A DNA stretch of 64,000 nt from Georgenia sp. M64 (GTDB lineage: Bacteria > Actinomycetota > Actinomycetes > Actinomycetales > Actinomycetaceae). Numbering within the stretch: the stretch's first letter is position 1; each line of letters opens with the position of its first letter. Under the pieces are notes generated by a model. That model was not told where the DNA came from and made no database searches. It saw only the letters and a program-made list of their open reading frames with translations. The DNA is taken from NCBI RefSeq assembly GCF_038049925.1, contig NZ_CP145809.1:2762599-2826598 (forward strand), given 5' to 3'. This document shows, one piece after another, positions 1-64,000 of the stretch. The position numbers were made by a program, and so were the translations under genes.

Positions 1-1979
1 CGGGGGCCGCCACGTACACCCTGCAGTTCACGAAGGACTCGTCCTTCCCGGCCGGCACCTTCGGCATCGACAACATCACCGACACCTCGACCGGCATCAC
101 GATCGGTGACTTCTGCGGCGGCTGCGAGCAGGGCACGTACTTCGCCCGGGTGATCGCCGAGGACGCGGACGGCGTCCAGGGAGCCCCGTCGAACACCATC
201 AGCTTCACGATCTCCTACGACGCCCCGCTCCCCCCGCCCCCCGCGCCGCTCTCCCCGGCCGACGGCGCCCAGCTGACCCTGCCCATCTCCATCGACTGGG
301 CCGACGTCCCCAACCCGCAGCCCTCCGGGTACGAGCTGCAGATCGCCCGGGACAGCGCCTTCACCGACATCGAGGACCACGCGCCGCAGCTCACCTCCTC
401 CCAGCGCACCGTCCTCTCCCTCACCTCGGGGACGAAGTTCTGGCGGGTCCGCTCCCACCAGGGCGACGCGTCGGCGACGACGGCGGCGGTCACCGACTGG
501 TCCCCGACGCGCACCTTCACCGTGGCGCCGAGCGCGTCCGGCGTGCAGTCGGTCTGGCTGGGCGCACCCCCGTGCGAGAACCCCTGCCCGGGCGCGGACA
601 ACCTCGACAGCGGACAGGAGATCACCGGCTCGATCCAGCTCACCACCGCCGCACCGGCCGGCGGCGCCGTGGTCACCCTCACCAGCGACCCGGCCTCGGG
701 CGCGAGCCACCCCGCGACGGTGACGATCCCCGCCGGCCTGGCCTTCGCCACGTTCCGGCTCTTCGCCGGCGAGGTGACCACCGTGACCCCGGTGACGCTC
801 ACGGCCACGATGGGCTCGTCGTCGGCGAGCTTCGCCTTCACGGTGCACCCGACGACCGTGGAGCGGCTCTCCTTCTGCTGCGACACCACCGGCGGGTTCG
901 AGGCGCCGGGGTTCCTCCAGATGACCGGGAAGGTGCCGGCCGGTGGCCTGACCGTGAGCCTGAGCAGCAGCTCCCCGCTCGCGCAGCCGCCGGCCACCGT
1001 GACCGTGCCGGCCGGCAGCTTCGCCCTGCCCGTCCCCATCCCGACCAGCGCGGTCACCGAGGTGACCACCGTGACCATCACGGCCACGCTGGGCGGCACG
1101 ACGATCACCGCGCCCCTGCGGCTCTACCCGCAGGTGCCGCCGTCGTCGCTGGTGCTCGACCGGACGGAGACCACCGGCGCCCAGGGCGCCGCCGGTGTCG
1201 TACGGATCGCGACGGGGCAGACCCACGAGGTGCAGATGCGGATCACCAGCAGCCACCCGGCGATCGCCGACCCGCAGGACGCGCGCATCGGCTACCAGGG
1301 CACGGGTTCCTCGTTCACGATCACGACGCAGCCGCCGGCCGAGTCGACCGTCGTGACGATCTCCGCGACCGGCGCCGGCGTGACGCTCACGGCGACGCTC
1401 ACCGTCCACCCGTCGGGCGGGCCGACGCCACCACCGCCCGCACCGGCGGCGCTCTCCGCGGTGACCCTGAGCCCGGCGACGGTCACGTCCGGCGCGAGCT
1501 CGACCGGCACCGTCACCCTCACCGCCGCGGCACCGGCCGGGGGCGCCACCGTCGCGCTCACCTCCTCGGCCTCCGCGGCGACGGTCCCCGCGAGCGTGAC
1601 CGTCCCGGCCGGCGCCACCAGCGCCACCTTCGCCGTCACCGCCGGCTCCGTCACGACGCAGAGCACCACGACGATCGGCGCCACCTACGCCGGCGCCTCG
1701 CGCTCGGCGGTGCTCACGGTGACGCCACCAGCCGCACCGTCGACCGACACGGTGGCCGTGCAGCGGGCCGAGTACGACGACGGTCGGCTCCGCGTGGAGG
1801 CCACCAGCACCAGCTCGACGGCGACGTTGCGCGTCACCACGTCGACGGGGGCTCTCATCGGGACCCTCTCGAACGACGGCGGCGGGCGCTACCGCGGCGA
1901 GCTCAGCTGGCCCACGAACCCGCAGAGCGTCACGGTGACCTCGAGCCTGGGCGGCAGGGCGACGCGCACCGTGTCCTGA
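1..1979 (+). CDS. Secreted Ig-like/fibronectin-type repeat protein, 5' partial
   Basis: The reading frame is open from base 3 and enters from upstream, so the true start and any signal peptide lie outside the window. About 658 codons are visible. The N-terminal part resembles fibronectin type III-like segments (WADVPNP, YELQIARDS, FWRVRSHQG). After it come at least three repeats of about 90 residues, each with the pattern AAPAGGA-VVTLTS, a VPAG-A-FA stretch and a final T-ATL-V strand, as in bacterial Ig-like surface domains. A Pro-rich linker lies near base 1430. A paired CENPC and a CCD motif suggest disulfides outside the cell. The C-terminus has no LPxTG or membrane anchor, so it is probably released or part of a larger exported protein. 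Function unknown. Confidence 0.75.
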   Translation, partial: GAATYTLQFTKDSSFPAGTFGIDNITDTSTGITIGDFCGGCEQGTYFARVIAEDADGVQGAPSNTISFTISYDAPLPPPPAPLSPADGAQLTLPISIDWADVPNPQPSGYELQIARDSAFTDIEDHAPQLTSSQRTVLSLTSGTKFWRVRSHQGDASATTAAVTDWSPTRTFTVAPSASGVQSVWLGAPPCENPCPGADNLDSGQEITGSIQLTTAAPAGGAVVTLTSDPASGASHPATVTIPAGLAFATFRLFAGEVTTVTPVTLTATMGSSSASFAFTVHPTTVERLSFCCDTTGGFEAPGFLQMTGKVPAGGLTVSLSSSSPLAQPPATVTVPAGSFALPVPIPTSAVTEVTTVTITATLGGTTITAPLRLYPQVPPSSLVLDRTETTGAQGAAGVVRIATGQTHEVQMRITSSHPAIADPQDARIGYQGTGSSFTITTQPPAESTVVTISATGAGVTLTATLTVHPSGGPTPPPPAPAALSAVTLSPATVTSGASSTGTVTLTAAAPAGGATVALTSSASAATVPASVTVPAGATSATFAVTAGSVTTQSTTTIGATYAGASRSAVLTVTPPAAPSTDTVAVQRAEYDDGRLRVEATSTSSTATLRVTTSTGALIGTLSNDGGGRYRGELSWPTNPQSVTVTSSLGGRATRTVS

Positions 1980-1984
1980 CCGGG

Positions 1985-2623
1985 TCACGCCCGCTCGGCC
2001 AGGCCCCTGATGTTCCGCAGCATCTCCCGGCTCATGACGAAGGGGACGGCCTCGAGCACGCCCAGGCGCGCGAGGAGCCGGACCGGCGCCGCCGAGACCG
2101 CGGCGAAGGAGACCCGCTCCACGAGCCGGGACCGCCCGCCCGGCAGGGGCCGCACGTGCAGGCTCCAGCGCCCCACCGCCGGTCCGTCCGCGGGACCACC
2201 GGCGAGGACGAGGTCACGCCCGGCCTCCAGCCGTGCGACCCGTAGGGGTGGCGCGGTGGCGGCGAGCCGGACGTCGTCGCCCGCGGCGAGGTCCTGCAGG
2301 TGCGGCAGGACCCGGTCCACGTTGCGGATGCGGCAACGCGCGAGGTTCTCGAGCTGCTGGAAGCTGTAGAAGCCGCCGCGGCCCTGCCCCACCTGGAGCA
2401 GCCACGGCCACACCCGCTCCGGCGGGGCCGCGACCGTGACCGCACGCGTGGTCACCGAGGCGCCCGGCGCGAGCAGCTCGTCGTCCGGCAGGGCGCTGCG
2501 GACCTCCGCCGCGGTCGCTCCCCACGTCGCGTGCCGGCGCCGCAGGAGCGGCGCGGCGACGAGGTGGCCGACCATCTCCCCCGCCCCGCGCAGGTTGGCC
2601 CGCACGCTCCGTCCGACGTCCAC
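1985..2623 (-). CDS. SRPBCC-family (START-like) protein
   Basis: A protein of about 212 residues with the SRPBCC hydrophobic-pocket fold: a VTVAAPPERVWPWLLQVG opening followed by alternating strands and a final long helix. Such proteins bind lipids or polyketide-like ligands, or act as cyclases; the ligand here cannot be told. I chose the GTG at 2623 because GGAGAGAGG lies just upstream. An in-frame GTG at 2653 would add ten residues. It ends 5 bp from the convergent surface-protein gene. Confidence 0.65.
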   Translation of the reverse strand: MDVGRSVRANLRGAGEMVGHLVAAPLLRRRHATWGATAAEVRSALPDDELLAPGASVTTRAVTVAAPPERVWPWLLQVGQGRGGFYSFQQLENLARCRIRNVDRVLPHLQDLAAGDDVRLAATAPPLRVARLEAGRDLVLAGGPADGPAVGRWSLHVRPLPGGRSRLVERVSFAAVSAAPVRLLARLGVLEAVPFVMSREMLRNIRGLAERA

Positions 2624-2695
2624 GTCGCCCGCCTCTCTCCCCCGACCCTCCACGCTAGGGGCGCGAACCGGCGGGCGACACCGACCTACGGCCCC

Positions 2696-3685
2696 CTACG
2701 GCTGCGCGGCGCGCCAGGCGTCGACCTCGGCCGTGAGCTCCGCCCGGCGGGCGTCGTCGACGAACGCGGCCTCCACGCCGTTGCGGGCGAGGGTGGCGAG
2801 CTGGTCGGGGGTCAGGCCCAGCAGCCGGGTGAGCTCACGGAAGTTGTCGTCGACGTAGCCGCCGAAGTAGGCGGGGTCGTCGGAGTTGACCGTGACGACC
2901 AGGCCCCGCTCGAGCATCCCGACGAGGGGGTAGTCGGCCAGGGAGTCCACCACCTGCAGACGGAGGTTGGACAGCGGGCACAGGGTCAGCGGGACCCGCT
3001 CGGCGACGAGCCGGTCGACGAGGGCGTCGTCCTCGAGCGCACGGATGCCGTGGTCGACCCGCTCGACGCCCAGGACGTCGAGGACCTCCCGGACGTTGGC
3101 GGCCGGGCCCTCCTCCCCGGCGTGGGCGACGCGGTGCAGCCCGTGGGCGTGGGCGAGGTCGAAGGTGTCCTTGAACGGCGCGGCGGGCCCGACCTCGCTC
3201 GAGCACAGGCCCACCCCGAGGATGGGGAATCCGCTGGTGAGGACCTCCTCGAGCGCGGTGCGGGCGTCCTCGGCGGGAAGGTGGCGCAGGAAGGTGATGA
3301 TGAGGCCGCTCGTGACGCCGTGGTCCGCCTCGCTCGTGGCCAGGACGCCGGTCACGCCCGCGAGCGCGACGGCGGCCGGCACGCCCCGGGCGGTGTGTGC
3401 CTGGATGTCGAGGAAGACCTCGGCGTGCCTGACCCCCGCCCGGCGGGCACGGTCGAGGTAGTCGCGGGTGAGGTCGGCGAAGTCCTCCTCGGTGCGCAGG
3501 ACGACCATGTTCGCGTAGTAGAGGTCGAGGAAGCTCTGCAGCCCGGTGAAGGAGTACCGCGAGCGCAGGTCGTCGATGTCGTCGTAGGGCAGGTCGATCC
3601 CGTTGCGCTCGGCCAGGGCGTAGATGAGCTCGGGCTCGAGGGTGCCCTCGAGGTGGAGGTGGAGCTCGACAGTGGGCATCGTCAT
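2696..3685 (-). CDS. Adenine/adenosine deaminase family amidohydrolase
   Basis: A 329-residue metal-dependent amidohydrolase of the adenosine deaminase superfamily, normal in length. The zinc-binding HLHLEGT motif lies at residues 9-15; downstream are HAGEEGPA (metal His and catalytic Glu), DHGIRAL and the metal Asp in NSDDPAYFGGY. The last motif, together with LCPLSNLRL, is typical of the adenine deaminase (ADE/AAH1-like) branch, whereas true adenosine deaminases usually have NTDDP. Conversion of adenine to hypoxanthine is therefore more likely than deamination of adenosine. The start is the ATG at 3685; a second ATG lies two codons later. No strong ribosome binding site is visible. Confidence 0.85.
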   Translation of the reverse strand: MTMPTVELHLHLEGTLEPELIYALAERNGIDLPYDDIDDLRSRYSFTGLQSFLDLYYANMVVLRTEEDFADLTRDYLDRARRAGVRHAEVFLDIQAHTARGVPAAVALAGVTGVLATSEADHGVTSGLIITFLRHLPAEDARTALEEVLTSGFPILGVGLCSSEVGPAAPFKDTFDLAHAHGLHRVAHAGEEGPAANVREVLDVLGVERVDHGIRALEDDALVDRLVAERVPLTLCPLSNLRLQVVDSLADYPLVGMLERGLVVTVNSDDPAYFGGYVDDNFRELTRLLGLTPDQLATLARNGVEAAFVDDARRAELTAEVDAWRAAQP

Positions 3686-3798
3686 CGGCACATCATGGCA
3701 GCGCTTCCCGGGCGGGCCCGCGAGCTCGGAGCGCCGTGTCGGCCGCGCCGGTCGGCGGCGCGTGCGCCGCCGGCGGGAGGGGGCGCGGCGCGGCGCCC

Positions 3799-4251
3799 TC
3801 AGAGCGGGGCCTGGGGGTTCTCGCAGAGGAACGGCGCCCGCGGGCCGCCCGAGTGGTACTCGTACGTGGTGCCGTCGACCTCGAGGACGACGAGGGTGCC
3901 GTTGGTGAGGACCTGCGCGTAGGCCATCCCCGGCTGCGGGCACCCGAGGGACGCGTCGCGCCAGGTGACCTCCTCGACCCGCGTCACCTCGACGTCGTCG
4001 GCGTCGACGCCGAGCCGGTCCGCCAGGTCCTCGGCCGCGAGCGCCGCGGCACCCGTCGGAGCGCTCGTCGGGCTCGGACCCACCGAGCTGGGGCCCGCCG
4101 TGGGGCTCGGGCCCGCCGTCGGGCTCGGCCCCGAGCTCGGTCCGGACGACGTGCTCGCCGCGTCCGGTGTCGATCCGTCCATGCCGTCCTCCGCCCCGCA
4201 CCCGGCCACGAGCAGCGCCGTCGCCACCGCCACGAGTCGTCCTGTCCTCAT
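3799..4251 (-). CDS. Small lipoprotein with Pro/Ser/Thr linker
   Basis: A 150-residue predicted lipoprotein. A short basic N-terminus and hydrophobic segment lead to the lipobox LVAGC (Cys 18). A repetitive linker follows (GPSPTA-type repeats, residues about 35-65), then a compact domain with TWRDASLGCPQPGM and YEYHSGG, two cysteines in all. This domain occurs in many actinobacterial and chloroflexal lipoproteins of unknown role. The start codon overlaps the thiL stop as ATGA (4248-4251), so the two genes are very likely cotranscribed and translationally coupled. Confidence 0.75.
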   Translation of the reverse strand: MRTGRLVAVATALLVAGCGAEDGMDGSTPDAASTSSGPSSGPSPTAGPSPTAGPSSVGPSPTSAPTGAAALAAEDLADRLGVDADDVEVTRVEEVTWRDASLGCPQPGMAYAQVLTNGTLVVLEVDGTTYEYHSGGPRAPFLCENPQAPL

Positions 4252-5228
4252 CGCCGGAAGTGGTCCCACCCGGGGCTGATCGTCGGCTCGACCCCGCCGA
4301 CGAGCACCGTACCGGCCTGCGCCCCGGCGGCCGCCCGGACGGTGCCGAGCCGGGTGAACCCGGCGGGCAGCTCGGTGCCGGCGGGGAACGTCGCCAGCAT
4401 GCCGTGGTCCTCCCCGCCGGTCAGCGCCCACACCGCGGGGTCGGTCCCGAGCCGGGCCGCGGCGTCGGCGAGCCCCGCGAGGGCGGACGGCACGGAGTCC
4501 TCGAGCGGCTCGAGGTCGAGCACGACCCCGGACGCGCGGGCCAGGCGCCGGCCGTCGCGCAGCAGGCCGTCCGAGACGTCCATGAGGGCGCTGGCTCCGG
4601 CCGCGGCGGCCGCCGGTCCGGCGTCGAGCGCCGGGCGGGGGCGCAGGAAGTCGGCGATGAGCGCCTCGTCGGAGCCGCCGTGGCGTCCCTCCGTCAGGAG
4701 GGCGTGACCGGCCGCGGACCGGCCCAGCGCGCCCGCGTGGGCGACGACGTCGCCCGGCCGGGTGCCCGAGCGCAGGACCGGCGCACGCCCGCCGAGGTCG
4801 CCGTGCACGGTCACGGCGACGACGAGCTGCTCCCCGGCGGAGAGGTCGCCGCCGTCGACGCCCACGTCGAGCGGGCCGCAGGCTTCGGCGAACCCTCGGC
4901 ACAGGTCGTGCACCCAGGCCACCGGGGTGCTCGGCGGAAGGACGAGCCCCATGACCATGGACGTCGGGACCGCCCCCATGCCGGCGATGTCGGAGAGGTT
5001 CTGCATCGCGGCACGCCACCCCACGTCGGCGGCCGAGGACCACTCCGGCCGGAAGTGGTGCCCGGCGACGAGCAGGTCGGTGGAGACGCAGAACCGGCCG
5101 TCGGGCGCGGCGACGACGGCGGCGTCGTCCCCGGTGGGGACGAGCGTGCGGCTGCCCCGCGGCAGCAGGGGGACGAACGAGGCGATGAGGGCGTCCTCGT
5201 CGAGGTCCGCGACAGTGGGCTGGGTCAC
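4248..5228 (-). CDS. thiL: Thiamine-monophosphate kinase
   Basis: ThiL phosphorylates thiamine monophosphate to the active cofactor thiamine diphosphate using ATP. The 326-residue length and motif order fit the family: GDDAAVV near residue 33, STDLLVAGHHF near 49, NLSDIAGMGA, GVDGGDLSAG, then MDVSDGL and TGGEDHGMLATFP in the C-terminal half. The first gene of a two-gene unit with the lipoprotein downstream (4-bp overlap). It is divergent from the DUF3515 lipoprotein gene, with only about 50 bp between the starts. Confidence 0.95.
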   Translation of the reverse strand: MTQPTVADLDEDALIASFVPLLPRGSRTLVPTGDDAAVVAAPDGRFCVSTDLLVAGHHFRPEWSSAADVGWRAAMQNLSDIAGMGAVPTSMVMGLVLPPSTPVAWVHDLCRGFAEACGPLDVGVDGGDLSAGEQLVVAVTVHGDLGGRAPVLRSGTRPGDVVAHAGALGRSAAGHALLTEGRHGGSDEALIADFLRPRPALDAGPAAAAAGASALMDVSDGLLRDGRRLARASGVVLDLEPLEDSVPSALAGLADAAARLGTDPAVWALTGGEDHGMLATFPAGTELPAGFTRLGTVRAAAGAQAGTVLVGGVEPTISPGWDHFRR

Positions 5229-5279
5229 CCCGCCACGCTACGGCGTGGCCGTCACCGTCCGCGACCCTATGGTGGCTTC

Positions 5280-5786
5280 ATGCCCCGTCGCCGCGTCGCG
5301 CTCGCACTCACGGCCGTCGCCGTCCTGTCCGGCTGCGCCGCCCCGGTCTCGCTGCCGCCCGGGGAGCTGGCCGCGGACCCGGTGTGCGCCCGCGTCCTCC
5401 AGGCGACCCCCGACGTCCTCGGCGGCCTCGAGCGGCGCTCGACCACCACCCAGGCGGCGACGGCGTGGGGCGACCCCGCCGTGACGCTGCGGTGCGGCGT
5501 CACCTCGCCGGGACCGACCACCGACCGGTGCCTGAGCGTCGACTCCGGCGACGGCACCGCGGTCGACTGGATCGCGCTGGAGGGCGACGACCCCGACCTG
5601 CCCGAGCACGCCCGCCAGGGTGGCGGCTCGTGGACCTTCATCACGTACGGGCGCCGGCCCGCGGTCGAGGTCGTCGTGCCCGTCGAGCAGGTGGGCGGGC
5701 AGCCGACGGCCGCGCTCGTCGACCTCGCCGGCGCGGTCTCCATCGTCCCGGCCGAGCGCGCCTGCGTGGGGGCGACCGACGCCTGA
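5280..5786 (+). CDS. DUF3515-family lipoprotein
   Basis: A 168-residue predicted lipoprotein with an Arg-rich N-terminus (MPRRR), a hydrophobic stretch and the lipobox VLSGC (Cys 19). The mature part resembles DUF3515: a PVCARVLQATPDVLGGLERR opening, a WGDP motif, an RCGV strand and a conserved DWI-LE segment. DUF3515 proteins are widespread in actinobacteria, often next to thiL or ddl as here, and have no assigned function. It is divergent from thiL. Confidence 0.8.
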   Translation: MPRRRVALALTAVAVLSGCAAPVSLPPGELAADPVCARVLQATPDVLGGLERRSTTTQAATAWGDPAVTLRCGVTSPGPTTDRCLSVDSGDGTAVDWIALEGDDPDLPEHARQGGGSWTFITYGRRPAVEVVVPVEQVGGQPTAALVDLAGAVSIVPAERACVGATDA

Positions 5787-5892
5787 CCCTGCGCGGCCCG
5801 GCCGGACGCCCTAGCGTGGCGGAGGTCCGGCCACGTCGCGGCCGGTGCGTCCGGGCGGGGTCCGGCGCGGGTCGTCGATCAGGAGGCGTTCA

Positions 5893-6777
5893 ATGGCGGG
5901 ACCGGTGTCGGTCGTGGTGTCGGTCGTCGGGGTTCTGCTCGTGCTCGGCGTCGTGTGGGACGTCTTCCACACGATCTTCCACCCGAGCGGGCAGGGCCGG
6001 ATCAGCGGCGCCGCGATGGCCGGCGTCTGGCGCCTGACGGCCCGCGGCGGGCCCCGTCGTCGCGAGCTCGCCGGACCGAGCGCGCTGGTGGCGGTCATCG
6101 TCGCCTGGGTCGCGCTCGCCGTCGTCGGCTGGGCGCTGGTGTACTGGCCACACATGCCGGCCGGGTTCGTCCACAGCAGCGGCCTGGACGTGAGCGGGCG
6201 CAGCACGGCCGCGGACGCGCTGTACGTCTCCGTCGTCACGCTGGCCACCCTCGGCTACGGCGACGTCGTCCCCGCCGCGACGGGGCTGCGGCTCGTGGCG
6301 CCGCTCGAGGCGCTCATGGGGTTCGCCATCCTCACGGCGGCGGTCACCTGGGTGCTGCAGGTGCAGCCGGCGCTGGTGCGCCGCCGCACCACGGTCATGA
6401 CGCTCTCGGGGCTGCGGCGTGCGGGCCTCGAGCGCGAGGTGCGCACGCTCGACGCCGACCTGCCGGCCGTCGTCCTGGCGGACCTGGCGTCGGCGGTCAC
6501 CCAGGTCGGCGTGGACCTCACCCAGTACTCCGAGACGTACTACTTCCGGGAGGGCGAGGAGGAGCGCGACCTCGGTGAGGCGCTGATCTTCGCCGCCGAC
6601 CTCGCCGAGGCGGGCTCCGCCTCGCCGCGGCCGGACGTCCGCCTCGCCGCACGCGCCCTGCAGACGGCGATCGACGACCTCGCCGCGCACGCCGCGACCA
6701 CGTTCCTCGGTGCGGCGGGCGACACCCGTTCGGTGCTCGAGGCGCTCCGGCGCGACCGCGCGAAGCGCCCGCGCTGA
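5893..6777 (+). CDS. Potassium channel (ion channel family) protein
   Basis: A 294-residue membrane protein with an N-terminal hydrophobic helix (residues 4-24), a second near 64-85, a pore region containing the K+-selectivity filter TLGYGD (119-124), and a further helix. A long cytosolic C-terminal domain of about 140 residues has no visible RCK/TrkA signature. The ATG at 5893 is preceded by a perfect AGGAGG (5881-5886) with six-base spacing, which decides the start over a GTG-type extension upstream. The stop lies inside the first copy of a 35-bp tandem repeat. Confidence 0.85.
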   Translation: MAGPVSVVVSVVGVLLVLGVVWDVFHTIFHPSGQGRISGAAMAGVWRLTARGGPRRRELAGPSALVAVIVAWVALAVVGWALVYWPHMPAGFVHSSGLDVSGRSTAADALYVSVVTLATLGYGDVVPAATGLRLVAPLEALMGFAILTAAVTWVLQVQPALVRRRTTVMTLSGLRRAGLEREVRTLDADLPAVVLADLASAVTQVGVDLTQYSETYYFREGEEERDLGEALIFAADLAEAGSASPRPDVRLAARALQTAIDDLAAHAATTFLGAAGDTRSVLEALRRDRAKRPR

Positions 6778-6832
6778 CGCGCCCTTGCCCGCCGCCCGCA
6801 GGCCCGCGCTGACGCGCCCTTGCCCGCCGCCC
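6767..6832. repeat. 35-bp tandem duplication at K+ channel gene end
   Basis: Bases 6767-6801 and 6802-6832 are direct copies with a period of 35 bp. The first copy contains the last codons and stop of the K+ channel gene; the second lies in the short gap before the convergent ddl stop. It looks like a slipped duplication of the gene end. Confidence 0.8.
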
Positions 6833-6836
6833 CGCG

Positions 6837-8033
6837 CTACCGCAGGCCCGCGGGCCGCTCGAGCGCCAGCGAGATGAGCTCGTCGATGAGCTCGGTGTAG
6901 CTCAGCCCCGACTTCTCCCACAACAACGGGTACATGGAGAAGGGCGTGAACCCGGGCATGGTGTTGAGCTCGTTGATGACGACCTCGCCGCCGTCGGTGT
7001 AGAAGAAGTCCGCGCGTGCGAGGCCCTCGCACCCGAGGGCCTCGAAGGCCGCCGCGGCGAGCTCCCGGACCCGGTCGGCCACCTCGCGCGGCAGGTCCGC
7101 CGGGGCCGACATGGTCAGCGCGGCGGTGTCGAGGTACTTCGTCTCGTAGTCGTAGAAGCCGGCGGCCGGGTGGTCGAGGACGATCTCGCCGGGCACCGAG
7201 GTGCGCGGCGCGTCGTCGCCGTGACCCTGGAGGACGGCGCACTCGATCTCGCGGCCGGCGATCCCGGCCTCGACGATGACCTTGGGGTCGTGCCGCTGGG
7301 CCTCCTCGACGGCGGCCGCGACGTCCTCGGCCCGCTCGACCCTCGTGATGCCCAGGGACGACCCGGCCCGGGCGGGCTTGACGAACACCGGCAGCCCGAG
7401 GGAGGCGACGGCGTCGAGCGCCGCGGCCGGGTCGGTGCGCCAGGCCCGCGGGGTGATGACGGTGTACGGGCCCACCGGCAGCCCGTGGCCGGCGAGCACG
7501 ACCTTCATGTAGTGCTTGTCCATGCCGACGGCGGAGGCGAGGACGCCCGAGCCGACGTAGCGGGTCCCGGCCATCTCGAGCAGGCCCTGGAGGGTGCCAT
7601 CCTCGCCGTAGGGGCCGTGCAGGAGCGGCAGGACGACGTCGACGGCGGCCAGCTCGTCGGGCACCCGGCCGGGCTCGGCGACGACGAGCGGACCCGGTCG
7701 CTCGCCCAGCGGGACGAGCAGGCGCCCGTCGGCCGGCTGGATCTCGGCGCGGCCACCCTCGAGGCGGGCGGGGTCGTCGGCGGCGAGCACCCACTCCCCG
7801 GTGCGGGTGATCCCGATCGGCACGACCTCGTAGCGGTCCCGGTCGATGGCGCGCAGCACGCCCGCGGCCGTCGCGCAGCTGACGGGGTGCTCGCCGCTGC
7901 GCCCGCCGAAGAGGACGGCCACGCGGGTCCGGCGTGCGCCGTCGGCGGGCGCGCCGTCACGGCCGACGGCCGCGGCGTCGTCGGTGCGGGGGGCAACGGC
8001 CTCGCCGTCGGGGGTTCTCGCGTCGTTGGACAT
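6837..8033 (-). CDS. ddl: D-alanine--D-alanine ligase
   Basis: A 398-residue ATP-grasp ligase that joins two D-alanines for peptidoglycan precursors. Motifs include VAVLFGGRSGEHPVS near residue 37, LLHGPYGEDGTLQG, DKHYMKVVL, FVKPARAGSSLGI (ATP-grasp core), ARADFFYTDGG and NELNTMPGFT near the C-terminus. About 35 N-terminal residues before the core are Asp/Ala-rich and poorly conserved, so a later start is possible. I used the ATG at 8033. It is divergent from the trans-sulfuration gene 50 bp away. Confidence 0.95.
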   Translation of the reverse strand: MSNDARTPDGEAVAPRTDDAAAVGRDGAPADGARRTRVAVLFGGRSGEHPVSCATAAGVLRAIDRDRYEVVPIGITRTGEWVLAADDPARLEGGRAEIQPADGRLLVPLGERPGPLVVAEPGRVPDELAAVDVVLPLLHGPYGEDGTLQGLLEMAGTRYVGSGVLASAVGMDKHYMKVVLAGHGLPVGPYTVITPRAWRTDPAAALDAVASLGLPVFVKPARAGSSLGITRVERAEDVAAAVEEAQRHDPKVIVEAGIAGREIECAVLQGHGDDAPRTSVPGEIVLDHPAAGFYDYETKYLDTAALTMSAPADLPREVADRVRELAAAAFEALGCEGLARADFFYTDGGEVVINELNTMPGFTPFSMYPLLWEKSGLSYTELIDELISLALERPAGLR

Positions 8034-8082
8034 CGGTTGGAGGGTACCCGCAGCGGGCCGCCGGGCCGCATAGCCTGGCCCG

Positions 8083-9249
8083 GTGAGCACCGAGAACCTG
8101 CCCGAGCACCTCTCCCCCGCGACCGTCGCCGTCGCCGCGGGCCGACCCGACCGCGTCAAGGGTGGCCCGGTCAACCCGCCCGTCGTGCTGAGCAGCACCT
8201 ACGTCTCCACCCGCGAGCCGGGCGGGGAGCTGCTGTACGCCCGCTACGACACCGAGACCTGGCACCCCCTGGAGGAGACGATCGGGGCGCTGGAGGGATC
8301 GGCCCTGCCGGCGCTGGTCTTCTCCTCCGGCATGGCCGCGATCGACGCCGCCCTGCGCCTCGCCGCCCCGGGGACGGCGGTCGTCGCACCGCGTCACGCC
8401 TACCTCGCCACGCTGACCGCGGCCCGCGAGCAGGCGCAGCGGGAGGGCTCCGAGGTCCGGCTGGTCGACATCGCGGACACCGCCGCCGTCGTGGCCGCCC
8501 TCCGCCCGGCCGACGGGCCCGCCGCGAGCGTGCTGTGGATCGAGTCACCGACCAACCCCATGCTCGAGGTGGCCGACGTGCCCGCGCTCGCCGCCGCCGC
8601 ACGCGAGACGGGGGTCCTCACCGTCGTCGACAACACCTTCGCCACCCCGCTCGGGCAGCGGCCGCTGGCCCAGGGCGCCGACGTCGTCGTCCACTCGGTA
8701 ACGAAGTTCCTCGCCGGACACTCCGACGTGCTGCTCGGTGCCGCCGTCACCGACGACGCGGGGCTCCGGCAGCGCCTCCACGCCCGCCGGACCACCGGCG
8801 GCGCGATCGCGGGTCCGTGGGAGTCGTGGCTGGCGCTGCGCGGCCTGCGCACCCTCGCCCTGCGGGTGGAGCGGTCGCAGGCCAGCGCGCTCGAGCTCGC
8901 GCGCCGGCTCGAGGGGCACCCGCTCGTGGCCGGGGTCAGCCACCCTGGCCTGCCCAGCCACCCGCAGCACGAGCGGGCGACCGCGCTGATGAACGGGTAC
9001 GGCTCGATCCTCACGCTGCGGCCCGTCGGCGGGGCCGCGGCCGCGGACGCGCTCACGGAGGCGGTGCGGCTCTGGGTGCCGGCCACGAGCCTGGGCGGGG
9101 TCGAGTCGAGCCTCGAGCGCCGCCGTCGCCTGGCGGCCGAGGCGCCGACGGTGCCGGAGGACCTGCTCCGGCTCAGTGTGGGGATCGAGGACGTCGAGGA
9201 CCTGTGGGCGGATCTCGACCGCGCGCTGCGGCTGGCCCAGCGGGGCTGA
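8083..9249 (+). CDS. Trans-sulfuration PLP-dependent enzyme (cystathionine lyase/synthase family)
   Basis: A 388-residue fold-type I PLP enzyme of the Cys/Met metabolism family. The Schiff-base lysine is K208 in VVHSVTKFLAGHSD; D183 in VVDNTFATP should bind the PLP nitrogen; FSSGMAAI (about residues 80-87) and SLGGVESS are conserved. The usual YSR-x-NPT motif is replaced by YARYDTETWHPLE, as in an actinobacterial subgroup, so lyase versus synthase activity cannot be decided. The GTG start at 8083 has no strong ribosome binding site. Confidence 0.85.
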   Translation: MSTENLPEHLSPATVAVAAGRPDRVKGGPVNPPVVLSSTYVSTREPGGELLYARYDTETWHPLEETIGALEGSALPALVFSSGMAAIDAALRLAAPGTAVVAPRHAYLATLTAAREQAQREGSEVRLVDIADTAAVVAALRPADGPAASVLWIESPTNPMLEVADVPALAAAARETGVLTVVDNTFATPLGQRPLAQGADVVVHSVTKFLAGHSDVLLGAAVTDDAGLRQRLHARRTTGGAIAGPWESWLALRGLRTLALRVERSQASALELARRLEGHPLVAGVSHPGLPSHPQHERATALMNGYGSILTLRPVGGAAAADALTEAVRLWVPATSLGGVESSLERRRRLAAEAPTVPEDLLRLSVGIEDVEDLWADLDRALRLAQRG

Positions 9250-9456
9250 CTCCTGCCGCGGGGCCGGGCGGCTCACGGGCCCGCGCGCCGCGGGATCCGG
9301 GGCCGGCGGCGCCCCCCTTGCCGGCCGGTGGCGCGGTGGTCCCCCGATGATGCGGTCGCCCCGGCGGTCCCCTAGCGTGGGGGCGAACCAGGGCTCCAGC
9401 GACGGGGCAACCGACGACGACGCAACGGGGTGGGTCCCCGGCTGAGGGGGCACGGG

Positions 9457-10202
9457 GTGGCGGACGGGAGCAGACGGGCGCTGGCCGCCCTGGCGACGAC
9501 GGCCGTCCTGCTGGCGGCGTGCACGGCGACCACCCCCGGCGACGGCCCGTCGAGCCCCGACAGCGGGCGGACAGGCGAGCCGGCCCCGACGACGGACCCG
9601 ACCACGACGCCGACCCCGGCGCCGAGAGCCCCGGCGCCGGCGGCACGGCGTCCCCGTCCCGCCCCGACGCGGCCGACGTCCTGCCGGCCGACTACCCGTG
9701 GGAGCCGCGGGAGGACCCCCCGCCCCTGGCGGACGTCGACGTCGCGGGCGAGCCGTGGCTCGGTGGGCTGTCGTCCCTCGACCCGGAGGACGGCCTCGAG
9801 GTCCCCGCCGACGGTCCCGGGCCCTACGCCGTCACCGGCGTCGACGTGTACGAGCAGGGCGAGGGCCAGAGCCGCGTGGTCGTGAGCTACGACGGCGACG
9901 GGCTCGCCGGTCTGCTCACCAGCGTCGTCGGCCCCACGGAGCTGCCGCCGGGCGTCGAGGTCCCCGACGGCGTCGACACCGCGTTCGTCCGCATCCCCGG
10001 CGCCACGGACCCCCTCGGCGGGGACCTGGTCGCCGGTCAGCTCGTGGACGCACCGCCCCTGCGCCACGTCAGCGGGGTCAGCATCGGCACGCCCGACGAG
10101 AACGGCACGACCTTCTACGTCGGGCTGCCCGAGGGCACCACCGTCTGGTACGTCGTCGACCACCCGGGGACGCTCGTCATCGTCGCGACCGACCCCGCCT
10201 GA
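9457..10202 (+). pseudogene. AMIN-like lipoprotein, frameshifted
   Basis: Two frames each hold half a protein. From the GTG at 9457 (AGGGGG six bases upstream) the first frame encodes a lipoprotein signal with lipobox LLAAC (Cys 22) and a Thr/Pro-rich linker, then degenerates. The frame one base back continues from about 9600-9660 with DAADVLPADYPWEP and a folded domain of about 160 residues to the stop at 10202. Joining them needs one extra base in the GC-rich linker. The folded part resembles the AMIN-like domain of the next gene. This may be a sequencing error, a real null allele or slippage. Confidence 0.6.
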
Positions 10203-10355
10203 CCCGCGGGCGCACCCGCCGCCGCTGCGCGGGTCGACCCGGACGGCTGCCGGGTCACGATTCGGCCTCGGCCGGTGCTTCGCCGTCCCCCGCGCGGGTG
10301 GCGCCTCCTACCGTGGGCGCCAGGGCGGCACGCGCCCGGAGCTTGGGAGGCCACC

Positions 10356-11015
10356 ATGAAGCGTTCGACCATCGCCGCGACCGCCGGCACGGCCCTGCTG
10401 CTGGTCCTGACGGCCTGCGGAGGCGGCGGACCGTCCGAGCCGGCCGCCCCGCCGGCGACGACCGCCGACGGCACCGAGAGCCCGGCCGCCCCGTCCCCCA
10501 CCGCGAGCGCCACCACCGGCGGTACGGCCGAACCTGCCGACGAGACCGACGAGCCGGTCGAGGACGTCGCCTACTCGACCGAGGCGCAGAACGACCCCGA
10601 GTGGCCCTCGGCCGGCGGTGACCTGCTGCCCGTGGCCGTGCGCGCGGGCGCCCACGAGGGCTTCGAGCGCGTGGTCCTCGACCTCGAGGGGACCGGGACG
10701 CCCGGTTGGCGGGTGGAGTACGTCGACGTCGCGATCGAGGACCCGCGCGGGACCGAGATCGACATCGACGGCGACGCGACGCTCCAGGTCATCGCCACCG
10801 GGGTGCGGATCCCCGAGGAGGACGAGCTCGACCGGGTCCTCCCCTCCGGCGAGGTCGACGTCGAGGGGACGGACGTGGTCGAGGAGGTCTACGTCACCGG
10901 GATCTTCGAGGGGCAGAACCAGGCGTTCATCGGTCTCGACTCCGAGCGGCCCTTCCGGGTCTTCACGCTGACCGAGCCGAGCCGGCTCGTGGTCGACATC
11001 CAGACCGAGGACTGA
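10356..11015 (+). CDS. AMIN-like domain lipoprotein
   Basis: A 219-residue predicted lipoprotein: signal segment with lipobox VLTAC (Cys 21), an Ala/Thr/Pro-rich linker to about residue 65, then an AMIN-like beta-rich domain (FERVVLDLEG, VEYVDVAIEDPRG, GIFEGQNQAFIGLD, FRVFTL, RLVVDIQ). AMIN-type domains bind cell-wall or surface glycan; the partner here is unknown. GGGAGG at 10345-10350 supports the ATG. It is a tandem neighbour of the frameshifted lipoprotein and probably its paralogue. Confidence 0.75.
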   Translation: MKRSTIAATAGTALLLVLTACGGGGPSEPAAPPATTADGTESPAAPSPTASATTGGTAEPADETDEPVEDVAYSTEAQNDPEWPSAGGDLLPVAVRAGAHEGFERVVLDLEGTGTPGWRVEYVDVAIEDPRGTEIDIDGDATLQVIATGVRIPEEDELDRVLPSGEVDVEGTDVVEEVYVTGIFEGQNQAFIGLDSERPFRVFTLTEPSRLVVDIQTED

Positions 11016-11114
11016 CCGGCCCGTCCCGGTCCCGGGCGCTGGTCGGGTCACGGGCGCTGGTCGGGTCGCGCGGCCGGCCGGGCCCGCTGGGGCCGGCCGA
11101 CCGCGCCCGGTCCC

Positions 11115-11321
11115 TCAGTCCAGCCGGAAGCCGATCTTCATCGTCACCTGGAAGTGCTTGATGGCGCCCTCCTCGAGATGACCGCGGACGTTGACGACCT
11201 CGAACCAGTCGAGGCCGTGCAGGGTCTCCGAGGCCTTGGCGAGCGCGTTCCGGATGGCCTGGTCGACCCCGTCGGGGGACGTCCCGACGATCTCACTGAC
11301 CTTGTACGTGTGGTCGGACAT
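11115..11321 (-). CDS. Dodecin (flavin-storage protein)
   Basis: A 68-residue protein matching dodecin throughout: YKVSEIVGTSPDGVDQAI, a central helix with LDWFEV (the Trp stacks on flavin), VRGHLEEGAIKHFQVTMKIGFRL. Dodecins form hollow dodecamers that bind flavins and, in actinobacteria, may bind FAD or CoA. The ATG has AAGGGA six bases upstream. The start region overlaps the 3' end of the acyltransferase gene by 29 bp, suggesting cotranscription. Confidence 0.93.
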   Translation of the reverse strand: MSDHTYKVSEIVGTSPDGVDQAIRNALAKASETLHGLDWFEVVNVRGHLEEGAIKHFQVTMKIGFRLD

Positions 11322-12198
11322 GTGCGGTCCCTTCGTCGTCTGCGGTGACGCGGTCAGTCTTCACCCGCGACCGCCCGGCGGCAACGGCAGGACCGGGAGG
11401 GGTGCGACCCAGCACCCGCTGCCGCAGCGCCTGCCGTCGCGCGCGGCGCGCCCGGCGGGCGGCGCGCCGGGCGGCGCGGGCGGCGTCGAACGACGCGCGG
11501 GGGTCGCCGTCGAGACGCATGTCGTAGGGCCGGGCCGGCGGTGCCTCCCCGCGGATCTCGGCCAGCTGGTCGGTGACCGCCGTCATGATCCGCGCGGTCG
11601 CCACCCGGATGGCGTCGCCGTCGTCGGCCGACAGGTCGGCCAGGTCCACGGGCGGTGCCGCGACGACCGTCACCTCCTTGGGCGGGAAGGGCCGGAACGA
11701 CGCCGAGTACCGCGGCACGACCCGGTGGGCGCCCCACTGCGCGATCGGGACGACGGGCGCCCCGGTGCGCAGGGCGAGGCGTGCGGCCCCGGTCCTGCCC
11801 ACCATCGGCCACAGGTGCGGGTCGCGGGTGTGGGTGCCCTCGGGGAAGATGACGACGCACTCCCCGGCGGCGAGCGCCGCCTCGGCCGCCGTCAGCGCGT
11901 GGCCCGCCTGCGCCGTTCCGCGCTCGACGGGGATCTGGCCCAGCCCACGGATCGCCCGGCCGAGGAGGGGGATCTCGAAGAGCGAGTCCTTCGCGAGGAA
12001 CCGCGGCGGCGCACCGTGCTCGTAGAGGAAGTGCGCGAGCGTGAGGGGGTCGAAGTTGGACACGTGGTTCGAGACCGCGATGAACCCCGTGGTGGGCAGG
12101 TGCTCACCCCCTCGCCAGCTCCGGCGGGTGCTGGCACGCATGACGGGGAGGATCAGGGCTGCCGCCAGCCGGTAGCCGCGGGACGCTGAACGAGCCAC
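11293..12198 (-). CDS. Lysophospholipid acyltransferase (PlsC-like)
   Basis: A 301-residue member of the glycerophosphate acyltransferase superfamily. The catalytic NHVSNFD (an NHx4D box) is at about residues 43-49, with FPEGTHTRD in the third block and PVVPIAQWGAHRV in the fourth. It probably acylates lysophosphatidic acid or a related acceptor at the membrane. The C-terminal 70 residues are very Arg/Ala-rich and likely disordered. GTG start. The 3' end overlaps the dodecin gene. Confidence 0.85.
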   Translation of the reverse strand: MARSASRGYRLAAALILPVMRASTRRSWRGGEHLPTTGFIAVSNHVSNFDPLTLAHFLYEHGAPPRFLAKDSLFEIPLLGRAIRGLGQIPVERGTAQAGHALTAAEAALAAGECVVIFPEGTHTRDPHLWPMVGRTGAARLALRTGAPVVPIAQWGAHRVVPRYSASFRPFPPKEVTVVAAPPVDLADLSADDGDAIRVATARIMTAVTDQLAEIRGEAPPARPYDMRLDGDPRASFDAARAARRAARRARRARRQALRQRVLGRTPPGPAVAAGRSRVKTDRVTADDEGTAHVRPHVQGQ

Positions 12199-12264
12199 GA
12201 GGCGATGCTATGGCCGTCCGCACCCCGCCGTGGCGGTTCGGACGCCGCGGCGACCACCCGTGGT

Positions 12265-12783
12265 TCAGCCGGTCTCGCGCGCCCTGAGCACCAGGCCCCT
12301 GACGTAGGAGGCCTGCCCGAGGTGCTGGAGATCGTCGGCGACGACGCTCACGAGCCGCACCCCCAGCGTCACCGGTGGATCCCAGCTCTCGTCCACGACG
12401 CGGTCGAGGTCCTCCTCGGCGAGGGTGGCGAGGTACTCGCAGGTGCGCCGGTGGACGTCGCGGAGGTAGCCGGTGAGCTCCTCGGCGCCCGCCCGGACCT
12501 TGGCGACGTCGGCGCTCGAGTGCCCGTACCCCGTCGAGAGGGCGGGCAGGTCGAGCGAGAAGCGGTCGACCCAGCCGTCGCTCACCCAGGACTGCTCGGT
12601 GCCCGCGACCGCCGACACCTGGGAGTCCTGGCCTCGGGCGAGGTGCCAGACGAGCCAGGCGATCGAGTTGGCGTCGGTGTCCGGCCGTCGGAGGAGCTCC
12701 TCCGCGCTCAGGCCGTCGAGGACGCGCTCGACCTCGTCCGGCACCCGGGAGTACGCCTCGATCAGCAGCTCGGCGGTGTTCAT
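12265..12783 (-). CDS. DUF664/DinB-fold putative mycothiol-dependent protein
   Basis: A 172-residue four-helix DinB-type protein of the DUF664 (mycothiol S-transferase-like) family. Candidate metal ligands are the His in VWHLARGQ (about residue 47) and in DLQHLGQASYVRG near the C-terminus. Its opening MNTAELLIEAYSRVPDEV is typical of the family. In actinobacteria such proteins use mycothiol to detoxify electrophiles, but the substrate is unknown. Confidence 0.75.
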   Translation of the reverse strand: MNTAELLIEAYSRVPDEVERVLDGLSAEELLRRPDTDANSIAWLVWHLARGQDSQVSAVAGTEQSWVSDGWVDRFSLDLPALSTGYGHSSADVAKVRAGAEELTGYLRDVHRRTCEYLATLAEEDLDRVVDESWDPPVTLGVRLVSVVADDLQHLGQASYVRGLVLRARETG

Positions 12784-12898
12784 GCCTCCAGTCTGGCGCT
12801 GCCGCGGCGCCGCGCCACCGGGTTGGGCGAGGTACGTGCGGGAGCCGCCGGCTCGGGCCGCCGGCCGACCACGGTGCCAGGCGGCACGGTGGGTCGGC

Positions 12899-14218
12899 TC
12901 AGGCGGCGACGAGAGCGCGCGCGCCGAGGGCCTCGAGCTTGTCCTGGAAGTTCTCGTACCCCCGGTTGATGATGTCGATCCCGCTCACCCGCGACGTCCC
13001 CTGGGCGGTGAGCGCCGCGATGAGGTGCGAGAAGCCGCCGCGGAGGTCCGGCACCATGATGTCGGCCGCGCTCAGCGGCGTGGGACCGGAGATGACGGCG
13101 GAGTGGTTGAAGTTGCGCTGGCCGAAGCGGCACTGCAGGCCGCCGAGGCACTCGCGGTAGATCTGGATCTTGGCGCCCATGCCGCGCAGCGCCTCGGTGA
13201 AGCCGAACCGGTTCTCGTAGACCGTCTCGTGCACGATCGACAGACCCGTCGCCTGCGTCAGGGCCACCACCAGGGGCTGCTGCCAGTCGGTCATGAAGCC
13301 CGGGTGGACGTCGGTCTCCAGGACGATGGAGCTGAGGTCGCCGCCGGGGTGCCAGAACCGGATGCCGTCCTCGCGGACGTCGAACGCCCCGCCGACCTTC
13401 CGGAAGGTGTTGAGGAAGGTCATCATCTCCGGCTGGGTGGCCCCGCGCACGAAGATGTCGCCCTGGGTGGCCAGCGCGGCCGACGCCCAGGAGCCGGCCT
13501 CGATGCGGTCGGCGAGCGAGGTGTGGCTGAAGCCCCCGAGGCGGGCCACGCCCTCGATCCGGACGGTCCGGTCGGTGTCGACCGAGATGATCGCGCCCAT
13601 CTTCTGCAGGACCGCGATGAGGTCCATGATCTCCGGCTCGATCGCCGCGTTGCGCAGCTCCGTCAGGCCGGCCGCCCGCACCGCGGTGAGGAGGGTCTGC
13701 TCGGTGGCGCCGACGCTCGGGTACGGCAGCTCGATCCGCGCGCCGTGCAGGCCCCGCGGGGCCGAGAGGTGGATGCCCTGGGTCCGCTTGTCGACCACGG
13801 CCCCGAACTGCCGCAGGATCTCCAGGTGGTAGTCGATCGGCCGGTCGCCGATCCGGCAGCCACCCAGGTCGGGGATGAACGCCTCCCCGAGCCGGTGCAG
13901 GAGCGGGCCGCAGAAGAGGATCGGGATGCGGCTGGAGCCGGCGTGGGCGTCGATGTCCGCGACGTGCGCGGACTCCACGTTGCTGGGGTCGAGGTGGATC
14001 ACCCCGGACTCCCGCTCGTGGTCGACGGTGACGCCGTGCAGGCGCAGCAGGTCGGAGACGACGTCGACGTCCCGGATGAGCGGGACGTTGCGCAGCACGG
14101 ACGGTTCCTCGCCGAGGAGGGAGGCGACCATCGCCTTGGAGACGAAGTTCTTGGCACCGCGGACGGTGATCTCACCGTTCAGGGGCGTGCCGCCCTCGAT
14201 CGTCAGGAGCCCGCTCAT
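12899..14218 (-). CDS. murA: UDP-N-acetylglucosamine 1-carboxyvinyltransferase
   Basis: A 439-residue enzyme that transfers enolpyruvate from PEP to UDP-GlcNAc, the first committed step of peptidoglycan synthesis. The substrate-binding K23-N24 in RGAKNF and the PEP-adduct cysteine C121 in LGGCRIGDRP are present, the latter predicting fosfomycin sensitivity unless other factors intervene. PSVGATEQTLL and DIMVPDLRGGFSHL are family motifs. I chose the ATG at 14218 with GAGG five bases upstream; a GTG at 14224 would add two residues. Monocistronic by appearance. Confidence 0.93.
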   Translation of the reverse strand: MSGLLTIEGGTPLNGEITVRGAKNFVSKAMVASLLGEEPSVLRNVPLIRDVDVVSDLLRLHGVTVDHERESGVIHLDPSNVESAHVADIDAHAGSSRIPILFCGPLLHRLGEAFIPDLGGCRIGDRPIDYHLEILRQFGAVVDKRTQGIHLSAPRGLHGARIELPYPSVGATEQTLLTAVRAAGLTELRNAAIEPEIMDLIAVLQKMGAIISVDTDRTVRIEGVARLGGFSHTSLADRIEAGSWASAALATQGDIFVRGATQPEMMTFLNTFRKVGGAFDVREDGIRFWHPGGDLSSIVLETDVHPGFMTDWQQPLVVALTQATGLSIVHETVYENRFGFTEALRGMGAKIQIYRECLGGLQCRFGQRNFNHSAVISGPTPLSAADIMVPDLRGGFSHLIAALTAQGTSRVSGIDIINRGYENFQDKLEALGARALVAA

Positions 14219-14426
14219 ACTCACCTCACCCGGCCCCGGCCGGGCCGGGGCACTGTCTCTGCCCCCGCCCGGGTGGCCAGGGATGCCTCAGGATACGTCG
14301 GCCACCGCCGGACGGGGCACCCCGGGGCCGTGTCGCCTCGAACACACGGCCCTCGTCGGCCTCGCCGGCGGAGGGGCCGGCGGCGCACCACCGGCCCCGG
14401 GCGTGCGCCGCGTCGAGGCGCGCGCC

Positions 14427-15107
14427 TCAGCCGAGCGGTGCGTCCGAGTGTGCGGGCAGGTGGGAGCTGTCCGTGACCGGGCGCGCCGCCATGATGTGCG
14501 CGGGCGGCAGGTGCCGGGCCGGCAGGGTCCGGGGCCGCCACGACGCACGTTCGTGCTCGTAGGCGGTGATGTCCGGCTCGTTCTGCAGCGTGAGGCCGAT
14601 GTCGTCCAGGCCCTCGATGAGCCGCCAGCGCGTGTAGTCGTCGATCTGGAACGTGCCGTGCACGTCCCCGGCGACGACGGTCCTCGCCACCAGGTCCACG
14701 GTCACCTCGGTGCCGGGCTCGTTCTCGAGGACCTTCCAGAGCATCTCGGCGTCCTCCTGGGAGATGACGCCGGCCACGAGCCCCTGCTTGCCCGAGTTCC
14801 CGCGGAAGATGTCCGCGAACCGCGGCGCGAGGACCACCTTGAAGCCGTAGTCCTTGAGCGCCCACACCGCGTGCTCGCGGGAGGAGCCGGTGCCGAAGTC
14901 GGGACCGGCCACGAGCACCGACCCGTTCGCGTACGCCGGCTTGTTGAGCACGAAGTCCGGGTTGCCGCGCCACGCCGCGAAGAGCGCGTCCTCGAAGCCC
15001 GTGCGCGTGACGCGCTTGAGGTAGACGGCCGGGATGATCTGGTCGGTGTCGACGTTGCTGCGGCGCAGCGGGACGCCGACACCGGTGTGCTGGGTGAACT
15101 TGTCCAT
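14427..15107 (-). CDS. leuD: 3-isopropylmalate dehydratase small subunit
   Basis: A 226-residue LeuD, partner of LeuC in the isomerisation of 2- to 3-isopropylmalate (leucine pathway; it can also serve citramalate in the CimA route). Motifs: [13 protein letters not shown] at the N-terminus, [17 protein letters not shown], and [15 protein letters not shown]. The C-terminal 25 residues are a poorly conserved tail. It lies 13 bp after leuC, with a clear GGAGAG before its ATG; the two form an operon. Confidence 0.95.
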
Positions 15108-15120
15108 GGTGGCTCTCTCC

Positions 15121-16551
15121 TCAGGCGCCGACGGCGGTGGTCTGGGCCGGCTCGAGGTCGACCGGGGCGGACAGGGTGCCGCGGACGGCGGTGGCGGCAG
15201 CGACGAGCGGGGACACCAGGTGGGTGCGGCCCCCCTTGCCCTGGCGGCCCTCGAAGTTGCGGTTCGACGTCGAGGCCGCCCGCTCCCCCGGCTTGAGCTG
15301 GTCGGGGTTCATCCCCAGGCACATGGAGCAGCCGGCGTTGCGCCACTCGGCGCCGAAGTCGAGGAACACCTGGTCCAGGCCCTCGGACTCGGCCTGCAGC
15401 CGCACCCGCGCGGATCCGGGGACGACGAGGACGCGTACGTCGTCGGCCTTCCGGCGCCCCTTGAGGACCTCGGCGACGGCGCGCAGGTCCTCGATGCGCC
15501 CGTTCGTGCACGAGCCGATGAAGACGGTGTCGACGTGGATGTCGCGCAGCGGCGTCCCGGGGGCGAGGTCCATGTACTCCAGCGCCCGCTCGGCGGCCCT
15601 GCGCTCGGACTCCTCGACGATGTCGACCGGGTCCGGCACGCTCGCCGACAGCGGCAGGCCCTGTCCGGGGTTCGTGCCCCAGGTGACGAAGGGCTCGAGG
15701 TCGGCGGCGTCGAGATCGACCTCGGTGTCGAAGACGGCGTCGTCGTCGGATCGCAGGGTGCGCCAGTACTCGACGGCGGCGTCCCAGTCGGCCCCCTCGG
15801 GGGCGTGCGGACGGCCCTTGATGTACTCGAAGGTGGTCTCGTCGGGGGCGATCATCCCGGCGCGCGCGCCGGCCTCGATGGACATGTTGCAGATCGTCAT
15901 CCGCGCCTCCATCGAGAGGTTGCGGATCGCCTCCCCGCGGTACTCCAGGACGTAGCCCTGCCCCCCGCCGGTCCCGATCTTGGCGATGATCGCCAGGATG
16001 ATGTCCTTGGCGGTGGTGCCCTCACGCAGGCGCCCGTTGACGTTGATCGCCATGGTCCGGAAGGGCGCGAGCGGCAGCGTCTGGGTGGCGAGGACGTGCT
16101 CGACCTCCGACGTGCCGATGCCGAAGGCCAGGGCGCCGAAGGCACCGTGGGTGGAGGTGTGGGAGTCGCCGCACACGACCGTCAGGCCCGGCATCGTCAG
16201 GCCGAGCTGCGGGCCGACGACGTGGACGATGCCCTGGTCGGCGTCGCCCAGGGAGTGCAGGCGGATCCCGAACTCCTCCGCGTTGTGCCGCAGCGTCTCG
16301 ATCTGCGTCCGGCTGGTCGCGTCCGCGATGGGCCGGTCGATGTCCAGCGTCGGGGTGTTGTGGTCCTCGGTGGCGATCGTGAGGTCCGGACGGCGGACCG
16401 GGCGGCCGGCGAGGCGCAGGCCCTCGAAGGCCTGCGGGCTGGTCACCTCGTGCACGAGGTGCAGGTCGATGTAGAGCAGGTCGGGCGCTCCGTCGGTTCC
16501 CTTGCGCACCACGTGCGCGTCCCAGACCTTCTCGGCCAGCGTTCCGCTCAT
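15121..16551 (-). CDS. leuC: 3-isopropylmalate dehydratase large subunit
   Basis: A 476-residue aconitase-family subunit carrying the [4Fe-4S] cluster. Visible motifs: [28 protein letters not shown] split around the catalytic His/Asp, [11 protein letters not shown] (first cluster Cys) and [11 protein letters not shown] (second and third). GGAGGAG precedes the ATG. It is the first gene of leuCD, divergent from the IclR regulator; the 100-bp gap holds the perfect operator-like palindrome described separately. Confidence 0.97.
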
Positions 16552-16615
16552 CGCGACTTTCTCCTCCTCGACGGCCGGGCTCTTGGCCTGCCCGGCGGGG
16601 CACTTCGTCGGACAC

Positions 16616-16645
16616 TTGCAATCTCAGTGGCTGAGATGCCAGTAT
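16616..16645 (+). promoter_or_regulatory. Putative promoter of the IclR regulator gene
   Basis: TTGCAA at 16616-16621 and CAGTAT at 16640-16645 are separated by 18 bp, and the palindrome fills the spacer. The predicted start of transcription falls at about the A of the ATG (16652), so the mRNA may be leaderless. No Shine-Dalgarno sequence precedes the ATG, which fits. Confidence 0.45.
16621..16637. promoter_or_regulatory. Operator-like palindrome between leuC and the IclR gene
   Basis: A perfect inverted repeat with 7-bp arms, ATCTCAG TGG CTGAGAT. It lies 70 bp upstream of leuC and 14 bp upstream of the IclR start. NdgR/LtbR-type IclR regulators bind in this intergenic gap in Streptomyces and Corynebacterium, so the palindrome is probably the regulator's own and leuCD's binding site. 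It lies between the putative -35 and -10 of the regulator promoter. Confidence 0.7.
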
Positions 16646-16651
16646 CGGTAC

Positions 16652-17374
16652 ATGGACAACTCTAGCGGAGTCGGCGTTCTTGACAAGGCCGCCACGGTTC
16701 TCGGTGCGCTGGAGGCGGGACCGGCCACCCTCGCCCAGCTCGTCAGCGCCACGCACCTCGCACGGCCGACGGCGCACCGCCTCGCCGTCGCCCTCGAGCA
16801 CCACCGTCTCGTCGCCCGTGACATGCAGGGCCGGTTCGTCCTCGGCCCGCGCCTGGCCGAGCTCGCCTCCGCCGCCGGCGAGGACCGCCTCCTGGCCGCG
16901 GCCACCCCGGTCCTCACGGCGCTGCGCGACCACACCAACGAGTCGGCCCAGCTCTACCGGCGCCAGGGCGACCAGCGGATCTGCGTCGCCGCCGCCGAGC
17001 GGCCCATGGGGCTGCGGGACTCCATCCCGGTCGGGGCCACCCTGAGCATGCTGGCCGGCTCCGCGGCGCAGGTGCTCCTCGCGTGGGAGGAGCCCGACCG
17101 CCTCCACCGCGGGCTGCACGGCGCGAACTTCACCGCCACGATGCTCTCGGCCGTGCGCCGGCGCGGCTGGTCGCAGTCGGTGGCCGAGCGCGAGCCCGGC
17201 GTCGCGTCGGTCTCCGCGCCGGTGCGCGGACCGTCCGGCCGGGTGCTGGCCGCCGTCTCCATCTCCGGGCCGATCGAGCGGATGGGCCGCCAGCCCGGCC
17301 GGCTCCACGCCGCGGCGGTCGTCGCGGCCGCGAACCGCCTCACCGAGGTCCTCAAGCGGACCGAGGAGGGCTGA
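16652..17374 (+). CDS. ndgR: IclR-family regulator of leuCD (NdgR/LtbR type)
   Basis: A 240-residue IclR-type regulator: winged helix-turn-helix at residues about 8-65 (LDKAATVLGALEAGPATLAQL, ATHLARPTAHRLAVAL), then the effector-binding domain (LRDSIPVGATLSMLAGSAAQVLL). In streptomycetes and corynebacteria the regulator divergent from leuCD (NdgR/LtbR) controls leucine and other amino-acid genes. Position and length match, so the symbol is by synteny and family. No ribosome binding site is visible, in line with a leaderless transcript. Confidence 0.85.
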   Translation: MDNSSGVGVLDKAATVLGALEAGPATLAQLVSATHLARPTAHRLAVALEHHRLVARDMQGRFVLGPRLAELASAAGEDRLLAAATPVLTALRDHTNESAQLYRRQGDQRICVAAAERPMGLRDSIPVGATLSMLAGSAAQVLLAWEEPDRLHRGLHGANFTATMLSAVRRRGWSQSVAEREPGVASVSAPVRGPSGRVLAAVSISGPIERMGRQPGRLHAAAVVAAANRLTEVLKRTEEG

Positions 17375-17390
17375 GCGACACGGCCAACGA

Positions 17391-17424
17391 CGAGAGGCTC
17401 CCACCGCGTGGTGGGAGCCTCTCG
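17391..17424. terminator. 15-bp perfect hairpin between the IclR and tRNA-Glu genes
   Basis: Bases 17391-17405 pair perfectly with 17410-17424 around the loop GCGT. It lies 16 bp after the IclR stop and 8 bp from the 3' end of the first tRNA-Glu, so it can end transcription from both sides. There is no U-tract, as is common in high-GC actinobacteria. Confidence 0.7.
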
Positions 17425-17431
17425 CTCGTTG

Positions 17432-17504
17432 TAGCCCCGACCGGATTCGAACCGGCGCCGCCGCCTTGAGAGGGCGGTGTCCTAGGCCGCTAGACGACGG
17501 GGCC
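17432..17504 (-). tRNA. tRNA-Glu (CTC)
   Basis: A 73-nt cloverleaf. Its acceptor 5' strand is GGCCCCG, its anticodon stem CCGCC/GGCGG frames the loop CTCTCAA (anticodon CTC), and its T-loop is TTCGAAT. The discriminator is A, and CCA is not encoded. The D-arm region TCGTCTAGCGGCCTAGGAC is typical of bacterial tRNA-Glu. The 17675-17747 copy appears identical. Confidence 0.93.
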
Positions 17505-17633
17505 ATGGCTTCCTGAGCCTGGACGAGCATACCCGAGCCGTCCGGGCGAGGTCGCCCCCGCCGGCTATGACGCCCGTCACGCTCCCGGACGGCTGCCCCG
17601 GAGACGAACCGAGACGTCTGCCCCGGAAGACGG

Positions 17634-17667
17634 CGAGAGACCCTCACCGCGTGGTGAGGACCTCTCG
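17634..17667. terminator. Hairpin downstream of second tRNA-Glu
   Basis: A stem-loop with arms 17634-17648 and 17653-17667, loop GCGT and two mismatches. It is a diverged copy of the hairpin at 17391-17424 and keeps the same distance to its tRNA (period 243 bp). It probably terminates the second tRNA-Glu transcript. Confidence 0.65.
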
Positions 17668-17674
17668 CCCCTTG

Positions 17675-17747
17675 TAGCCCCGACCGGATTCGAACCGGCG
17701 CCGCCGCCTTGAGAGGGCGGTGTCCTAGGCCGCTAGACGACGGGGCC
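17675..17747 (-). tRNA. tRNA-Glu (CTC), second copy
   Basis: Identical by eye to the first tRNA-Glu: anticodon CTC, same acceptor and T-arm, no encoded CCA. Together with its downstream hairpin it forms a 243-bp tandem duplication with the first copy; the non-tRNA spacer has diverged. Confidence 0.93.
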
Positions 17748-17797
17748 CTGACATGGTCTTCCTGGTGGGAACCCCCGGACGTGCCGGAGGTCGACCG

Positions 17798-17869
17798 CTG
17801 GGGTACCAGGACTCGAACCTAGACTAACTGAACCAGAATCAGTCGTGCTGCCAATTACACCATACCCCA
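17798..17869 (-). tRNA. tRNA-Gln (CTG)
   Basis: A 72-nt cloverleaf: acceptor TGGGGTA/TACCCCA with the U1-A72 pair usual for bacterial tRNA-Gln, anticodon stem ACTGA/TCAGT with loop TTCTGGT (anticodon CTG), T-loop TTCGAGT, discriminator G, no encoded CCA. It lies about 50 bp upstream of the tRNA-Glu pair on the same strand, probably a common transcript. Confidence 0.93.
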
Positions 17870-18028
17870 TGGGGGTACGACCTCCGCCTCGCCGCTGCGG
17901 GCCGGTGGGGGTCGTGCCGTCGCAGAACACTACCCGAGCCACGGTGCGGCGACCAAACCCGCGACGAGCACTATGACCGACCTCACGCGCCGCCGCGCGG
18001 GCGTCGAGGCGGCCGTTACCGTGTCGTC

Positions 18029-18637
18029 ATGGAAGCCGACGACGTCCGGCACGCAGCGCAGTGGCTCGCCGCCGAGATCCGCGCCCGTCCCGCCGACGAC
18101 TACGACTACGACGCCCACGCCCACGGCCTGGGGTGGACGTGCTGGGCCACGGCCGAGCACGTCCTCGACGACCTCTTCGCCTATGCCCTCCAGCTCGCCG
18201 GGCGGGCGCGCGGGGACTACCTGCCCGTGGACGCCGCCGACGGCGGTGAGACGGTGGTGCGGTCTCGGCGCTCGGCCGGGACGGACGGGCTCGCGGTCAA
18301 CCTCGAGGCGATGGCCGAGCTGCTTGCCGCCCAGGTGCAGATCGGCGACGACACGGACCGGGCCTACCACCCGTGGGGCGACTCGGACCCCGGCGGCTTC
18401 GCCGCGATGGGGGTGTGCGAGATCGTCGTCCACGGCTGGGACGTCCTCACCGCTCTCGACGACGAGGTCGCAGACCTTCCCGAGGACCTGTGCACCGGTG
18501 TCCTGGCACGCCTCTTCCCCGGCTCGCCCGTCGACCTCGGCAGCGCGCAGGAGGTCCTGCTGTGGCAGACCGGCCGCCGGGAGATCGCCGGGCTCGGCCG
18601 GCTCGAGAGCTGGCGCTGGGACGCCACCGTCCGCTGA
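18029..18637 (+). CDS. Maleylpyruvate isomerase/mycothiol-dependent DinB-family protein
   Basis: A 202-residue protein with the N-terminal helical-bundle domain of the mycothiol-dependent maleylpyruvate isomerase family: GLGWTCWATAEHVLDDLFAYALQLAGR near residues 32-58 and EIVVHGWDVLTAL near 131-143 supply candidate metal-binding His and Glu. The physiological substrate is unknown. It lies between the tRNA cluster and gltX on the opposite strand to both. Confidence 0.7.
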   Translation: MEADDVRHAAQWLAAEIRARPADDYDYDAHAHGLGWTCWATAEHVLDDLFAYALQLAGRARGDYLPVDAADGGETVVRSRRSAGTDGLAVNLEAMAELLAAQVQIGDDTDRAYHPWGDSDPGGFAAMGVCEIVVHGWDVLTALDDEVADLPEDLCTGVLARLFPGSPVDLGSAQEVLLWQTGRREIAGLGRLESWRWDATVR

Positions 18638-18774
18638 CGGCCGACCGCTGACGCCGACCGCTGATTCCGACCGCTGACGGCCGACCGCTGCCGACCGGCG
18701 AGTGAACCCTGACGACCGGCGACCGGGAGGACGAGGTCCGGCGACGTCGGGGCGCCGCTCCGCCCCCGACGCCG

Positions 18775-20289
18775 TCAGGCGGCGAGGTGCTCGCGCAGGC
18801 GCCGGAGACGGACGAGCGTGGCCTCCTTGCCGAGGATCTCCATGGACTCGAACAGTGGCGGGGAGACCCGCCGGCCGGTCACCGCCGTGCGCAGCGGCGC
18901 AAACGCGAAGCGGGGCTTGACGCCCATGCCCTCGACGATGGCCTCGCGCAGCACGGCCTCGACCCGCTCGGTCGTGAACTCGGTGAGCGGCTCCAGCGCG
19001 CCGAGCGAGGCGTCGAGGACGTCCCCGGCCTCGGGCCGCAGGGCCCCGACGGCATCCGGCTCGAGGACGAGGTCGCCGTCCCCGACGAACAGGAACCCGA
19101 GCATCCCGGGGGCCTCGCCCAGGAGCGTCATGCGCTCCTGGACCAGCGGTGAGGCGGCCTCGAGCAGCCCCTGCTCGCGCGCGGTGAGGCCGTCCAGCGT
19201 CGCCGCCGAGACGAGGCCCCGTGCGTGCAGGTACGGCACGAGCCGCGCCCGGAAGTCCGCCGCGTCGAGCATCCGGAGGTGGGTGGCGTTGATGGCCTCG
19301 GCCTTCTTGAGGTCGAAGCGTGCGGGGTTGGGGTTGACGTCGGCGACGTCGAACGCCGCGACCATCTCCTCCTTGGAGAAGATGTCGTTGTCCGGGGAGA
19401 TGCCCCAGCCGAGCAGCGCGAGGTAGTTGAGCAGCCCCTCGGGGGTGAAGCCGCGGTCGCGGTGGAGGAAGAGGTTCGACTCCGGGTCGCGCTTGGACAG
19501 CTTCTTGTTCCCCTCGCCCATGACGTACGGCAGGTGCCCGAAGGCCGGCATGACGCTCGCGATGCCGAGGTCGAGCAGGGCACGGTAGAGCACCACCTGA
19601 CGGGGGGTGGAGGAGAGCAGGTCCTCGCCCCGCAGCACGTGCGTGATACCCATGAGGGCGTCGTCGACGGGGTTGGTGAGGGTGTAGAGCGGGAACCCGT
19701 TGGCGCGCACGACGACGAAGTCCGGGATCGACCCGGCCTTGAAGGTCACCTCCCCGCGGACGACGTCGGTGAAGCTGACGTCGGCGTCGGGCATGCGCAC
19801 GCGCAGGACCGGCTCGCGGCCCTCGGCGCGGTAGGCGGCCCTCTGCTCCTCGGTGAGGTCGCGGTCGAACCCGTCGTAGCCGAGCTTGGGGTCGCGGCCG
19901 GCGGCCCGGTGGCGCGCCTCGATCTCCTCCGGCGTGGAGTACGACTCGTAGGCGTACCCCGCCTCGAGGAGCCGGGCGGCGACGTCGCGGTAGACGTCCA
20001 TCCGCTCGGACTGCCGGTACGGACCGAACGGGCCACCCACCTCGACGCCCTCGTCCCAGTCCAGGCCGAGCCAGCGCAGGGCGTCCAGGATCTGGTGGTA
20101 GCTCTCCTCCGTGTCCCGCTCGGGGTCGGTGTCCTCGATGCGGAAGACGAACGTGCCGCCGACGTGCCGCGCGTGGGCCCAGTTGAACAGGGCGGTGCGG
20201 ATGAGCCCGACGTGCGGGGTGCCGGTGGGCGAGGGGCAGAAACGGACGCGGACGGCGGAGCCGGTGGCCGCTGCGGTGTTCTCGGTCAT
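18775..20289 (-). CDS. gltX: Glutamyl-tRNA synthetase
   Basis: A 504-residue class I synthetase. The HIGH-type motif is HVGL at residues 26-29 ([17 protein letters not shown]) and the KMSKS-type motif is KLSKRD in the middle; the C-terminal anticodon-binding region is complete. No glnS is seen in the window. Actinobacteria generally use a non-discriminating GltX to charge both tRNA-Glu and tRNA-Gln, then GatCAB to amidate the latter. Both tRNAs lie within 1.4 kb downstream. Confidence 0.96.
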
Positions 20290-20336
20290 GATGGGCCCAG
20301 CCTAGTGGCGCCCCGGTCACCCCGGTCCGGGCGTGG

Positions 20337-20408
20337 GTCCCGCCGGACCGCCGGGCTCACTCCCGCCGGACCGCCCGGCGTCAGTCCCGCCGGACCACCG
20401 GGTTGCTG
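20337..20408. repeat. Three 23-24-bp tandem repeats at the end of the FAH-family gene
   Basis: Three near-identical units each contain CCCGCCGGACC. The last unit encodes the C-terminal VVRRD and stop of the FAH-family gene; the other two lie beyond the stop and repeat the same end sequence. It looks like slipped-strand amplification of a gene terminus. Confidence 0.7.
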
Positions 20409-21154
20409 AACGAGCCGATGCCCTCGACCTCGACCTCGACGCGCTGACCCACGTCGATCGGTCCCACGCCCGCCGGCGTGCCGGTGAGGATGATGTCGCC
20501 CGGGAGGAGCGTGAAGATCGAGGAGACGTACTCGATGAGCTCGGGGACCTTGTGCACGAGGTCGGAGGTGCGCCCGTCCTGGCGCACCACCCCGTCGACG
20601 CGTGCCCGCACGGCCAGGTCGGAGACGTCGAGGTCGACGGCGAGATAGGGGCCGAGCGGGCAGGACGTGTCGAAGCCCTTCGCGCGCGTCCACTGGGCGT
20701 CGGTCGCCTGGACGTCTCTGGCCGTCACGTCGTTCGCCACGGTGTAGCCGAAGATGACGTCCTGGGCCTTCGCCGCCGGCACGTACTTGCACAGGCGCGA
20801 GATCACGACGGCGAGCTCGGCCTCGTGGTGGACCTCCCTCGACCACGGCGGCAGCACGATGGGGTCGTCCGGCCCGATGACCGAGGTGTTCGGCTTGAGG
20901 AACACGAGCGGCTCGGCGGGCACCTCGTTGCCCATCTCGGCGGCGTGGTCGGCGTAGTTGCGGCCGATCCCGATGACCTTCGAGCGCGGGATGACCGGCG
21001 AGAGGAGCCTCACGGCGTCCAGCGCCACGCGCTCCCCCGTCGTCTCCAGACCGGCGAAGATGGGGTCGGACCGCAGGACGACGAGCTCGTGGGAGTCCTC
21101 GTCGAGGATGCCGTAACGGGGGTCCTCACCGGTGGTGAACCGTGCGATGCGCAT
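20381..21154 (-). CDS. Fumarylacetoacetate hydrolase-family protein
   Basis: A 257-residue FAH-fold hydrolase/decarboxylase. Metal-binding signatures: VIGIGRNYADHAAEMG (residues about 60-75), HHEAELAVVI with the acidic ligands, GYTVANDVTARDVQ and GDIILTGTPAGVG. Members cleave C-C bonds in aromatic catabolic intermediates or decarboxylate oxaloacetate; the substrate here is unknown. The ATG at 21154 aligns with the usual MRIARF start. Confidence 0.88.
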   Translation of the reverse strand: MRIARFTTGEDPRYGILDEDSHELVVLRSDPIFAGLETTGERVALDAVRLLSPVIPRSKVIGIGRNYADHAAEMGNEVPAEPLVFLKPNTSVIGPDDPIVLPPWSREVHHEAELAVVISRLCKYVPAAKAQDVIFGYTVANDVTARDVQATDAQWTRAKGFDTSCPLGPYLAVDLDVSDLAVRARVDGVVRQDGRTSDLVHKVPELIEYVSSIFTLLPGDIILTGTPAGVGPIDVGQRVEVEVEGIGSFSNPVVRRD

Positions 21155-21229
21155 GGTGACCACCGTAGTGCCGCCCGGGTGCGGACGAGAGCGACGGGCG
21201 CTGGGTGCCGCCTCGCCTACGCTTGCCGG

Positions 21230-22207
21230 GTGTCCGCCGACCGCCCGCTCCCGGCGCCGCTGTGGCGCGCGGCCGCCGCGGCGCACGCCGCACGCGCGGA
21301 CGCGCTCACCGCGGCCCGCCGGGAACGCGCCGGCCGGGGGCTGACGGACCCGGTGGAGGACTTCCTCTTCGAGTACTACCCGCTCCGGCCGGCCCGGCTG
21401 CGGCGGTGGCACCCGGGGGCGGGGACGGCGCTGGCCCCCGACGCCCCCGACGACCTCGCCAGCCCCGACGACCTCGCCACCCCCGACGAGCTCGCCACCC
21501 CCGACGAGCTCGACGCCCGGTCACGGTGGCGCTGGCACCACCGGCGGGCGGACGGCTCGGTCGCCCTCGACGTCGGCGCCCTCATGGCGGACCGGGGCGA
21601 CGGCGTCCGCTGGATCCACGACCTCCTCACCCGCACCGCCGCCCGCACCCCGCAGCTCGGGTGCCTGGGGCTGCACGAGTGGGCGATGGTCTACCGCCAG
21701 GAGCGGCACCGGCACCCGTTGCCGCTGCGGCTGGGCCAGTCGGCCACCGACGCGGTGGTCGAGGGGCACCCGCTGCGGTGCACCCACTTCGACGCCTTCC
21801 GCTTCTTCACGGGACCGGCCCGCCCGTTGAACCGCGACCAGCCCGAGCGTGCCACCCAGCCCGCGCTCGAGCAGCCGGGCTGCCTCCACGCGACCATGGA
21901 CCTGCTCAAGCACGCCTTGAAGCTCGGACCGGCCTGCCCCGGCGACCTCCTCCTGGACACCTTCGAGCTCGCGCGCGACGTCCGTGTGCTCGACATGCGA
22001 GCCTCGCCCTACGACGTCACGGCGCTGGGGTACGACCCGGTCCCGATCGAGACGGCACCGGGCCGGGCCGAGTACGTCCGGCTGCAGCGCGGCTTCGCCG
22101 AGCGGGCCGCACCCCTGCGGGACCGGCTGCTCGAGGTCACCGGCCGCCTCGTCGCAGCACCGGCCGACGGCCGGACGCGCACGCCGGCCCGGGCGACCGG
22201 GACGTGA
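21230..22207 (+). CDS. 3-methyladenine DNA glycosylase-family protein (actinobacterial type)
   Basis: A 325-residue protein of an actinobacterial family annotated as 3-methyladenine DNA glycosylase; biochemical proof for the family is thin, so the activity is tentative. Conserved blocks: EDFLFEYYPLRPARL (about residues 43-57), LGLHEWAMVYR, THFDAFRFFTG, EQPGCLHATMDL and LDMRASPYDV. An in-frame 18-bp tandem repeat inserts PDDLA/PDELA units near residues 73-95. GTG start at 21230. The stop overlaps the next gene's GTG by 4 bp. Confidence 0.7.
   Translation: MSADRPLPAPLWRAAAAAHAARADALTAARRERAGRGLTDPVEDFLFEYYPLRPARLRRWHPGAGTALAPDAPDDLASPDDLATPDELATPDELDARSRWRWHHRRADGSVALDVGALMADRGDGVRWIHDLLTRTAARTPQLGCLGLHEWAMVYRQERHRHPLPLRLGQSATDAVVEGHPLRCTHFDAFRFFTGPARPLNRDQPERATQPALEQPGCLHATMDLLKHALKLGPACPGDLLLDTFELARDVRVLDMRASPYDVTALGYDPVPIETAPGRAEYVRLQRGFAERAAPLRDRLLEVTGRLVAAPADGRTRTPARATGT
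21445..21514 (+). repeat. 18-bp in-frame tandem repeat (four units)
   Basis: Four units of 18 bp (21445-21462, 21463-21480, 21481-21498, and a last unit matching 16 bp). They differ at a few positions and encode P-D-(D/E)-L-A-(S/T). The array lies in a loop between conserved blocks of the glycosylase-family protein, so copy number may vary without loss of function. Confidence 0.8.
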
Positions 22208-23466
22208 GCGGGCTCGCCCGCCGTCTCGGCCCGGCTGACGCCGTCGTGATCGGCCTGAGCTCGATGATCGGTGCCGGCGTCTTCGCGGTGTTCGCCCCGG
22301 CGGCGGCAGCAGCCGGCTCCTGGCTGCTCCTCGGCCTGGCGGTGGCGGCCCTCGTCGCCACCGCGAACGCCACCTCGACCGCGCAGCTGGCGGCGACCTA
22401 CCCCACCTCAGGCGGGACGTACGTCTACGGCCGGGAGCAGCTCGGCCCGTGGTGGGGGTTCGTCGCGGGCTGGTCCTTCGTCATCGGGAAGACGGCGTCC
22501 GCGGCTGCGATGGCGACGACGTTCGCCGCCTACACCGTCCCGGAGGCCTGGCAGCGCCCCGTCGCCGCGGCCGCCGTCGCCGCGCTCACGGCGCTCGGGC
22601 TGCGCGGCATCACCCGGACGGCGGCCCTGGCCCGCGTGCTCCTCGTCGTCGTCCTGCTCGCCCTGGCGGTGGCGCTCGTCGCGGCACACCTCGGCGCGGG
22701 CGGCACGGCGGCCGGCGCACCGACGGACGCCGCGGACCGTGCGGTCGGCCCGCTCGGGGTCCTGCAGTCCGCCGGCCTGATCTTCTTCGCCTTCGCCGGC
22801 TACGCCCGCATCGCCACCCTCGGCGAGGAGGTCCGGGACCCCGGGCGGACCATCCCCCGCGCGATCGTCACCACCCTCGTAGCGGCTGCGGTCCTCTACA
22901 CCGCGGTCGCGCTCACGCTGCTCGCCGTGCTCGGGCCCGACCCGCTGGCCGCCTCGCGGGCGCCGCTGGCCGACGCGGTCGCGGCCGGGTCGTGGGACGC
23001 GGCGGTCCCGGTCGTCGGCATCGGCGCGGCCGTGGCGAGCCTCGGGGCGCTCCTCGCCCTCCTCCCCGGGGTCGCCCGCACGACCCTGGCGATGGCGCGG
23101 GAGGGCGACCTGCCCGGCGGGCTCGCGGTCGTCGAGCCCGTGCGGCAGGTCCCCCGGCGCGCCGAGCTGACGGCCGCGGCCGTCGTCGTCGGCGCGGTCC
23201 TCGTCACCGACCTGCGCGGGCTCATCGGCTTCAGCTCCACCGGCGTGCTGCTGTACTACGCCGTGGCGAACCTCGCCGCGCTCACCCAGGGACGCGACCG
23301 GCGCCGGTACCCGCGCGCGCTGCAGGTCGTCGGGCTGACCGGCTGCCTCGTGCTCGTCGCGACCCTGCCCCCGGCGTCCGTCCTCGCGGGCCTGGGCGTG
23401 GTCGCGGTCGGCGTCGCGGTCCGTCTGCTCCGGGGGCGCCGCCCGGGACCTACTCTCGTGCCATGA
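22204..23466 (+). CDS. APC-family amino-acid permease
   Basis: A 420-residue polytopic protein of the amino acid-polyamine-organocation family with about 12 hydrophobic segments. Signatures: GLSSMIGAGVFAVFAPAA near the N-terminus, YPTSGGTYVYGREQLG, and FFAFAGYARIATLGEEVRDP in the middle, the consensus substrate/core helices of APC transporters. The substrate is unknown. It overlaps the preceding gene (GTGA) and the following gene (ATGA) by 4 bp each, so the three are translationally coupled. Confidence 0.85.
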   Translation: MSGLARRLGPADAVVIGLSSMIGAGVFAVFAPAAAAAGSWLLLGLAVAALVATANATSTAQLAATYPTSGGTYVYGREQLGPWWGFVAGWSFVIGKTASAAAMATTFAAYTVPEAWQRPVAAAAVAALTALGLRGITRTAALARVLLVVVLLALAVALVAAHLGAGGTAAGAPTDAADRAVGPLGVLQSAGLIFFAFAGYARIATLGEEVRDPGRTIPRAIVTTLVAAAVLYTAVALTLLAVLGPDPLAASRAPLADAVAAGSWDAAVPVVGIGAAVASLGALLALLPGVARTTLAMAREGDLPGGLAVVEPVRQVPRRAELTAAAVVVGAVLVTDLRGLIGFSSTGVLLYYAVANLAALTQGRDRRRYPRALQVVGLTGCLVLVATLPPASVLAGLGVVAVGVAVRLLRGRRPGPTLVP

Positions 23467-24617
23467 CCCACCAGCCGCCGGAGCACGAGGTGCGCACGGC
23501 CGGGGACCGGCCGTCGCCGCCCACGTCGCGAGACGCCGTGTCCCGCCTCACCGGCGTCGACGTCGCCCGGGGCGTGGCGATCCTGGGGATGTTCGTCGCG
23601 CACCTCGGCGACGACGGTCCCGGCGGCCGGCACGACCCGGAGTGGTTCGTCGTCGCCGACGGCCGCTCGGCCGCCCTGTTCGCGCTCCTCGCGGGCGTCT
23701 CGCTGGCGCTGGCGAACGGCCGGCGCGTCCCACCCACCGGCCTCGCGCTGACCCGGGCCCGCGTGGCCACGTTCGTGCGGGCGGCGGTGCTGCTCGTCAT
23801 CGGGGTGGTCCTGGTCGCGCTCGGCACGCCGGTGCTGGTCATCCTGCCCGCGTACGCGGTGATGTTCGCCCTCGCGACGCCGTTCCTCGGGCTGCGCCGC
23901 CGCTGGCTGCTGCTCGGGGCGGGGACCGCGGCGGTCGTCTCCCCGACGCTCATCCTCGCCACCACGACGCCGACGGCGGACGGGCGGCCCTCCCTCCTCG
24001 CCCGGTTCCTCGGCGCGGCCGACCCGGTCGAGCTGCCCATGGACGAGCTCGTCACCGGTCCCTACCCGGCGCTGGTGTACCTCGCCTACGTGCTGCTCGG
24101 GCTGGCGCTGGGGCGCAGCGACCTCACCCGGGCACGCACCCAGGCCGCGCTGGTGGGCGCGGGCGCGGCCCTGGCGACGCTGGGGTGGGGCACGTCCCGT
24201 CTCGCCCAGGACGCCCTGGGCACCGACGCCTCGCCGCTGGCCCGGCGCCTGGTCAGCGCCGCGGCGCACGACGACTCCACCCTCGAGGTGGTGGGCAACT
24301 GGGGCAGCTCGCTCGCCGTCGTCGGGCTGCTGCTCCTGCTCACCCGGCCCACGACCTCGGCGGGCCGCGCCATCGCCGCGGTGCTCTCGCCGGTCGCGGC
24401 GGCCGGGGCGATGTCGCTGAGCGTGTACTCCGTCCACATCGTCGCGATCGCCGTCCTCGGCAACGACGTGGTGTGGAACCCCGTGTCGAACGGGGTGCTG
24501 GTGACCTTCGTCGTCGTGGCTCTCGTGGGCGCGTGGCTGTGGCGCCGGCTCCTCGGCCGGGGCCCGCTCGAGCGTCTCGTGCGCGGCGCGGTCGAGGCGG
24601 TCGTCCCCCGCGCCTGA
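23463..24617 (+). CDS. Polytopic membrane protein, heparan N-acetyltransferase-like/DUF418 type
   Basis: A 384-residue membrane protein with about 9-10 hydrophobic segments. The N-terminus RLTGVDVARGVAILGMFVAHLG matches the opening of the DUF1624/DUF418 acyltransferase-like families, with a conserved Asp-Arg and His. It may transfer an acyl group across the membrane or act as a transporter; not decidable here. The ATG overlaps the stop of the APC gene. Confidence 0.7.
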   Translation: MTHQPPEHEVRTAGDRPSPPTSRDAVSRLTGVDVARGVAILGMFVAHLGDDGPGGRHDPEWFVVADGRSAALFALLAGVSLALANGRRVPPTGLALTRARVATFVRAAVLLVIGVVLVALGTPVLVILPAYAVMFALATPFLGLRRRWLLLGAGTAAVVSPTLILATTTPTADGRPSLLARFLGAADPVELPMDELVTGPYPALVYLAYVLLGLALGRSDLTRARTQAALVGAGAALATLGWGTSRLAQDALGTDASPLARRLVSAAAHDDSTLEVVGNWGSSLAVVGLLLLLTRPTTSAGRAIAAVLSPVAAAGAMSLSVYSVHIVAIAVLGNDVVWNPVSNGVLVTFVVVALVGAWLWRRLLGRGPLERLVRGAVEAVVPRA

Positions 24618-24653
24618 GGCCGGGGGCGCCCCCGACGGCGCGGCCGGCGAGCC

Positions 24654-26111
24654 CTACTCGGTGCGGTCGGCCCGCTCGACGACCTCCACGTCGCGGCGCA
24701 GCCACACGTCGGTGGGCAGGTCGCCGGGGAGGTCGTCGTTGCCGACGCCCACGAAGGCGGGCCTGCGTCCCGCCGCGACCTGGCGCTCGAAGTCCCGCAT
24801 GGCACCGAGCGCCCACCGGCCCAGGAGGAAGAGCGCCACGAGGTTGATCGAGGCCATGAGGCCCATGGCGATGTCGGCCAGCGCCCACACGGTCGAGAGC
24901 TGGAGCAGCGCTCCGATCGCCACCGACGCGATGACGAGCAGCCGCAGCGCGAGGTTGCCGGCCCGGCCCGGCCGGATGAAGTCCATGTTGATCTCGGCGT
25001 AGGTGAAGTTGCCCAGGACCGAGGAGAACGCGAAGACGAAGATGAGCAGGGTCATCGGGATCGTCGTCCACGTGCCGAGCTCGGCCGCGACGGCGCTCTG
25101 GGTGAGGGTGGCCCCCACGGCGTCGGAGGTGGTGCCCGGCTCGTAGACCGCGGGCCCCGCGAGCAGGATGAGGAACGCCGTCGTCGAGGAGACGACGATC
25201 GTGTCGACGAAGACCCCGAGGGACTGCACCAGGCCCTGCTGCACCGGGTGGCGCACCGTCGCGGTCGCGGCCGCGTTGGGGGCCGAGCCCATGCCCGCCT
25301 CGTTGGAGAACAGGCCACGCTTGACGCCGTTGAGGAGCGCGGCGAGCATCCCGCCGGCCGTGCCCGCGAGCGCCTCGTCGAGGCCGAACGCGCCGGAGAC
25401 GATCTGCCCGACGACACCCGGCAGCTCGGGCAGGTTCAGCGCCAGGACCGCCAGGCCGAGCAGGACGTAGGCGAACGCCATGACCGGGGCCACGACCTCG
25501 GCCACCCGCGCCACGGGGCGGATCCCGCCGAGGATCACCGGGGCGGCGAGCGCGACGAGGAGGACGGCCGTCACCCAGGTGGGCCAGCCGTGCGCGCCGC
25601 CGAGCGTGCCCGCGATGGTGTTGGCCTGGACCATGTTGAACGCCAGGCCGAACGCGAAGATGAGCGCCACGGCGAACACCAGGCCCCAGCCGCGCGAGCC
25701 GAGACCGCGCTGGATGTAGAAGGCCGGGCCGCCGCGGAAGGTCCCGTCGTGCCAGCGCACCTTGTACATCTGGGCCAGGGTGGCCTCGACGAACGCCGTC
25801 GCCATGCCGAGCAGGGCGATGACCCACATCCAGAAGATCGCGCCCGGGCCGCCGAGGGTCAGCGCGATGGCGACGCCGGCGATGTTGCCGGTGCCCACGC
25901 GCGAGGCGATGCCGATGGCGAAGGCCTGGAAGGAGCTGATGCCGCCCTCGCTGCCGCCGCGGGAGCCGGCGATCTCGCGCAGGGTGCGGCCGAAGAGGCG
26001 GAACTGCACGGCGCGCGAGCGCAGCGTGAAGTACAGCCCCGCGCCGACCAGCAGCGCGATGAGCAGGTAGGTGTAGAGGACGTCGTTGACGCCGGCGATG
26101 AACGCGTCCAT
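24654..26111 (-). CDS. Alanine/glycine:cation (AGCS) symporter
   Basis: A 485-residue sodium-coupled amino-acid symporter with about 11 hydrophobic segments. AGCS signatures: GGISSFQAFAIGIASRVGTGNI, FRGGPAFYIQRGLG, LFSNEAGMGSAPNAAATA and ANTIAGTL. The ATG at 26111 has GAGGGG seven bases upstream. A hydrophilic C-terminal tail ends with DVWLRRDVEVVERADRTE. The downstream neighbour is a paralogue on the same strand. Confidence 0.92.
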   Translation of the reverse strand: MDAFIAGVNDVLYTYLLIALLVGAGLYFTLRSRAVQFRLFGRTLREIAGSRGGSEGGISSFQAFAIGIASRVGTGNIAGVAIALTLGGPGAIFWMWVIALLGMATAFVEATLAQMYKVRWHDGTFRGGPAFYIQRGLGSRGWGLVFAVALIFAFGLAFNMVQANTIAGTLGGAHGWPTWVTAVLLVALAAPVILGGIRPVARVAEVVAPVMAFAYVLLGLAVLALNLPELPGVVGQIVSGAFGLDEALAGTAGGMLAALLNGVKRGLFSNEAGMGSAPNAAATATVRHPVQQGLVQSLGVFVDTIVVSSTTAFLILLAGPAVYEPGTTSDAVGATLTQSAVAAELGTWTTIPMTLLIFVFAFSSVLGNFTYAEINMDFIRPGRAGNLALRLLVIASVAIGALLQLSTVWALADIAMGLMASINLVALFLLGRWALGAMRDFERQVAAGRRPAFVGVGNDDLPGDLPTDVWLRRDVEVVERADRTE

Positions 26112-26247
26112 CGGGCTTCCCCTCGGGTGGGACCCAGGCGCGGAGCGCCGTGGCAAGGCGGATCGGGACCGGGGAAGAGTAACCGCAGCCGGGGCGGGCG
26201 GCGCGGCGAGCGGAGCGGCGGTCCCCGGACCTGGGACGGGGCCGCCG

Positions 26248-27690
26248 TCAGTGGCCGGGGGTGCCCGAGCGGTCCAGGGGCAGTCCGAGCCAGACGTCGC
26301 CGGGCAGGTGGCCGGGCAGCGACGGGTGGTCGCGGGCGTCGAAGCGCACCTCGGCCCCGCCGCGCTGCCCCTCGTAGTCGCGCAGCAGGGCCGCGACCCA
26401 CGGGGCCAGGCGGACCACGGCGACGAGGTTGACCACCGTGAGGAACGCCATGGCGGTGTCCATGAGCGCCCACACCGTCTGCAGCGCGAGCACCGCGCCC
26501 ACCCCGGTGGTGAGCACGACGACGCCGCGCAGGACGTGCCGGGCGTGCCGGCCGGCGTGGAGGAAGTCCATGTTGACGTCGGCGTAGGCGTACGCCCCGA
26601 GGATCGAGGAGAAGCCGAAGAAGAAGATCATCAGCGTCATGGGCCACGCCATCCAGGCCCCGAGCGCCGTGGTGACGGCGGACGTGGTCAGCTCGGCGCC
26701 GGCGTCCAGCCCGGTGACACCCGGCTCGAGCATCCCCGAGGCGAGGATGATGAAGGCGGTGGCGGTGCTCACCAGCATCGTGTCGACGAACACCCCGAGG
26801 GACTGGATGAGGCCCTGGTGCACCGGGTGGGCCACGGTGGCGGTCGCGGCGGCGTTGGGGTTGGTGCCCATGCCCGCCTCGTTGGAGAACAGGCCCCGGC
26901 GCACCCCGTTGAGGACGGCGGCGACCACGCCCCCGCCGATCCCGGCGAGCGAGGCGTCGAGCCCGAGCGCGCCGGCGAGGATGTCGCCGAAGAACGCCGG
27001 CAGCGCGCCCAGGTTGCCCGCGACGACGGCGACCGCGACGACGACGTAGGCCAGCGCCATGAGCGGGGTCATGACCTCGGCCACGCGGGCCACCCCGCGC
27101 ACCCCGCCGAGCACCACGACCGCGGTGAGGACGACGAGCAGGAGCGCGGCGGCCCAGACCGGGACGCCGTGCGAGCCGGCGAGGGTCGCGGAGATCGTGT
27201 TGGCCTGCACCATCGGCATCGCCACGGCCATCGAGGCCACGAGGAGGAAGGCGAAGACCGTCGCCCACCGGCGCGAGCCGAGGCCGCGCTGGATGTAGAA
27301 GGCAGGCCCGCCGCGGAACGTGCCGTCCAGGGCCCGGACCTTGAAGACCTGGGCGAGCGTCGCCTCGGAGAACGCGGTGGCCATGCCGACGAGCGCGACG
27401 AGCCACATCCAGAAGATCGCTCCCGGACCGCCGAGGATGAGCGCGATCGCGACACCGGTGATGTTGCCGATCCCGATGCGGGTGGCCATGCCGATCGCGA
27501 ACGCCTGGAACGAGGAGATCCCGCCCTCGGCGCCGCGCCGTGACCGCGTGACGTGGCGGAGCATCTGCCCGAACAGCCGCACCTGGACCCCGCGGGTGCG
27601 CCACGTCAGCCAGACGCCGGCGAGGACGAGGAGCCCGACGAGGGCGTAGGTGTACAGCGCGTCGTTGGCGACGCTGAGGGCCTCGGTCAC
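26248..27690 (-). CDS. AGCS symporter, second paralogue
   Basis: A 480-residue AGCS symporter with the same motifs as its neighbour (GGISSFQAFAIGMATRIGIGNI, LFSNEAGMGTNPNAAATATV). Its GTG at 27690 aligns exactly with the start of the neighbouring protein and has CGGAG a few bases upstream, so I prefer it to the ATG at 27729, which has no ribosome binding site. The pair arose by an old tandem duplication, since many positions differ and different substrates are likely. Confidence 0.88.
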   Translation of the reverse strand: MTEALSVANDALYTYALVGLLVLAGVWLTWRTRGVQVRLFGQMLRHVTRSRRGAEGGISSFQAFAIGMATRIGIGNITGVAIALILGGPGAIFWMWLVALVGMATAFSEATLAQVFKVRALDGTFRGGPAFYIQRGLGSRRWATVFAFLLVASMAVAMPMVQANTISATLAGSHGVPVWAAALLLVVLTAVVVLGGVRGVARVAEVMTPLMALAYVVVAVAVVAGNLGALPAFFGDILAGALGLDASLAGIGGGVVAAVLNGVRRGLFSNEAGMGTNPNAAATATVAHPVHQGLIQSLGVFVDTMLVSTATAFIILASGMLEPGVTGLDAGAELTTSAVTTALGAWMAWPMTLMIFFFGFSSILGAYAYADVNMDFLHAGRHARHVLRGVVVLTTGVGAVLALQTVWALMDTAMAFLTVVNLVAVVRLAPWVAALLRDYEGQRGGAEVRFDARDHPSLPGHLPGDVWLGLPLDRSGTPGH

Positions 27691-27741
27691 GGTGCTCCGA
27701 TCGGCGGACGGCTGGGTGGCCGGCCCCATTGTGGTCCGTGG

Positions 27742-27990
27742 TCAGAGCGCCCGGCAGCCGCGCCCGCGGAGCGGACCACCGAGGGCCGCGCTGATGTAGC
27801 ACCAGTCGAGCGCCCCGGCGGACAGCGGCAGCACGCCCCACGCGATGGAGGCCTGCCCGGCCCGGGTGCGGCGACCGCGGAAGCCGGCGACGAGGAAGGC
27901 GGTGCCGGCGCCGACCCGGAAGACCCGGCCCGCTGGGCTGTTGACCCAGCGGCCGAACGCCGACCGGTCGAAGTCCTCGGCGATGCGCAT
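27742..27990 (-). CDS. Small DUF2892-type membrane protein
   Basis: An 82-residue protein with one or two hydrophobic segments and the RWVNSPAGRVFRVGAGTAFLVAGF pattern of the DUF2892 (YgaP-like inner-membrane) family. AGGAGG five bases before the ATG at 27990 is an excellent ribosome binding site. It has three cysteines. Function unknown. Confidence 0.65.
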   Translation of the reverse strand: MRIAEDFDRSAFGRWVNSPAGRVFRVGAGTAFLVAGFRGRRTRAGQASIAWGVLPLSAGALDWCYISAALGGPLRGRGCRAL

Positions 27991-28060
27991 CGGGTCCTCC
28001 TCGGGTCGTCGGCTCATCGTAGGTCCGAGGGCGTGGCGGCGGCGATGAGAGGATCGGGGC

Positions 28061-30700
28061 ATGTCCACCACCACCGGCGCCGCCCTCAACGTGCTCCTCG
28101 ACGACCTCGAGGACAGCGCCGGCGCCACCCCGGACGCGATCTACGAGGCCTTCACCTCCTGGGCGGCCGCGGCCGGCCTGCCGCCCTACCCCCACCAGGA
28201 GGAGGCGCTGATGTCGCTGGTGGCCGGCGACCACGTCATCCTCGCCACGCCCACCGGCTCCGGGAAGTCGCTCGTGGCCATGGGCGCGCTGTTCACCGCC
28301 CTGGCCACCGGACGCACGGGGTACTACACCGCGCCGCTCAAGGCGCTGGTGAGCGAGAAGTTCTTCGACCTCGTCGACCTGTTCGGCTCCGCGAACGTCG
28401 GCATGGTCACCGGCGACAGCGCCATCAACCCCGGCGCCCCGATCATCTGCTGCACCGCGGAGATCCTCGCGAACCAGGCGCTGCGCGACGGCGGTGCGGG
28501 CGACGACGGCGACGCCGTCGTGTGCATGGACGAGTTCCACTTCTACGCCGACCCGCAGCGCGGCTGGGCGTGGCAGGTGCCGCTCCTCGAGCTCACCGGC
28601 GCCCAGTTCCTCCTCATGTCGGCCACCCTGGGCGACGTCTCGTTCTTCGCCACGGACCTGCACCGCCGCACGGGTACCGACGTCGCCGTCGTCGCCGACG
28701 CCGAGCGGCCCGTGCCGCTGACGTACGCGTACTCCGTCGAGCCCATCCAGGACCTGCTGCTCGAGCTCGTCCAGACCCACCGGTCCCCCGTGTACGTCGT
28801 GCACTTCGCCCAGAAGGACGCCGTGGAACGGGCCCAGTCGCTCACCTCGGTCCAGGTCGCCACCCGCGAGCAGCGCGACCGGGTCGCCGACGCCCTCGGG
28901 GACTTCCGGTTCGGGCCGGGCTTCGGGGTGATCCTCTCCCGCCTGCTGCGCCACGGCGTCGGTGTGCACCACGCCGGGATGCTGCCGCGCTACCGCCGCC
29001 TCGTCGAGCGACTCACCCAGCAGGGCCTGCTCGGCGTCGTGTGCGGCACCGACACCCTCGGCGTGGGCATCAACGTCCCGATCCGCACGGTGGTGGTGAC
29101 GTCCCTGACGAAGTACGACGGCGAGCGCTCCCGCCACCTCACGGCCCGGGAGTTCCACCAGATCGCCGGGCGCGCCGGGCGCGCCGGGTTCGACACCACC
29201 GGCGAGGTCATCGTCCAGGCGCCGGACCACGTCATCGAGAACGCCAAGGCGCTGGCGAAGGCCGGCGACGACGAGCGCAAGCGCCGCAAGATCGTGCGCA
29301 AGAAGGCGCCCGCCGGGGCGGTGAACTGGACCGACAAGACCTTCGAGCGGCTGCGCGACGCCGACCCGGAACCACTGACGAGCCAGTTCCACGTCACGCA
29401 CACGATGGTGCTGTCGGTCCTCGCCCGGCCGGGCGACCCCGTCGCCGCGATGTACCGCCTGCTCACCGACAACCACGAGCCGGATCGCGAGCGCAACCCG
29501 CACCTGAGGCGCGCGGTGGAGATCTACCGGTCGCTGCGCACCGCCGGGGTGGTCGAGCACGCCTCGGCGTCCTGGCGCCGGGAGCACCCCGGTGAGCCCT
29601 ACGTGCGCCTCACGGTGGACCTGCCGCGCGACTTCGCCCTCAACGCGCCGCTGTCACCGTTCGCGCTGGCCGCCCTGGACCTGCTCGACCCGGACTCCCC
29701 CGACTTCGCCCTCGACGTCGTCTCCGTCATCGAGGCCACCCTCGAGGACCCCCGGCCCCTGCTCTACGCCCAGCAGCGCGCGGCGAAGGGCGAGGCCGTC
29801 GGGGCGATGAAGGCCGAGGGCCTGGAGTACGACGAGCGCATGGCGCTCCTCGAGGACGTCACCTGGCCGCAGCCGCTCGCCGAGCTCCTCGGCGCCGCGC
29901 TGACCACCTACCGGCGGACCAACCCGTGGGTGTCGGACTACGAGCTGCACCCCAAGTCGGTGGTGCGCGAGATGGTCGAGCAGGCCATGACGTTCTCCGA
30001 GCTCGTCTCGCGCTACCAGCTCGCCCGCTCCGAGGGGGTGGTCCTGCGCTACCTCACCGACGCCTACCGGGCGCTGCGTCAGGTGGTGCCCGACGCCGCC
30101 CGCACCGAGGAGGTCGCGGCGATCATCGACTGGCTCGGTGAGCTCGTGCGATCGGTCGACTCCTCCCTCCTGGACGAGTGGGAGGCCCTGGCCGCCGGCG
30201 CGGCCGCCGCGGCGGGCGCCGTCGCGGTGTTCGACGACACGCCCACCGCCGTGGAGCGCCGCTTCGGTGCGGACGCCGACGGCGTCTGGGCGTTCACGCG
30301 CAACCGCCACGCGTTCCGCGTCGCCGTGCGCAACGCGCTCTTCCGCCGGGTCGAGCTCGCCGCCCGGGAGGCCCACGAGGTCCTCGGGCGTCTCGACGGC
30401 GACGCCGGGTGGGACGCCGAGCGGTGGGCCGGAGCCCTGGACGGCTACTGGCGCGAGTACGACTGGCTCGGCACCGGCCCCGAGGCGCGCTCGGCCACCC
30501 TGGTCGACATCGACGAGCACCCGACCGACGCCGACGTGCCCGACGGCGTCCTGCGCCCGGGCCGGACCTGGCTGGCGCGCCAGACCTTCGACGACCCGGC
30601 CGGTGACCACGACTGGGGCGTCACGGCCCTGGTGGACCTGGACGCCTCGGACGCGGCGGGGGCCGCCGTCGTCCGGGTCCTGGCCGTGGGGCCGCGCTGA
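28061..30700 (+). CDS. DEAD/DEAH-box helicase with DUF3516 domain
   Basis: An 879-residue Ski2-like superfamily 2 helicase. Walker A ATPTGSGKS is at residues 62-70, Walker B DEFH at 157-160, motif III SATLG, then HHAGMLPRYRR, GTDTLGVGINVPIRTVV and QIAGRAGRAG. The C-terminal half carries the DUF3516 region of unknown function found in actinobacterial homologues. A role in RNA metabolism is likely by family. It starts an apparent operon with ybaK and the pentapeptide gene (gaps of 1 bp and -4 bp). Confidence 0.9.
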   Translation: MSTTTGAALNVLLDDLEDSAGATPDAIYEAFTSWAAAAGLPPYPHQEEALMSLVAGDHVILATPTGSGKSLVAMGALFTALATGRTGYYTAPLKALVSEKFFDLVDLFGSANVGMVTGDSAINPGAPIICCTAEILANQALRDGGAGDDGDAVVCMDEFHFYADPQRGWAWQVPLLELTGAQFLLMSATLGDVSFFATDLHRRTGTDVAVVADAERPVPLTYAYSVEPIQDLLLELVQTHRSPVYVVHFAQKDAVERAQSLTSVQVATREQRDRVADALGDFRFGPGFGVILSRLLRHGVGVHHAGMLPRYRRLVERLTQQGLLGVVCGTDTLGVGINVPIRTVVVTSLTKYDGERSRHLTAREFHQIAGRAGRAGFDTTGEVIVQAPDHVIENAKALAKAGDDERKRRKIVRKKAPAGAVNWTDKTFERLRDADPEPLTSQFHVTHTMVLSVLARPGDPVAAMYRLLTDNHEPDRERNPHLRRAVEIYRSLRTAGVVEHASASWRREHPGEPYVRLTVDLPRDFALNAPLSPFALAALDLLDPDSPDFALDVVSVIEATLEDPRPLLYAQQRAAKGEAVGAMKAEGLEYDERMALLEDVTWPQPLAELLGAALTTYRRTNPWVSDYELHPKSVVREMVEQAMTFSELVSRYQLARSEGVVLRYLTDAYRALRQVVPDAARTEEVAAIIDWLGELVRSVDSSLLDEWEALAAGAAAAAGAVAVFDDTPTAVERRFGADADGVWAFTRNRHAFRVAVRNALFRRVELAAREAHEVLGRLDGDAGWDAERWAGALDGYWREYDWLGTGPEARSATLVDIDEHPTDADVPDGVLRPGRTWLARQTFDDPAGDHDWGVTALVDLDASDAAGAAVVRVLAVGPR

Positions 30701-30701
30701 G

Positions 30702-31187
30702 ATGGCGCGCCGCGGCGGTCGGACCCCGGCGCTGCGGGTCCTGACGGAGCGGGGCGTGCCGCACACGGTCCACGAGTACCACCACGACCCGTCCACGCCG
30801 AGCTACGGCGCGGAGGCGGCCGAGGCCCTGGACGTCGACCCCGCCCGGGTCCTCAAGACGTTGGTGGCGCGGGTCGACGGGTCGCTCGTGGTGGCGGTCG
30901 TGCCGGTCGCCGGGCGGCTCGACCTCAAGGGCCTGGCCGCCGCGTGCGGCGGCCGGCGCGCGGTCCTCGCCGAGGCCGCCGACGCCGAGCGCGCCACCGG
31001 GTACGTCGTCGGGGGCATCTCCCCGCTCGGGCAGCGCACCGCGCTGCCCACGGTCGTGGACGTGACCGCCACGGCCTGGCCGACCGTCCTGGTCAGCGCG
31101 GGCCGCCGCGGCCTCGACGTCGAGCTCTCCCCCGCCGACCTCCTCACGCTCACCGGCGCGACGGCGGCGCCGGTGGCCCGGCCGTGA
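30702..31187 (+). CDS. ybaK: Cys-tRNA(Pro)/aminoacyl-tRNA deacylase (YbaK/EbsC family)
   Basis: A 161-residue YbaK-type editing hydrolase. It has the catalytic-lysine motif VLKTLVARVDG, then GRLDLKGLA, GYVVGGISPLGQRTALPTVVD and a final glycine-rich strand. YbaK clears mischarged Cys-tRNA(Pro). The ATG lies one base after the helicase stop. Confidence 0.9.
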   Translation: MARRGGRTPALRVLTERGVPHTVHEYHHDPSTPSYGAEAAEALDVDPARVLKTLVARVDGSLVVAVVPVAGRLDLKGLAAACGGRRAVLAEAADAERATGYVVGGISPLGQRTALPTVVDVTATAWPTVLVSAGRRGLDVELSPADLLTLTGATAAPVARP

Positions 31188-31876
31188 GCGACCCCGGCAC
31201 GAACCGGGGTGGAGCGGCGCGCCGTTCCCGGCGGGAGGGGCCCCAGGTGCCCGAGCCGGCCGTGGCGGCCCACCTCGACCAGGTCGGTGCGGCGGGGCTG
31301 GGTGCCCTGGTGGTCGACGCGGCGGACCTCACCGGGATGGACCTCGCCGGGGCCGAGCTGGCCGAGGTGCAGGTGGAGGCGTCCGCGCTGGACCGGCTGC
31401 AGGGCGCCGGCGGCCGGTGGCGCGGGGTCACCCTCGTCGACTGCCGCCTCGACGGCGCGGACCTGGCGAACCTGCGCGCCGAGGACCTCTCCCTGGTGCG
31501 GTGCTCGCTGCGCGAGGTGCGGCTCACCGGCGCCCAGCTCGCCGGGGTCCGGCTGCGCGCCGTGCGTCTCGACGGCGCGCGGGCCTCGCTGACGAGCTGG
31601 CGCGATGCGGTGTGGCAGCACGTCGTGCTGCGCGGCTGCGACCTCACCGAGGCCGATCTCACCGGCGCGAGCCTGAGCGACGTCGTCCTGGTGGACTGCG
31701 ACCTCTCCGGCGCCCAGCTCGCGGGGCTGCGCTGCGAGCGCGTGCGCCTGGAGGGCTGCCGGCTCGGCGGGATCAGCGGCGTCGGCGGGCTGCGCGGGGC
31801 GAGCGTCAGCGAGGCGGACGCGTACGCCCTGCTGCCGGCGCTGCTGCGCGAGGCGGGGGTGACCGTCCACGGCTGA
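31184..31876 (+). CDS. Pentapeptide-repeat protein
   Basis: A 230-residue protein with many A(D/N)LxX-type pentapeptides (for example ADLTG, MDLAG, ADLAN, ADLTG, ASLSD, CDLSG), giving a right-handed quadrilateral beta-helix of about 150 residues. A cationic N-terminus (AARRSRREG) precedes it. Some such proteins mimic DNA and protect gyrase; nothing here shows that. The GTG overlaps the ybaK stop by 4 bp. Confidence 0.8.
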   Translation: MSDPGTNRGGAARRSRREGPQVPEPAVAAHLDQVGAAGLGALVVDAADLTGMDLAGAELAEVQVEASALDRLQGAGGRWRGVTLVDCRLDGADLANLRAEDLSLVRCSLREVRLTGAQLAGVRLRAVRLDGARASLTSWRDAVWQHVVLRGCDLTEADLTGASLSDVVLVDCDLSGAQLAGLRCERVRLEGCRLGGISGVGGLRGASVSEADAYALLPALLREAGVTVHG

Positions 31877-31912
31877 GGTGCGGGTCGGCCCGGCCCTCGT
31901 CAAACTGGGACG

Positions 31913-32746
31913 GTGCCCGTTCCCGCGCCCCGCACGTCCGAGGAGACCATCGGCAGGCGCGACGTCACGTCCTGGCGCTCGATGCTCGGCCGGGGCCTCG
32001 TCGCCCTCGTCGCACGGGTGGCCCGCCGTCTCCCCGAGCCGCTCCACCGGGCCGGACGGTGGTCCGTGGCGAACCTCGCCTTCGTCGTTCTCGTCGCCGT
32101 GGCGGGCGCCGCGATGGTCGGGCTGACCGCCGTCACGCACACCGTGCAGGAGAACGTGGCCGACGAGGACGGCATCAGCGTCCTCGACCAGCCCGTCCTC
32201 GACGCCGCCGTCGACCTGCGCACCGCCGACCTCAACACGGCGGTGACCGCGTTCACCGACGTCGGCGGCCCGGTCGGCATGCCGGTGCTGGCCGGCTCCG
32301 CGGTCGCCGTCCTCGTGGCCGTGCACCGCCGGTGGACCCCCGTGGTCCTCGCGCTCGTCGCGGGTGCGGGCTCCCTGGCGATGACGATGGTGGGCAAGGG
32401 CTGGGTTGGACGCATCCGCCCGCCGGCCGAGCTCGCCGTCCCCCCGCTCGAGACCTCCCCGTCGTTCCCCAGCGGTCACACCCTCAACGCGACCGTGCTG
32501 ACGGTGGTGGTCGTCTACCTCGTCCTCCTGCGGACGACGGCGACGTGGCAACGGGTCCTGGCGGTCACGGTGGGGCTGCTGTTCGTGGTGGCGATGGGCC
32601 TGAGCAGGGTCTTCCTCGGCCACCACTGGCTCACCGACGTCATCGCCGGCTGGAGTCTCGGCCTGGCGTGGGCCCTGGCGGTCATCACCGCCCACCGTCT
32701 GTGGCTGACCCTGCGCCGCCGCGAGCCCGCCGCCGACGGCGCCTGA
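31913..32746 (+). CDS. PAP2-superfamily phosphatase
   Basis: A 277-residue membrane phosphatase with about six hydrophobic segments. The three PAP2 motifs are KGWVGRIRPP, PSFPSGHT and SRVFLGHHWLTDV, with the catalytic His in PSGH and HHWLTD. Substrates for such enzymes are lipid phosphates such as undecaprenyl diphosphate or phosphatidic acid. GTG start with GGGA upstream. Confidence 0.88.
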   Translation: MPVPAPRTSEETIGRRDVTSWRSMLGRGLVALVARVARRLPEPLHRAGRWSVANLAFVVLVAVAGAAMVGLTAVTHTVQENVADEDGISVLDQPVLDAAVDLRTADLNTAVTAFTDVGGPVGMPVLAGSAVAVLVAVHRRWTPVVLALVAGAGSLAMTMVGKGWVGRIRPPAELAVPPLETSPSFPSGHTLNATVLTVVVVYLVLLRTTATWQRVLAVTVGLLFVVAMGLSRVFLGHHWLTDVIAGWSLGLAWALAVITAHRLWLTLRRREPAADGA

Positions 32747-32764
32747 CCGGTCCGCGCCTGCCGG

Positions 32765-33346
32765 TCAGGCCTTCGGCGCCCTGGCCGCCGCCTTGGCGGC
32801 CCGCTTGGTCTCGCGCACCTTGGTGAGGGAGTCGGCGTCGACGATGTCGGCCACCGACCGGTACGCCCCCGCCTCGCCGTAGGTCCCGGCGGCCTCGCGC
32901 CAGCCGGGCGCGGTCAGTCCGCGCTGCTTGCCGAGCAGGGCGAGGAAGATCTTCGCCTTCTGCTCGCCGAACCCCGGCAGGGCCTTGAGCCGGCGCAGGA
33001 CCTCCGCGCCGTCGGGCTCCCCGCGGGTCCACAGCGCGGCGGCGTCGCCGTCGTAGTGCTCGAGCAGGTAGGCGCTCAGCGCCTGGATCCGTCCGGCCAT
33101 CGAGCCGGGGTAGCGGTGCACGGCCGGCGGGGTGCGGCAGACCTCCGTGAGCGCCTCGGGGTCCATCCGCGCGAGGAGCTCGGGGTCGAGGGAGCCGAGC
33201 CGGTCCCGCAGCTTCCTCGGACCGGCGAACGCCGTCTCCATGGCGACCTGCTGGTCCAGGAGCATCCCGACGAGGAGTGCGAGCGGGTCGGTGCTCAGCA
33301 GCGCGTCGGCCTCGGGGTCACCGGTGATGTGCAGGTCGTCGGCCAT
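32765..33346 (-). CDS. HhH-GPD-type base-excision DNA repair protein
   Basis: A 193-residue protein of the small actinobacterial HhH-GPD family: LLVGMLLDQQVAMETAFAGP at the N-terminus and the helix-hairpin-helix LKALPGFGEQKAKIFLALLGKQ near residues 120-141. The catalytic Asp of HhH-GPD glycosylases is not obvious, so the enzymatic role is uncertain. Its Lys/Ala-rich tail is likely disordered. Confidence 0.78.
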   Translation of the reverse strand: MADDLHITGDPEADALLSTDPLALLVGMLLDQQVAMETAFAGPRKLRDRLGSLDPELLARMDPEALTEVCRTPPAVHRYPGSMAGRIQALSAYLLEHYDGDAAALWTRGEPDGAEVLRRLKALPGFGEQKAKIFLALLGKQRGLTAPGWREAAGTYGEAGAYRSVADIVDADSLTKVRETKRAAKAAARAPKA

Positions 33347-33362
33347 GGTCCCGATCCTGCCA

Positions 33363-34058
33363 TCACCGGCTCGGGGTCGCCGCCGCGGCGCTGACGCCCC
33401 CTCGGTGCACGGGTGCCTCCTCCGCCGGGCCGGCGTCCGGCCGGGCCGGGACGCCTGCGCTCCCGCCCGCCCCGTCGGTCCCCCGGAGCGGGTCGACGGT
33501 CCCGCCGGGTGCGACGGCGAGCCGCTCGAGGAGGAACAGGAAGGCCTCCGCGTAGGGGTTCCCCGCCACCCGGTCGGCGACCTCGTCCCACTCGACCTGC
33601 TCGCGCAGGGCCCGCACCACGGGCAGGAGGTCGGAGAAGTTGCACCGCTGCTCGGTCAGGACCCGCATCTTCTCGGCGACGACGTCGGTCGCGCGCAGCA
33701 CCGGCATGGGCACGCCGAAGACGTCGAAGCTGTCCGTGCGCTCGAGCATCTCCTCGGTGACGGCGGCCCCGCCGAGCCGGAAGATGAGGTCGATCAGCGC
33801 CCCGCCGTGGTAGGCCTTGAAGAGCCAGTTCTCCACCGGGTCCTCGACGCGCAGGCCCTCGGTCTCCTCGAGCACCGCCCGCGCCTTCTCGACGTCGTGC
33901 TCGCGCACGACGAAGTCCGCGTCGTGGTCGGACTCGGGCGCACCGTGGACCCACGCGGCGAAGCCACCGGCGAGGGCGAAGGGGATCTGGGCGGCCGAGA
34001 GGGCGGAGCCGACGATGCGCATGCCCTCGTGCAGCTCGGCGCGGTCGTGGTCGTCCAT
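33363..34058 (-). CDS. Nucleotidyltransferase-superfamily protein
   Basis: A 231-residue protein with the MNT/polymerase-beta core: GGFAAWVHGAPESDHDADFVV (GG, then the paired acidic residues) at about residues 29-49 and ALIDLIFR later, which supplies the third acid. It resembles the stand-alone nucleotidyltransferases that accompany toxin-antitoxin or unknown systems, but no partner gene is adjacent. The last 45 residues are Pro/Ala/Gly-rich. Confidence 0.6.
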   Translation of the reverse strand: MDDHDRAELHEGMRIVGSALSAAQIPFALAGGFAAWVHGAPESDHDADFVVREHDVEKARAVLEETEGLRVEDPVENWLFKAYHGGALIDLIFRLGGAAVTEEMLERTDSFDVFGVPMPVLRATDVVAEKMRVLTEQRCNFSDLLPVVRALREQVEWDEVADRVAGNPYAEAFLFLLERLAVAPGGTVDPLRGTDGAGGSAGVPARPDAGPAEEAPVHRGGVSAAAATPSR

Positions 34059-34117
34059 GGAAGGGGTCTACACCACCGCGCGCGCCCCCGCACGACGACC
34101 GGCACAATGAGGAGGCG

Positions 34118-34948
34118 ATGCGGATCGCCACCTTCAACATCCTCCACGGTCGGTCCCTGGCGGACGACCAGGTGGACCTCGCGCGCTTCGAGCGCGCGGT
34201 GCGCACCCTCGACGCCGACGTCCTGGCCCTGCAGGAGGTCGACCGCGACCAGCCGCGCTCCCACGGCGCGGACCTCACGGCGATGGCGGCGGCGGCCCTC
34301 GGCGCACCGGAGCACCGCTTCGTCGCCACCATGCACGGCACGCCGGGCCTGTGGACGGCGGCGACCGGGGACGAGGCACCGGAGGCCTCGGTGTACGGCA
34401 TCGCCCTGCTCACCCGCCATCCCGTGGAGCACTGGCGGGTCCTGCACCTGCCGGGCCCGTCCCGCCGGGTCCCCGTCCTCTTCCCGGGCCGGCGCCGGCC
34501 GGTGCTCGTCAAGGACGAGCTGCGGACCGCCGTCGCCGCCGTGGTGGCCGCCCGGGAGGGCACCTTCACCGTCGTCGCGACCCACCTGACGTTCGTGCCC
34601 GGCTGGAACGTGGCCCAGCTGCGTCATCTCGTCCGCGAGGTGCGCGGCATGCCCCGGCCGCTCGTCCTGCTGGGGGACCTCAACATGGCGGGCGGGCGGC
34701 CGGCCCGGTACAGCGGCCTGCGCCCGCTCGTCACCGCCCCGACGTTCCCGCTGGACCGGCCGGACCAGCAGCTCGACCACATCCTCGCCGACGGCGAGAT
34801 GACCGTGACGGGTGAGGGCCGGTCGCTCGACCTGGGCATGTCGGACCACCGCGCCCTCGTCGTCGACGTCGCCCTGCCCGGACCACCGGCGGCGGGTCCG
34901 CGCGATCCCGGTGCGCACCGGGTGGCCGGGCCGGCGCCGCGTGGCTGA
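34118..34948 (+). CDS. Endonuclease/exonuclease/phosphatase-family protein
   Basis: A 276-residue EEP-fold protein. The start RIATFNILHG, LALQEVDRD, VATHLTF, LLGDLNM and LDHIL near the C-terminus, then MSDHRALVV, provide the metal and catalytic residues. There is no signal peptide. The substrate (nucleic acid or phosphoester) is unknown. GAGGAGG precedes the ATG. The stop overlaps the GTG of the next gene. Confidence 0.82.
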   Translation: MRIATFNILHGRSLADDQVDLARFERAVRTLDADVLALQEVDRDQPRSHGADLTAMAAAALGAPEHRFVATMHGTPGLWTAATGDEAPEASVYGIALLTRHPVEHWRVLHLPGPSRRVPVLFPGRRRPVLVKDELRTAVAAVVAAREGTFTVVATHLTFVPGWNVAQLRHLVREVRGMPRPLVLLGDLNMAGGRPARYSGLRPLVTAPTFPLDRPDQQLDHILADGEMTVTGEGRSLDLGMSDHRALVVDVALPGPPAAGPRDPGAHRVAGPAPRG

Positions 34949-35714
34949 GCCGGGGCTCGGGGACGTCGTCGCGCGCCTGCGCGCGGCGGGGAGCGTCTTC
35001 GCCGAGGAGGAGGCGGCGCTGCTCGTGGCCGCCGCACCCACCGCTGCCGAGCTCGAGGAGACGCTCGGACGCCGGGTCGCCGGCGAGCCGCTCGAGCTCG
35101 TGCTCGGCTGGGTCGAGCTCGAGGGCGTGCGGGTGACGCTGGACGCCTCGGTCTTCGTCCCGCGCCGCCGGTCCGGCCTGGTCGTGCGCGAGGCCGTGCG
35201 CCTCGTCCGCTCCCCCGCCATCGTGGTGGACCTGTGCTGCGGCTCCGGCGCCCTGGGGGCCGCACTGGCCGCCCGTGTGGGCGGGGTCGAGCTCCACGCG
35301 ACGGACGTCGACGCCGCGGCCGTGCGGTGCGCGCGCCGCAACCTCGGCGCGGCAGCCACGGTGCACCACGGGGACCTCTTCGCGGCGCTGCCCCGGGAGC
35401 TGGCCGGACGGGTCGGGCTCGTCCTGGCGAACGCGCCGTACGTCCCCACCCGCGAGATCGCGACGATGCCGCCGGAGGCACGCGACCACGAGCCGCTCGT
35501 CGCCCTCGACGGCGGGGCGGACGGGCTCGACGTCCACCGCCGTATCGCTGCGGACGTGGGGCGATGGCTCGCCCCGGGCGGCCATCTCGTGCTCGAGACG
35601 AGCGCCCGGCAGGCGGCGCGCACGGCCGCCCTGGTGGCGGCGGCGGGGCTCGGCGCCCGGGTCGTCCGTGACGCGGACCTGGACGCGACGGTCGTCGTCG
35701 GCACCGCTCGCTAG
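34941..35714 (+). CDS. Putative protein N5-glutamine methyltransferase (PrmC/HemK-like)
   Basis: A 257-residue SAM-dependent methyltransferase of the PrmC/HemK superfamily. VVDLCCGSGALGAALA is the SAM-binding loop, and LANAPYVPTREIA corresponds to the NPPY motif with Pro replaced by Ala, a feature of an actinobacterial subgroup annotated as putative N5-glutamine methyltransferases. It may not be the release-factor enzyme. GTG start overlapping the previous stop. Confidence 0.7.
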   Translation: MAEPGLGDVVARLRAAGSVFAEEEAALLVAAAPTAAELEETLGRRVAGEPLELVLGWVELEGVRVTLDASVFVPRRRSGLVVREAVRLVRSPAIVVDLCCGSGALGAALAARVGGVELHATDVDAAAVRCARRNLGAAATVHHGDLFAALPRELAGRVGLVLANAPYVPTREIATMPPEARDHEPLVALDGGADGLDVHRRIAADVGRWLAPGGHLVLETSARQAARTAALVAAAGLGARVVRDADLDATVVVGTAR

Positions 35715-35724
35715 GGTGCGAGGG

Positions 35725-36465
35725 ATGGACGAGGACCTCGCCGCGCGCCTCGCGGCCGTGCGCGACCGGATCGCCGGTGCGTGCGCCGCCGCCGGCCGCG
35801 ACCCGCGCGAGGTCCGCCTCCTGCTGGCGGTCAAGACCCAGCCCGTGGGCGCGATCCTCGCGGCGCTCGACGCCGGGGCGGGCCTGCTCGGGCACAACCG
35901 CGCCCAGGAGCTCGTGGCCACCGGCCCCGCCCTCGCCGCACCGGGGGTGCCCCGGCACGAGATGCACTTCATCGGCCGTCTGCAGACGAACAAGGTCAAC
36001 CAGGTGCTGCGGTGGGCCACCTGCGTCGAGACGGTCGACTCGGCCCGCCTGGCGGAGCGTCTCGACCGGGCGGTGGCGGCCGGCACGGGGGCCGGTGAGG
36101 GCCCGCCCGGACCGCTCGACGTCCTCGTCCAGGTCAACACCTCCGGCGAGGCGACCAAGTCCGGCGTCGACCCCCGCGGGGCCGCCGGGCTGGCTGCCGT
36201 GGTCGCCGCCCTCCCGCACCTGCGCCTCGGCGGCTTCATGACCGTCGGGGCGCGGTCCGCCGACCCCGGCGTCGTGCGGCGCTCCTTCGACCTCCTGGCC
36301 GAGGTGCGTGCGGAGGTGCTCGCCTCGGGCCGGCCGGGGACCGCCGGGGCCACCGCGCTGAGCATGGGGATGAGCGGTGACCTCGAGGCCGCCGTCGCCG
36401 CCGGCGCGACGATCGTCCGGGTCGGGACCGCGGTCTTCGGCGAGCGTGCTCAGGGCACCCGGTAG
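35725..36465 (+). CDS. YggS-family PLP homeostasis protein
   Basis: A 246-residue PLP-binding protein with the alanine racemase-type barrel. The PLP lysine is K37 in LLLAVKTQP; GHNRAQEL, MHFIGRLQTNK, VNTSGEATKSG, LSMGMSGDLEAAV and RVGTAVFGER are conserved. YggS/PLPBP proteins control the free PLP pool and usually lack enzyme activity. Its last 16 bp overlap the convergent lipoate-ligase gene. Confidence 0.92.
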   Translation: MDEDLAARLAAVRDRIAGACAAAGRDPREVRLLLAVKTQPVGAILAALDAGAGLLGHNRAQELVATGPALAAPGVPRHEMHFIGRLQTNKVNQVLRWATCVETVDSARLAERLDRAVAAGTGAGEGPPGPLDVLVQVNTSGEATKSGVDPRGAAGLAAVVAALPHLRLGGFMTVGARSADPGVVRRSFDLLAEVRAEVLASGRPGTAGATALSMGMSGDLEAAVAAGATIVRVGTAVFGERAQGTR

Positions 36466-37499
36466 GTCCACTCCGGCGCGAGGAACTTGCTGTGCACGAG
36501 CTCCTCGGCCCGGTCGAGCTCCGCCGGCCGGTAGTCCGACTCCTCGGTGCGGTAGCGGCCGCGGAAGTGGTCGAGGAAGGAGTCGATGATCGCCTCGCGC
36601 GAGAGCCCGGTCTGCGAGCGCATGGGGTCCACCCGCTTGTTCGCGCTGCGGATGCCCTTGTCCGAGAGCTTCTCGCGGCCGATGCGCAGGACGTCGAGCA
36701 TCTTGTCGGCGTCGATGTCGTAGCTCATCGTCACGTGGTGCAGCACGACACCGGAGGCGAACCGCTTCTGGGCGGCGCCGCCGATCTTGCCCTGGTCGGA
36801 GGCGATGTCGTTGAGCGGGACGTACCGCGCCCGCACCCCCACCTCGGCAAGCGCACCGAGCACCCAGTCGTCGAGGAAGGCGTAGGAGCGCTCGAAGCTG
36901 AGCCCCTCCACGAGGGACTCCGGCACCACGAGGGAGTAGGTGATGCAGTTCCCGGCCTCCATGAACATCGCGCCGCCGCCGGAGATCCGGCGCACCACGG
37001 ACATGCCGTGCCGCTCGAGCGCATCGGTGTCGACCTCGTTGCGCACGGACTGGAAGGAGCCGATGACCACCAGGGGGGCGTCCCACTCCCAGATCCGCAT
37101 CGTCGGGCCGCGGCGCCCGGCGGCGACCTCCTCGGGGATCACCTGGTCGAGCGCGACGTGCATGGCCGGGTGCATCGGGTCGCCGTGGATGACGTCGAAG
37201 GTGTGGTCCGACCAGCTGGTGGCGTGACCGAGGGCGCGGCGCACGGCGATGCCGACCGCCTCGGGGGTGAAGCCGACCAGGCTCGCGCCGGGGCGCAGCG
37301 ACCGGGTGATGGCGGCCGCGAGGTCGTCCGCCGACGCCGTGACGGGCATCCCGTCGAGGGCTCCGTTGATGTCGTCCAGGGCGGCGTCGGGCTCGAGGAA
37401 GAAGTCCCCCGAGAGCCGTGCGCCGCTCAGGCGCTCCTCGACGACGTCGACGTCGACCGCGACGAGCTTGCCGCCGGGCACCTTGTACTCACCATGCAC
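36450..37499 (-). CDS. Lipoate--protein ligase with domains in permuted order
   Basis: A 349-residue lipoyl/octanoyl-transferring ligase. The accessory domain, normally C-terminal, comes first (HGEYKVPGGKLV at the start, DFFLEPD). The catalytic BPL/LplA domain follows from about residue 115, with VVRRISGGGAMFMEAGNCITYSLVVP and SDQGKIGGAAQKRF containing the lysine motif. The order is like an LplB-LplA fusion. I chose the GTG at 37499 because family members begin MHGEYKVPGGK; a GTG three codons upstream is also possible. Confidence 0.85.
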   Translation of the reverse strand: MHGEYKVPGGKLVAVDVDVVEERLSGARLSGDFFLEPDAALDDINGALDGMPVTASADDLAAAITRSLRPGASLVGFTPEAVGIAVRRALGHATSWSDHTFDVIHGDPMHPAMHVALDQVIPEEVAAGRRGPTMRIWEWDAPLVVIGSFQSVRNEVDTDALERHGMSVVRRISGGGAMFMEAGNCITYSLVVPESLVEGLSFERSYAFLDDWVLGALAEVGVRARYVPLNDIASDQGKIGGAAQKRFASGVVLHHVTMSYDIDADKMLDVLRIGREKLSDKGIRSANKRVDPMRSQTGLSREAIIDSFLDHFRGRYRTEESDYRPAELDRAEELVHSKFLAPEWTYRVP

Positions 37500-37657
37500 G
37501 GCGACCACACTAACCGCGCGGCGGGGCGAGGGCGGCAGAGGCCGGCCGGGCGGCCCGCCGTGCGCCGGGGCGGCCGGGCAGCGCCGGGGCGACCGGGCGT
37601 GCGCCCGGGGCGGCCAAGGGCGACCGGCCGTGCGCCGCGCCGCAGCGGCCCGCGGGC

Positions 37658-39295
37658 TCAGCGCGGCTCGACGCCGTGGTGGAGCAGACCCCAGGTGACG
37701 GCCTCGGTGAGCGCCTCCCAGCTCGCCTCGATGATGTTCGTCCCCACCCCCACGGTGGACCAGCTGCGCACGGAGTCCGACGTCTCGATGAGGACCCGGA
37801 TGGTCGCGTCGGTGCCCTGCTGGGTGTCGAGGATGCGCACCTTGTAGTCGATGAGCTCGAAGTCCTCGATCTCGGGGTAGGTGCCCACGAGCGCGGCGCG
37901 CAGGGCGTGGTCGAGGGCGTTGACCGGACCGTTGCCCTCCCCGGTGCTGACCATCCGCCCGTGGCCCGTGCGCAGCTTCACCGTCGCCTCGGAGTCCACG
38001 GTGCCGTCCCGCCCGGGCCGGTGCTCGACGAAGGTCCGCCAGCTCTCGACCTCGAAGTAGCGCGGCGCGCGGCCGTCGAGCTCCTCCCGCAGCAGGAGCT
38101 CGAACGAGGCGTCCGCGGCGTCGAAGGTGTACCCCTGCGCCTCGGCGTCCTTGACCCGCTGGGTCACGCGCCCCAGCAGCTCGGAGCGTCCGGACAGGTC
38201 GAAGCCGAGCTCGCGGCCCTTGAGCTCGATCGATGCCCGCCCGGCCATCTCCGAGACGAGCATGCGCATGTCGTTGCCGACGGCGGTGGGGTCGATGTGC
38301 TGGTAGAGGTCCGGGTCGACCCGGATCGCGGAGGCGTGCAGACCGGCCTTGTGCGCGAAGGCCGACGCGCCCACGTAGGGCTGGCGGCCGTAGGGGCTGA
38401 TGTTGGTGATCTCCGAGACGGCGTGGGCGACCCGGCTGGCCTCGGCGAGCCCGGCCCCGTCCAGGACGGGGGTGTCGAGCTTGAGCTGGAGGTTGGCGAC
38501 GCAGGTGAGCAGGTCGGCGTTGCCGGTCCGCTCGCCGTACCCGTTGACCGTGCCCTGGACGTGCCCGGCGCCGGCGGCCACCGCGGCGAGGGTGTTCGCG
38601 ACGGCGCAGCCGGAGTCGTTGTGTGCGTGCATCCCCAGCCGCCCGGTCGTCGCGGCGCGGACCTCGCCGACGACCTGGGCGACCCAGTCGGGCAGCATCC
38701 CGCCGTTGGTGTCGCACAGCACGACCGTCTCGGCCCCGGCCTCGAACGCCGTCCGCACGCACCGCAGGGCGTAGTCGGGGTCGAAGCGGTAGCCGTCGAA
38801 GAAGTGCTCGGCGTCGACGACGACCTCCCGGCCCAGGCCCACGAGGTGGCGCACGGTGTCACCGATCATCCGGAGGTTCTCCTCGCCGGTGGTGCGCAGC
38901 GCCCGCTCGACGTGGCGCACGTCGCTCTTGGCGACGAGCGTGACGACCGGCGCCTCGGACTCCACCAGGGCGCGCACCTGGGCGTCCTCCGCCGGTAGCG
39001 CGCCGGGCTTGCAGGTGGCCCCGAAGGCGGCCAGGCGTGCGTGGCGCAGGTCGAGCTCCTTGGCGGCCCGGGCGAAGAACTCGGTGTCCTTGGGGATCGC
39101 GCCCGGCCAGCCACCCTCGATGTAGTCCACGCCGAGCTCGTCGAGCAGGGCGGCGATGGCGAGCTTGTCCGCCACCGAGAGGTTCATCCCCTCCTGCTGG
39201 GCGCCGTCGCGCAGCGTCGTGTCGTAGACCTGGACCGTCGTGGCCGGGCCGGCGCTCGGCGCGGCGGTTCCGGGGGCGGCTGCGGTGCTGGACAT
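37658..39295 (-). CDS. cimA: Citramalate synthase
   Basis: A 545-residue LeuA-family enzyme that condenses pyruvate with acetyl-CoA to (R)-citramalate, a threonine-independent route to 2-oxobutyrate and isoleucine. [20 protein letters not shown] opens the TIM barrel; [21 protein letters not shown] and [16 protein letters not shown] are the catalytic and subgroup motifs. The C-terminal regulatory domain of about 120 residues is complete. GAGGAG lies five bases before the ATG. The leader and terminator upstream predict control by attenuation. Confidence 0.92.
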
Positions 39296-39416
39296 GTGAA
39301 CTCCTCGAGGGCCGGTCGGGCGACGTGGTCCCAGCTCGTTCCGGCGGCGGTGGTGCCGGTACCGGTGCTGCCGGTCCTTCCCGGCAACCGTTGCCGGGAG
39401 GGGTGGCCCCAGCAAC

Positions 39417-39444
39417 AAAAAAACCTCCCGGGGTACGGGAGGTT
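39417..39444 (-). terminator. Rho-independent attenuator terminator before cimA
   Basis: On the minus strand AACCTCCCG pairs perfectly with CGGGAGGTT around a 5-nt loop and is followed by seven T (the A-tract 39417-39423 on the plus strand). It lies between the leader-peptide stop and cimA, so it can only act inside the cimA transcript. Confidence 0.9.
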
Positions 39445-39472
39445 GCGCATCGGGCGGGTGGGCCTGATGCGC
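39445..39472 (-). promoter_or_regulatory. Pause-type hairpin overlapping the cimA leader stop
   Basis: GCGCATC (39466-39472 on the complementary strand) pairs with GATGCGC (39445-39451) across a 14-nt loop. It overlaps the TAG stop of the leader peptide and adjoins the terminator, the arrangement of a 1:2 pause structure in a ribosome-mediated attenuator. I could not find a clear antiterminator pairing. Confidence 0.5.
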
Positions 39473-39501
39473 TAGCCGATAATGAGCTGGGACGGCGTCA
39501 C
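39472..39501 (-). CDS. cimA leader peptide with Leu-Ile-Ile
   Basis: A nine-residue ORF, MTPSQLIIG, starting GTG and ending TAG. It carries CTC-ATT-ATC (Leu-Ile-Ile) near the end, where a ribosome stalled for lack of charged tRNA would alter folding of the terminator downstream. ATT is a rare codon in this genome. A promoter 7 nt upstream of the GTG makes a leaderless mRNA likely. Isoleucine is the product of the CimA route, which fits. Confidence 0.65.
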   Translation of the reverse strand: MTPSQLIIG

Positions 39502-39508
39502 GTCCGTC

Positions 39509-39537
39509 AGTGTGCCACATCGCCGTCCGACTGTGGA
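39509..39537 (-). promoter_or_regulatory. Putative promoter of the cimA leader transcript
   Basis: TCCACA (39532-39537) and CACACT (39509-39514) are separated by 17 bp on the minus strand. Seven bases then separate the -10 from the leader GTG, so transcription should start at or next to the start codon. Confidence 0.45.
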
Positions 39538-39653
39538 CGGGTGCGCCCACATCGTGGACCCGGCGCGCCACCCCCGCCGGCGACCCGGCGCCGGACCACA
39601 CCTACCGCTCGAACCGCGACGTCCCCCCGTTCCGCACGAGAGCGCGGCGGGTA

Positions 39654-40811
39654 TCACACGAGCCGGTACATCCACTCGTGCGGGTCCGGTCGGTGGCCGT
39701 ACTGGATCTCGGTGAGCGTGCCGTAGAGCTCGCGCGTGGTCTCCCCCGGGGCGCCGTCGGCGACCGTGACGTCGAAGTCGGCGCCGGCGAGCCGGCCGAT
39801 CGGCGTGATGACCGCCGCGGTCCCGCACGCGAAGAGCTCGCGCACCGCCCCGGACCGGATCTGCTCGAGCAGGGCCGCGAGGGTGATCGTCTCCTCGCGG
39901 ACCTCCCGACCGCCGTCGCGCAGGAGCTGCAGGATCGACGCCCGGGTCCCGCCCTCGAGGATGGTGCCCGTCAGCGCCGGGGTGCGCACCGCGCCGTCGG
40001 CGTCGACGACGAAGACGTTCATCCCGCCCAGCTCCTCGAGCTGCGTGCCGGTGGCCGCGTCGAGGAAGCACACCTGCTCGAACCCCTTGGCGTAGGCCTC
40101 CTGCTGGGGCAGCAGCGACGCGGCGTAGTTGCCGCCGGTCTTGGCCGCGCCCGTCCCGCCGGGGCCGACACGGTGGAAGTCCTGCGAGACCCAGATCGAG
40201 ACCGGGGTGAAGCCGTGCGGGAAGTACGGGCCCACGGGCGACGCGATGACGAGGTAGTCGATCTCGTGCGCGGCCCGGACCCCGAGGAACGCCTCGGTGG
40301 CCACCATGAAGGGGCGCAGGTACAGGCTCGAGCCCTCGGACCCGGGGACCCAGCGCTCGTCAGCCGCGACGAGCGCGGCGAGCGAGCCGACGAAGTCCTC
40401 CTCGGGCAGCTCGGGCAGGGCCAGGCGACGGGCCGATGCGTTGAACCGGGCGGCGTTGAAGCCGGGCCGGAAGGTCCAGACCGACCCGTCGTCGTGCCGG
40501 TAGGCCTTGAGCCCCTCGAACACCTCCTGGCCGTAGTGGAGGACGGCGGCGGCCGGGGAGATCGTCAGCGGCCCGAAGGCCTCGGTGCGCCGCTCGTGCC
40601 AGCCTCGCTCCTGCGTCCAGCGGGCGCGGCCCATGTGGTCGGTGAACGCGACCCCGAAGGAGAGCTTGCCCATGACCTCACCGTGCGCGTCGGCGCCGGC
40701 CGGGGCCGTGTTGGGGGTCAGCGGGAACCGCTTCGCCACCTCCGCGGCGGGCGGGAGCTGGGCGGCGGAGAGCCCGGTGAGGGTGGCGACCTGCTCGGAC
40801 GAGGTGCTCAT
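39654..40811 (-). CDS. ilvE: Branched-chain amino-acid aminotransferase
   Basis: A 385-residue fold-type IV PLP enzyme that makes or breaks Val, Leu and Ile. The PLP lysine is K224 in GAAKTGGNYAAS; HYGQEVFEGLKAY (residues about 92-104), SLYLRPFM, GMNVFVV and ACGTAAVITPIG are family motifs. Length fits the actinobacterial large-subunit type. A short intergenic stretch separates it from leuB upstream; the 358 bp downstream hold the cimA leader region. Confidence 0.95.
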   Translation of the reverse strand: MSTSSEQVATLTGLSAAQLPPAAEVAKRFPLTPNTAPAGADAHGEVMGKLSFGVAFTDHMGRARWTQERGWHERRTEAFGPLTISPAAAVLHYGQEVFEGLKAYRHDDGSVWTFRPGFNAARFNASARRLALPELPEEDFVGSLAALVAADERWVPGSEGSSLYLRPFMVATEAFLGVRAAHEIDYLVIASPVGPYFPHGFTPVSIWVSQDFHRVGPGGTGAAKTGGNYAASLLPQQEAYAKGFEQVCFLDAATGTQLEELGGMNVFVVDADGAVRTPALTGTILEGGTRASILQLLRDGGREVREETITLAALLEQIRSGAVRELFACGTAAVITPIGRLAGADFDVTVADGAPGETTRELYGTLTEIQYGHRPDPHEWMYRLV

Positions 40812-40906
40812 GGTGACCTTCTCGGCTGGGATCGGTTCTCGGAACGACGGTAGCGCCGCCCGGCCCGTCGCCGGGGTCGGCGGACGGGCTCGGGGGGTGA
40901 TGACGT

Positions 40907-40933
40907 GCGCGCGCCGAGCGCAGCGGCGCGCGC
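40907..40933. terminator. GC hairpin between leuB and ilvE
   Basis: GCGCGCGCC at 40907-40915 pairs with GGCGCGCGC at 40925-40933. It lies 5 bp after the leuB stop without a U-tract. It may terminate or attenuate leuB transcription, leaving ilvE its own promoter. Confidence 0.5.
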
Positions 40934-40937
40934 GGCG

Positions 40938-41981
40938 TCAGGACCGTACTCGGGCCGCCAGTGCGTCGCCGACCTGCGAGGTCGACCGCGCGGTGCCGTC
41001 GCGGCCGGCGATGTCCGCGGCGACGGCGCCGGAGATCCGGCGCGCCTCGTCGACCAGGCCGAGGTGCTCGAGCATGAGCGCGACCGAGAGCACCGTGGCG
41101 GTGGGGTCGGCCTTGGCCTGGCCGGCGATGTCCGGGGCGGAGCCGTGGACCGGCTCGAACATCGACGGCGTCGACCGGTCGGGGTTGATGTTCCCCGAGG
41201 CCGCCAGCCCGATGCCGCCGGTGATGGCGGCGGCGAGGTCGGTGAGGATGTCGCCGAACAGGTTGTCGGTGACGATGACGTCGAACCGGGCGGGGTCCGT
41301 GACGAGGTAGATCGTCGCGGCGTCGACGTGGGCGTAGTCCACCGCGACGTCGGGGAACTCGGCCCCGACCGTCTCGACGGTGCGCCGCCACAGGTGGCCG
41401 GCGTGGACGAGCACGTTGTGCTTGTGCACGAGGGTCAGCTTCTTGCGAGGCCGGGCCTGGGCGCGGGCGAAGGCGTCCCGCACCACCCGCTCGACGCCGA
41501 AGGCGGTGTTGACCGAGACCTCGTTGGCCACCTCGTGGGGGGTGCCGGCGCGGATCGCGCCGCCGTTGCCCACGTAGGGGCCCTCGGTGCCCTCACGGAC
41601 GACGACGAAGTCGATCTCGCCCGGGTCGGCGAGCGGCGTCGGCACGCCCGGGTACAGCGTGGAGGGACGCAGGTTGACGTAGTGGTCCAGCGCGAAGCGC
41701 AGCTTCAGCAGCAGGCCACGCTCGAGCACGCCCGAGGGGACCGAGGGGTCACCGATCGCGCCGAGAAGGATCGCGTCGTGGCCGGCGATGGCCTCGAGGT
41801 CCGCGTCGGTGAGCGTCTCGCCGGTCCGGTGCCAGCGGGCCGCGCCGAGGTCGAAGGGAGTCTGCTCGACCTGGACGTCGGAGCCGTCGAGCACCGCGCC
41901 GAGGACCTTCAGGCCCTCCGCGACCACCTCCGGGCCGATGCCGTCCCCTGCCACCACCGCGAGCCTGATCGTGCGCGTCAT
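40938..41981 (-). CDS. leuB: 3-isopropylmalate dehydrogenase
   Basis: A 347-residue enzyme that oxidatively decarboxylates 3-isopropylmalate, the third step of leucine synthesis. [16 protein letters not shown] at the N-terminus, [15 protein letters not shown] (substrate loop), [28 protein letters not shown] (metal and NAD region) and [14 protein letters not shown] are the classic motifs. With CimA it would also serve the citramalate route to isoleucine. Confidence 0.96.
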
Positions 41982-42041
41982 GCTGCGAACCTACCGGCGT
42001 TGTCCACCACGTGATACCTCGGTCTCATGAATTGGAATGGA

Positions 42042-42072
42042 GCGACGCCGCCCCCGGCGGGGGCGGCGTCGC
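42042..42072. terminator. 14-bp perfect hairpin downstream of ilvC
   Basis: GCGACGCCGCCCCC (42042-42055) pairs with 42059-42072 around a 3-nt loop, 11 bp after the ilvC stop. It is probably the terminator of the ilvBNC transcript; leuB starts about 60 bp further on. Confidence 0.75.
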
Positions 42073-42083
42073 GACCGGCCCGG

Positions 42084-43190
<1,107 letters not shown>

Positions 43191-43715
43191 TCAGGCGGTC
43201 CGGACGGCCCGCTCCACCGCCCGGTCGGTCATCGAGCGCGACCCACGGGCGATCGCGACCGCGCCGGACTGGACGATCTCACGGATGCCGTGCGGCTCGA
43301 GGGCGGTGAGCAGGGCGCGGATCTTGCCGTCGCCACCGGTCGCCTCGATCGTCACGGCGTCGGGCGCGACGTCGACGACGTGGGCGCGGAAGAGCTCGAC
43401 GACCTGCAGGACGGCCGTGCGGGAGGCGTCGTCGGCGCGCACCTTGACCAGGAGGAGCTCGCGCTGGACGGATGAGTCCGGCTCGAGCTCGACGATCTTG
43501 AGCACGTTGACGAGCTTGTTGAGCTGCTTGGTCACCTGCTCCAGCGGCAGCTCGGCGGCGTCGACGACGACGGTGATCCGGGAGATCTCGGGGTGCTCGG
43601 TCGGGCCCACCGCCAGGGAGTGGATGTTGAAGGCGCGTCGGGCGAACAGGGCCGCGACGCGGGTGAGGACGCCGGGCTTGTTCTCGACGAGGACGGAGAG
43701 GGTGTGCTTGCTCAT
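43191..43715 (-). CDS. ilvN: Acetolactate synthase small (regulatory) subunit
   Basis: A 174-residue regulatory subunit. An ACT domain at residues 3-75 (HTLSVLVENKPGVLTRVAALF, ITVVVDA) binds valine for feedback inhibition; the C-terminal half is the second small-subunit domain (VVELFRAHVVDVAPDAVTIEATG). AGGAG precedes the ATG, and the gene starts 13 bp after ilvB. Confidence 0.95.
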   Translation of the reverse strand: MSKHTLSVLVENKPGVLTRVAALFARRAFNIHSLAVGPTEHPEISRITVVVDAAELPLEQVTKQLNKLVNVLKIVELEPDSSVQRELLLVKVRADDASRTAVLQVVELFRAHVVDVAPDAVTIEATGGDGKIRALLTALEPHGIREIVQSGAVAIARGSRSMTDRAVERAVRTA

Positions 43716-43728
43716 GGGTGGCTCCTGC

Positions 43729-45585
43729 TCACTCGTCGCGGTCCCACGCGGGGGTGATGCCGCGCGCGTACTGGATGTCGTCGTTGCCGACGCCGGCGGC
43801 CACCATCGGCCAGACCATCGCGTCGCGGCTGACGACGAAGTCGATGACGACCGGGGCGTCGTTGATCTCCATCGCCTTGCGGATGGTGTCGTCGATGTCC
43901 GCGGCGGACTCGCACCGCAGGCCCACGCAGCCGTAGGCCTCCGCGAGCTTGACGAAGTCGGGGATGTGCTTGGTCTCGTGCCCCGTGTGGAGGTCGGTGT
44001 GCGAGTAGCGGCCCTCGTAGAAGAGGGTCTGCCACTGCCGGACCATGCCGAGGGAGGAGTTGTTGATGAGGGCCACCTTGATGGGGATGCCCTCGAGGGC
44101 GCAGGTCGCCAGCTCCTGGTTGGTCATCTGGAAGCAGCCGTCGCCGTCGATGGCCCACACCGTCGCGTCGGGCCGGGCGGCCTTGGCCCCCATGGCTGCG
44201 GGGATCGCGTAGCCCATGGTGCCCAGCCCACCGGAGTTGAGCCACGTGCGCGGGTTCTCGTAGCTGATGAACTGGGCCGCCCACATCTGGTGCTGCCCCA
44301 CGCCGGAGGCGTAGATGGCGTCCGGGCCCGCGATCTCGCCCAGCCGGGAGATGACGTGCTGCGGCGCGATCAGGCCGTCCTCGGTCGGGGTCCAGCCCAG
44401 CGGGTAGCGCTCGCGCAGCTCGTCGAGCTGCTGCCACCACCTGGCGAGGTCGGGGCGGCCGTACTGCACGTGGGCGGCCGCGAGCTCGCTGACGAGCTCG
44501 GTCGCGACCTCCTTGAGGTCGCCCACGATCGGCACGTCGGCGGTGCGGTTCTTGGAGATCTCGGCGGGGTCGATGTCGGCGTGGACGATCTTCGCCCGGG
44601 GGGCGAAGCTGTCCAGCCGGCCCGTGACGCGGTCGTCGAAGCGGGCACCGAGCGCGACGATGAGGTCGGCCTTCTGCAGGGCCGCGACGGCGGGGACGGT
44701 GCCGTGCATACCCGGCATGCCGAGGTTCTGCTGGTGGGAGTCCGGCACCGCGCCGCGTGCCATGAGGGTCGTCACGACCGGCGCGCCGGAGAGGTTGACG
44801 AGCTCGAGCAGCTCCGGCGACGCGTTCGCACGGATCGCTCCACCGCCGACGTAGAGCACGGGCCGGCTGGCCGTGGCCAGGAGCCGGGCGGCCTCGCGGA
44901 CCTGCCGGGCGTGCGGCTTGGTGACGGGGTGGTACCCGGGCAGGTCCATCTGCGGCGGCCAGACGAACGTCGAGGCTGCCACCTGGGCGGACTTGGCGAT
45001 GTCGACGAGCACCGGGCCGGGACGACCCGTGGACGCGATGTGGAACGCCTCGGCGATGCGAGCGGGGATCTCGTCGGCGTCGGTGACGAGGAAGGAGTGC
45101 TTCGTCACCGGCATCGTCGCTCCGACGATGTCGGCCTCCTGGAACGCGTCCGTGCCGATCATCGCGGCACCGACCTGGCCGGTGATCGCGACGACGGGCA
45201 CGGAGTCCATGTTGGCGTCGGCGAGCGCGGTGATGAGGTTGGTGGCCCCGGGGCCGGAGGTCGCCATGCACACGCCGACCTTGCCCGTGGCCGCCGCGTA
45301 GCCGGTAGCCGCGTGGCCGGCCCCCTGCTCGTGCCGGACGAGGATGTGCCGCAGCAGGGTGGAGTCGTACAGCGGGTCGTAGGTGGGCAGGATGGCGCCG
45401 CCCGGCATCCCGAAGATGGTCTCGACGCCGAGTTCCTCGAGCGCCCGGACGATGTTGCGGGCGCCGGTGGAGGGCTCGGAGATCCGCTCACGGTCGGGCG
45501 AGGCTACGACCGGCGTCGGACGGACGGGGACCGGAGCGGTCGTGGCTGCGGGACGCGGGGGCGCCGGGTGCGGTGCCTTGGCCAT
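43729..45585 (-). CDS. ilvB: Acetolactate synthase large (catalytic) subunit
   Basis: An enzyme of 618 residues with TPP, FAD and Mg: [30 protein letters not shown] (catalytic Glu), FDDRVTG, and the TPP motif [14 protein letters not shown] with NNSSLGM. It forms acetolactate or acetohydroxybutyrate, the first common step to Val, Leu and Ile. Two adjacent ATGs occur; I chose the second (45585), which has AGGAGG six bases upstream. The first would leave only three. Leader and terminator lie just upstream. Confidence 0.97.
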
Positions 45586-45647
45586 CATGAGCCTCCTGGG
45601 GGCGGTACTGCGTCGAGGGTGGTGCTCGGGGTCCTGCCGCGGACATG

Positions 45648-45686
45648 AAAAAACCCCTCGCCCCCGTCCGCGGGGGTGCCGAGGGG
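45648..45686 (-). terminator. Rho-independent attenuator terminator before ilvB
   Basis: On the minus strand a two-part stem (CCCCTCG/CGAGGGG enclosing a second GC stem of CCCCC/GGGGG) is followed by six T (A-tract 45648-45653). It lies inside the ilvB leader, 60 bp before the ATG, and can only be conditional. Confidence 0.9.
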
Positions 45687-45687
45687 C

Positions 45688-45722
45688 GCGCGCAGCGTCG
45701 TCGTCAGCGACGGGCTGCGCGC
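45688..45722 (-). promoter_or_regulatory. Pause-type hairpin overlapping the ilvB leader peptide end
   Basis: GCTGCGCGC (45714-45722) pairs with GCGCGCAGC (45688-45696). It covers the last codons and stop of the leader peptide, directly upstream of the terminator, as expected for the 1:2 stem of an attenuator. Confidence 0.55.
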
Positions 45723-45748
45723 CCGGGAACTACTACGAGGTGGTGCAT
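45704..45748 (-). CDS. ilvB leader peptide with Leu-Val-Val-Val
   Basis: A 14-residue [17 protein letters not shown], with ATG start and TGA stop. CTC-GTA-GTA-GTT codes Leu-Val-Val-Val, the regulatory amino acids of the ilvBNC operon. A -10 box ends 7 nt before the ATG and there is no Shine-Dalgarno, so the leader mRNA is probably leaderless. Leader, pause hairpin and terminator together form a classical ribosome-mediated attenuator, as known for ilvBNC in corynebacteria. Confidence 0.8.
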
Positions 45749-45755
45749 GGCACAC

Positions 45756-45784
45756 ACCATAGCCCGGACGCCGCCGCTGGTCAC
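45756..45784 (-). promoter_or_regulatory. Putative promoter of ilvBNC
   Basis: -10 TATGGT (45756-45761) and -35 GTGACC (45779-45784) with a 17-bp spacer on the minus strand. The predicted start site falls on the A of the leader ATG. Confidence 0.55.
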
Positions 45785-46100
45785 GCCACACCAGCGTTGT
45801 CTCACATCGTGGAGCACGGAGCCAGATGTTGGACGGTCGTCGGGCGCTTCGACCACGCAGGGGATGTGCCGTGGGGAGCGCTCACCACCGGCCGGCGGCC
45901 CGCCGCAGAACCGTCGACGGCCCGCCACCGAATCGGCGCGAGGCTGAACGCTCCTGCGCCTGTGGCGTCCGGTCCGCGGTATCGGTGCGCCGGACCTGGG
46001 CCCAGTGGCGATCGGCACACCTGGTCCGTGACCTCCGCCCGTGCCCGTCGCCGCCACGCGGCGCTAGGTTGCGTCTAGGACCGAACCACCGGGAGCCGAC

Positions 46101-47681
46101 ATGCAGGCAGTCTTCACGACCCTGGCCGAGCAGCCGCTGCTGCTCCTCTTCGGGGTGCTGGGGGTCGGCGCGGTCATCGGCCGGATCTCCGTCCGGGGCA
46201 TCTCGCTCGGTGCGGCCGCCGTGCTCTTCAGCGCCATCGGGGTCACGGCGTGGGCCGACTCCTCCGGCATCACGGTGGAGATACCGGAGGTCGTGGGGTT
46301 CCTCGGCCTGGCGGTCTTCGCCTTCGTCACGGGCATCACGTCGGGCCCCAACTTCTTCCACACCCTGCGCACGGCCTGGCCGGTCATGCTTGCGGTCGCC
46401 GCCGTCCTCGTCGCCGGTGCCGCCACGGCGGTGGGCCTGGGCCGCACCCTCGGCCTCGGTGCGGAGACGATCGCCGGAACGTTCGCGGGAGCGCTCACCA
46501 ACACCCCCGCCCTCGCCGCGGCGGGCGGGACACCGGCGGCCACGGTGGGGTACGCCGTCTCCTACCTGTTCGGCGTGCTGGGCATGCTGGCCCTGACCAC
46601 GCTCGCCCTGCGCTTCAGCGCCACCGACACCGACGCCCCGGCACCGGTCGTCGACGTCACCCTGCGGGTGGACACGGAGGCTCAGCCCACGGTGGCCGAG
46701 CTGCGGAGCAGGCACGGTGGCCAGCTGCTCTTCTCCAGGATCCGCCGGGAGGAGACCGGGCCGGCCGAGAGCGTGCCGGACGACACCGTGCTCCACGCGG
46801 GGGACGTCATCACCGTCGTCGGGCCGACGACGGAGATCGAGACGCTCACCGCCGAGCTCGGCCACCGCTCCTCCCACGACCTCATGCTCGACCGCTCGCA
46901 CCTGGACTTCCGACGGATGACGGTCTCCGACCCCCGCCTCGCCGGCCGGACGGTCGGCCAGCTGGGTCTCGAGACGAGGTTCCAGGCGACCGTCGCGCGG
47001 GTCCGGCGCGGAGACGTCGACATGGTCGCCACGCCCGACCTCGTCGTCCAGATGGGCGACCGGGTCCGGGTGGTCGCGCCGACCTCGCGGATGAACGAGG
47101 TCACCCGGTACTTCGGCGACTCCGCACGTGGCCTCTCGGACATCAACCCCGCGGCGTTCGGCCTGGGTCTGCTCGTCGGCCTCCTCATCGGTGAGATCCC
47201 CATCCCCGTCCCCGGTGGTGCGACGTTCTCGATCGGCGCCGCGGCAGGCACACTCATCGTCGGCCTGATCATGGGCCGCATCGGCCGGATCGGGCGGGTG
47301 GTGACCGCACTGCCCTACACCGCGTCCATGGTCCTCTCCGAGTTCGGCCTCCTTGTCTTCCTCGCCTACGCCGGGACCAAGGCCGGCTCCCTCATCACCG
47401 ACGCCTTCACCTCGGGCGACGTGGTCGCCATCTTCATCCTCGGTCTCGCGACCACGCTCGTGGTGGGCGCGGGGACCTTCGCCGTTCTGCGTTGGGGGTT
47501 CCACAGCGGCGGCACACGGCTTGCGGGCATCCTCGGCGGAACGCAGACACAGCCGGCGCTCCTGGCCTACGCCAACGGCCGCACCGGCCACGACCCCCGG
47601 GTGGCGCTGGGCTACGCCCTTGTCTACCCCACCGCCATGGTGGTCAAGATTCTCCTGGCACAGGTCCTCGGCGGCCTCTGA
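46101..47681 (+). CDS. AspT/AAE-family transporter with TrkA-C domains
   Basis: A 526-residue membrane protein of the aspartate:alanine exchanger family. Five to six hydrophobic segments at each end flank two central cytosolic TrkA-C domains (around residues 195-345; DTVLHAGDVITVVGPTTEI, MGDRVRVVAPTSRM). GALTNTPALAAAGG and GGTQTQPALLAYANGR are the two half-repeat signature loops. The exchanged substrates are unknown; no decarboxylase is adjacent. Confidence 0.85.
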   Translation: MQAVFTTLAEQPLLLLFGVLGVGAVIGRISVRGISLGAAAVLFSAIGVTAWADSSGITVEIPEVVGFLGLAVFAFVTGITSGPNFFHTLRTAWPVMLAVAAVLVAGAATAVGLGRTLGLGAETIAGTFAGALTNTPALAAAGGTPAATVGYAVSYLFGVLGMLALTTLALRFSATDTDAPAPVVDVTLRVDTEAQPTVAELRSRHGGQLLFSRIRREETGPAESVPDDTVLHAGDVITVVGPTTEIETLTAELGHRSSHDLMLDRSHLDFRRMTVSDPRLAGRTVGQLGLETRFQATVARVRRGDVDMVATPDLVVQMGDRVRVVAPTSRMNEVTRYFGDSARGLSDINPAAFGLGLLVGLLIGEIPIPVPGGATFSIGAAAGTLIVGLIMGRIGRIGRVVTALPYTASMVLSEFGLLVFLAYAGTKAGSLITDAFTSGDVVAIFILGLATTLVVGAGTFAVLRWGFHSGGTRLAGILGGTQTQPALLAYANGRTGHDPRVALGYALVYPTAMVVKILLAQVLGGL

Positions 47682-47800
47682 GCTCGGCCGTCCACGAGCC
47701 GGGCGCGGCCGGCGGTCGACGAGCCGAGGGAAGCGAGACGGTCGCCGAGGCGAGATGGCCTGTGGAGGCCGACTTACCGGTAAGCCCGAGCCGTAGTGCA
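47682..47800. other. Intergenic stretch with a 12-bp palindrome
   Basis: There is no gene here. The only feature seen is CTTACCGGTAAG at 47773-47784, a perfect palindrome of unknown role. It directly precedes the 20-bp repeat array. Confidence 0.4.
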
Positions 47801-47910
47801 GCAGACCGTCGTCCGGGAACGCAGACCGCCGTTCAGGAATGCAGAAAGGCGTCCAGTAATGCAGAAAGGCGTCCAGTAATGCAGAAAGGCGTCCAGTAAT
47901 GCAGAAAGGC
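47801..47910. repeat. 20-bp tandem repeat array abutting an rRNA terminator
   Basis: Five and a half units of 20 bp. Three identical units (47841-47900) read GCAGAAAGGCGTCCAGTAAT, two diverged units lie before them, and a half unit GCAGAAAGGC is also the left arm of the rRNA terminator. There are no spacers, so it is not CRISPR, and the period is not a multiple of three. It looks like slipped duplication spreading from the terminator arm. Confidence 0.85.
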
Positions 47911-47920
47911 CACACCCTTT
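47905..47920 (-). terminator. Distal half of rRNA operon 1 terminator, split by IS21
   Basis: AAAGGCCACACCC (47905-47917) plus TTT is the left arm of the hairpin that is intact at 52544-52573 and 60491-60520. Its right arm lies at 50583-50595, on the other side of the IS element. Bases 47915-47920 are the left copy of the target duplication. Confidence 0.85.
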
Positions 47921-47940
47921 TGTTGGCGGCCACGGGAGAC

Positions 47941-48013
47941 TGCCCGGAGGCGGCCAGATAGCTGCCCGGTGGCGGTCGTGAGAGTTGCCCGCTGACGGTC
48001 ATGGGATCTGCCC
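47941..48013. repeat. Left-end 23-bp repeats of IS21
   Basis: Four TGCCC-containing units at 47941, 47963, 47986 and 48009, most followed by a (G/A)CGG(T/C)C block. They match the right-end series in inverted orientation and are probably transposase-binding sites. Confidence 0.8.
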
Positions 48014-48111
48014 GACACGACATTCCTGCCCTGCCGCGCTGACGCGGTTCGGGGCCCCTCCTCGGGTGCGATGGCGGTGCTGAAGCGCCCATCGCCCCGA
48101 GGAGGGACAAC

Positions 48112-49644
48112 GTGAAGTCTGCCGAGGAGATCATGGAAATTCTCGAAGCGTTTGATCTGACTGGTTCGTACAGGGACGCCGGCGAGCTCGCCGGGGTCTC
48201 CCATCACACCGTCGCCCGATACGTCGCCGCTCGTGACGCGGGACGGTTGAGCGAGAGGCCGGCGGCCCGTCCGCAGCTGATCGATGAGTTCTTGCCCAAG
48301 GTCGAGGAGTGGGTGGACAAGAGCAACGGCAAGATCCGCGCCGACATCGCCCATGACAAGCTGGTTGCCCTGGGATTCACCGGGTCGGAGCGGACAACCC
48401 GCCGGGCGGTCGCGGCGGTGAAGAAGGCTTACCGGCAGGGCAGGGCCCGGGTGCATCGGCCCTGGGTCACCGAGCCGGGGCTGTGGTTGCAGTACGACTT
48501 CGGTGACGGCCCGGTCATCGACGGCGCGCGGACGGTGTTGTTCTGCGCGTGGCTGGCGTGGTCGAGGTTCCGGGTCGTGCTGGCGATCAGGGACAAGACG
48601 ATGCCGAGCGTGTTCGCCGCCCTGGACCAGGTCTTCCGGGTTCTGGGTGGGGTGCCGACGTATGTGCTGACCGACAACGAGAAGACCGTCACCGTCGAGC
48701 ACATCGCCGGGATGGCGGTGCGGAACCCGCAGATGGTGGCCTTCGCCCGGCACTACGGGGTCAGCGTGCTCACGTGCGAGCCGGCCGACCCGGCAAGCAA
48801 GGGCGGGACGGAGGCCACGGTCAAGGTCGCCAAGGCCGACCTGGTCCCGAAGGAGACGAACCTGCTGCCCGGTTACGCCTCGTTCGCCGAGCTCGAGGCG
48901 GCCTGTCAGGCGTTCACCGATCTGGTCAATCACCGGGTCCACCGGGTCACCCGGCGGGTCCCGGCGGAGATGCTGGCCGAGGAACGCGCCCGCCTGCATG
49001 CCCTGCCGGCGGCCCCGCACACGGTCGCGTTCGGGCTGACACGGCAGGTGCCGGCGAACTCCCCGATGGTGACCTTCGAGGCCGGGCAGTACTCCGTGCC
49101 GCATCACCTCCTCGGGGAGAGGGTGTGGGTCCGCACCTACGGCGCCGGGCCTGGGGAGCAGGTCGTCATCGTCCACGCCGGCGAGTCCGGCCCGGTCGAG
49201 GTCGCCCGCCACGCCCGCGCCACACCGGGCTCCCCGAGCATCGACGACGCGCACTTCCCGCCCGCCCCGGCCGGTGCCCTGGAGCGCCGGCCGCGTCCGA
49301 AGAGCGCCGCGGAGATCGAGTTCCTCGCCCTGGGTGACGGGGCCCGGCTCTGGCTGAGCGAGGCCGCCGCGGCCGGCACGACGAAGATGCGGGTCAAGAT
49401 GGCCGAGGCCGTCGCCCTGGCCAAGCTCTTCGATCCCGGTGAGGTCGACTGGGCCCTGGGCCACGCCGCCGTCCACGCCCGCTTCGCCGAGGCCGACCTG
49501 CCCTCGATCCTGAACCACGCGGGCACGAGCGACGGTGAGGTCCACCGCGCCGGGGAGGACCGCTCCTTGACCCAGGGCACCGCCGGCTGGGCCGCCCTGG
49601 GCCAGCAACCGCCCGCCAGCCCCGGCGTCGAGGAGGTGGCCTGA
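48112..49644 (+). CDS. istA: IS21-family transposase IstA
   Basis: A 510-residue DDE transposase. An N-terminal helix-turn-helix (YRDAGELAGVSHHTVARYVAAR) is at residues about 20-41, and the catalytic acids are D in LQYDFGDG, D in VLTDNEKT and E in SKGGTEATVKV. The GTG start has GAGGAGG upstream. It overlaps istB by one base (TGATG). Full length, with no stop or frameshift. Confidence 0.96.
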   Translation: MKSAEEIMEILEAFDLTGSYRDAGELAGVSHHTVARYVAARDAGRLSERPAARPQLIDEFLPKVEEWVDKSNGKIRADIAHDKLVALGFTGSERTTRRAVAAVKKAYRQGRARVHRPWVTEPGLWLQYDFGDGPVIDGARTVLFCAWLAWSRFRVVLAIRDKTMPSVFAALDQVFRVLGGVPTYVLTDNEKTVTVEHIAGMAVRNPQMVAFARHYGVSVLTCEPADPASKGGTEATVKVAKADLVPKETNLLPGYASFAELEAACQAFTDLVNHRVHRVTRRVPAEMLAEERARLHALPAAPHTVAFGLTRQVPANSPMVTFEAGQYSVPHHLLGERVWVRTYGAGPGEQVVIVHAGESGPVEVARHARATPGSPSIDDAHFPPAPAGALERRPRPKSAAEIEFLALGDGARLWLSEAAAAGTTKMRVKMAEAVALAKLFDPGEVDWALGHAAVHARFAEADLPSILNHAGTSDGEVHRAGEDRSLTQGTAGWAALGQQPPASPGVEEVA

Positions 49645-50453
49645 TGACCACCACGACCACACGCACGAGCGTGCCGGCCCTGGGAGTGCCGTCCGCGCCG
49701 CCGCTACCCGGCGACCTCGAGGCCCTGCTCCGCCGGCTGCGCCTGCCCCACATCCGCCACCAGGCACCCGAGGTCATCGCCACCGCCAAGGCCCAACGCT
49801 GGGAACCCGTCGAGGTTCTACGGGCCCTGTTCGCCGAGGAGGCCGCCGGCCGGGACCGGGCCTCCCTGGCCACCCGCCGGACCGCGGCCGGGTTCCCCAC
49901 CGGCAAGACGTTCGACGCCTGGGACGAGGCCGCGTCCTCGATCCCGGTCCCGACCCAGCACGCGCTACGGACCCTGGAGTGGGTCCACCGCAAGGAGAAC
50001 CTCGTCGTCTGCGGGCCGTCGGGGACCGGGAAGACGTTCCTGCTCGAGGCCCTGGGGCACCAAGCCGTCGAGCAAGGCCTGCGGGTCTCGTGGTTCACCC
50101 TCGAAGACCTCGGCGCCCTCCTGCGCAGGCACCGCGCCGACGACACCGTCACCAAGGCCATCGCGAAGGTGCTGCGCGCCGACCTCGTGGTCGTCGACGA
50201 CATCGGCCTCCTCCCGGTCGCCACCGACGCCGCCGAGGGCCTCTACCGCCTCGTCGACGCCGCCTACGAGAAACGAGCCGTCGCGATCAGCTCCAACCTC
50301 CACCCCGCCGGGTTCGACGAGCTCATGCCCAAGACCATCGCCACCGCGACCGTCGACCGGCTCCTCCACCACGCCCACGTCTGCCAGACCAGCGGCGAGT
50401 CCGTCCGCCTGTCCCAGGCCCTCTCCGGTCGAGGAGTGACGCCCTTGGCCTGA
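49644..50453 (+). CDS. istB: IS21-family helper ATPase IstB
   Basis: A 269-residue DnaC-like AAA+ ATPase that helps IstA choose targets. Walker A CGPSGTGKT and Walker B LVVVDDIGLL are present, with sensor residues SSNLHP near the C-terminus. It is intact and translationally coupled to istA. Confidence 0.96.
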   Translation: MTTTTTRTSVPALGVPSAPPLPGDLEALLRRLRLPHIRHQAPEVIATAKAQRWEPVEVLRALFAEEAAGRDRASLATRRTAAGFPTGKTFDAWDEAASSIPVPTQHALRTLEWVHRKENLVVCGPSGTGKTFLLEALGHQAVEQGLRVSWFTLEDLGALLRRHRADDTVTKAIAKVLRADLVVVDDIGLLPVATDAAEGLYRLVDAAYEKRAVAISSNLHPAGFDELMPKTIATATVDRLLHHAHVCQTSGESVRLSQALSGRGVTPLA

Positions 50454-50481
50454 CCACCCGGGCCGGTGATGGCCAGCCCCT

Positions 50482-50555
50482 GGGCAGATCCCATGGCCAT
50501 CACCGGGCAGATCCCGTGACCGTCACCGGGCAGGTCTCACGACCGCCCCTGGGCA
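50482..50555. repeat. Right-end 23-bp repeats of IS21
   Basis: Four GGGCA boxes exactly 23 bp apart (50482, 50505, 50528, 50551), the mirror image of the left-end series. Confidence 0.8.
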
Positions 50556-50575
50556 GTTCCCACTGTCCCTTGACA

Positions 50576-50595
50576 CCCTTTCGGGTGTGGCCTTT
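50576..50595 (-). terminator. Proximal half of rRNA operon 1 terminator, split by IS21
   Basis: The target duplication CCCTTT, then C and GGGTGTGGCCTTT, which is the right arm of the rRNA terminator. Because the left arm is 2.65 kb away, transcription from the 5S side would read into the IS antisense to istAB. Confidence 0.85.
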
Positions 50596-50604
50596 CCACA
50601 ATGG

Positions 50605-50724
50605 TGTTCGGCGGTGTCCTACTCTCCCACACAGTCTCCCGTGCAGTACCATCGGCGCTGAGGGGCTTAGCTTCCGGGTTCGGAATGGGACCGGGCGTTT
50701 CCCCCTCGCTATGACCGCCGTAAC
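50605..50724 (-). rRNA. rrf: 5S rRNA, copy 1
   Basis: About 120 nt, with the actinobacterial 5S sequence (5' GTTACGGCGGTCATAG, ACGCCCGGTCCCATTCCGAA, 3' GACACCGCCGAACA). Appears identical to copies 2 and 3. Ends set by comparison with known 5S genes. Confidence 0.93.
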
Positions 50725-50868
50725 TCTGTCGAGTTGTGCGCAACCCCTTCCGCGTTCCCCTCGTTTCCGCCGGCCACCCGGTGTGGGGGTGGTGGTGGGG
50801 TGTGTGGGGTGCGGGGTGCGTTACCCGGGAACCGTACAGTGGACGCAAGCAGTCGTTTGGATGCTTTG

Positions 50869-51871
<1,003 letters not shown>

Positions 51872-52272
51872 AGCGACTTGTCACACCCGGCGAGCAGCAC
51901 CGATCCGTCGAGGCGCTCGGCCTGCATGACGGTCTCGACGGAGTCGGCGATCACGTCGCGGGAGACCAGCGAGAAGTGCATCCCCTCGTGCCCCATCGAG
52001 ATCCCGTCAGAGACCGAGATGGTCCCGAACTGGAGTGGATATCCGCCGCCGGCGTGGACGCCGTCCTTCGCGGCCTGCGCCAGGCGGTCGAGGGAGAGGT
52101 TGCAGGGGGTGATCTCGTTCCAGGAGCTCGCGACTCCGATCTGGGGCTTGGCAAAGTCCTCGTCGCCCATACCCACCGCGCGAAGCATGCCGCGCGCGGC
52201 GGTGGCCTCGATGCCATCCGTGACCGTGCGGCTACGGGGCTTGATGTCCGGGCCGGTAGCTGTGTCATCCAT
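51872..52272 (-). pseudogene. ilvD: ilvD 5' fragment, fused to truncated 23S
   Basis: The first 401 bp of ilvD (133 codons; same [20 protein letters not shown] start as the intact gene) end at GCDKSL and run into 23S sequence. It appears identical to 59819-60219, offset 7,947 bp. The frame continues into the rRNA for about 17 codons. It lacks most of the enzyme and two of the cluster cysteines. Confidence 0.95.
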
Positions 52273-52543
52273 GCGGCTGAGTCTAGAGCGACCCGCTTCC
52301 ACCGCTGCTCACGTGGCCGAGCATCGGACACCGGCGCGGGACACCGGCACGGCGTCCTGAGCCACCAAGTCGCGTGGCGGCCCGGCGCTGGGAGTGTGTC
52401 TGTGCCCGTGGTGTGAGCGGTAAGCGGTACGCCCGGCCCGGGTCGGGGAGAGGTCGGATACGAAGAAGGGAGCGGGCACCCGCGCGGGCACGGCGCCTTT
52501 GTGGGTCCGGAGATGCTGAAATCTGTTGGGACCGGGAATGCAG
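52273..52543. other. ilvD upstream region, copy 2
   Basis: Identical by eye to 60220-60490. It holds a TAGACT -10 box at 52280-52285, 7 nt from the ATG, and no gene that I can support. Confidence 0.5.
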
Positions 52544-52573
52544 AAAGGCCACACCCTTTCGGGTGTGGCCTTT
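52544..52573. terminator. rRNA operon 2 terminator
   Basis: A perfect 13-bp stem AAAGGCCACACCC / GGGTGTGGCCTTT with a 4-nt loop, ten bases beyond the 5S 3' end. The arms end in T-runs on both strands, so it can act in both directions. Confidence 0.9.
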
Positions 52574-52582
52574 CCACAATGG

Positions 52583-52702
52583 TGTTCGGCGGTGTCCTAC
52601 TCTCCCACACAGTCTCCCGTGCAGTACCATCGGCGCTGAGGGGCTTAGCTTCCGGGTTCGGAATGGGACCGGGCGTTTCCCCCTCGCTATGACCGCCGTA
52701 AC
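52583..52702 (-). rRNA. rrf: 5S rRNA, copy 2
   Basis: About 120 nt, apparently identical to copy 1 (offset 1,978). Last gene of the complete operon 2. Confidence 0.93.
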
Positions 52703-52846
52703 TCTGTCGAGTTGTGCGCAACCCCTTCCGCGTTCCCCTCGTTTCCGCCGGCCACCCGGTGTGGGGGTGGTGGTGGGGTGTGTGGGGTGCGGGGTGCGTT
52801 ACCCGGGAACCGTACAGTGGACGCAAGCAGTCGTTTGGATGCTTTG

Positions 52847-57814
<4,968 letters not shown>

Positions 57815-58314
57815 AAACACTCGCCAAACCACACCCAAAAGCGCGGCCGACAAACCATACGAAGAGCACACCCCCAACCCACCAAAGCAGGCCAAGGGCA
57901 AACCCATGACTACACACACCCAGACCCAACCGGGGGCCAGGACCAGGCGCGATAACCAAAACAAAACAAAGACCCCAGACACCACAACCAACCCCCCACC
58001 ACAAAAGCAGGAGACCAGCCACGACACCCAGAATCAAATGGCATCAAAAACTTGGCACACTGTTGAGTTCTCAAGAAACAGACACACACCACCCAGACCC
58101 GAAACAACCCTCGGACCCGAACTGGGGCAACCTCTCTAACTTATACCCCCCACCGCACCCAGTCAACTTCACCAGTTTCCCAGCTCCATCGACCGAACCA
58201 CGCCGGCCAGGCACCCACCAACGACCGCAGCACAAGACCACGAACCGAAGAGGGAAAGTCTCCGCGGGACCGGCCACCATCACGGTGTCCGTACCTCCCT
58301 GGCGGGACTCAGAA
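57815..58314 (-). other. rRNA operon 2 leader
   Basis: About 500 bp between the promoter and the 16S. TTGAGAACTCAACAGTGTGC at 58055-58074 (on the minus strand) is the element found in many actinobacterial rRNA leaders (antitermination/processing). The rest is A/C-rich on the plus strand with no coding sense. Confidence 0.65.
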
Positions 58315-58344
58315 ATATTAAGCAGCCCCCACCCCCACCGTCAA
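58315..58344 (-). promoter_or_regulatory. rRNA operon 2 promoter
   Basis: -35 TTGACG (58339-58344) and -10 TAATAT (58315-58320) with an 18-bp G-rich spacer: the best sigma-70 match in the window, in the right place and direction for the 16S-23S-5S operon. Confidence 0.75.
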
Positions 58345-58446
58345 ACCCACCCACCATGGCCTACACCACACCCCACCAGCCCACGAGACCCCGGCCGGCG
58401 GCACCACACCGCCAACACACACGGCGCCGCGGCGCGTGGGAGCGCG

Positions 58447-58479
58447 ACAGCGCCCCACCCGAGCCGGGTGGGGCGCTGT
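58447..58479. terminator. Hairpin downstream of ilvD
   Basis: A perfect 14-bp stem (ACAGCGCCCCACCC with its complement, loop GAGCC), 34 bp after the ilvD stop and about 100 bp before the rRNA promoter. No U-tract. Probably the ilvD terminator, preventing readthrough into the rRNA promoter. Confidence 0.8.
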
Positions 58480-58512
58480 GCATGTGCGTCGACGGCGGGG
58501 CCTGCGTCGTCC

Positions 58513-60219
58513 CTACTCGAGGATCGCTCCTCGGGAGGCCGAGCGGACGAGCTTGGTGTACTTGCCGAGGACGCCCTTGGTGTACCGGGGCGGCAGGGGC
58601 TGCCAGCCGTCACGGCGACGAGAGAGCTCGGCGTCGTCGACGAGAAGCTCGAGGCGACCGCCGGCGACGTCGAGCCGGATCTGGTCGCCGTCCTGGATGA
58701 ACGCGATGGGACCGCCGTCGACCGCCTCGGGGGCGATGTGTCCCACGCACAGACCGGTGGTCCCGCCCGAGAACCGGCCGTCCGTGAGCAGCAGGACGTC
58801 CTTGCCCAGGCCGGCGCCCTTGATGGCACCGGTGATCGCGAGCATCTCGCGCATGCCCGGCCCACCCTTCGGTCCCTCGTACCGGATCACGACGACGTCC
58901 CCATGACCGATCGTGCCGTTCTCGAGCGCGTCCATCGCAGCCCGTTCACGGTCGAACACGCGCGCGGTGCCCTCGAAGACGTCGGACTCGAAGCCGGCCG
59001 ACTTCACGACGGCGCCCTCGGGTGCGAGGGAGCCGTGGAGGATGGTGATGCCGCCGGTGGGTGCGATCGGCGTCGATGCCGCGCGGAGCACCTTCCCGTC
59101 CGGTGCGGGCGGGTCGAGCTTCTCGAGGTTCTCCGCGACGGTCCGCCCGGTGACGGTCATGCAGTCACCGTCGAGGAGCCCGGCGTCGAACAGCGACCTC
59201 ATGACCACCTGGATGCCGCCCACCCGGTCCACGTCGTTCATGACGTACCGGCCGTAGGGCTTGAGGTCGGCGAGGTGGGGAACCTTGGCGCCGATCCGCC
59301 GGAAGTCGTCGAGGGTGAGGTCGACGTCCGCCTCGTGCGCGATGGCGAGGAGGTGGAGGACCGCGTTGGTGGATCCCCCGAAGGCCTGGACCACCGCGAT
59401 GGCGTTCTCGAACGCTGCCTTCGTCATGATGTCGTGCGAGGTGATGCCCTGCCGGAGCAGTTCCACCACCGCCTCGCCGGCCCGCCGGGCGGCGGCGTCG
59501 CGGCGCCGGTCGGCCGAGGGCGGGCTGGCCGAACCGGGGATCGACATGCCGATCGCCTCGGCGACCGTCGCCATGGTGTTCGCCGTGTAGTAGCCACCGC
59601 AGGCACCCTCACCCGGACAGATCGCGCGCTCGATCCGCTCGAGGTCCTCGGTGCTCATGAGGCCGCGGGAGCAGGCCCCGACCGCCTCGAACGCATCGAT
59701 GATGGTCACGTCCTTCTCGGTGCCGTCCGAGAGCTTCACCCATCCCGGCATGATCGTGCCGGCGTAGATGAAGACGCTCGCCAGGTCGAGCCGCGCCGCC
59801 GCCATGAGCATGCCGGGAAGCGACTTGTCACACCCGGCGAGCAGCACCGATCCGTCGAGGCGCTCGGCCTGCATGACGGTCTCGACGGAGTCGGCGATCA
59901 CGTCGCGGGAGACCAGCGAGAAGTGCATCCCCTCGTGCCCCATCGAGATCCCGTCAGAGACCGAGATGGTCCCGAACTGGAGTGGATATCCGCCGCCGGC
60001 GTGGACGCCGTCCTTCGCGGCCTGCGCCAGGCGGTCGAGGGAGAGGTTGCAGGGGGTGATCTCGTTCCAGGAGCTCGCGACTCCGATCTGGGGCTTGGCA
60101 AAGTCCTCGTCGCCCATACCCACCGCGCGAAGCATGCCGCGCGCGGCGGTGGCCTCGATGCCATCCGTGACCGTGCGGCTACGGGGCTTGATGTCCGGGC
60201 CGGTAGCTGTGTCATCCAT
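58513..60219 (-). CDS. ilvD: Dihydroxy-acid dehydratase
   Basis: A 568-residue Fe-S dehydratase acting on the dihydroxy acids of Val/Leu and Ile synthesis. Cluster and active-site motifs: [41 protein letters not shown], and the C-terminal [21 protein letters not shown]. The ATG at 60219 has no Shine-Dalgarno, but a TAGACT -10 ends 7 nt upstream, so the mRNA is probably leaderless. It sits between two rRNA operons on the same strand. Confidence 0.97.
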
Positions 60220-60226
60220 GCGGCTG

Positions 60227-60232
60227 AGTCTA
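60227..60232 (-). promoter_or_regulatory. -10 box of ilvD
   Basis: TAGACT on the minus strand, 7 nt before the ATG. No good -35 is visible at 17-18 bp. It predicts a leaderless transcript. Confidence 0.45.
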
Positions 60233-60490
60233 GAGCGACCCGCTTCCACCGCTGCTCACGTGGCCGAGCATCGGACACCGGCGCGGGACACCGGCACGGC
60301 GTCCTGAGCCACCAAGTCGCGTGGCGGCCCGGCGCTGGGAGTGTGTCTGTGCCCGTGGTGTGAGCGGTAAGCGGTACGCCCGGCCCGGGTCGGGGAGAGG
60401 TCGGATACGAAGAAGGGAGCGGGCACCCGCGCGGGCACGGCGCCTTTGTGGGTCCGGAGATGCTGAAATCTGTTGGGACCGGGAATGCAG

Positions 60491-60520
60491 AAAGGCCACA
60501 CCCTTTCGGGTGTGGCCTTT
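60491..60520. terminator. rRNA operon 3 terminator
   Basis: Same perfect 13-bp hairpin as at 52544-52573 (offset 7,947), intact. Confidence 0.9.
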
Positions 60521-60529
60521 CCACAATGG

Positions 60530-60649
60530 TGTTCGGCGGTGTCCTACTCTCCCACACAGTCTCCCGTGCAGTACCATCGGCGCTGAGGGGCTTAGCTTCC
60601 GGGTTCGGAATGGGACCGGGCGTTTCCCCCTCGCTATGACCGCCGTAAC
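60530..60649 (-). rRNA. rrf: 5S rRNA, copy 3
   Basis: About 120 nt, apparently identical to copies 1 and 2. Confidence 0.93.
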
Positions 60650-60793
60650 TCTGTCGAGTTGTGCGCAACCCCTTCCGCGTTCCCCTCGTTTCCGCCGGCC
60701 ACCCGGTGTGGGGGTGGTGGTGGGGTGTGTGGGGTGCGGGGTGCGTTACCCGGGAACCGTACAGTGGACGCAAGCAGTCGTTTGGATGCTTTG

Positions 60794-63914
<3,121 letters not shown>

Positions 63915-64000
63915 AAGATCAAAGATGCTCGCGTCCACTGTACAGTTCTCAAACAACGCACCAACACCTGTCCGAACCCCCAACATCACACAGGGGACCG

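Follow-up and report, generated by a model that had tools for sequence, protein, structure and literature searches.

A conserved leader element upstream of cimA suggests isoleucine-responsive transcription attenuation in Georgenia sp. M64 and related actinobacteria

The region upstream of the citramalate synthase gene cimA of Georgenia sp. M64 contains a short leader ORF, a hairpin (P1), and an intrinsic terminator, and cimA is very probably controlled there by isoleucine-responsive, ribosome-mediated transcription attenuation. Judging by sequence comparison, this is a class-wide cimA element, not found in Rfam or in the literature searched, and a variant of known attenuation. The leader, its rare Ile codon, P1, the terminator, the narrow spacings between them, and their conservation were all read directly from the DNA. 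The genome was 4.18 Mb in length and consisted of one contig, from which a stretch of 64,000 nucleotides (the window) was analyzed; coordinates are those of the window, and (−) denotes the minus strand.

In the direction of transcription (−), the order was ilvE, a predicted extended −10 element, the leader ORF, P1, the terminator, and cimA. The ilvE gene (40811–39654, −) lay directly upstream of the leader region. The extended −10 element (TGG CACACT, 39509–39517, −; hexamer CACACT, 39514–39509, −) was predicted from its hexamer and its spacing of 7 nt before the GTG. The leader ORF VTPSQLIIG (39501–39472, −) consisted of nine codons and a stop codon (GTG ACG CCG TCC CAG CTC ATT ATC GGC TAG), with ATT ATC as the regulatory codons. 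P1 (39472–39445, −), recognized by covariation and geometry, was formed by GCGCATC/GATGCGC and an inner GGC/GCC; it began 5 nt past the last Ile codon, and its first G was the third base of the stop codon. The intrinsic terminator (AACCTCCCG-TACCC-CGGGAGGTT, 39444–39422, −) followed at 0 nt from P1 and ended in seven T/U (39423–39417, −), two of them within the stem; no other terminator was found in a scan of 39200–39700, where shuffles expect 0.2. The U tract, ending at 39417, was followed by 121 more bases and then by the ATG (39295–39293, −) of cimA (37658–39295, −), the product of which matched TIGR00977 with 622 bits (cut-off 450). An apparent Shine–Dalgarno sequence of cimA, GAGGAG (39306–39301, −), was identified by eye. 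A further inverted repeat, CCCGGCAACGGTTGCCGGG, was located between the terminator and cimA (39398–39380, −), and GC-rich stems were likewise predicted between terminator and cimA in relatives.

This direct minus-strand reading bore out the leader, the hairpin, and the terminator with seven U that the initial annotation had placed before cimA. Its leader peptide, MTPSQLIIG, was correct in its nine codons, with the written M being a GTG. The range 39417–39537 given there did cover the element, but 39502–39537 is predicted promoter and not leader.

The cimA gene was searched for in 213 family genomes and 393 class genomes and was present at E ≤ 1e-100 in 311 of the latter. Upstream regions were read at 30 family loci and at 59 class-panel loci picked over many families from the listed places. 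Of these 89 cimA upstream regions, a script assigned 70 the element, with a leader Ile codon, P1, and a terminator in this order: 16 of 30 in the family and 54 of 59 in the class panel. One more class-panel locus (L095), missed by the script on account of a 10 nt spacing, had the element as seen by eye and was matched by the covariance model described below (G337); at L073, L097, L106, and L108 the element was absent. By script, it was also absent from 14 of the 30 family loci (L012, L019–L031), and in most family loci without the element ilvE ended close to cimA, as seen by eye. An exact 18-base pattern was found in 28 contigs of a one-genome-per-species collection, 21 with a cimA match just downstream and seven without; named Georgenia contigs also contained the element.

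Sixty of the 70 elements (alignment A1) served to build a covariance model (R1); those left out were close relatives (L003, L005, L007, L009, L016–L018) and elements with long loops (L094, L117, L118). The best match of R1 in the whole genome was the cimA leader locus (E = 3e-17); this sequence was part of the training set, and independent evidence therefore comes from comparing other genomes. At E ≤ 1e-4, R1 matched 246 of the 311 class genomes that have cimA and 6 of the 82 that lack it (Fisher odds ratio 48, p = 3e-34). With the 52 training genomes, all of which matched, set aside, 194 of 259 cimA genomes still contained R1. Among the 65 cimA genomes lacking R1, 41 belonged to one small-genome family; in this family of very small genomes (f30), R1 was present in 2 of 43 cimA genomes, and leaving it out gave 244 of 268. 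In all 40 non-training genomes sampled from the listed places, the R1 match ended 11–149 nt before the cimA match. Six genomes (G222, G242, G257, G470, G545, G563) had an R1 element and no cimA match at the cut-off used. This conservation across the class supports the earlier reading of the region as a cimA attenuator. Rfam release 15 gave no match in 39200–39700, either at the gathering score or at E up to 1. No cimA attenuator was found in the available portions of the open-licence PMC papers searched; neither cimA nor citramalate was named in the main text, as available, of PMC8079986 and PMC2965389, and the S. lividans leader-peptide survey, in the portion available, names eight leader peptides, none for cimA (PMC8079986).

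The codons of the leader were particularly analyzed. The rarity of ATT, pointed out in the initial annotation, was confirmed: all 103 Ile codons of cimA, ilvE, leuB, ilvC, ilvN, and ilvB in the window were ATC, with 0 ATT in these six branched-chain amino acid (BCAA) genes. ATT made up 79 of the 145 Ile codons in the leaders, as against 6 of 568 in cimA ORFs of related loci. At least one ATT was present in 69 of 70 leaders found (the exception was L011, with LLIG), including 7 of 8 leaders with a single Ile codon; thus, the leader codons held up among relatives, which had been set as a test of the attenuator reading. As the script demanded an Ile codon and gave ATT a bonus among competing candidates, the informative figures are 70 of 89 and the codon choice. 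One Ile tRNA decodes both ATT and ATC. We read the rare ATT as reflecting selection for slow decoding. Leu, proposed initially along with Ile as a sensed residue, immediately preceded the first Ile in only 14 of 54 class-panel leaders; hence it is not a conserved sensor and was rejected as a co-sensor, while the part of the claim concerning Ile stood. Ile is the sole conserved residue among the putative sensor codons of cimA leaders.

Putative promoters of the leaders were scored as hexamers with A2 and T6 located 5–8 nt before the start codon. A −10 score of at least 5 was found in 64 of 70 chosen leader starts versus 1.9% of 1109 background start codons, and the maximum score in 56 of 70 versus 0.27%; the figures of 64 and 56 are inflated because the starts were picked by the best −10 score. 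The −10 box was found 6–8 nt before the leader start. Transcription is thus predicted to start at or beside the leader start codon, yielding a leaderless mRNA.

Both P1 and the terminator covary. In alignment A1, 92.5% of cells pair, and changes on both sides occurred at 14 of 21 pairs (125 cells); the covariation score was 0.302 versus 0.06–0.10 for slid partners and 0.157 for shuffled sequences. The invariance of the four GCGC pairs of P1 is partly a matter of construction, because the script used GCGC on either strand of P1 as its anchor. Beyond this GCGC base, P1 showed compensating changes, from GC to AU in 11 sequences at one pair and with 21 double changes at the next. No conserved P1 loop sequence was seen in the alignment.

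The geometry was measured in the 70 elements on foldings of the stretch that runs from the last Ile codon to the terminator. The last Ile codon was followed by P1 after 5 nt in 45 elements and 6 nt in 11 (range 3–8), and the gap between P1 and the terminator was 0 nt in 58, at most 1 in 65, and at most 2 in all 70; these counts are conditional because the script limited both junctions (Ile codon at most 12 nt before P1, terminator start at −1 to +4 nt of a GCGC). The flush layout was observed in 65 of 70 elements versus 8.6 of 70 in shuffles of the same stretches. At the same time, P1 spanned 22–76 nt (mean energy −21.5 kcal/mol), and the stop codon ended 3–33 nt past the last Ile codon, just before P1 or in its loop. 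The geometry claim rests on 54 of 59 unselected cimA regions fitting the ranges, with values piling up at 5 and 0. When the last Ile codon occupies the A site, a spacing of 5 places the first pair of P1 at +11, counted from the P-site codon's first base; the entry helicase of the ribosome lies at this position.

Leader translation, stalling, and read-through are what we infer from these features. In the proposed mechanism, transcription would begin at the leader start codon, and a ribosome would load on the 5′ end of the RNA. With ample Ile-tRNA, the ribosome would pass ATT ATC, reach the stop codon, and cover P1's 5′ strand; some 18 bases further along, the terminator would fold, and transcription would stop before cimA. 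With no ribosome, both P1 and the terminator would fold, and transcription would likewise stop. When Ile-tRNA is short, the ribosome would stall on the slow ATT or the adjacent ATC, and P1, starting just past the ribosome edge, would fold flush against the ribosome. As the other end of P1 adjoins the terminator, the folded hairpin would place the mass of the ribosome right at the base of the terminator stem; this would impede the terminator at the RNA exit channel, and the polymerase would read through into cimA. Such a steric block of the terminator by a stalled ribosome and a folded P1 is a possibility that we put forward tentatively.

Classical attenuators rely on mutually exclusive hairpins. 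Foldings were computed with the ribosome-covered part of the RNA masked, the ribosome being placed on the first Ile codon, the last Ile codon, or the stop codon. The mean probability of the terminator was 0.97–0.98 in all ribosome states of this masked folding, which is free of pseudoknots and kinetics; as it was the same in every state, base pairing fails to explain the switch. P1 formed with a mean probability of 0.78 in ribosome-free RNA. With a ribosome in place, this value was 0.62 for the first Ile position, 0.14 for the last, where the mask covered 12 nt counted from the A-site codon's first base, and 0 for the stop codon; all of these are low estimates because P1 was mis-indexed in sequences with GCGCGC. 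Pairing of the 5′ flank of P1 with the 5′ arm of the terminator showed no excess, with at least 3 pairs in 4 of 60 sequences versus about 6.3 expected; a boundary-sharing antiterminator was therefore rejected. Given the stable terminator in all masks and no excess of boundary pairing, no mutually exclusive antiterminator was found, which corrects the attenuator reading of the initial annotation on one point: P1 and the terminator were not mutually exclusive in the foldings made, and P1 is therefore no textbook antiterminator. Either an antiterminator would be hidden, in tertiary structure or kinetics, or P1 would work by position. The reading by position would explain the narrow junctions, as the ribosome, P1, and the terminator would meet where the polymerase sits.

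Somewhat unlikely in our estimate, but the strongest of the alternatives, is classical attenuation with a true antiterminator that was missed by folding, i.e., a pseudoknot, a tertiary contact, or a co-transcriptional intermediate. For example, P1 could extend into the 5′ arm of the terminator; such an arrangement, with an adjoining antiterminator and terminator sharing a GCC, is described with mutational support for ilvBNC of C. glutamicum in the portion available of PMC11857589. P1 and the terminator adjoin at cimA too, but the boundary pairs and the unchanging terminator probabilities given above argue against it, the latter within foldings that lack pseudoknots. P1 might also be a pause hairpin that synchronises the polymerase with the leader ribosome, in which case ribosome–polymerase coupling, and not contact with P1, would decide the fate of the terminator. 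Pause hairpins occur in the trp and his leaders, the stability of P1 fits such a role, and the 3′ end of P1, flush with the terminator arm, would place the paused polymerase in the terminator loop; the pause-site sequence of P1 was inspected by eye only. Pausing alone, however, leaves the Ile-to-P1 spacing together with the zero gap unexplained, and we regard this explanation as unlikely.

We consider it very unlikely that the leader RNA is recognized by a factor acting in trans, a mechanism suggested for the leuA LEU element, with the leader codons mattering little: the genus-level long-range stem described below does recall the LEU base stem, and changes in leader codons are reported in the available text of PMC1262725 to have left ilvB regulation of S. 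coelicolor unaffected, but translation is indicated by the selection of rare ATT together with its distance from P1, and P1 has no conserved loop sequence in the alignment. A sequence-specific arrest of the ribosome by the nascent peptide, in place of a codon-specific wait for Ile-tRNA, is highly improbable and was rejected; LIIG recurs in leaders within the genus, whereas over the class the peptides vary widely (MTYSLIIS, MHSTIIIRERVDV, VPQEPTIP), and Ile and its codon ATT are kept. Most improbable is that the terminator merely ends the ilvE transcript and that the leader ORF arose by chance. The position of ilvE directly upstream in the window would suit this, but among 14 class loci that have both cimA and the element (L125–L138, about 1.5 kb on each side) ilvE was found in just 3, and the rare codon and the predicted promoter are conserved; this explanation was rejected, since the element stays with cimA where ilvE is not adjacent.

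Of the features of trp/his/leu-type attenuators, the cimA locus had a leader ORF with end-product codons and an intrinsic terminator between the leader and the gene, but not, by masked folding and boundary pairing, a mutually exclusive antiterminator. Published systems are compared here as given in the available portions of the papers cited. The ilvB leaders of Actinobacteria were described in PMC1262725 and PMC8079986, an ilvB-II motif in PMC10272879, and a three-hairpin model for ilvBNC in PMC11857589. Like the cimA leader, these actinobacterial leaders combine a short leader with BCAA codons and a P1-like hairpin beside an intrinsic terminator; in C. glutamicum, the reported start of transcription also coincides with the leader start codon or lies beside it, as predicted for cimA. 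Unlike them, the cimA leader has conserved codons for Ile only, nearly always including ATT. Adjoining hairpins are common to cimA and to the ‘fast’ attenuator of C. glutamicum ilvBNC, while the shared boundary bases of the latter were not found at cimA. For ilvB and leuA leaders from this phylum, mutants are noted to have behaved in ways that classical attenuation does not account for (PMC1262725). The leuS attenuator of Streptomyces, with antiterminator and terminator hairpins (PMC1262725; leuL2 in PMC8079986), resembles that of cimA in its BCAA leader and terminator and differs in gene and codons.

The pyrBI attenuator senses nucleotide supply. In E. coli pyrBI, a ribosome close behind the polymerase prevents terminator formation, according to the available text of PMC5021804. 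It thus offers a precedent for a translating ribosome that blocks a terminator. This system needs tight coupling of an advancing ribosome, whereas cimA would use a stalled ribosome and a folded hairpin.

Similar leaders were found before other genes. The second match of R1 in this genome (E = 0.028; L121, genome place 2260925–2261024, −) was the leader MTTVVLLTRPR, located directly before a leuS ORF (TIGR00396, 464 bits over 491 residues); its last Leu codon was 5 nt before P1, and its hairpin and terminator were flush. The ilvB leader of the window (45748–45704, −) had the Val codons GTA GTA GTT 5 nt before a GCGCGC hairpin, which abuts an imperfect terminator ending in six T (45653–45648, −). 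In an ilvB panel, a script that filtered strictly on the −10 element and accepted only gaps of up to 3 found a leader in 13 of 30 loci. The gap was 0 in 12 of these 13, and the codon-to-P1 spacing was mixed (5 nt in 5, 3–4 in 3, 1 in 2, 7 in 1, and 11 in 2). R1 matched 72 of 296 genomes sampled across the phylum, a sample that included about 15 class members with matches. Fifteen out-of-class loci were opened (L139–L153), and ilvB was identified downstream by tblastn in 12 of them (at L150 behind another ORF). In the remaining three, the element preceded leuB with a leader ending in VIIIE (L152), a prephenate dehydratase-like ORF with codons for LLIT before the stop (L139), or none of the genes tried (L153). 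The spacing in these loci is not independent evidence, because R1 includes the leader flank. More speculatively still, a single design could serve cimA (Ile), ilvB (Val/Leu/Ile), and leuS (Leu), i.e., a phylum-wide, antiterminator-free attenuator in which a folded hairpin, with one foot at the entry edge of the stalled ribosome and the other at the terminator, docks the ribosome against the terminator. The fixed parts proposed for this design are about 5 nt between codon and P1 and 0 nt between P1 and terminator, with hairpin length and stop codon left free.

In the Georgenia group, the leader start (39501–39484, −) can pair with a complementary site, GAGCTGGGACCACGTCGC (39320–39337, −), located 24 nt before the cimA start codon. 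A perfect complement of 10–12 nt was present in L002, L003, and L013, and in the folded full-length leader of L002 this long-range pairing closed a stem around P1 and the terminator. The mean z of complementarity was −2.67 in 16 Georgenia-group loci; no signal was obtained in 27 class loci with enough downstream sequence (mean z 0.07). Swapping of leaders and sites gave weak support for co-change (p = 0.029), with several non-cognate pairs stronger than the cognate ones. The long-range stem might shut off leader translation on the read-through mRNA. In the LEU element upstream of leuA, described in the available text of PMC1262725 as a pseudoknot, leucine codons pair with the Shine–Dalgarno box. 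The cimA locus is similar in its leader codons and in the ability of the Georgenia-group leader to pair with a downstream site; unlike LEU, it has a terminator, and its partner site lies 13–31 nt before the Shine–Dalgarno sequence and is not that sequence itself.

The genome contained one cimA over the family cut-off and a threonine dehydratase match over the TIGR01127 cut-off. Therefore, cimA provides a second entry to isoleucine and not the only one, a point to add to the initial annotation, which named cimA as the threonine-independent isoleucine route; attenuation would determine the extent to which the pyruvate route is used. If the proposed attenuation is true, the pyruvate-based isoleucine route would be under isoleucine attenuation in most actinobacteria with cimA, and the narrow junctions would provide an alternative to the textbook two-hairpin switch that lends itself to direct testing.

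Elsewhere in the window, partial 23S rRNA pieces were found at 50606–51892 (−), corresponding to model positions 2046–2912 and 1856–2001, together with a full 5S rRNA; beside two complete 23S copies, they look like a truncated extra rRNA operon.
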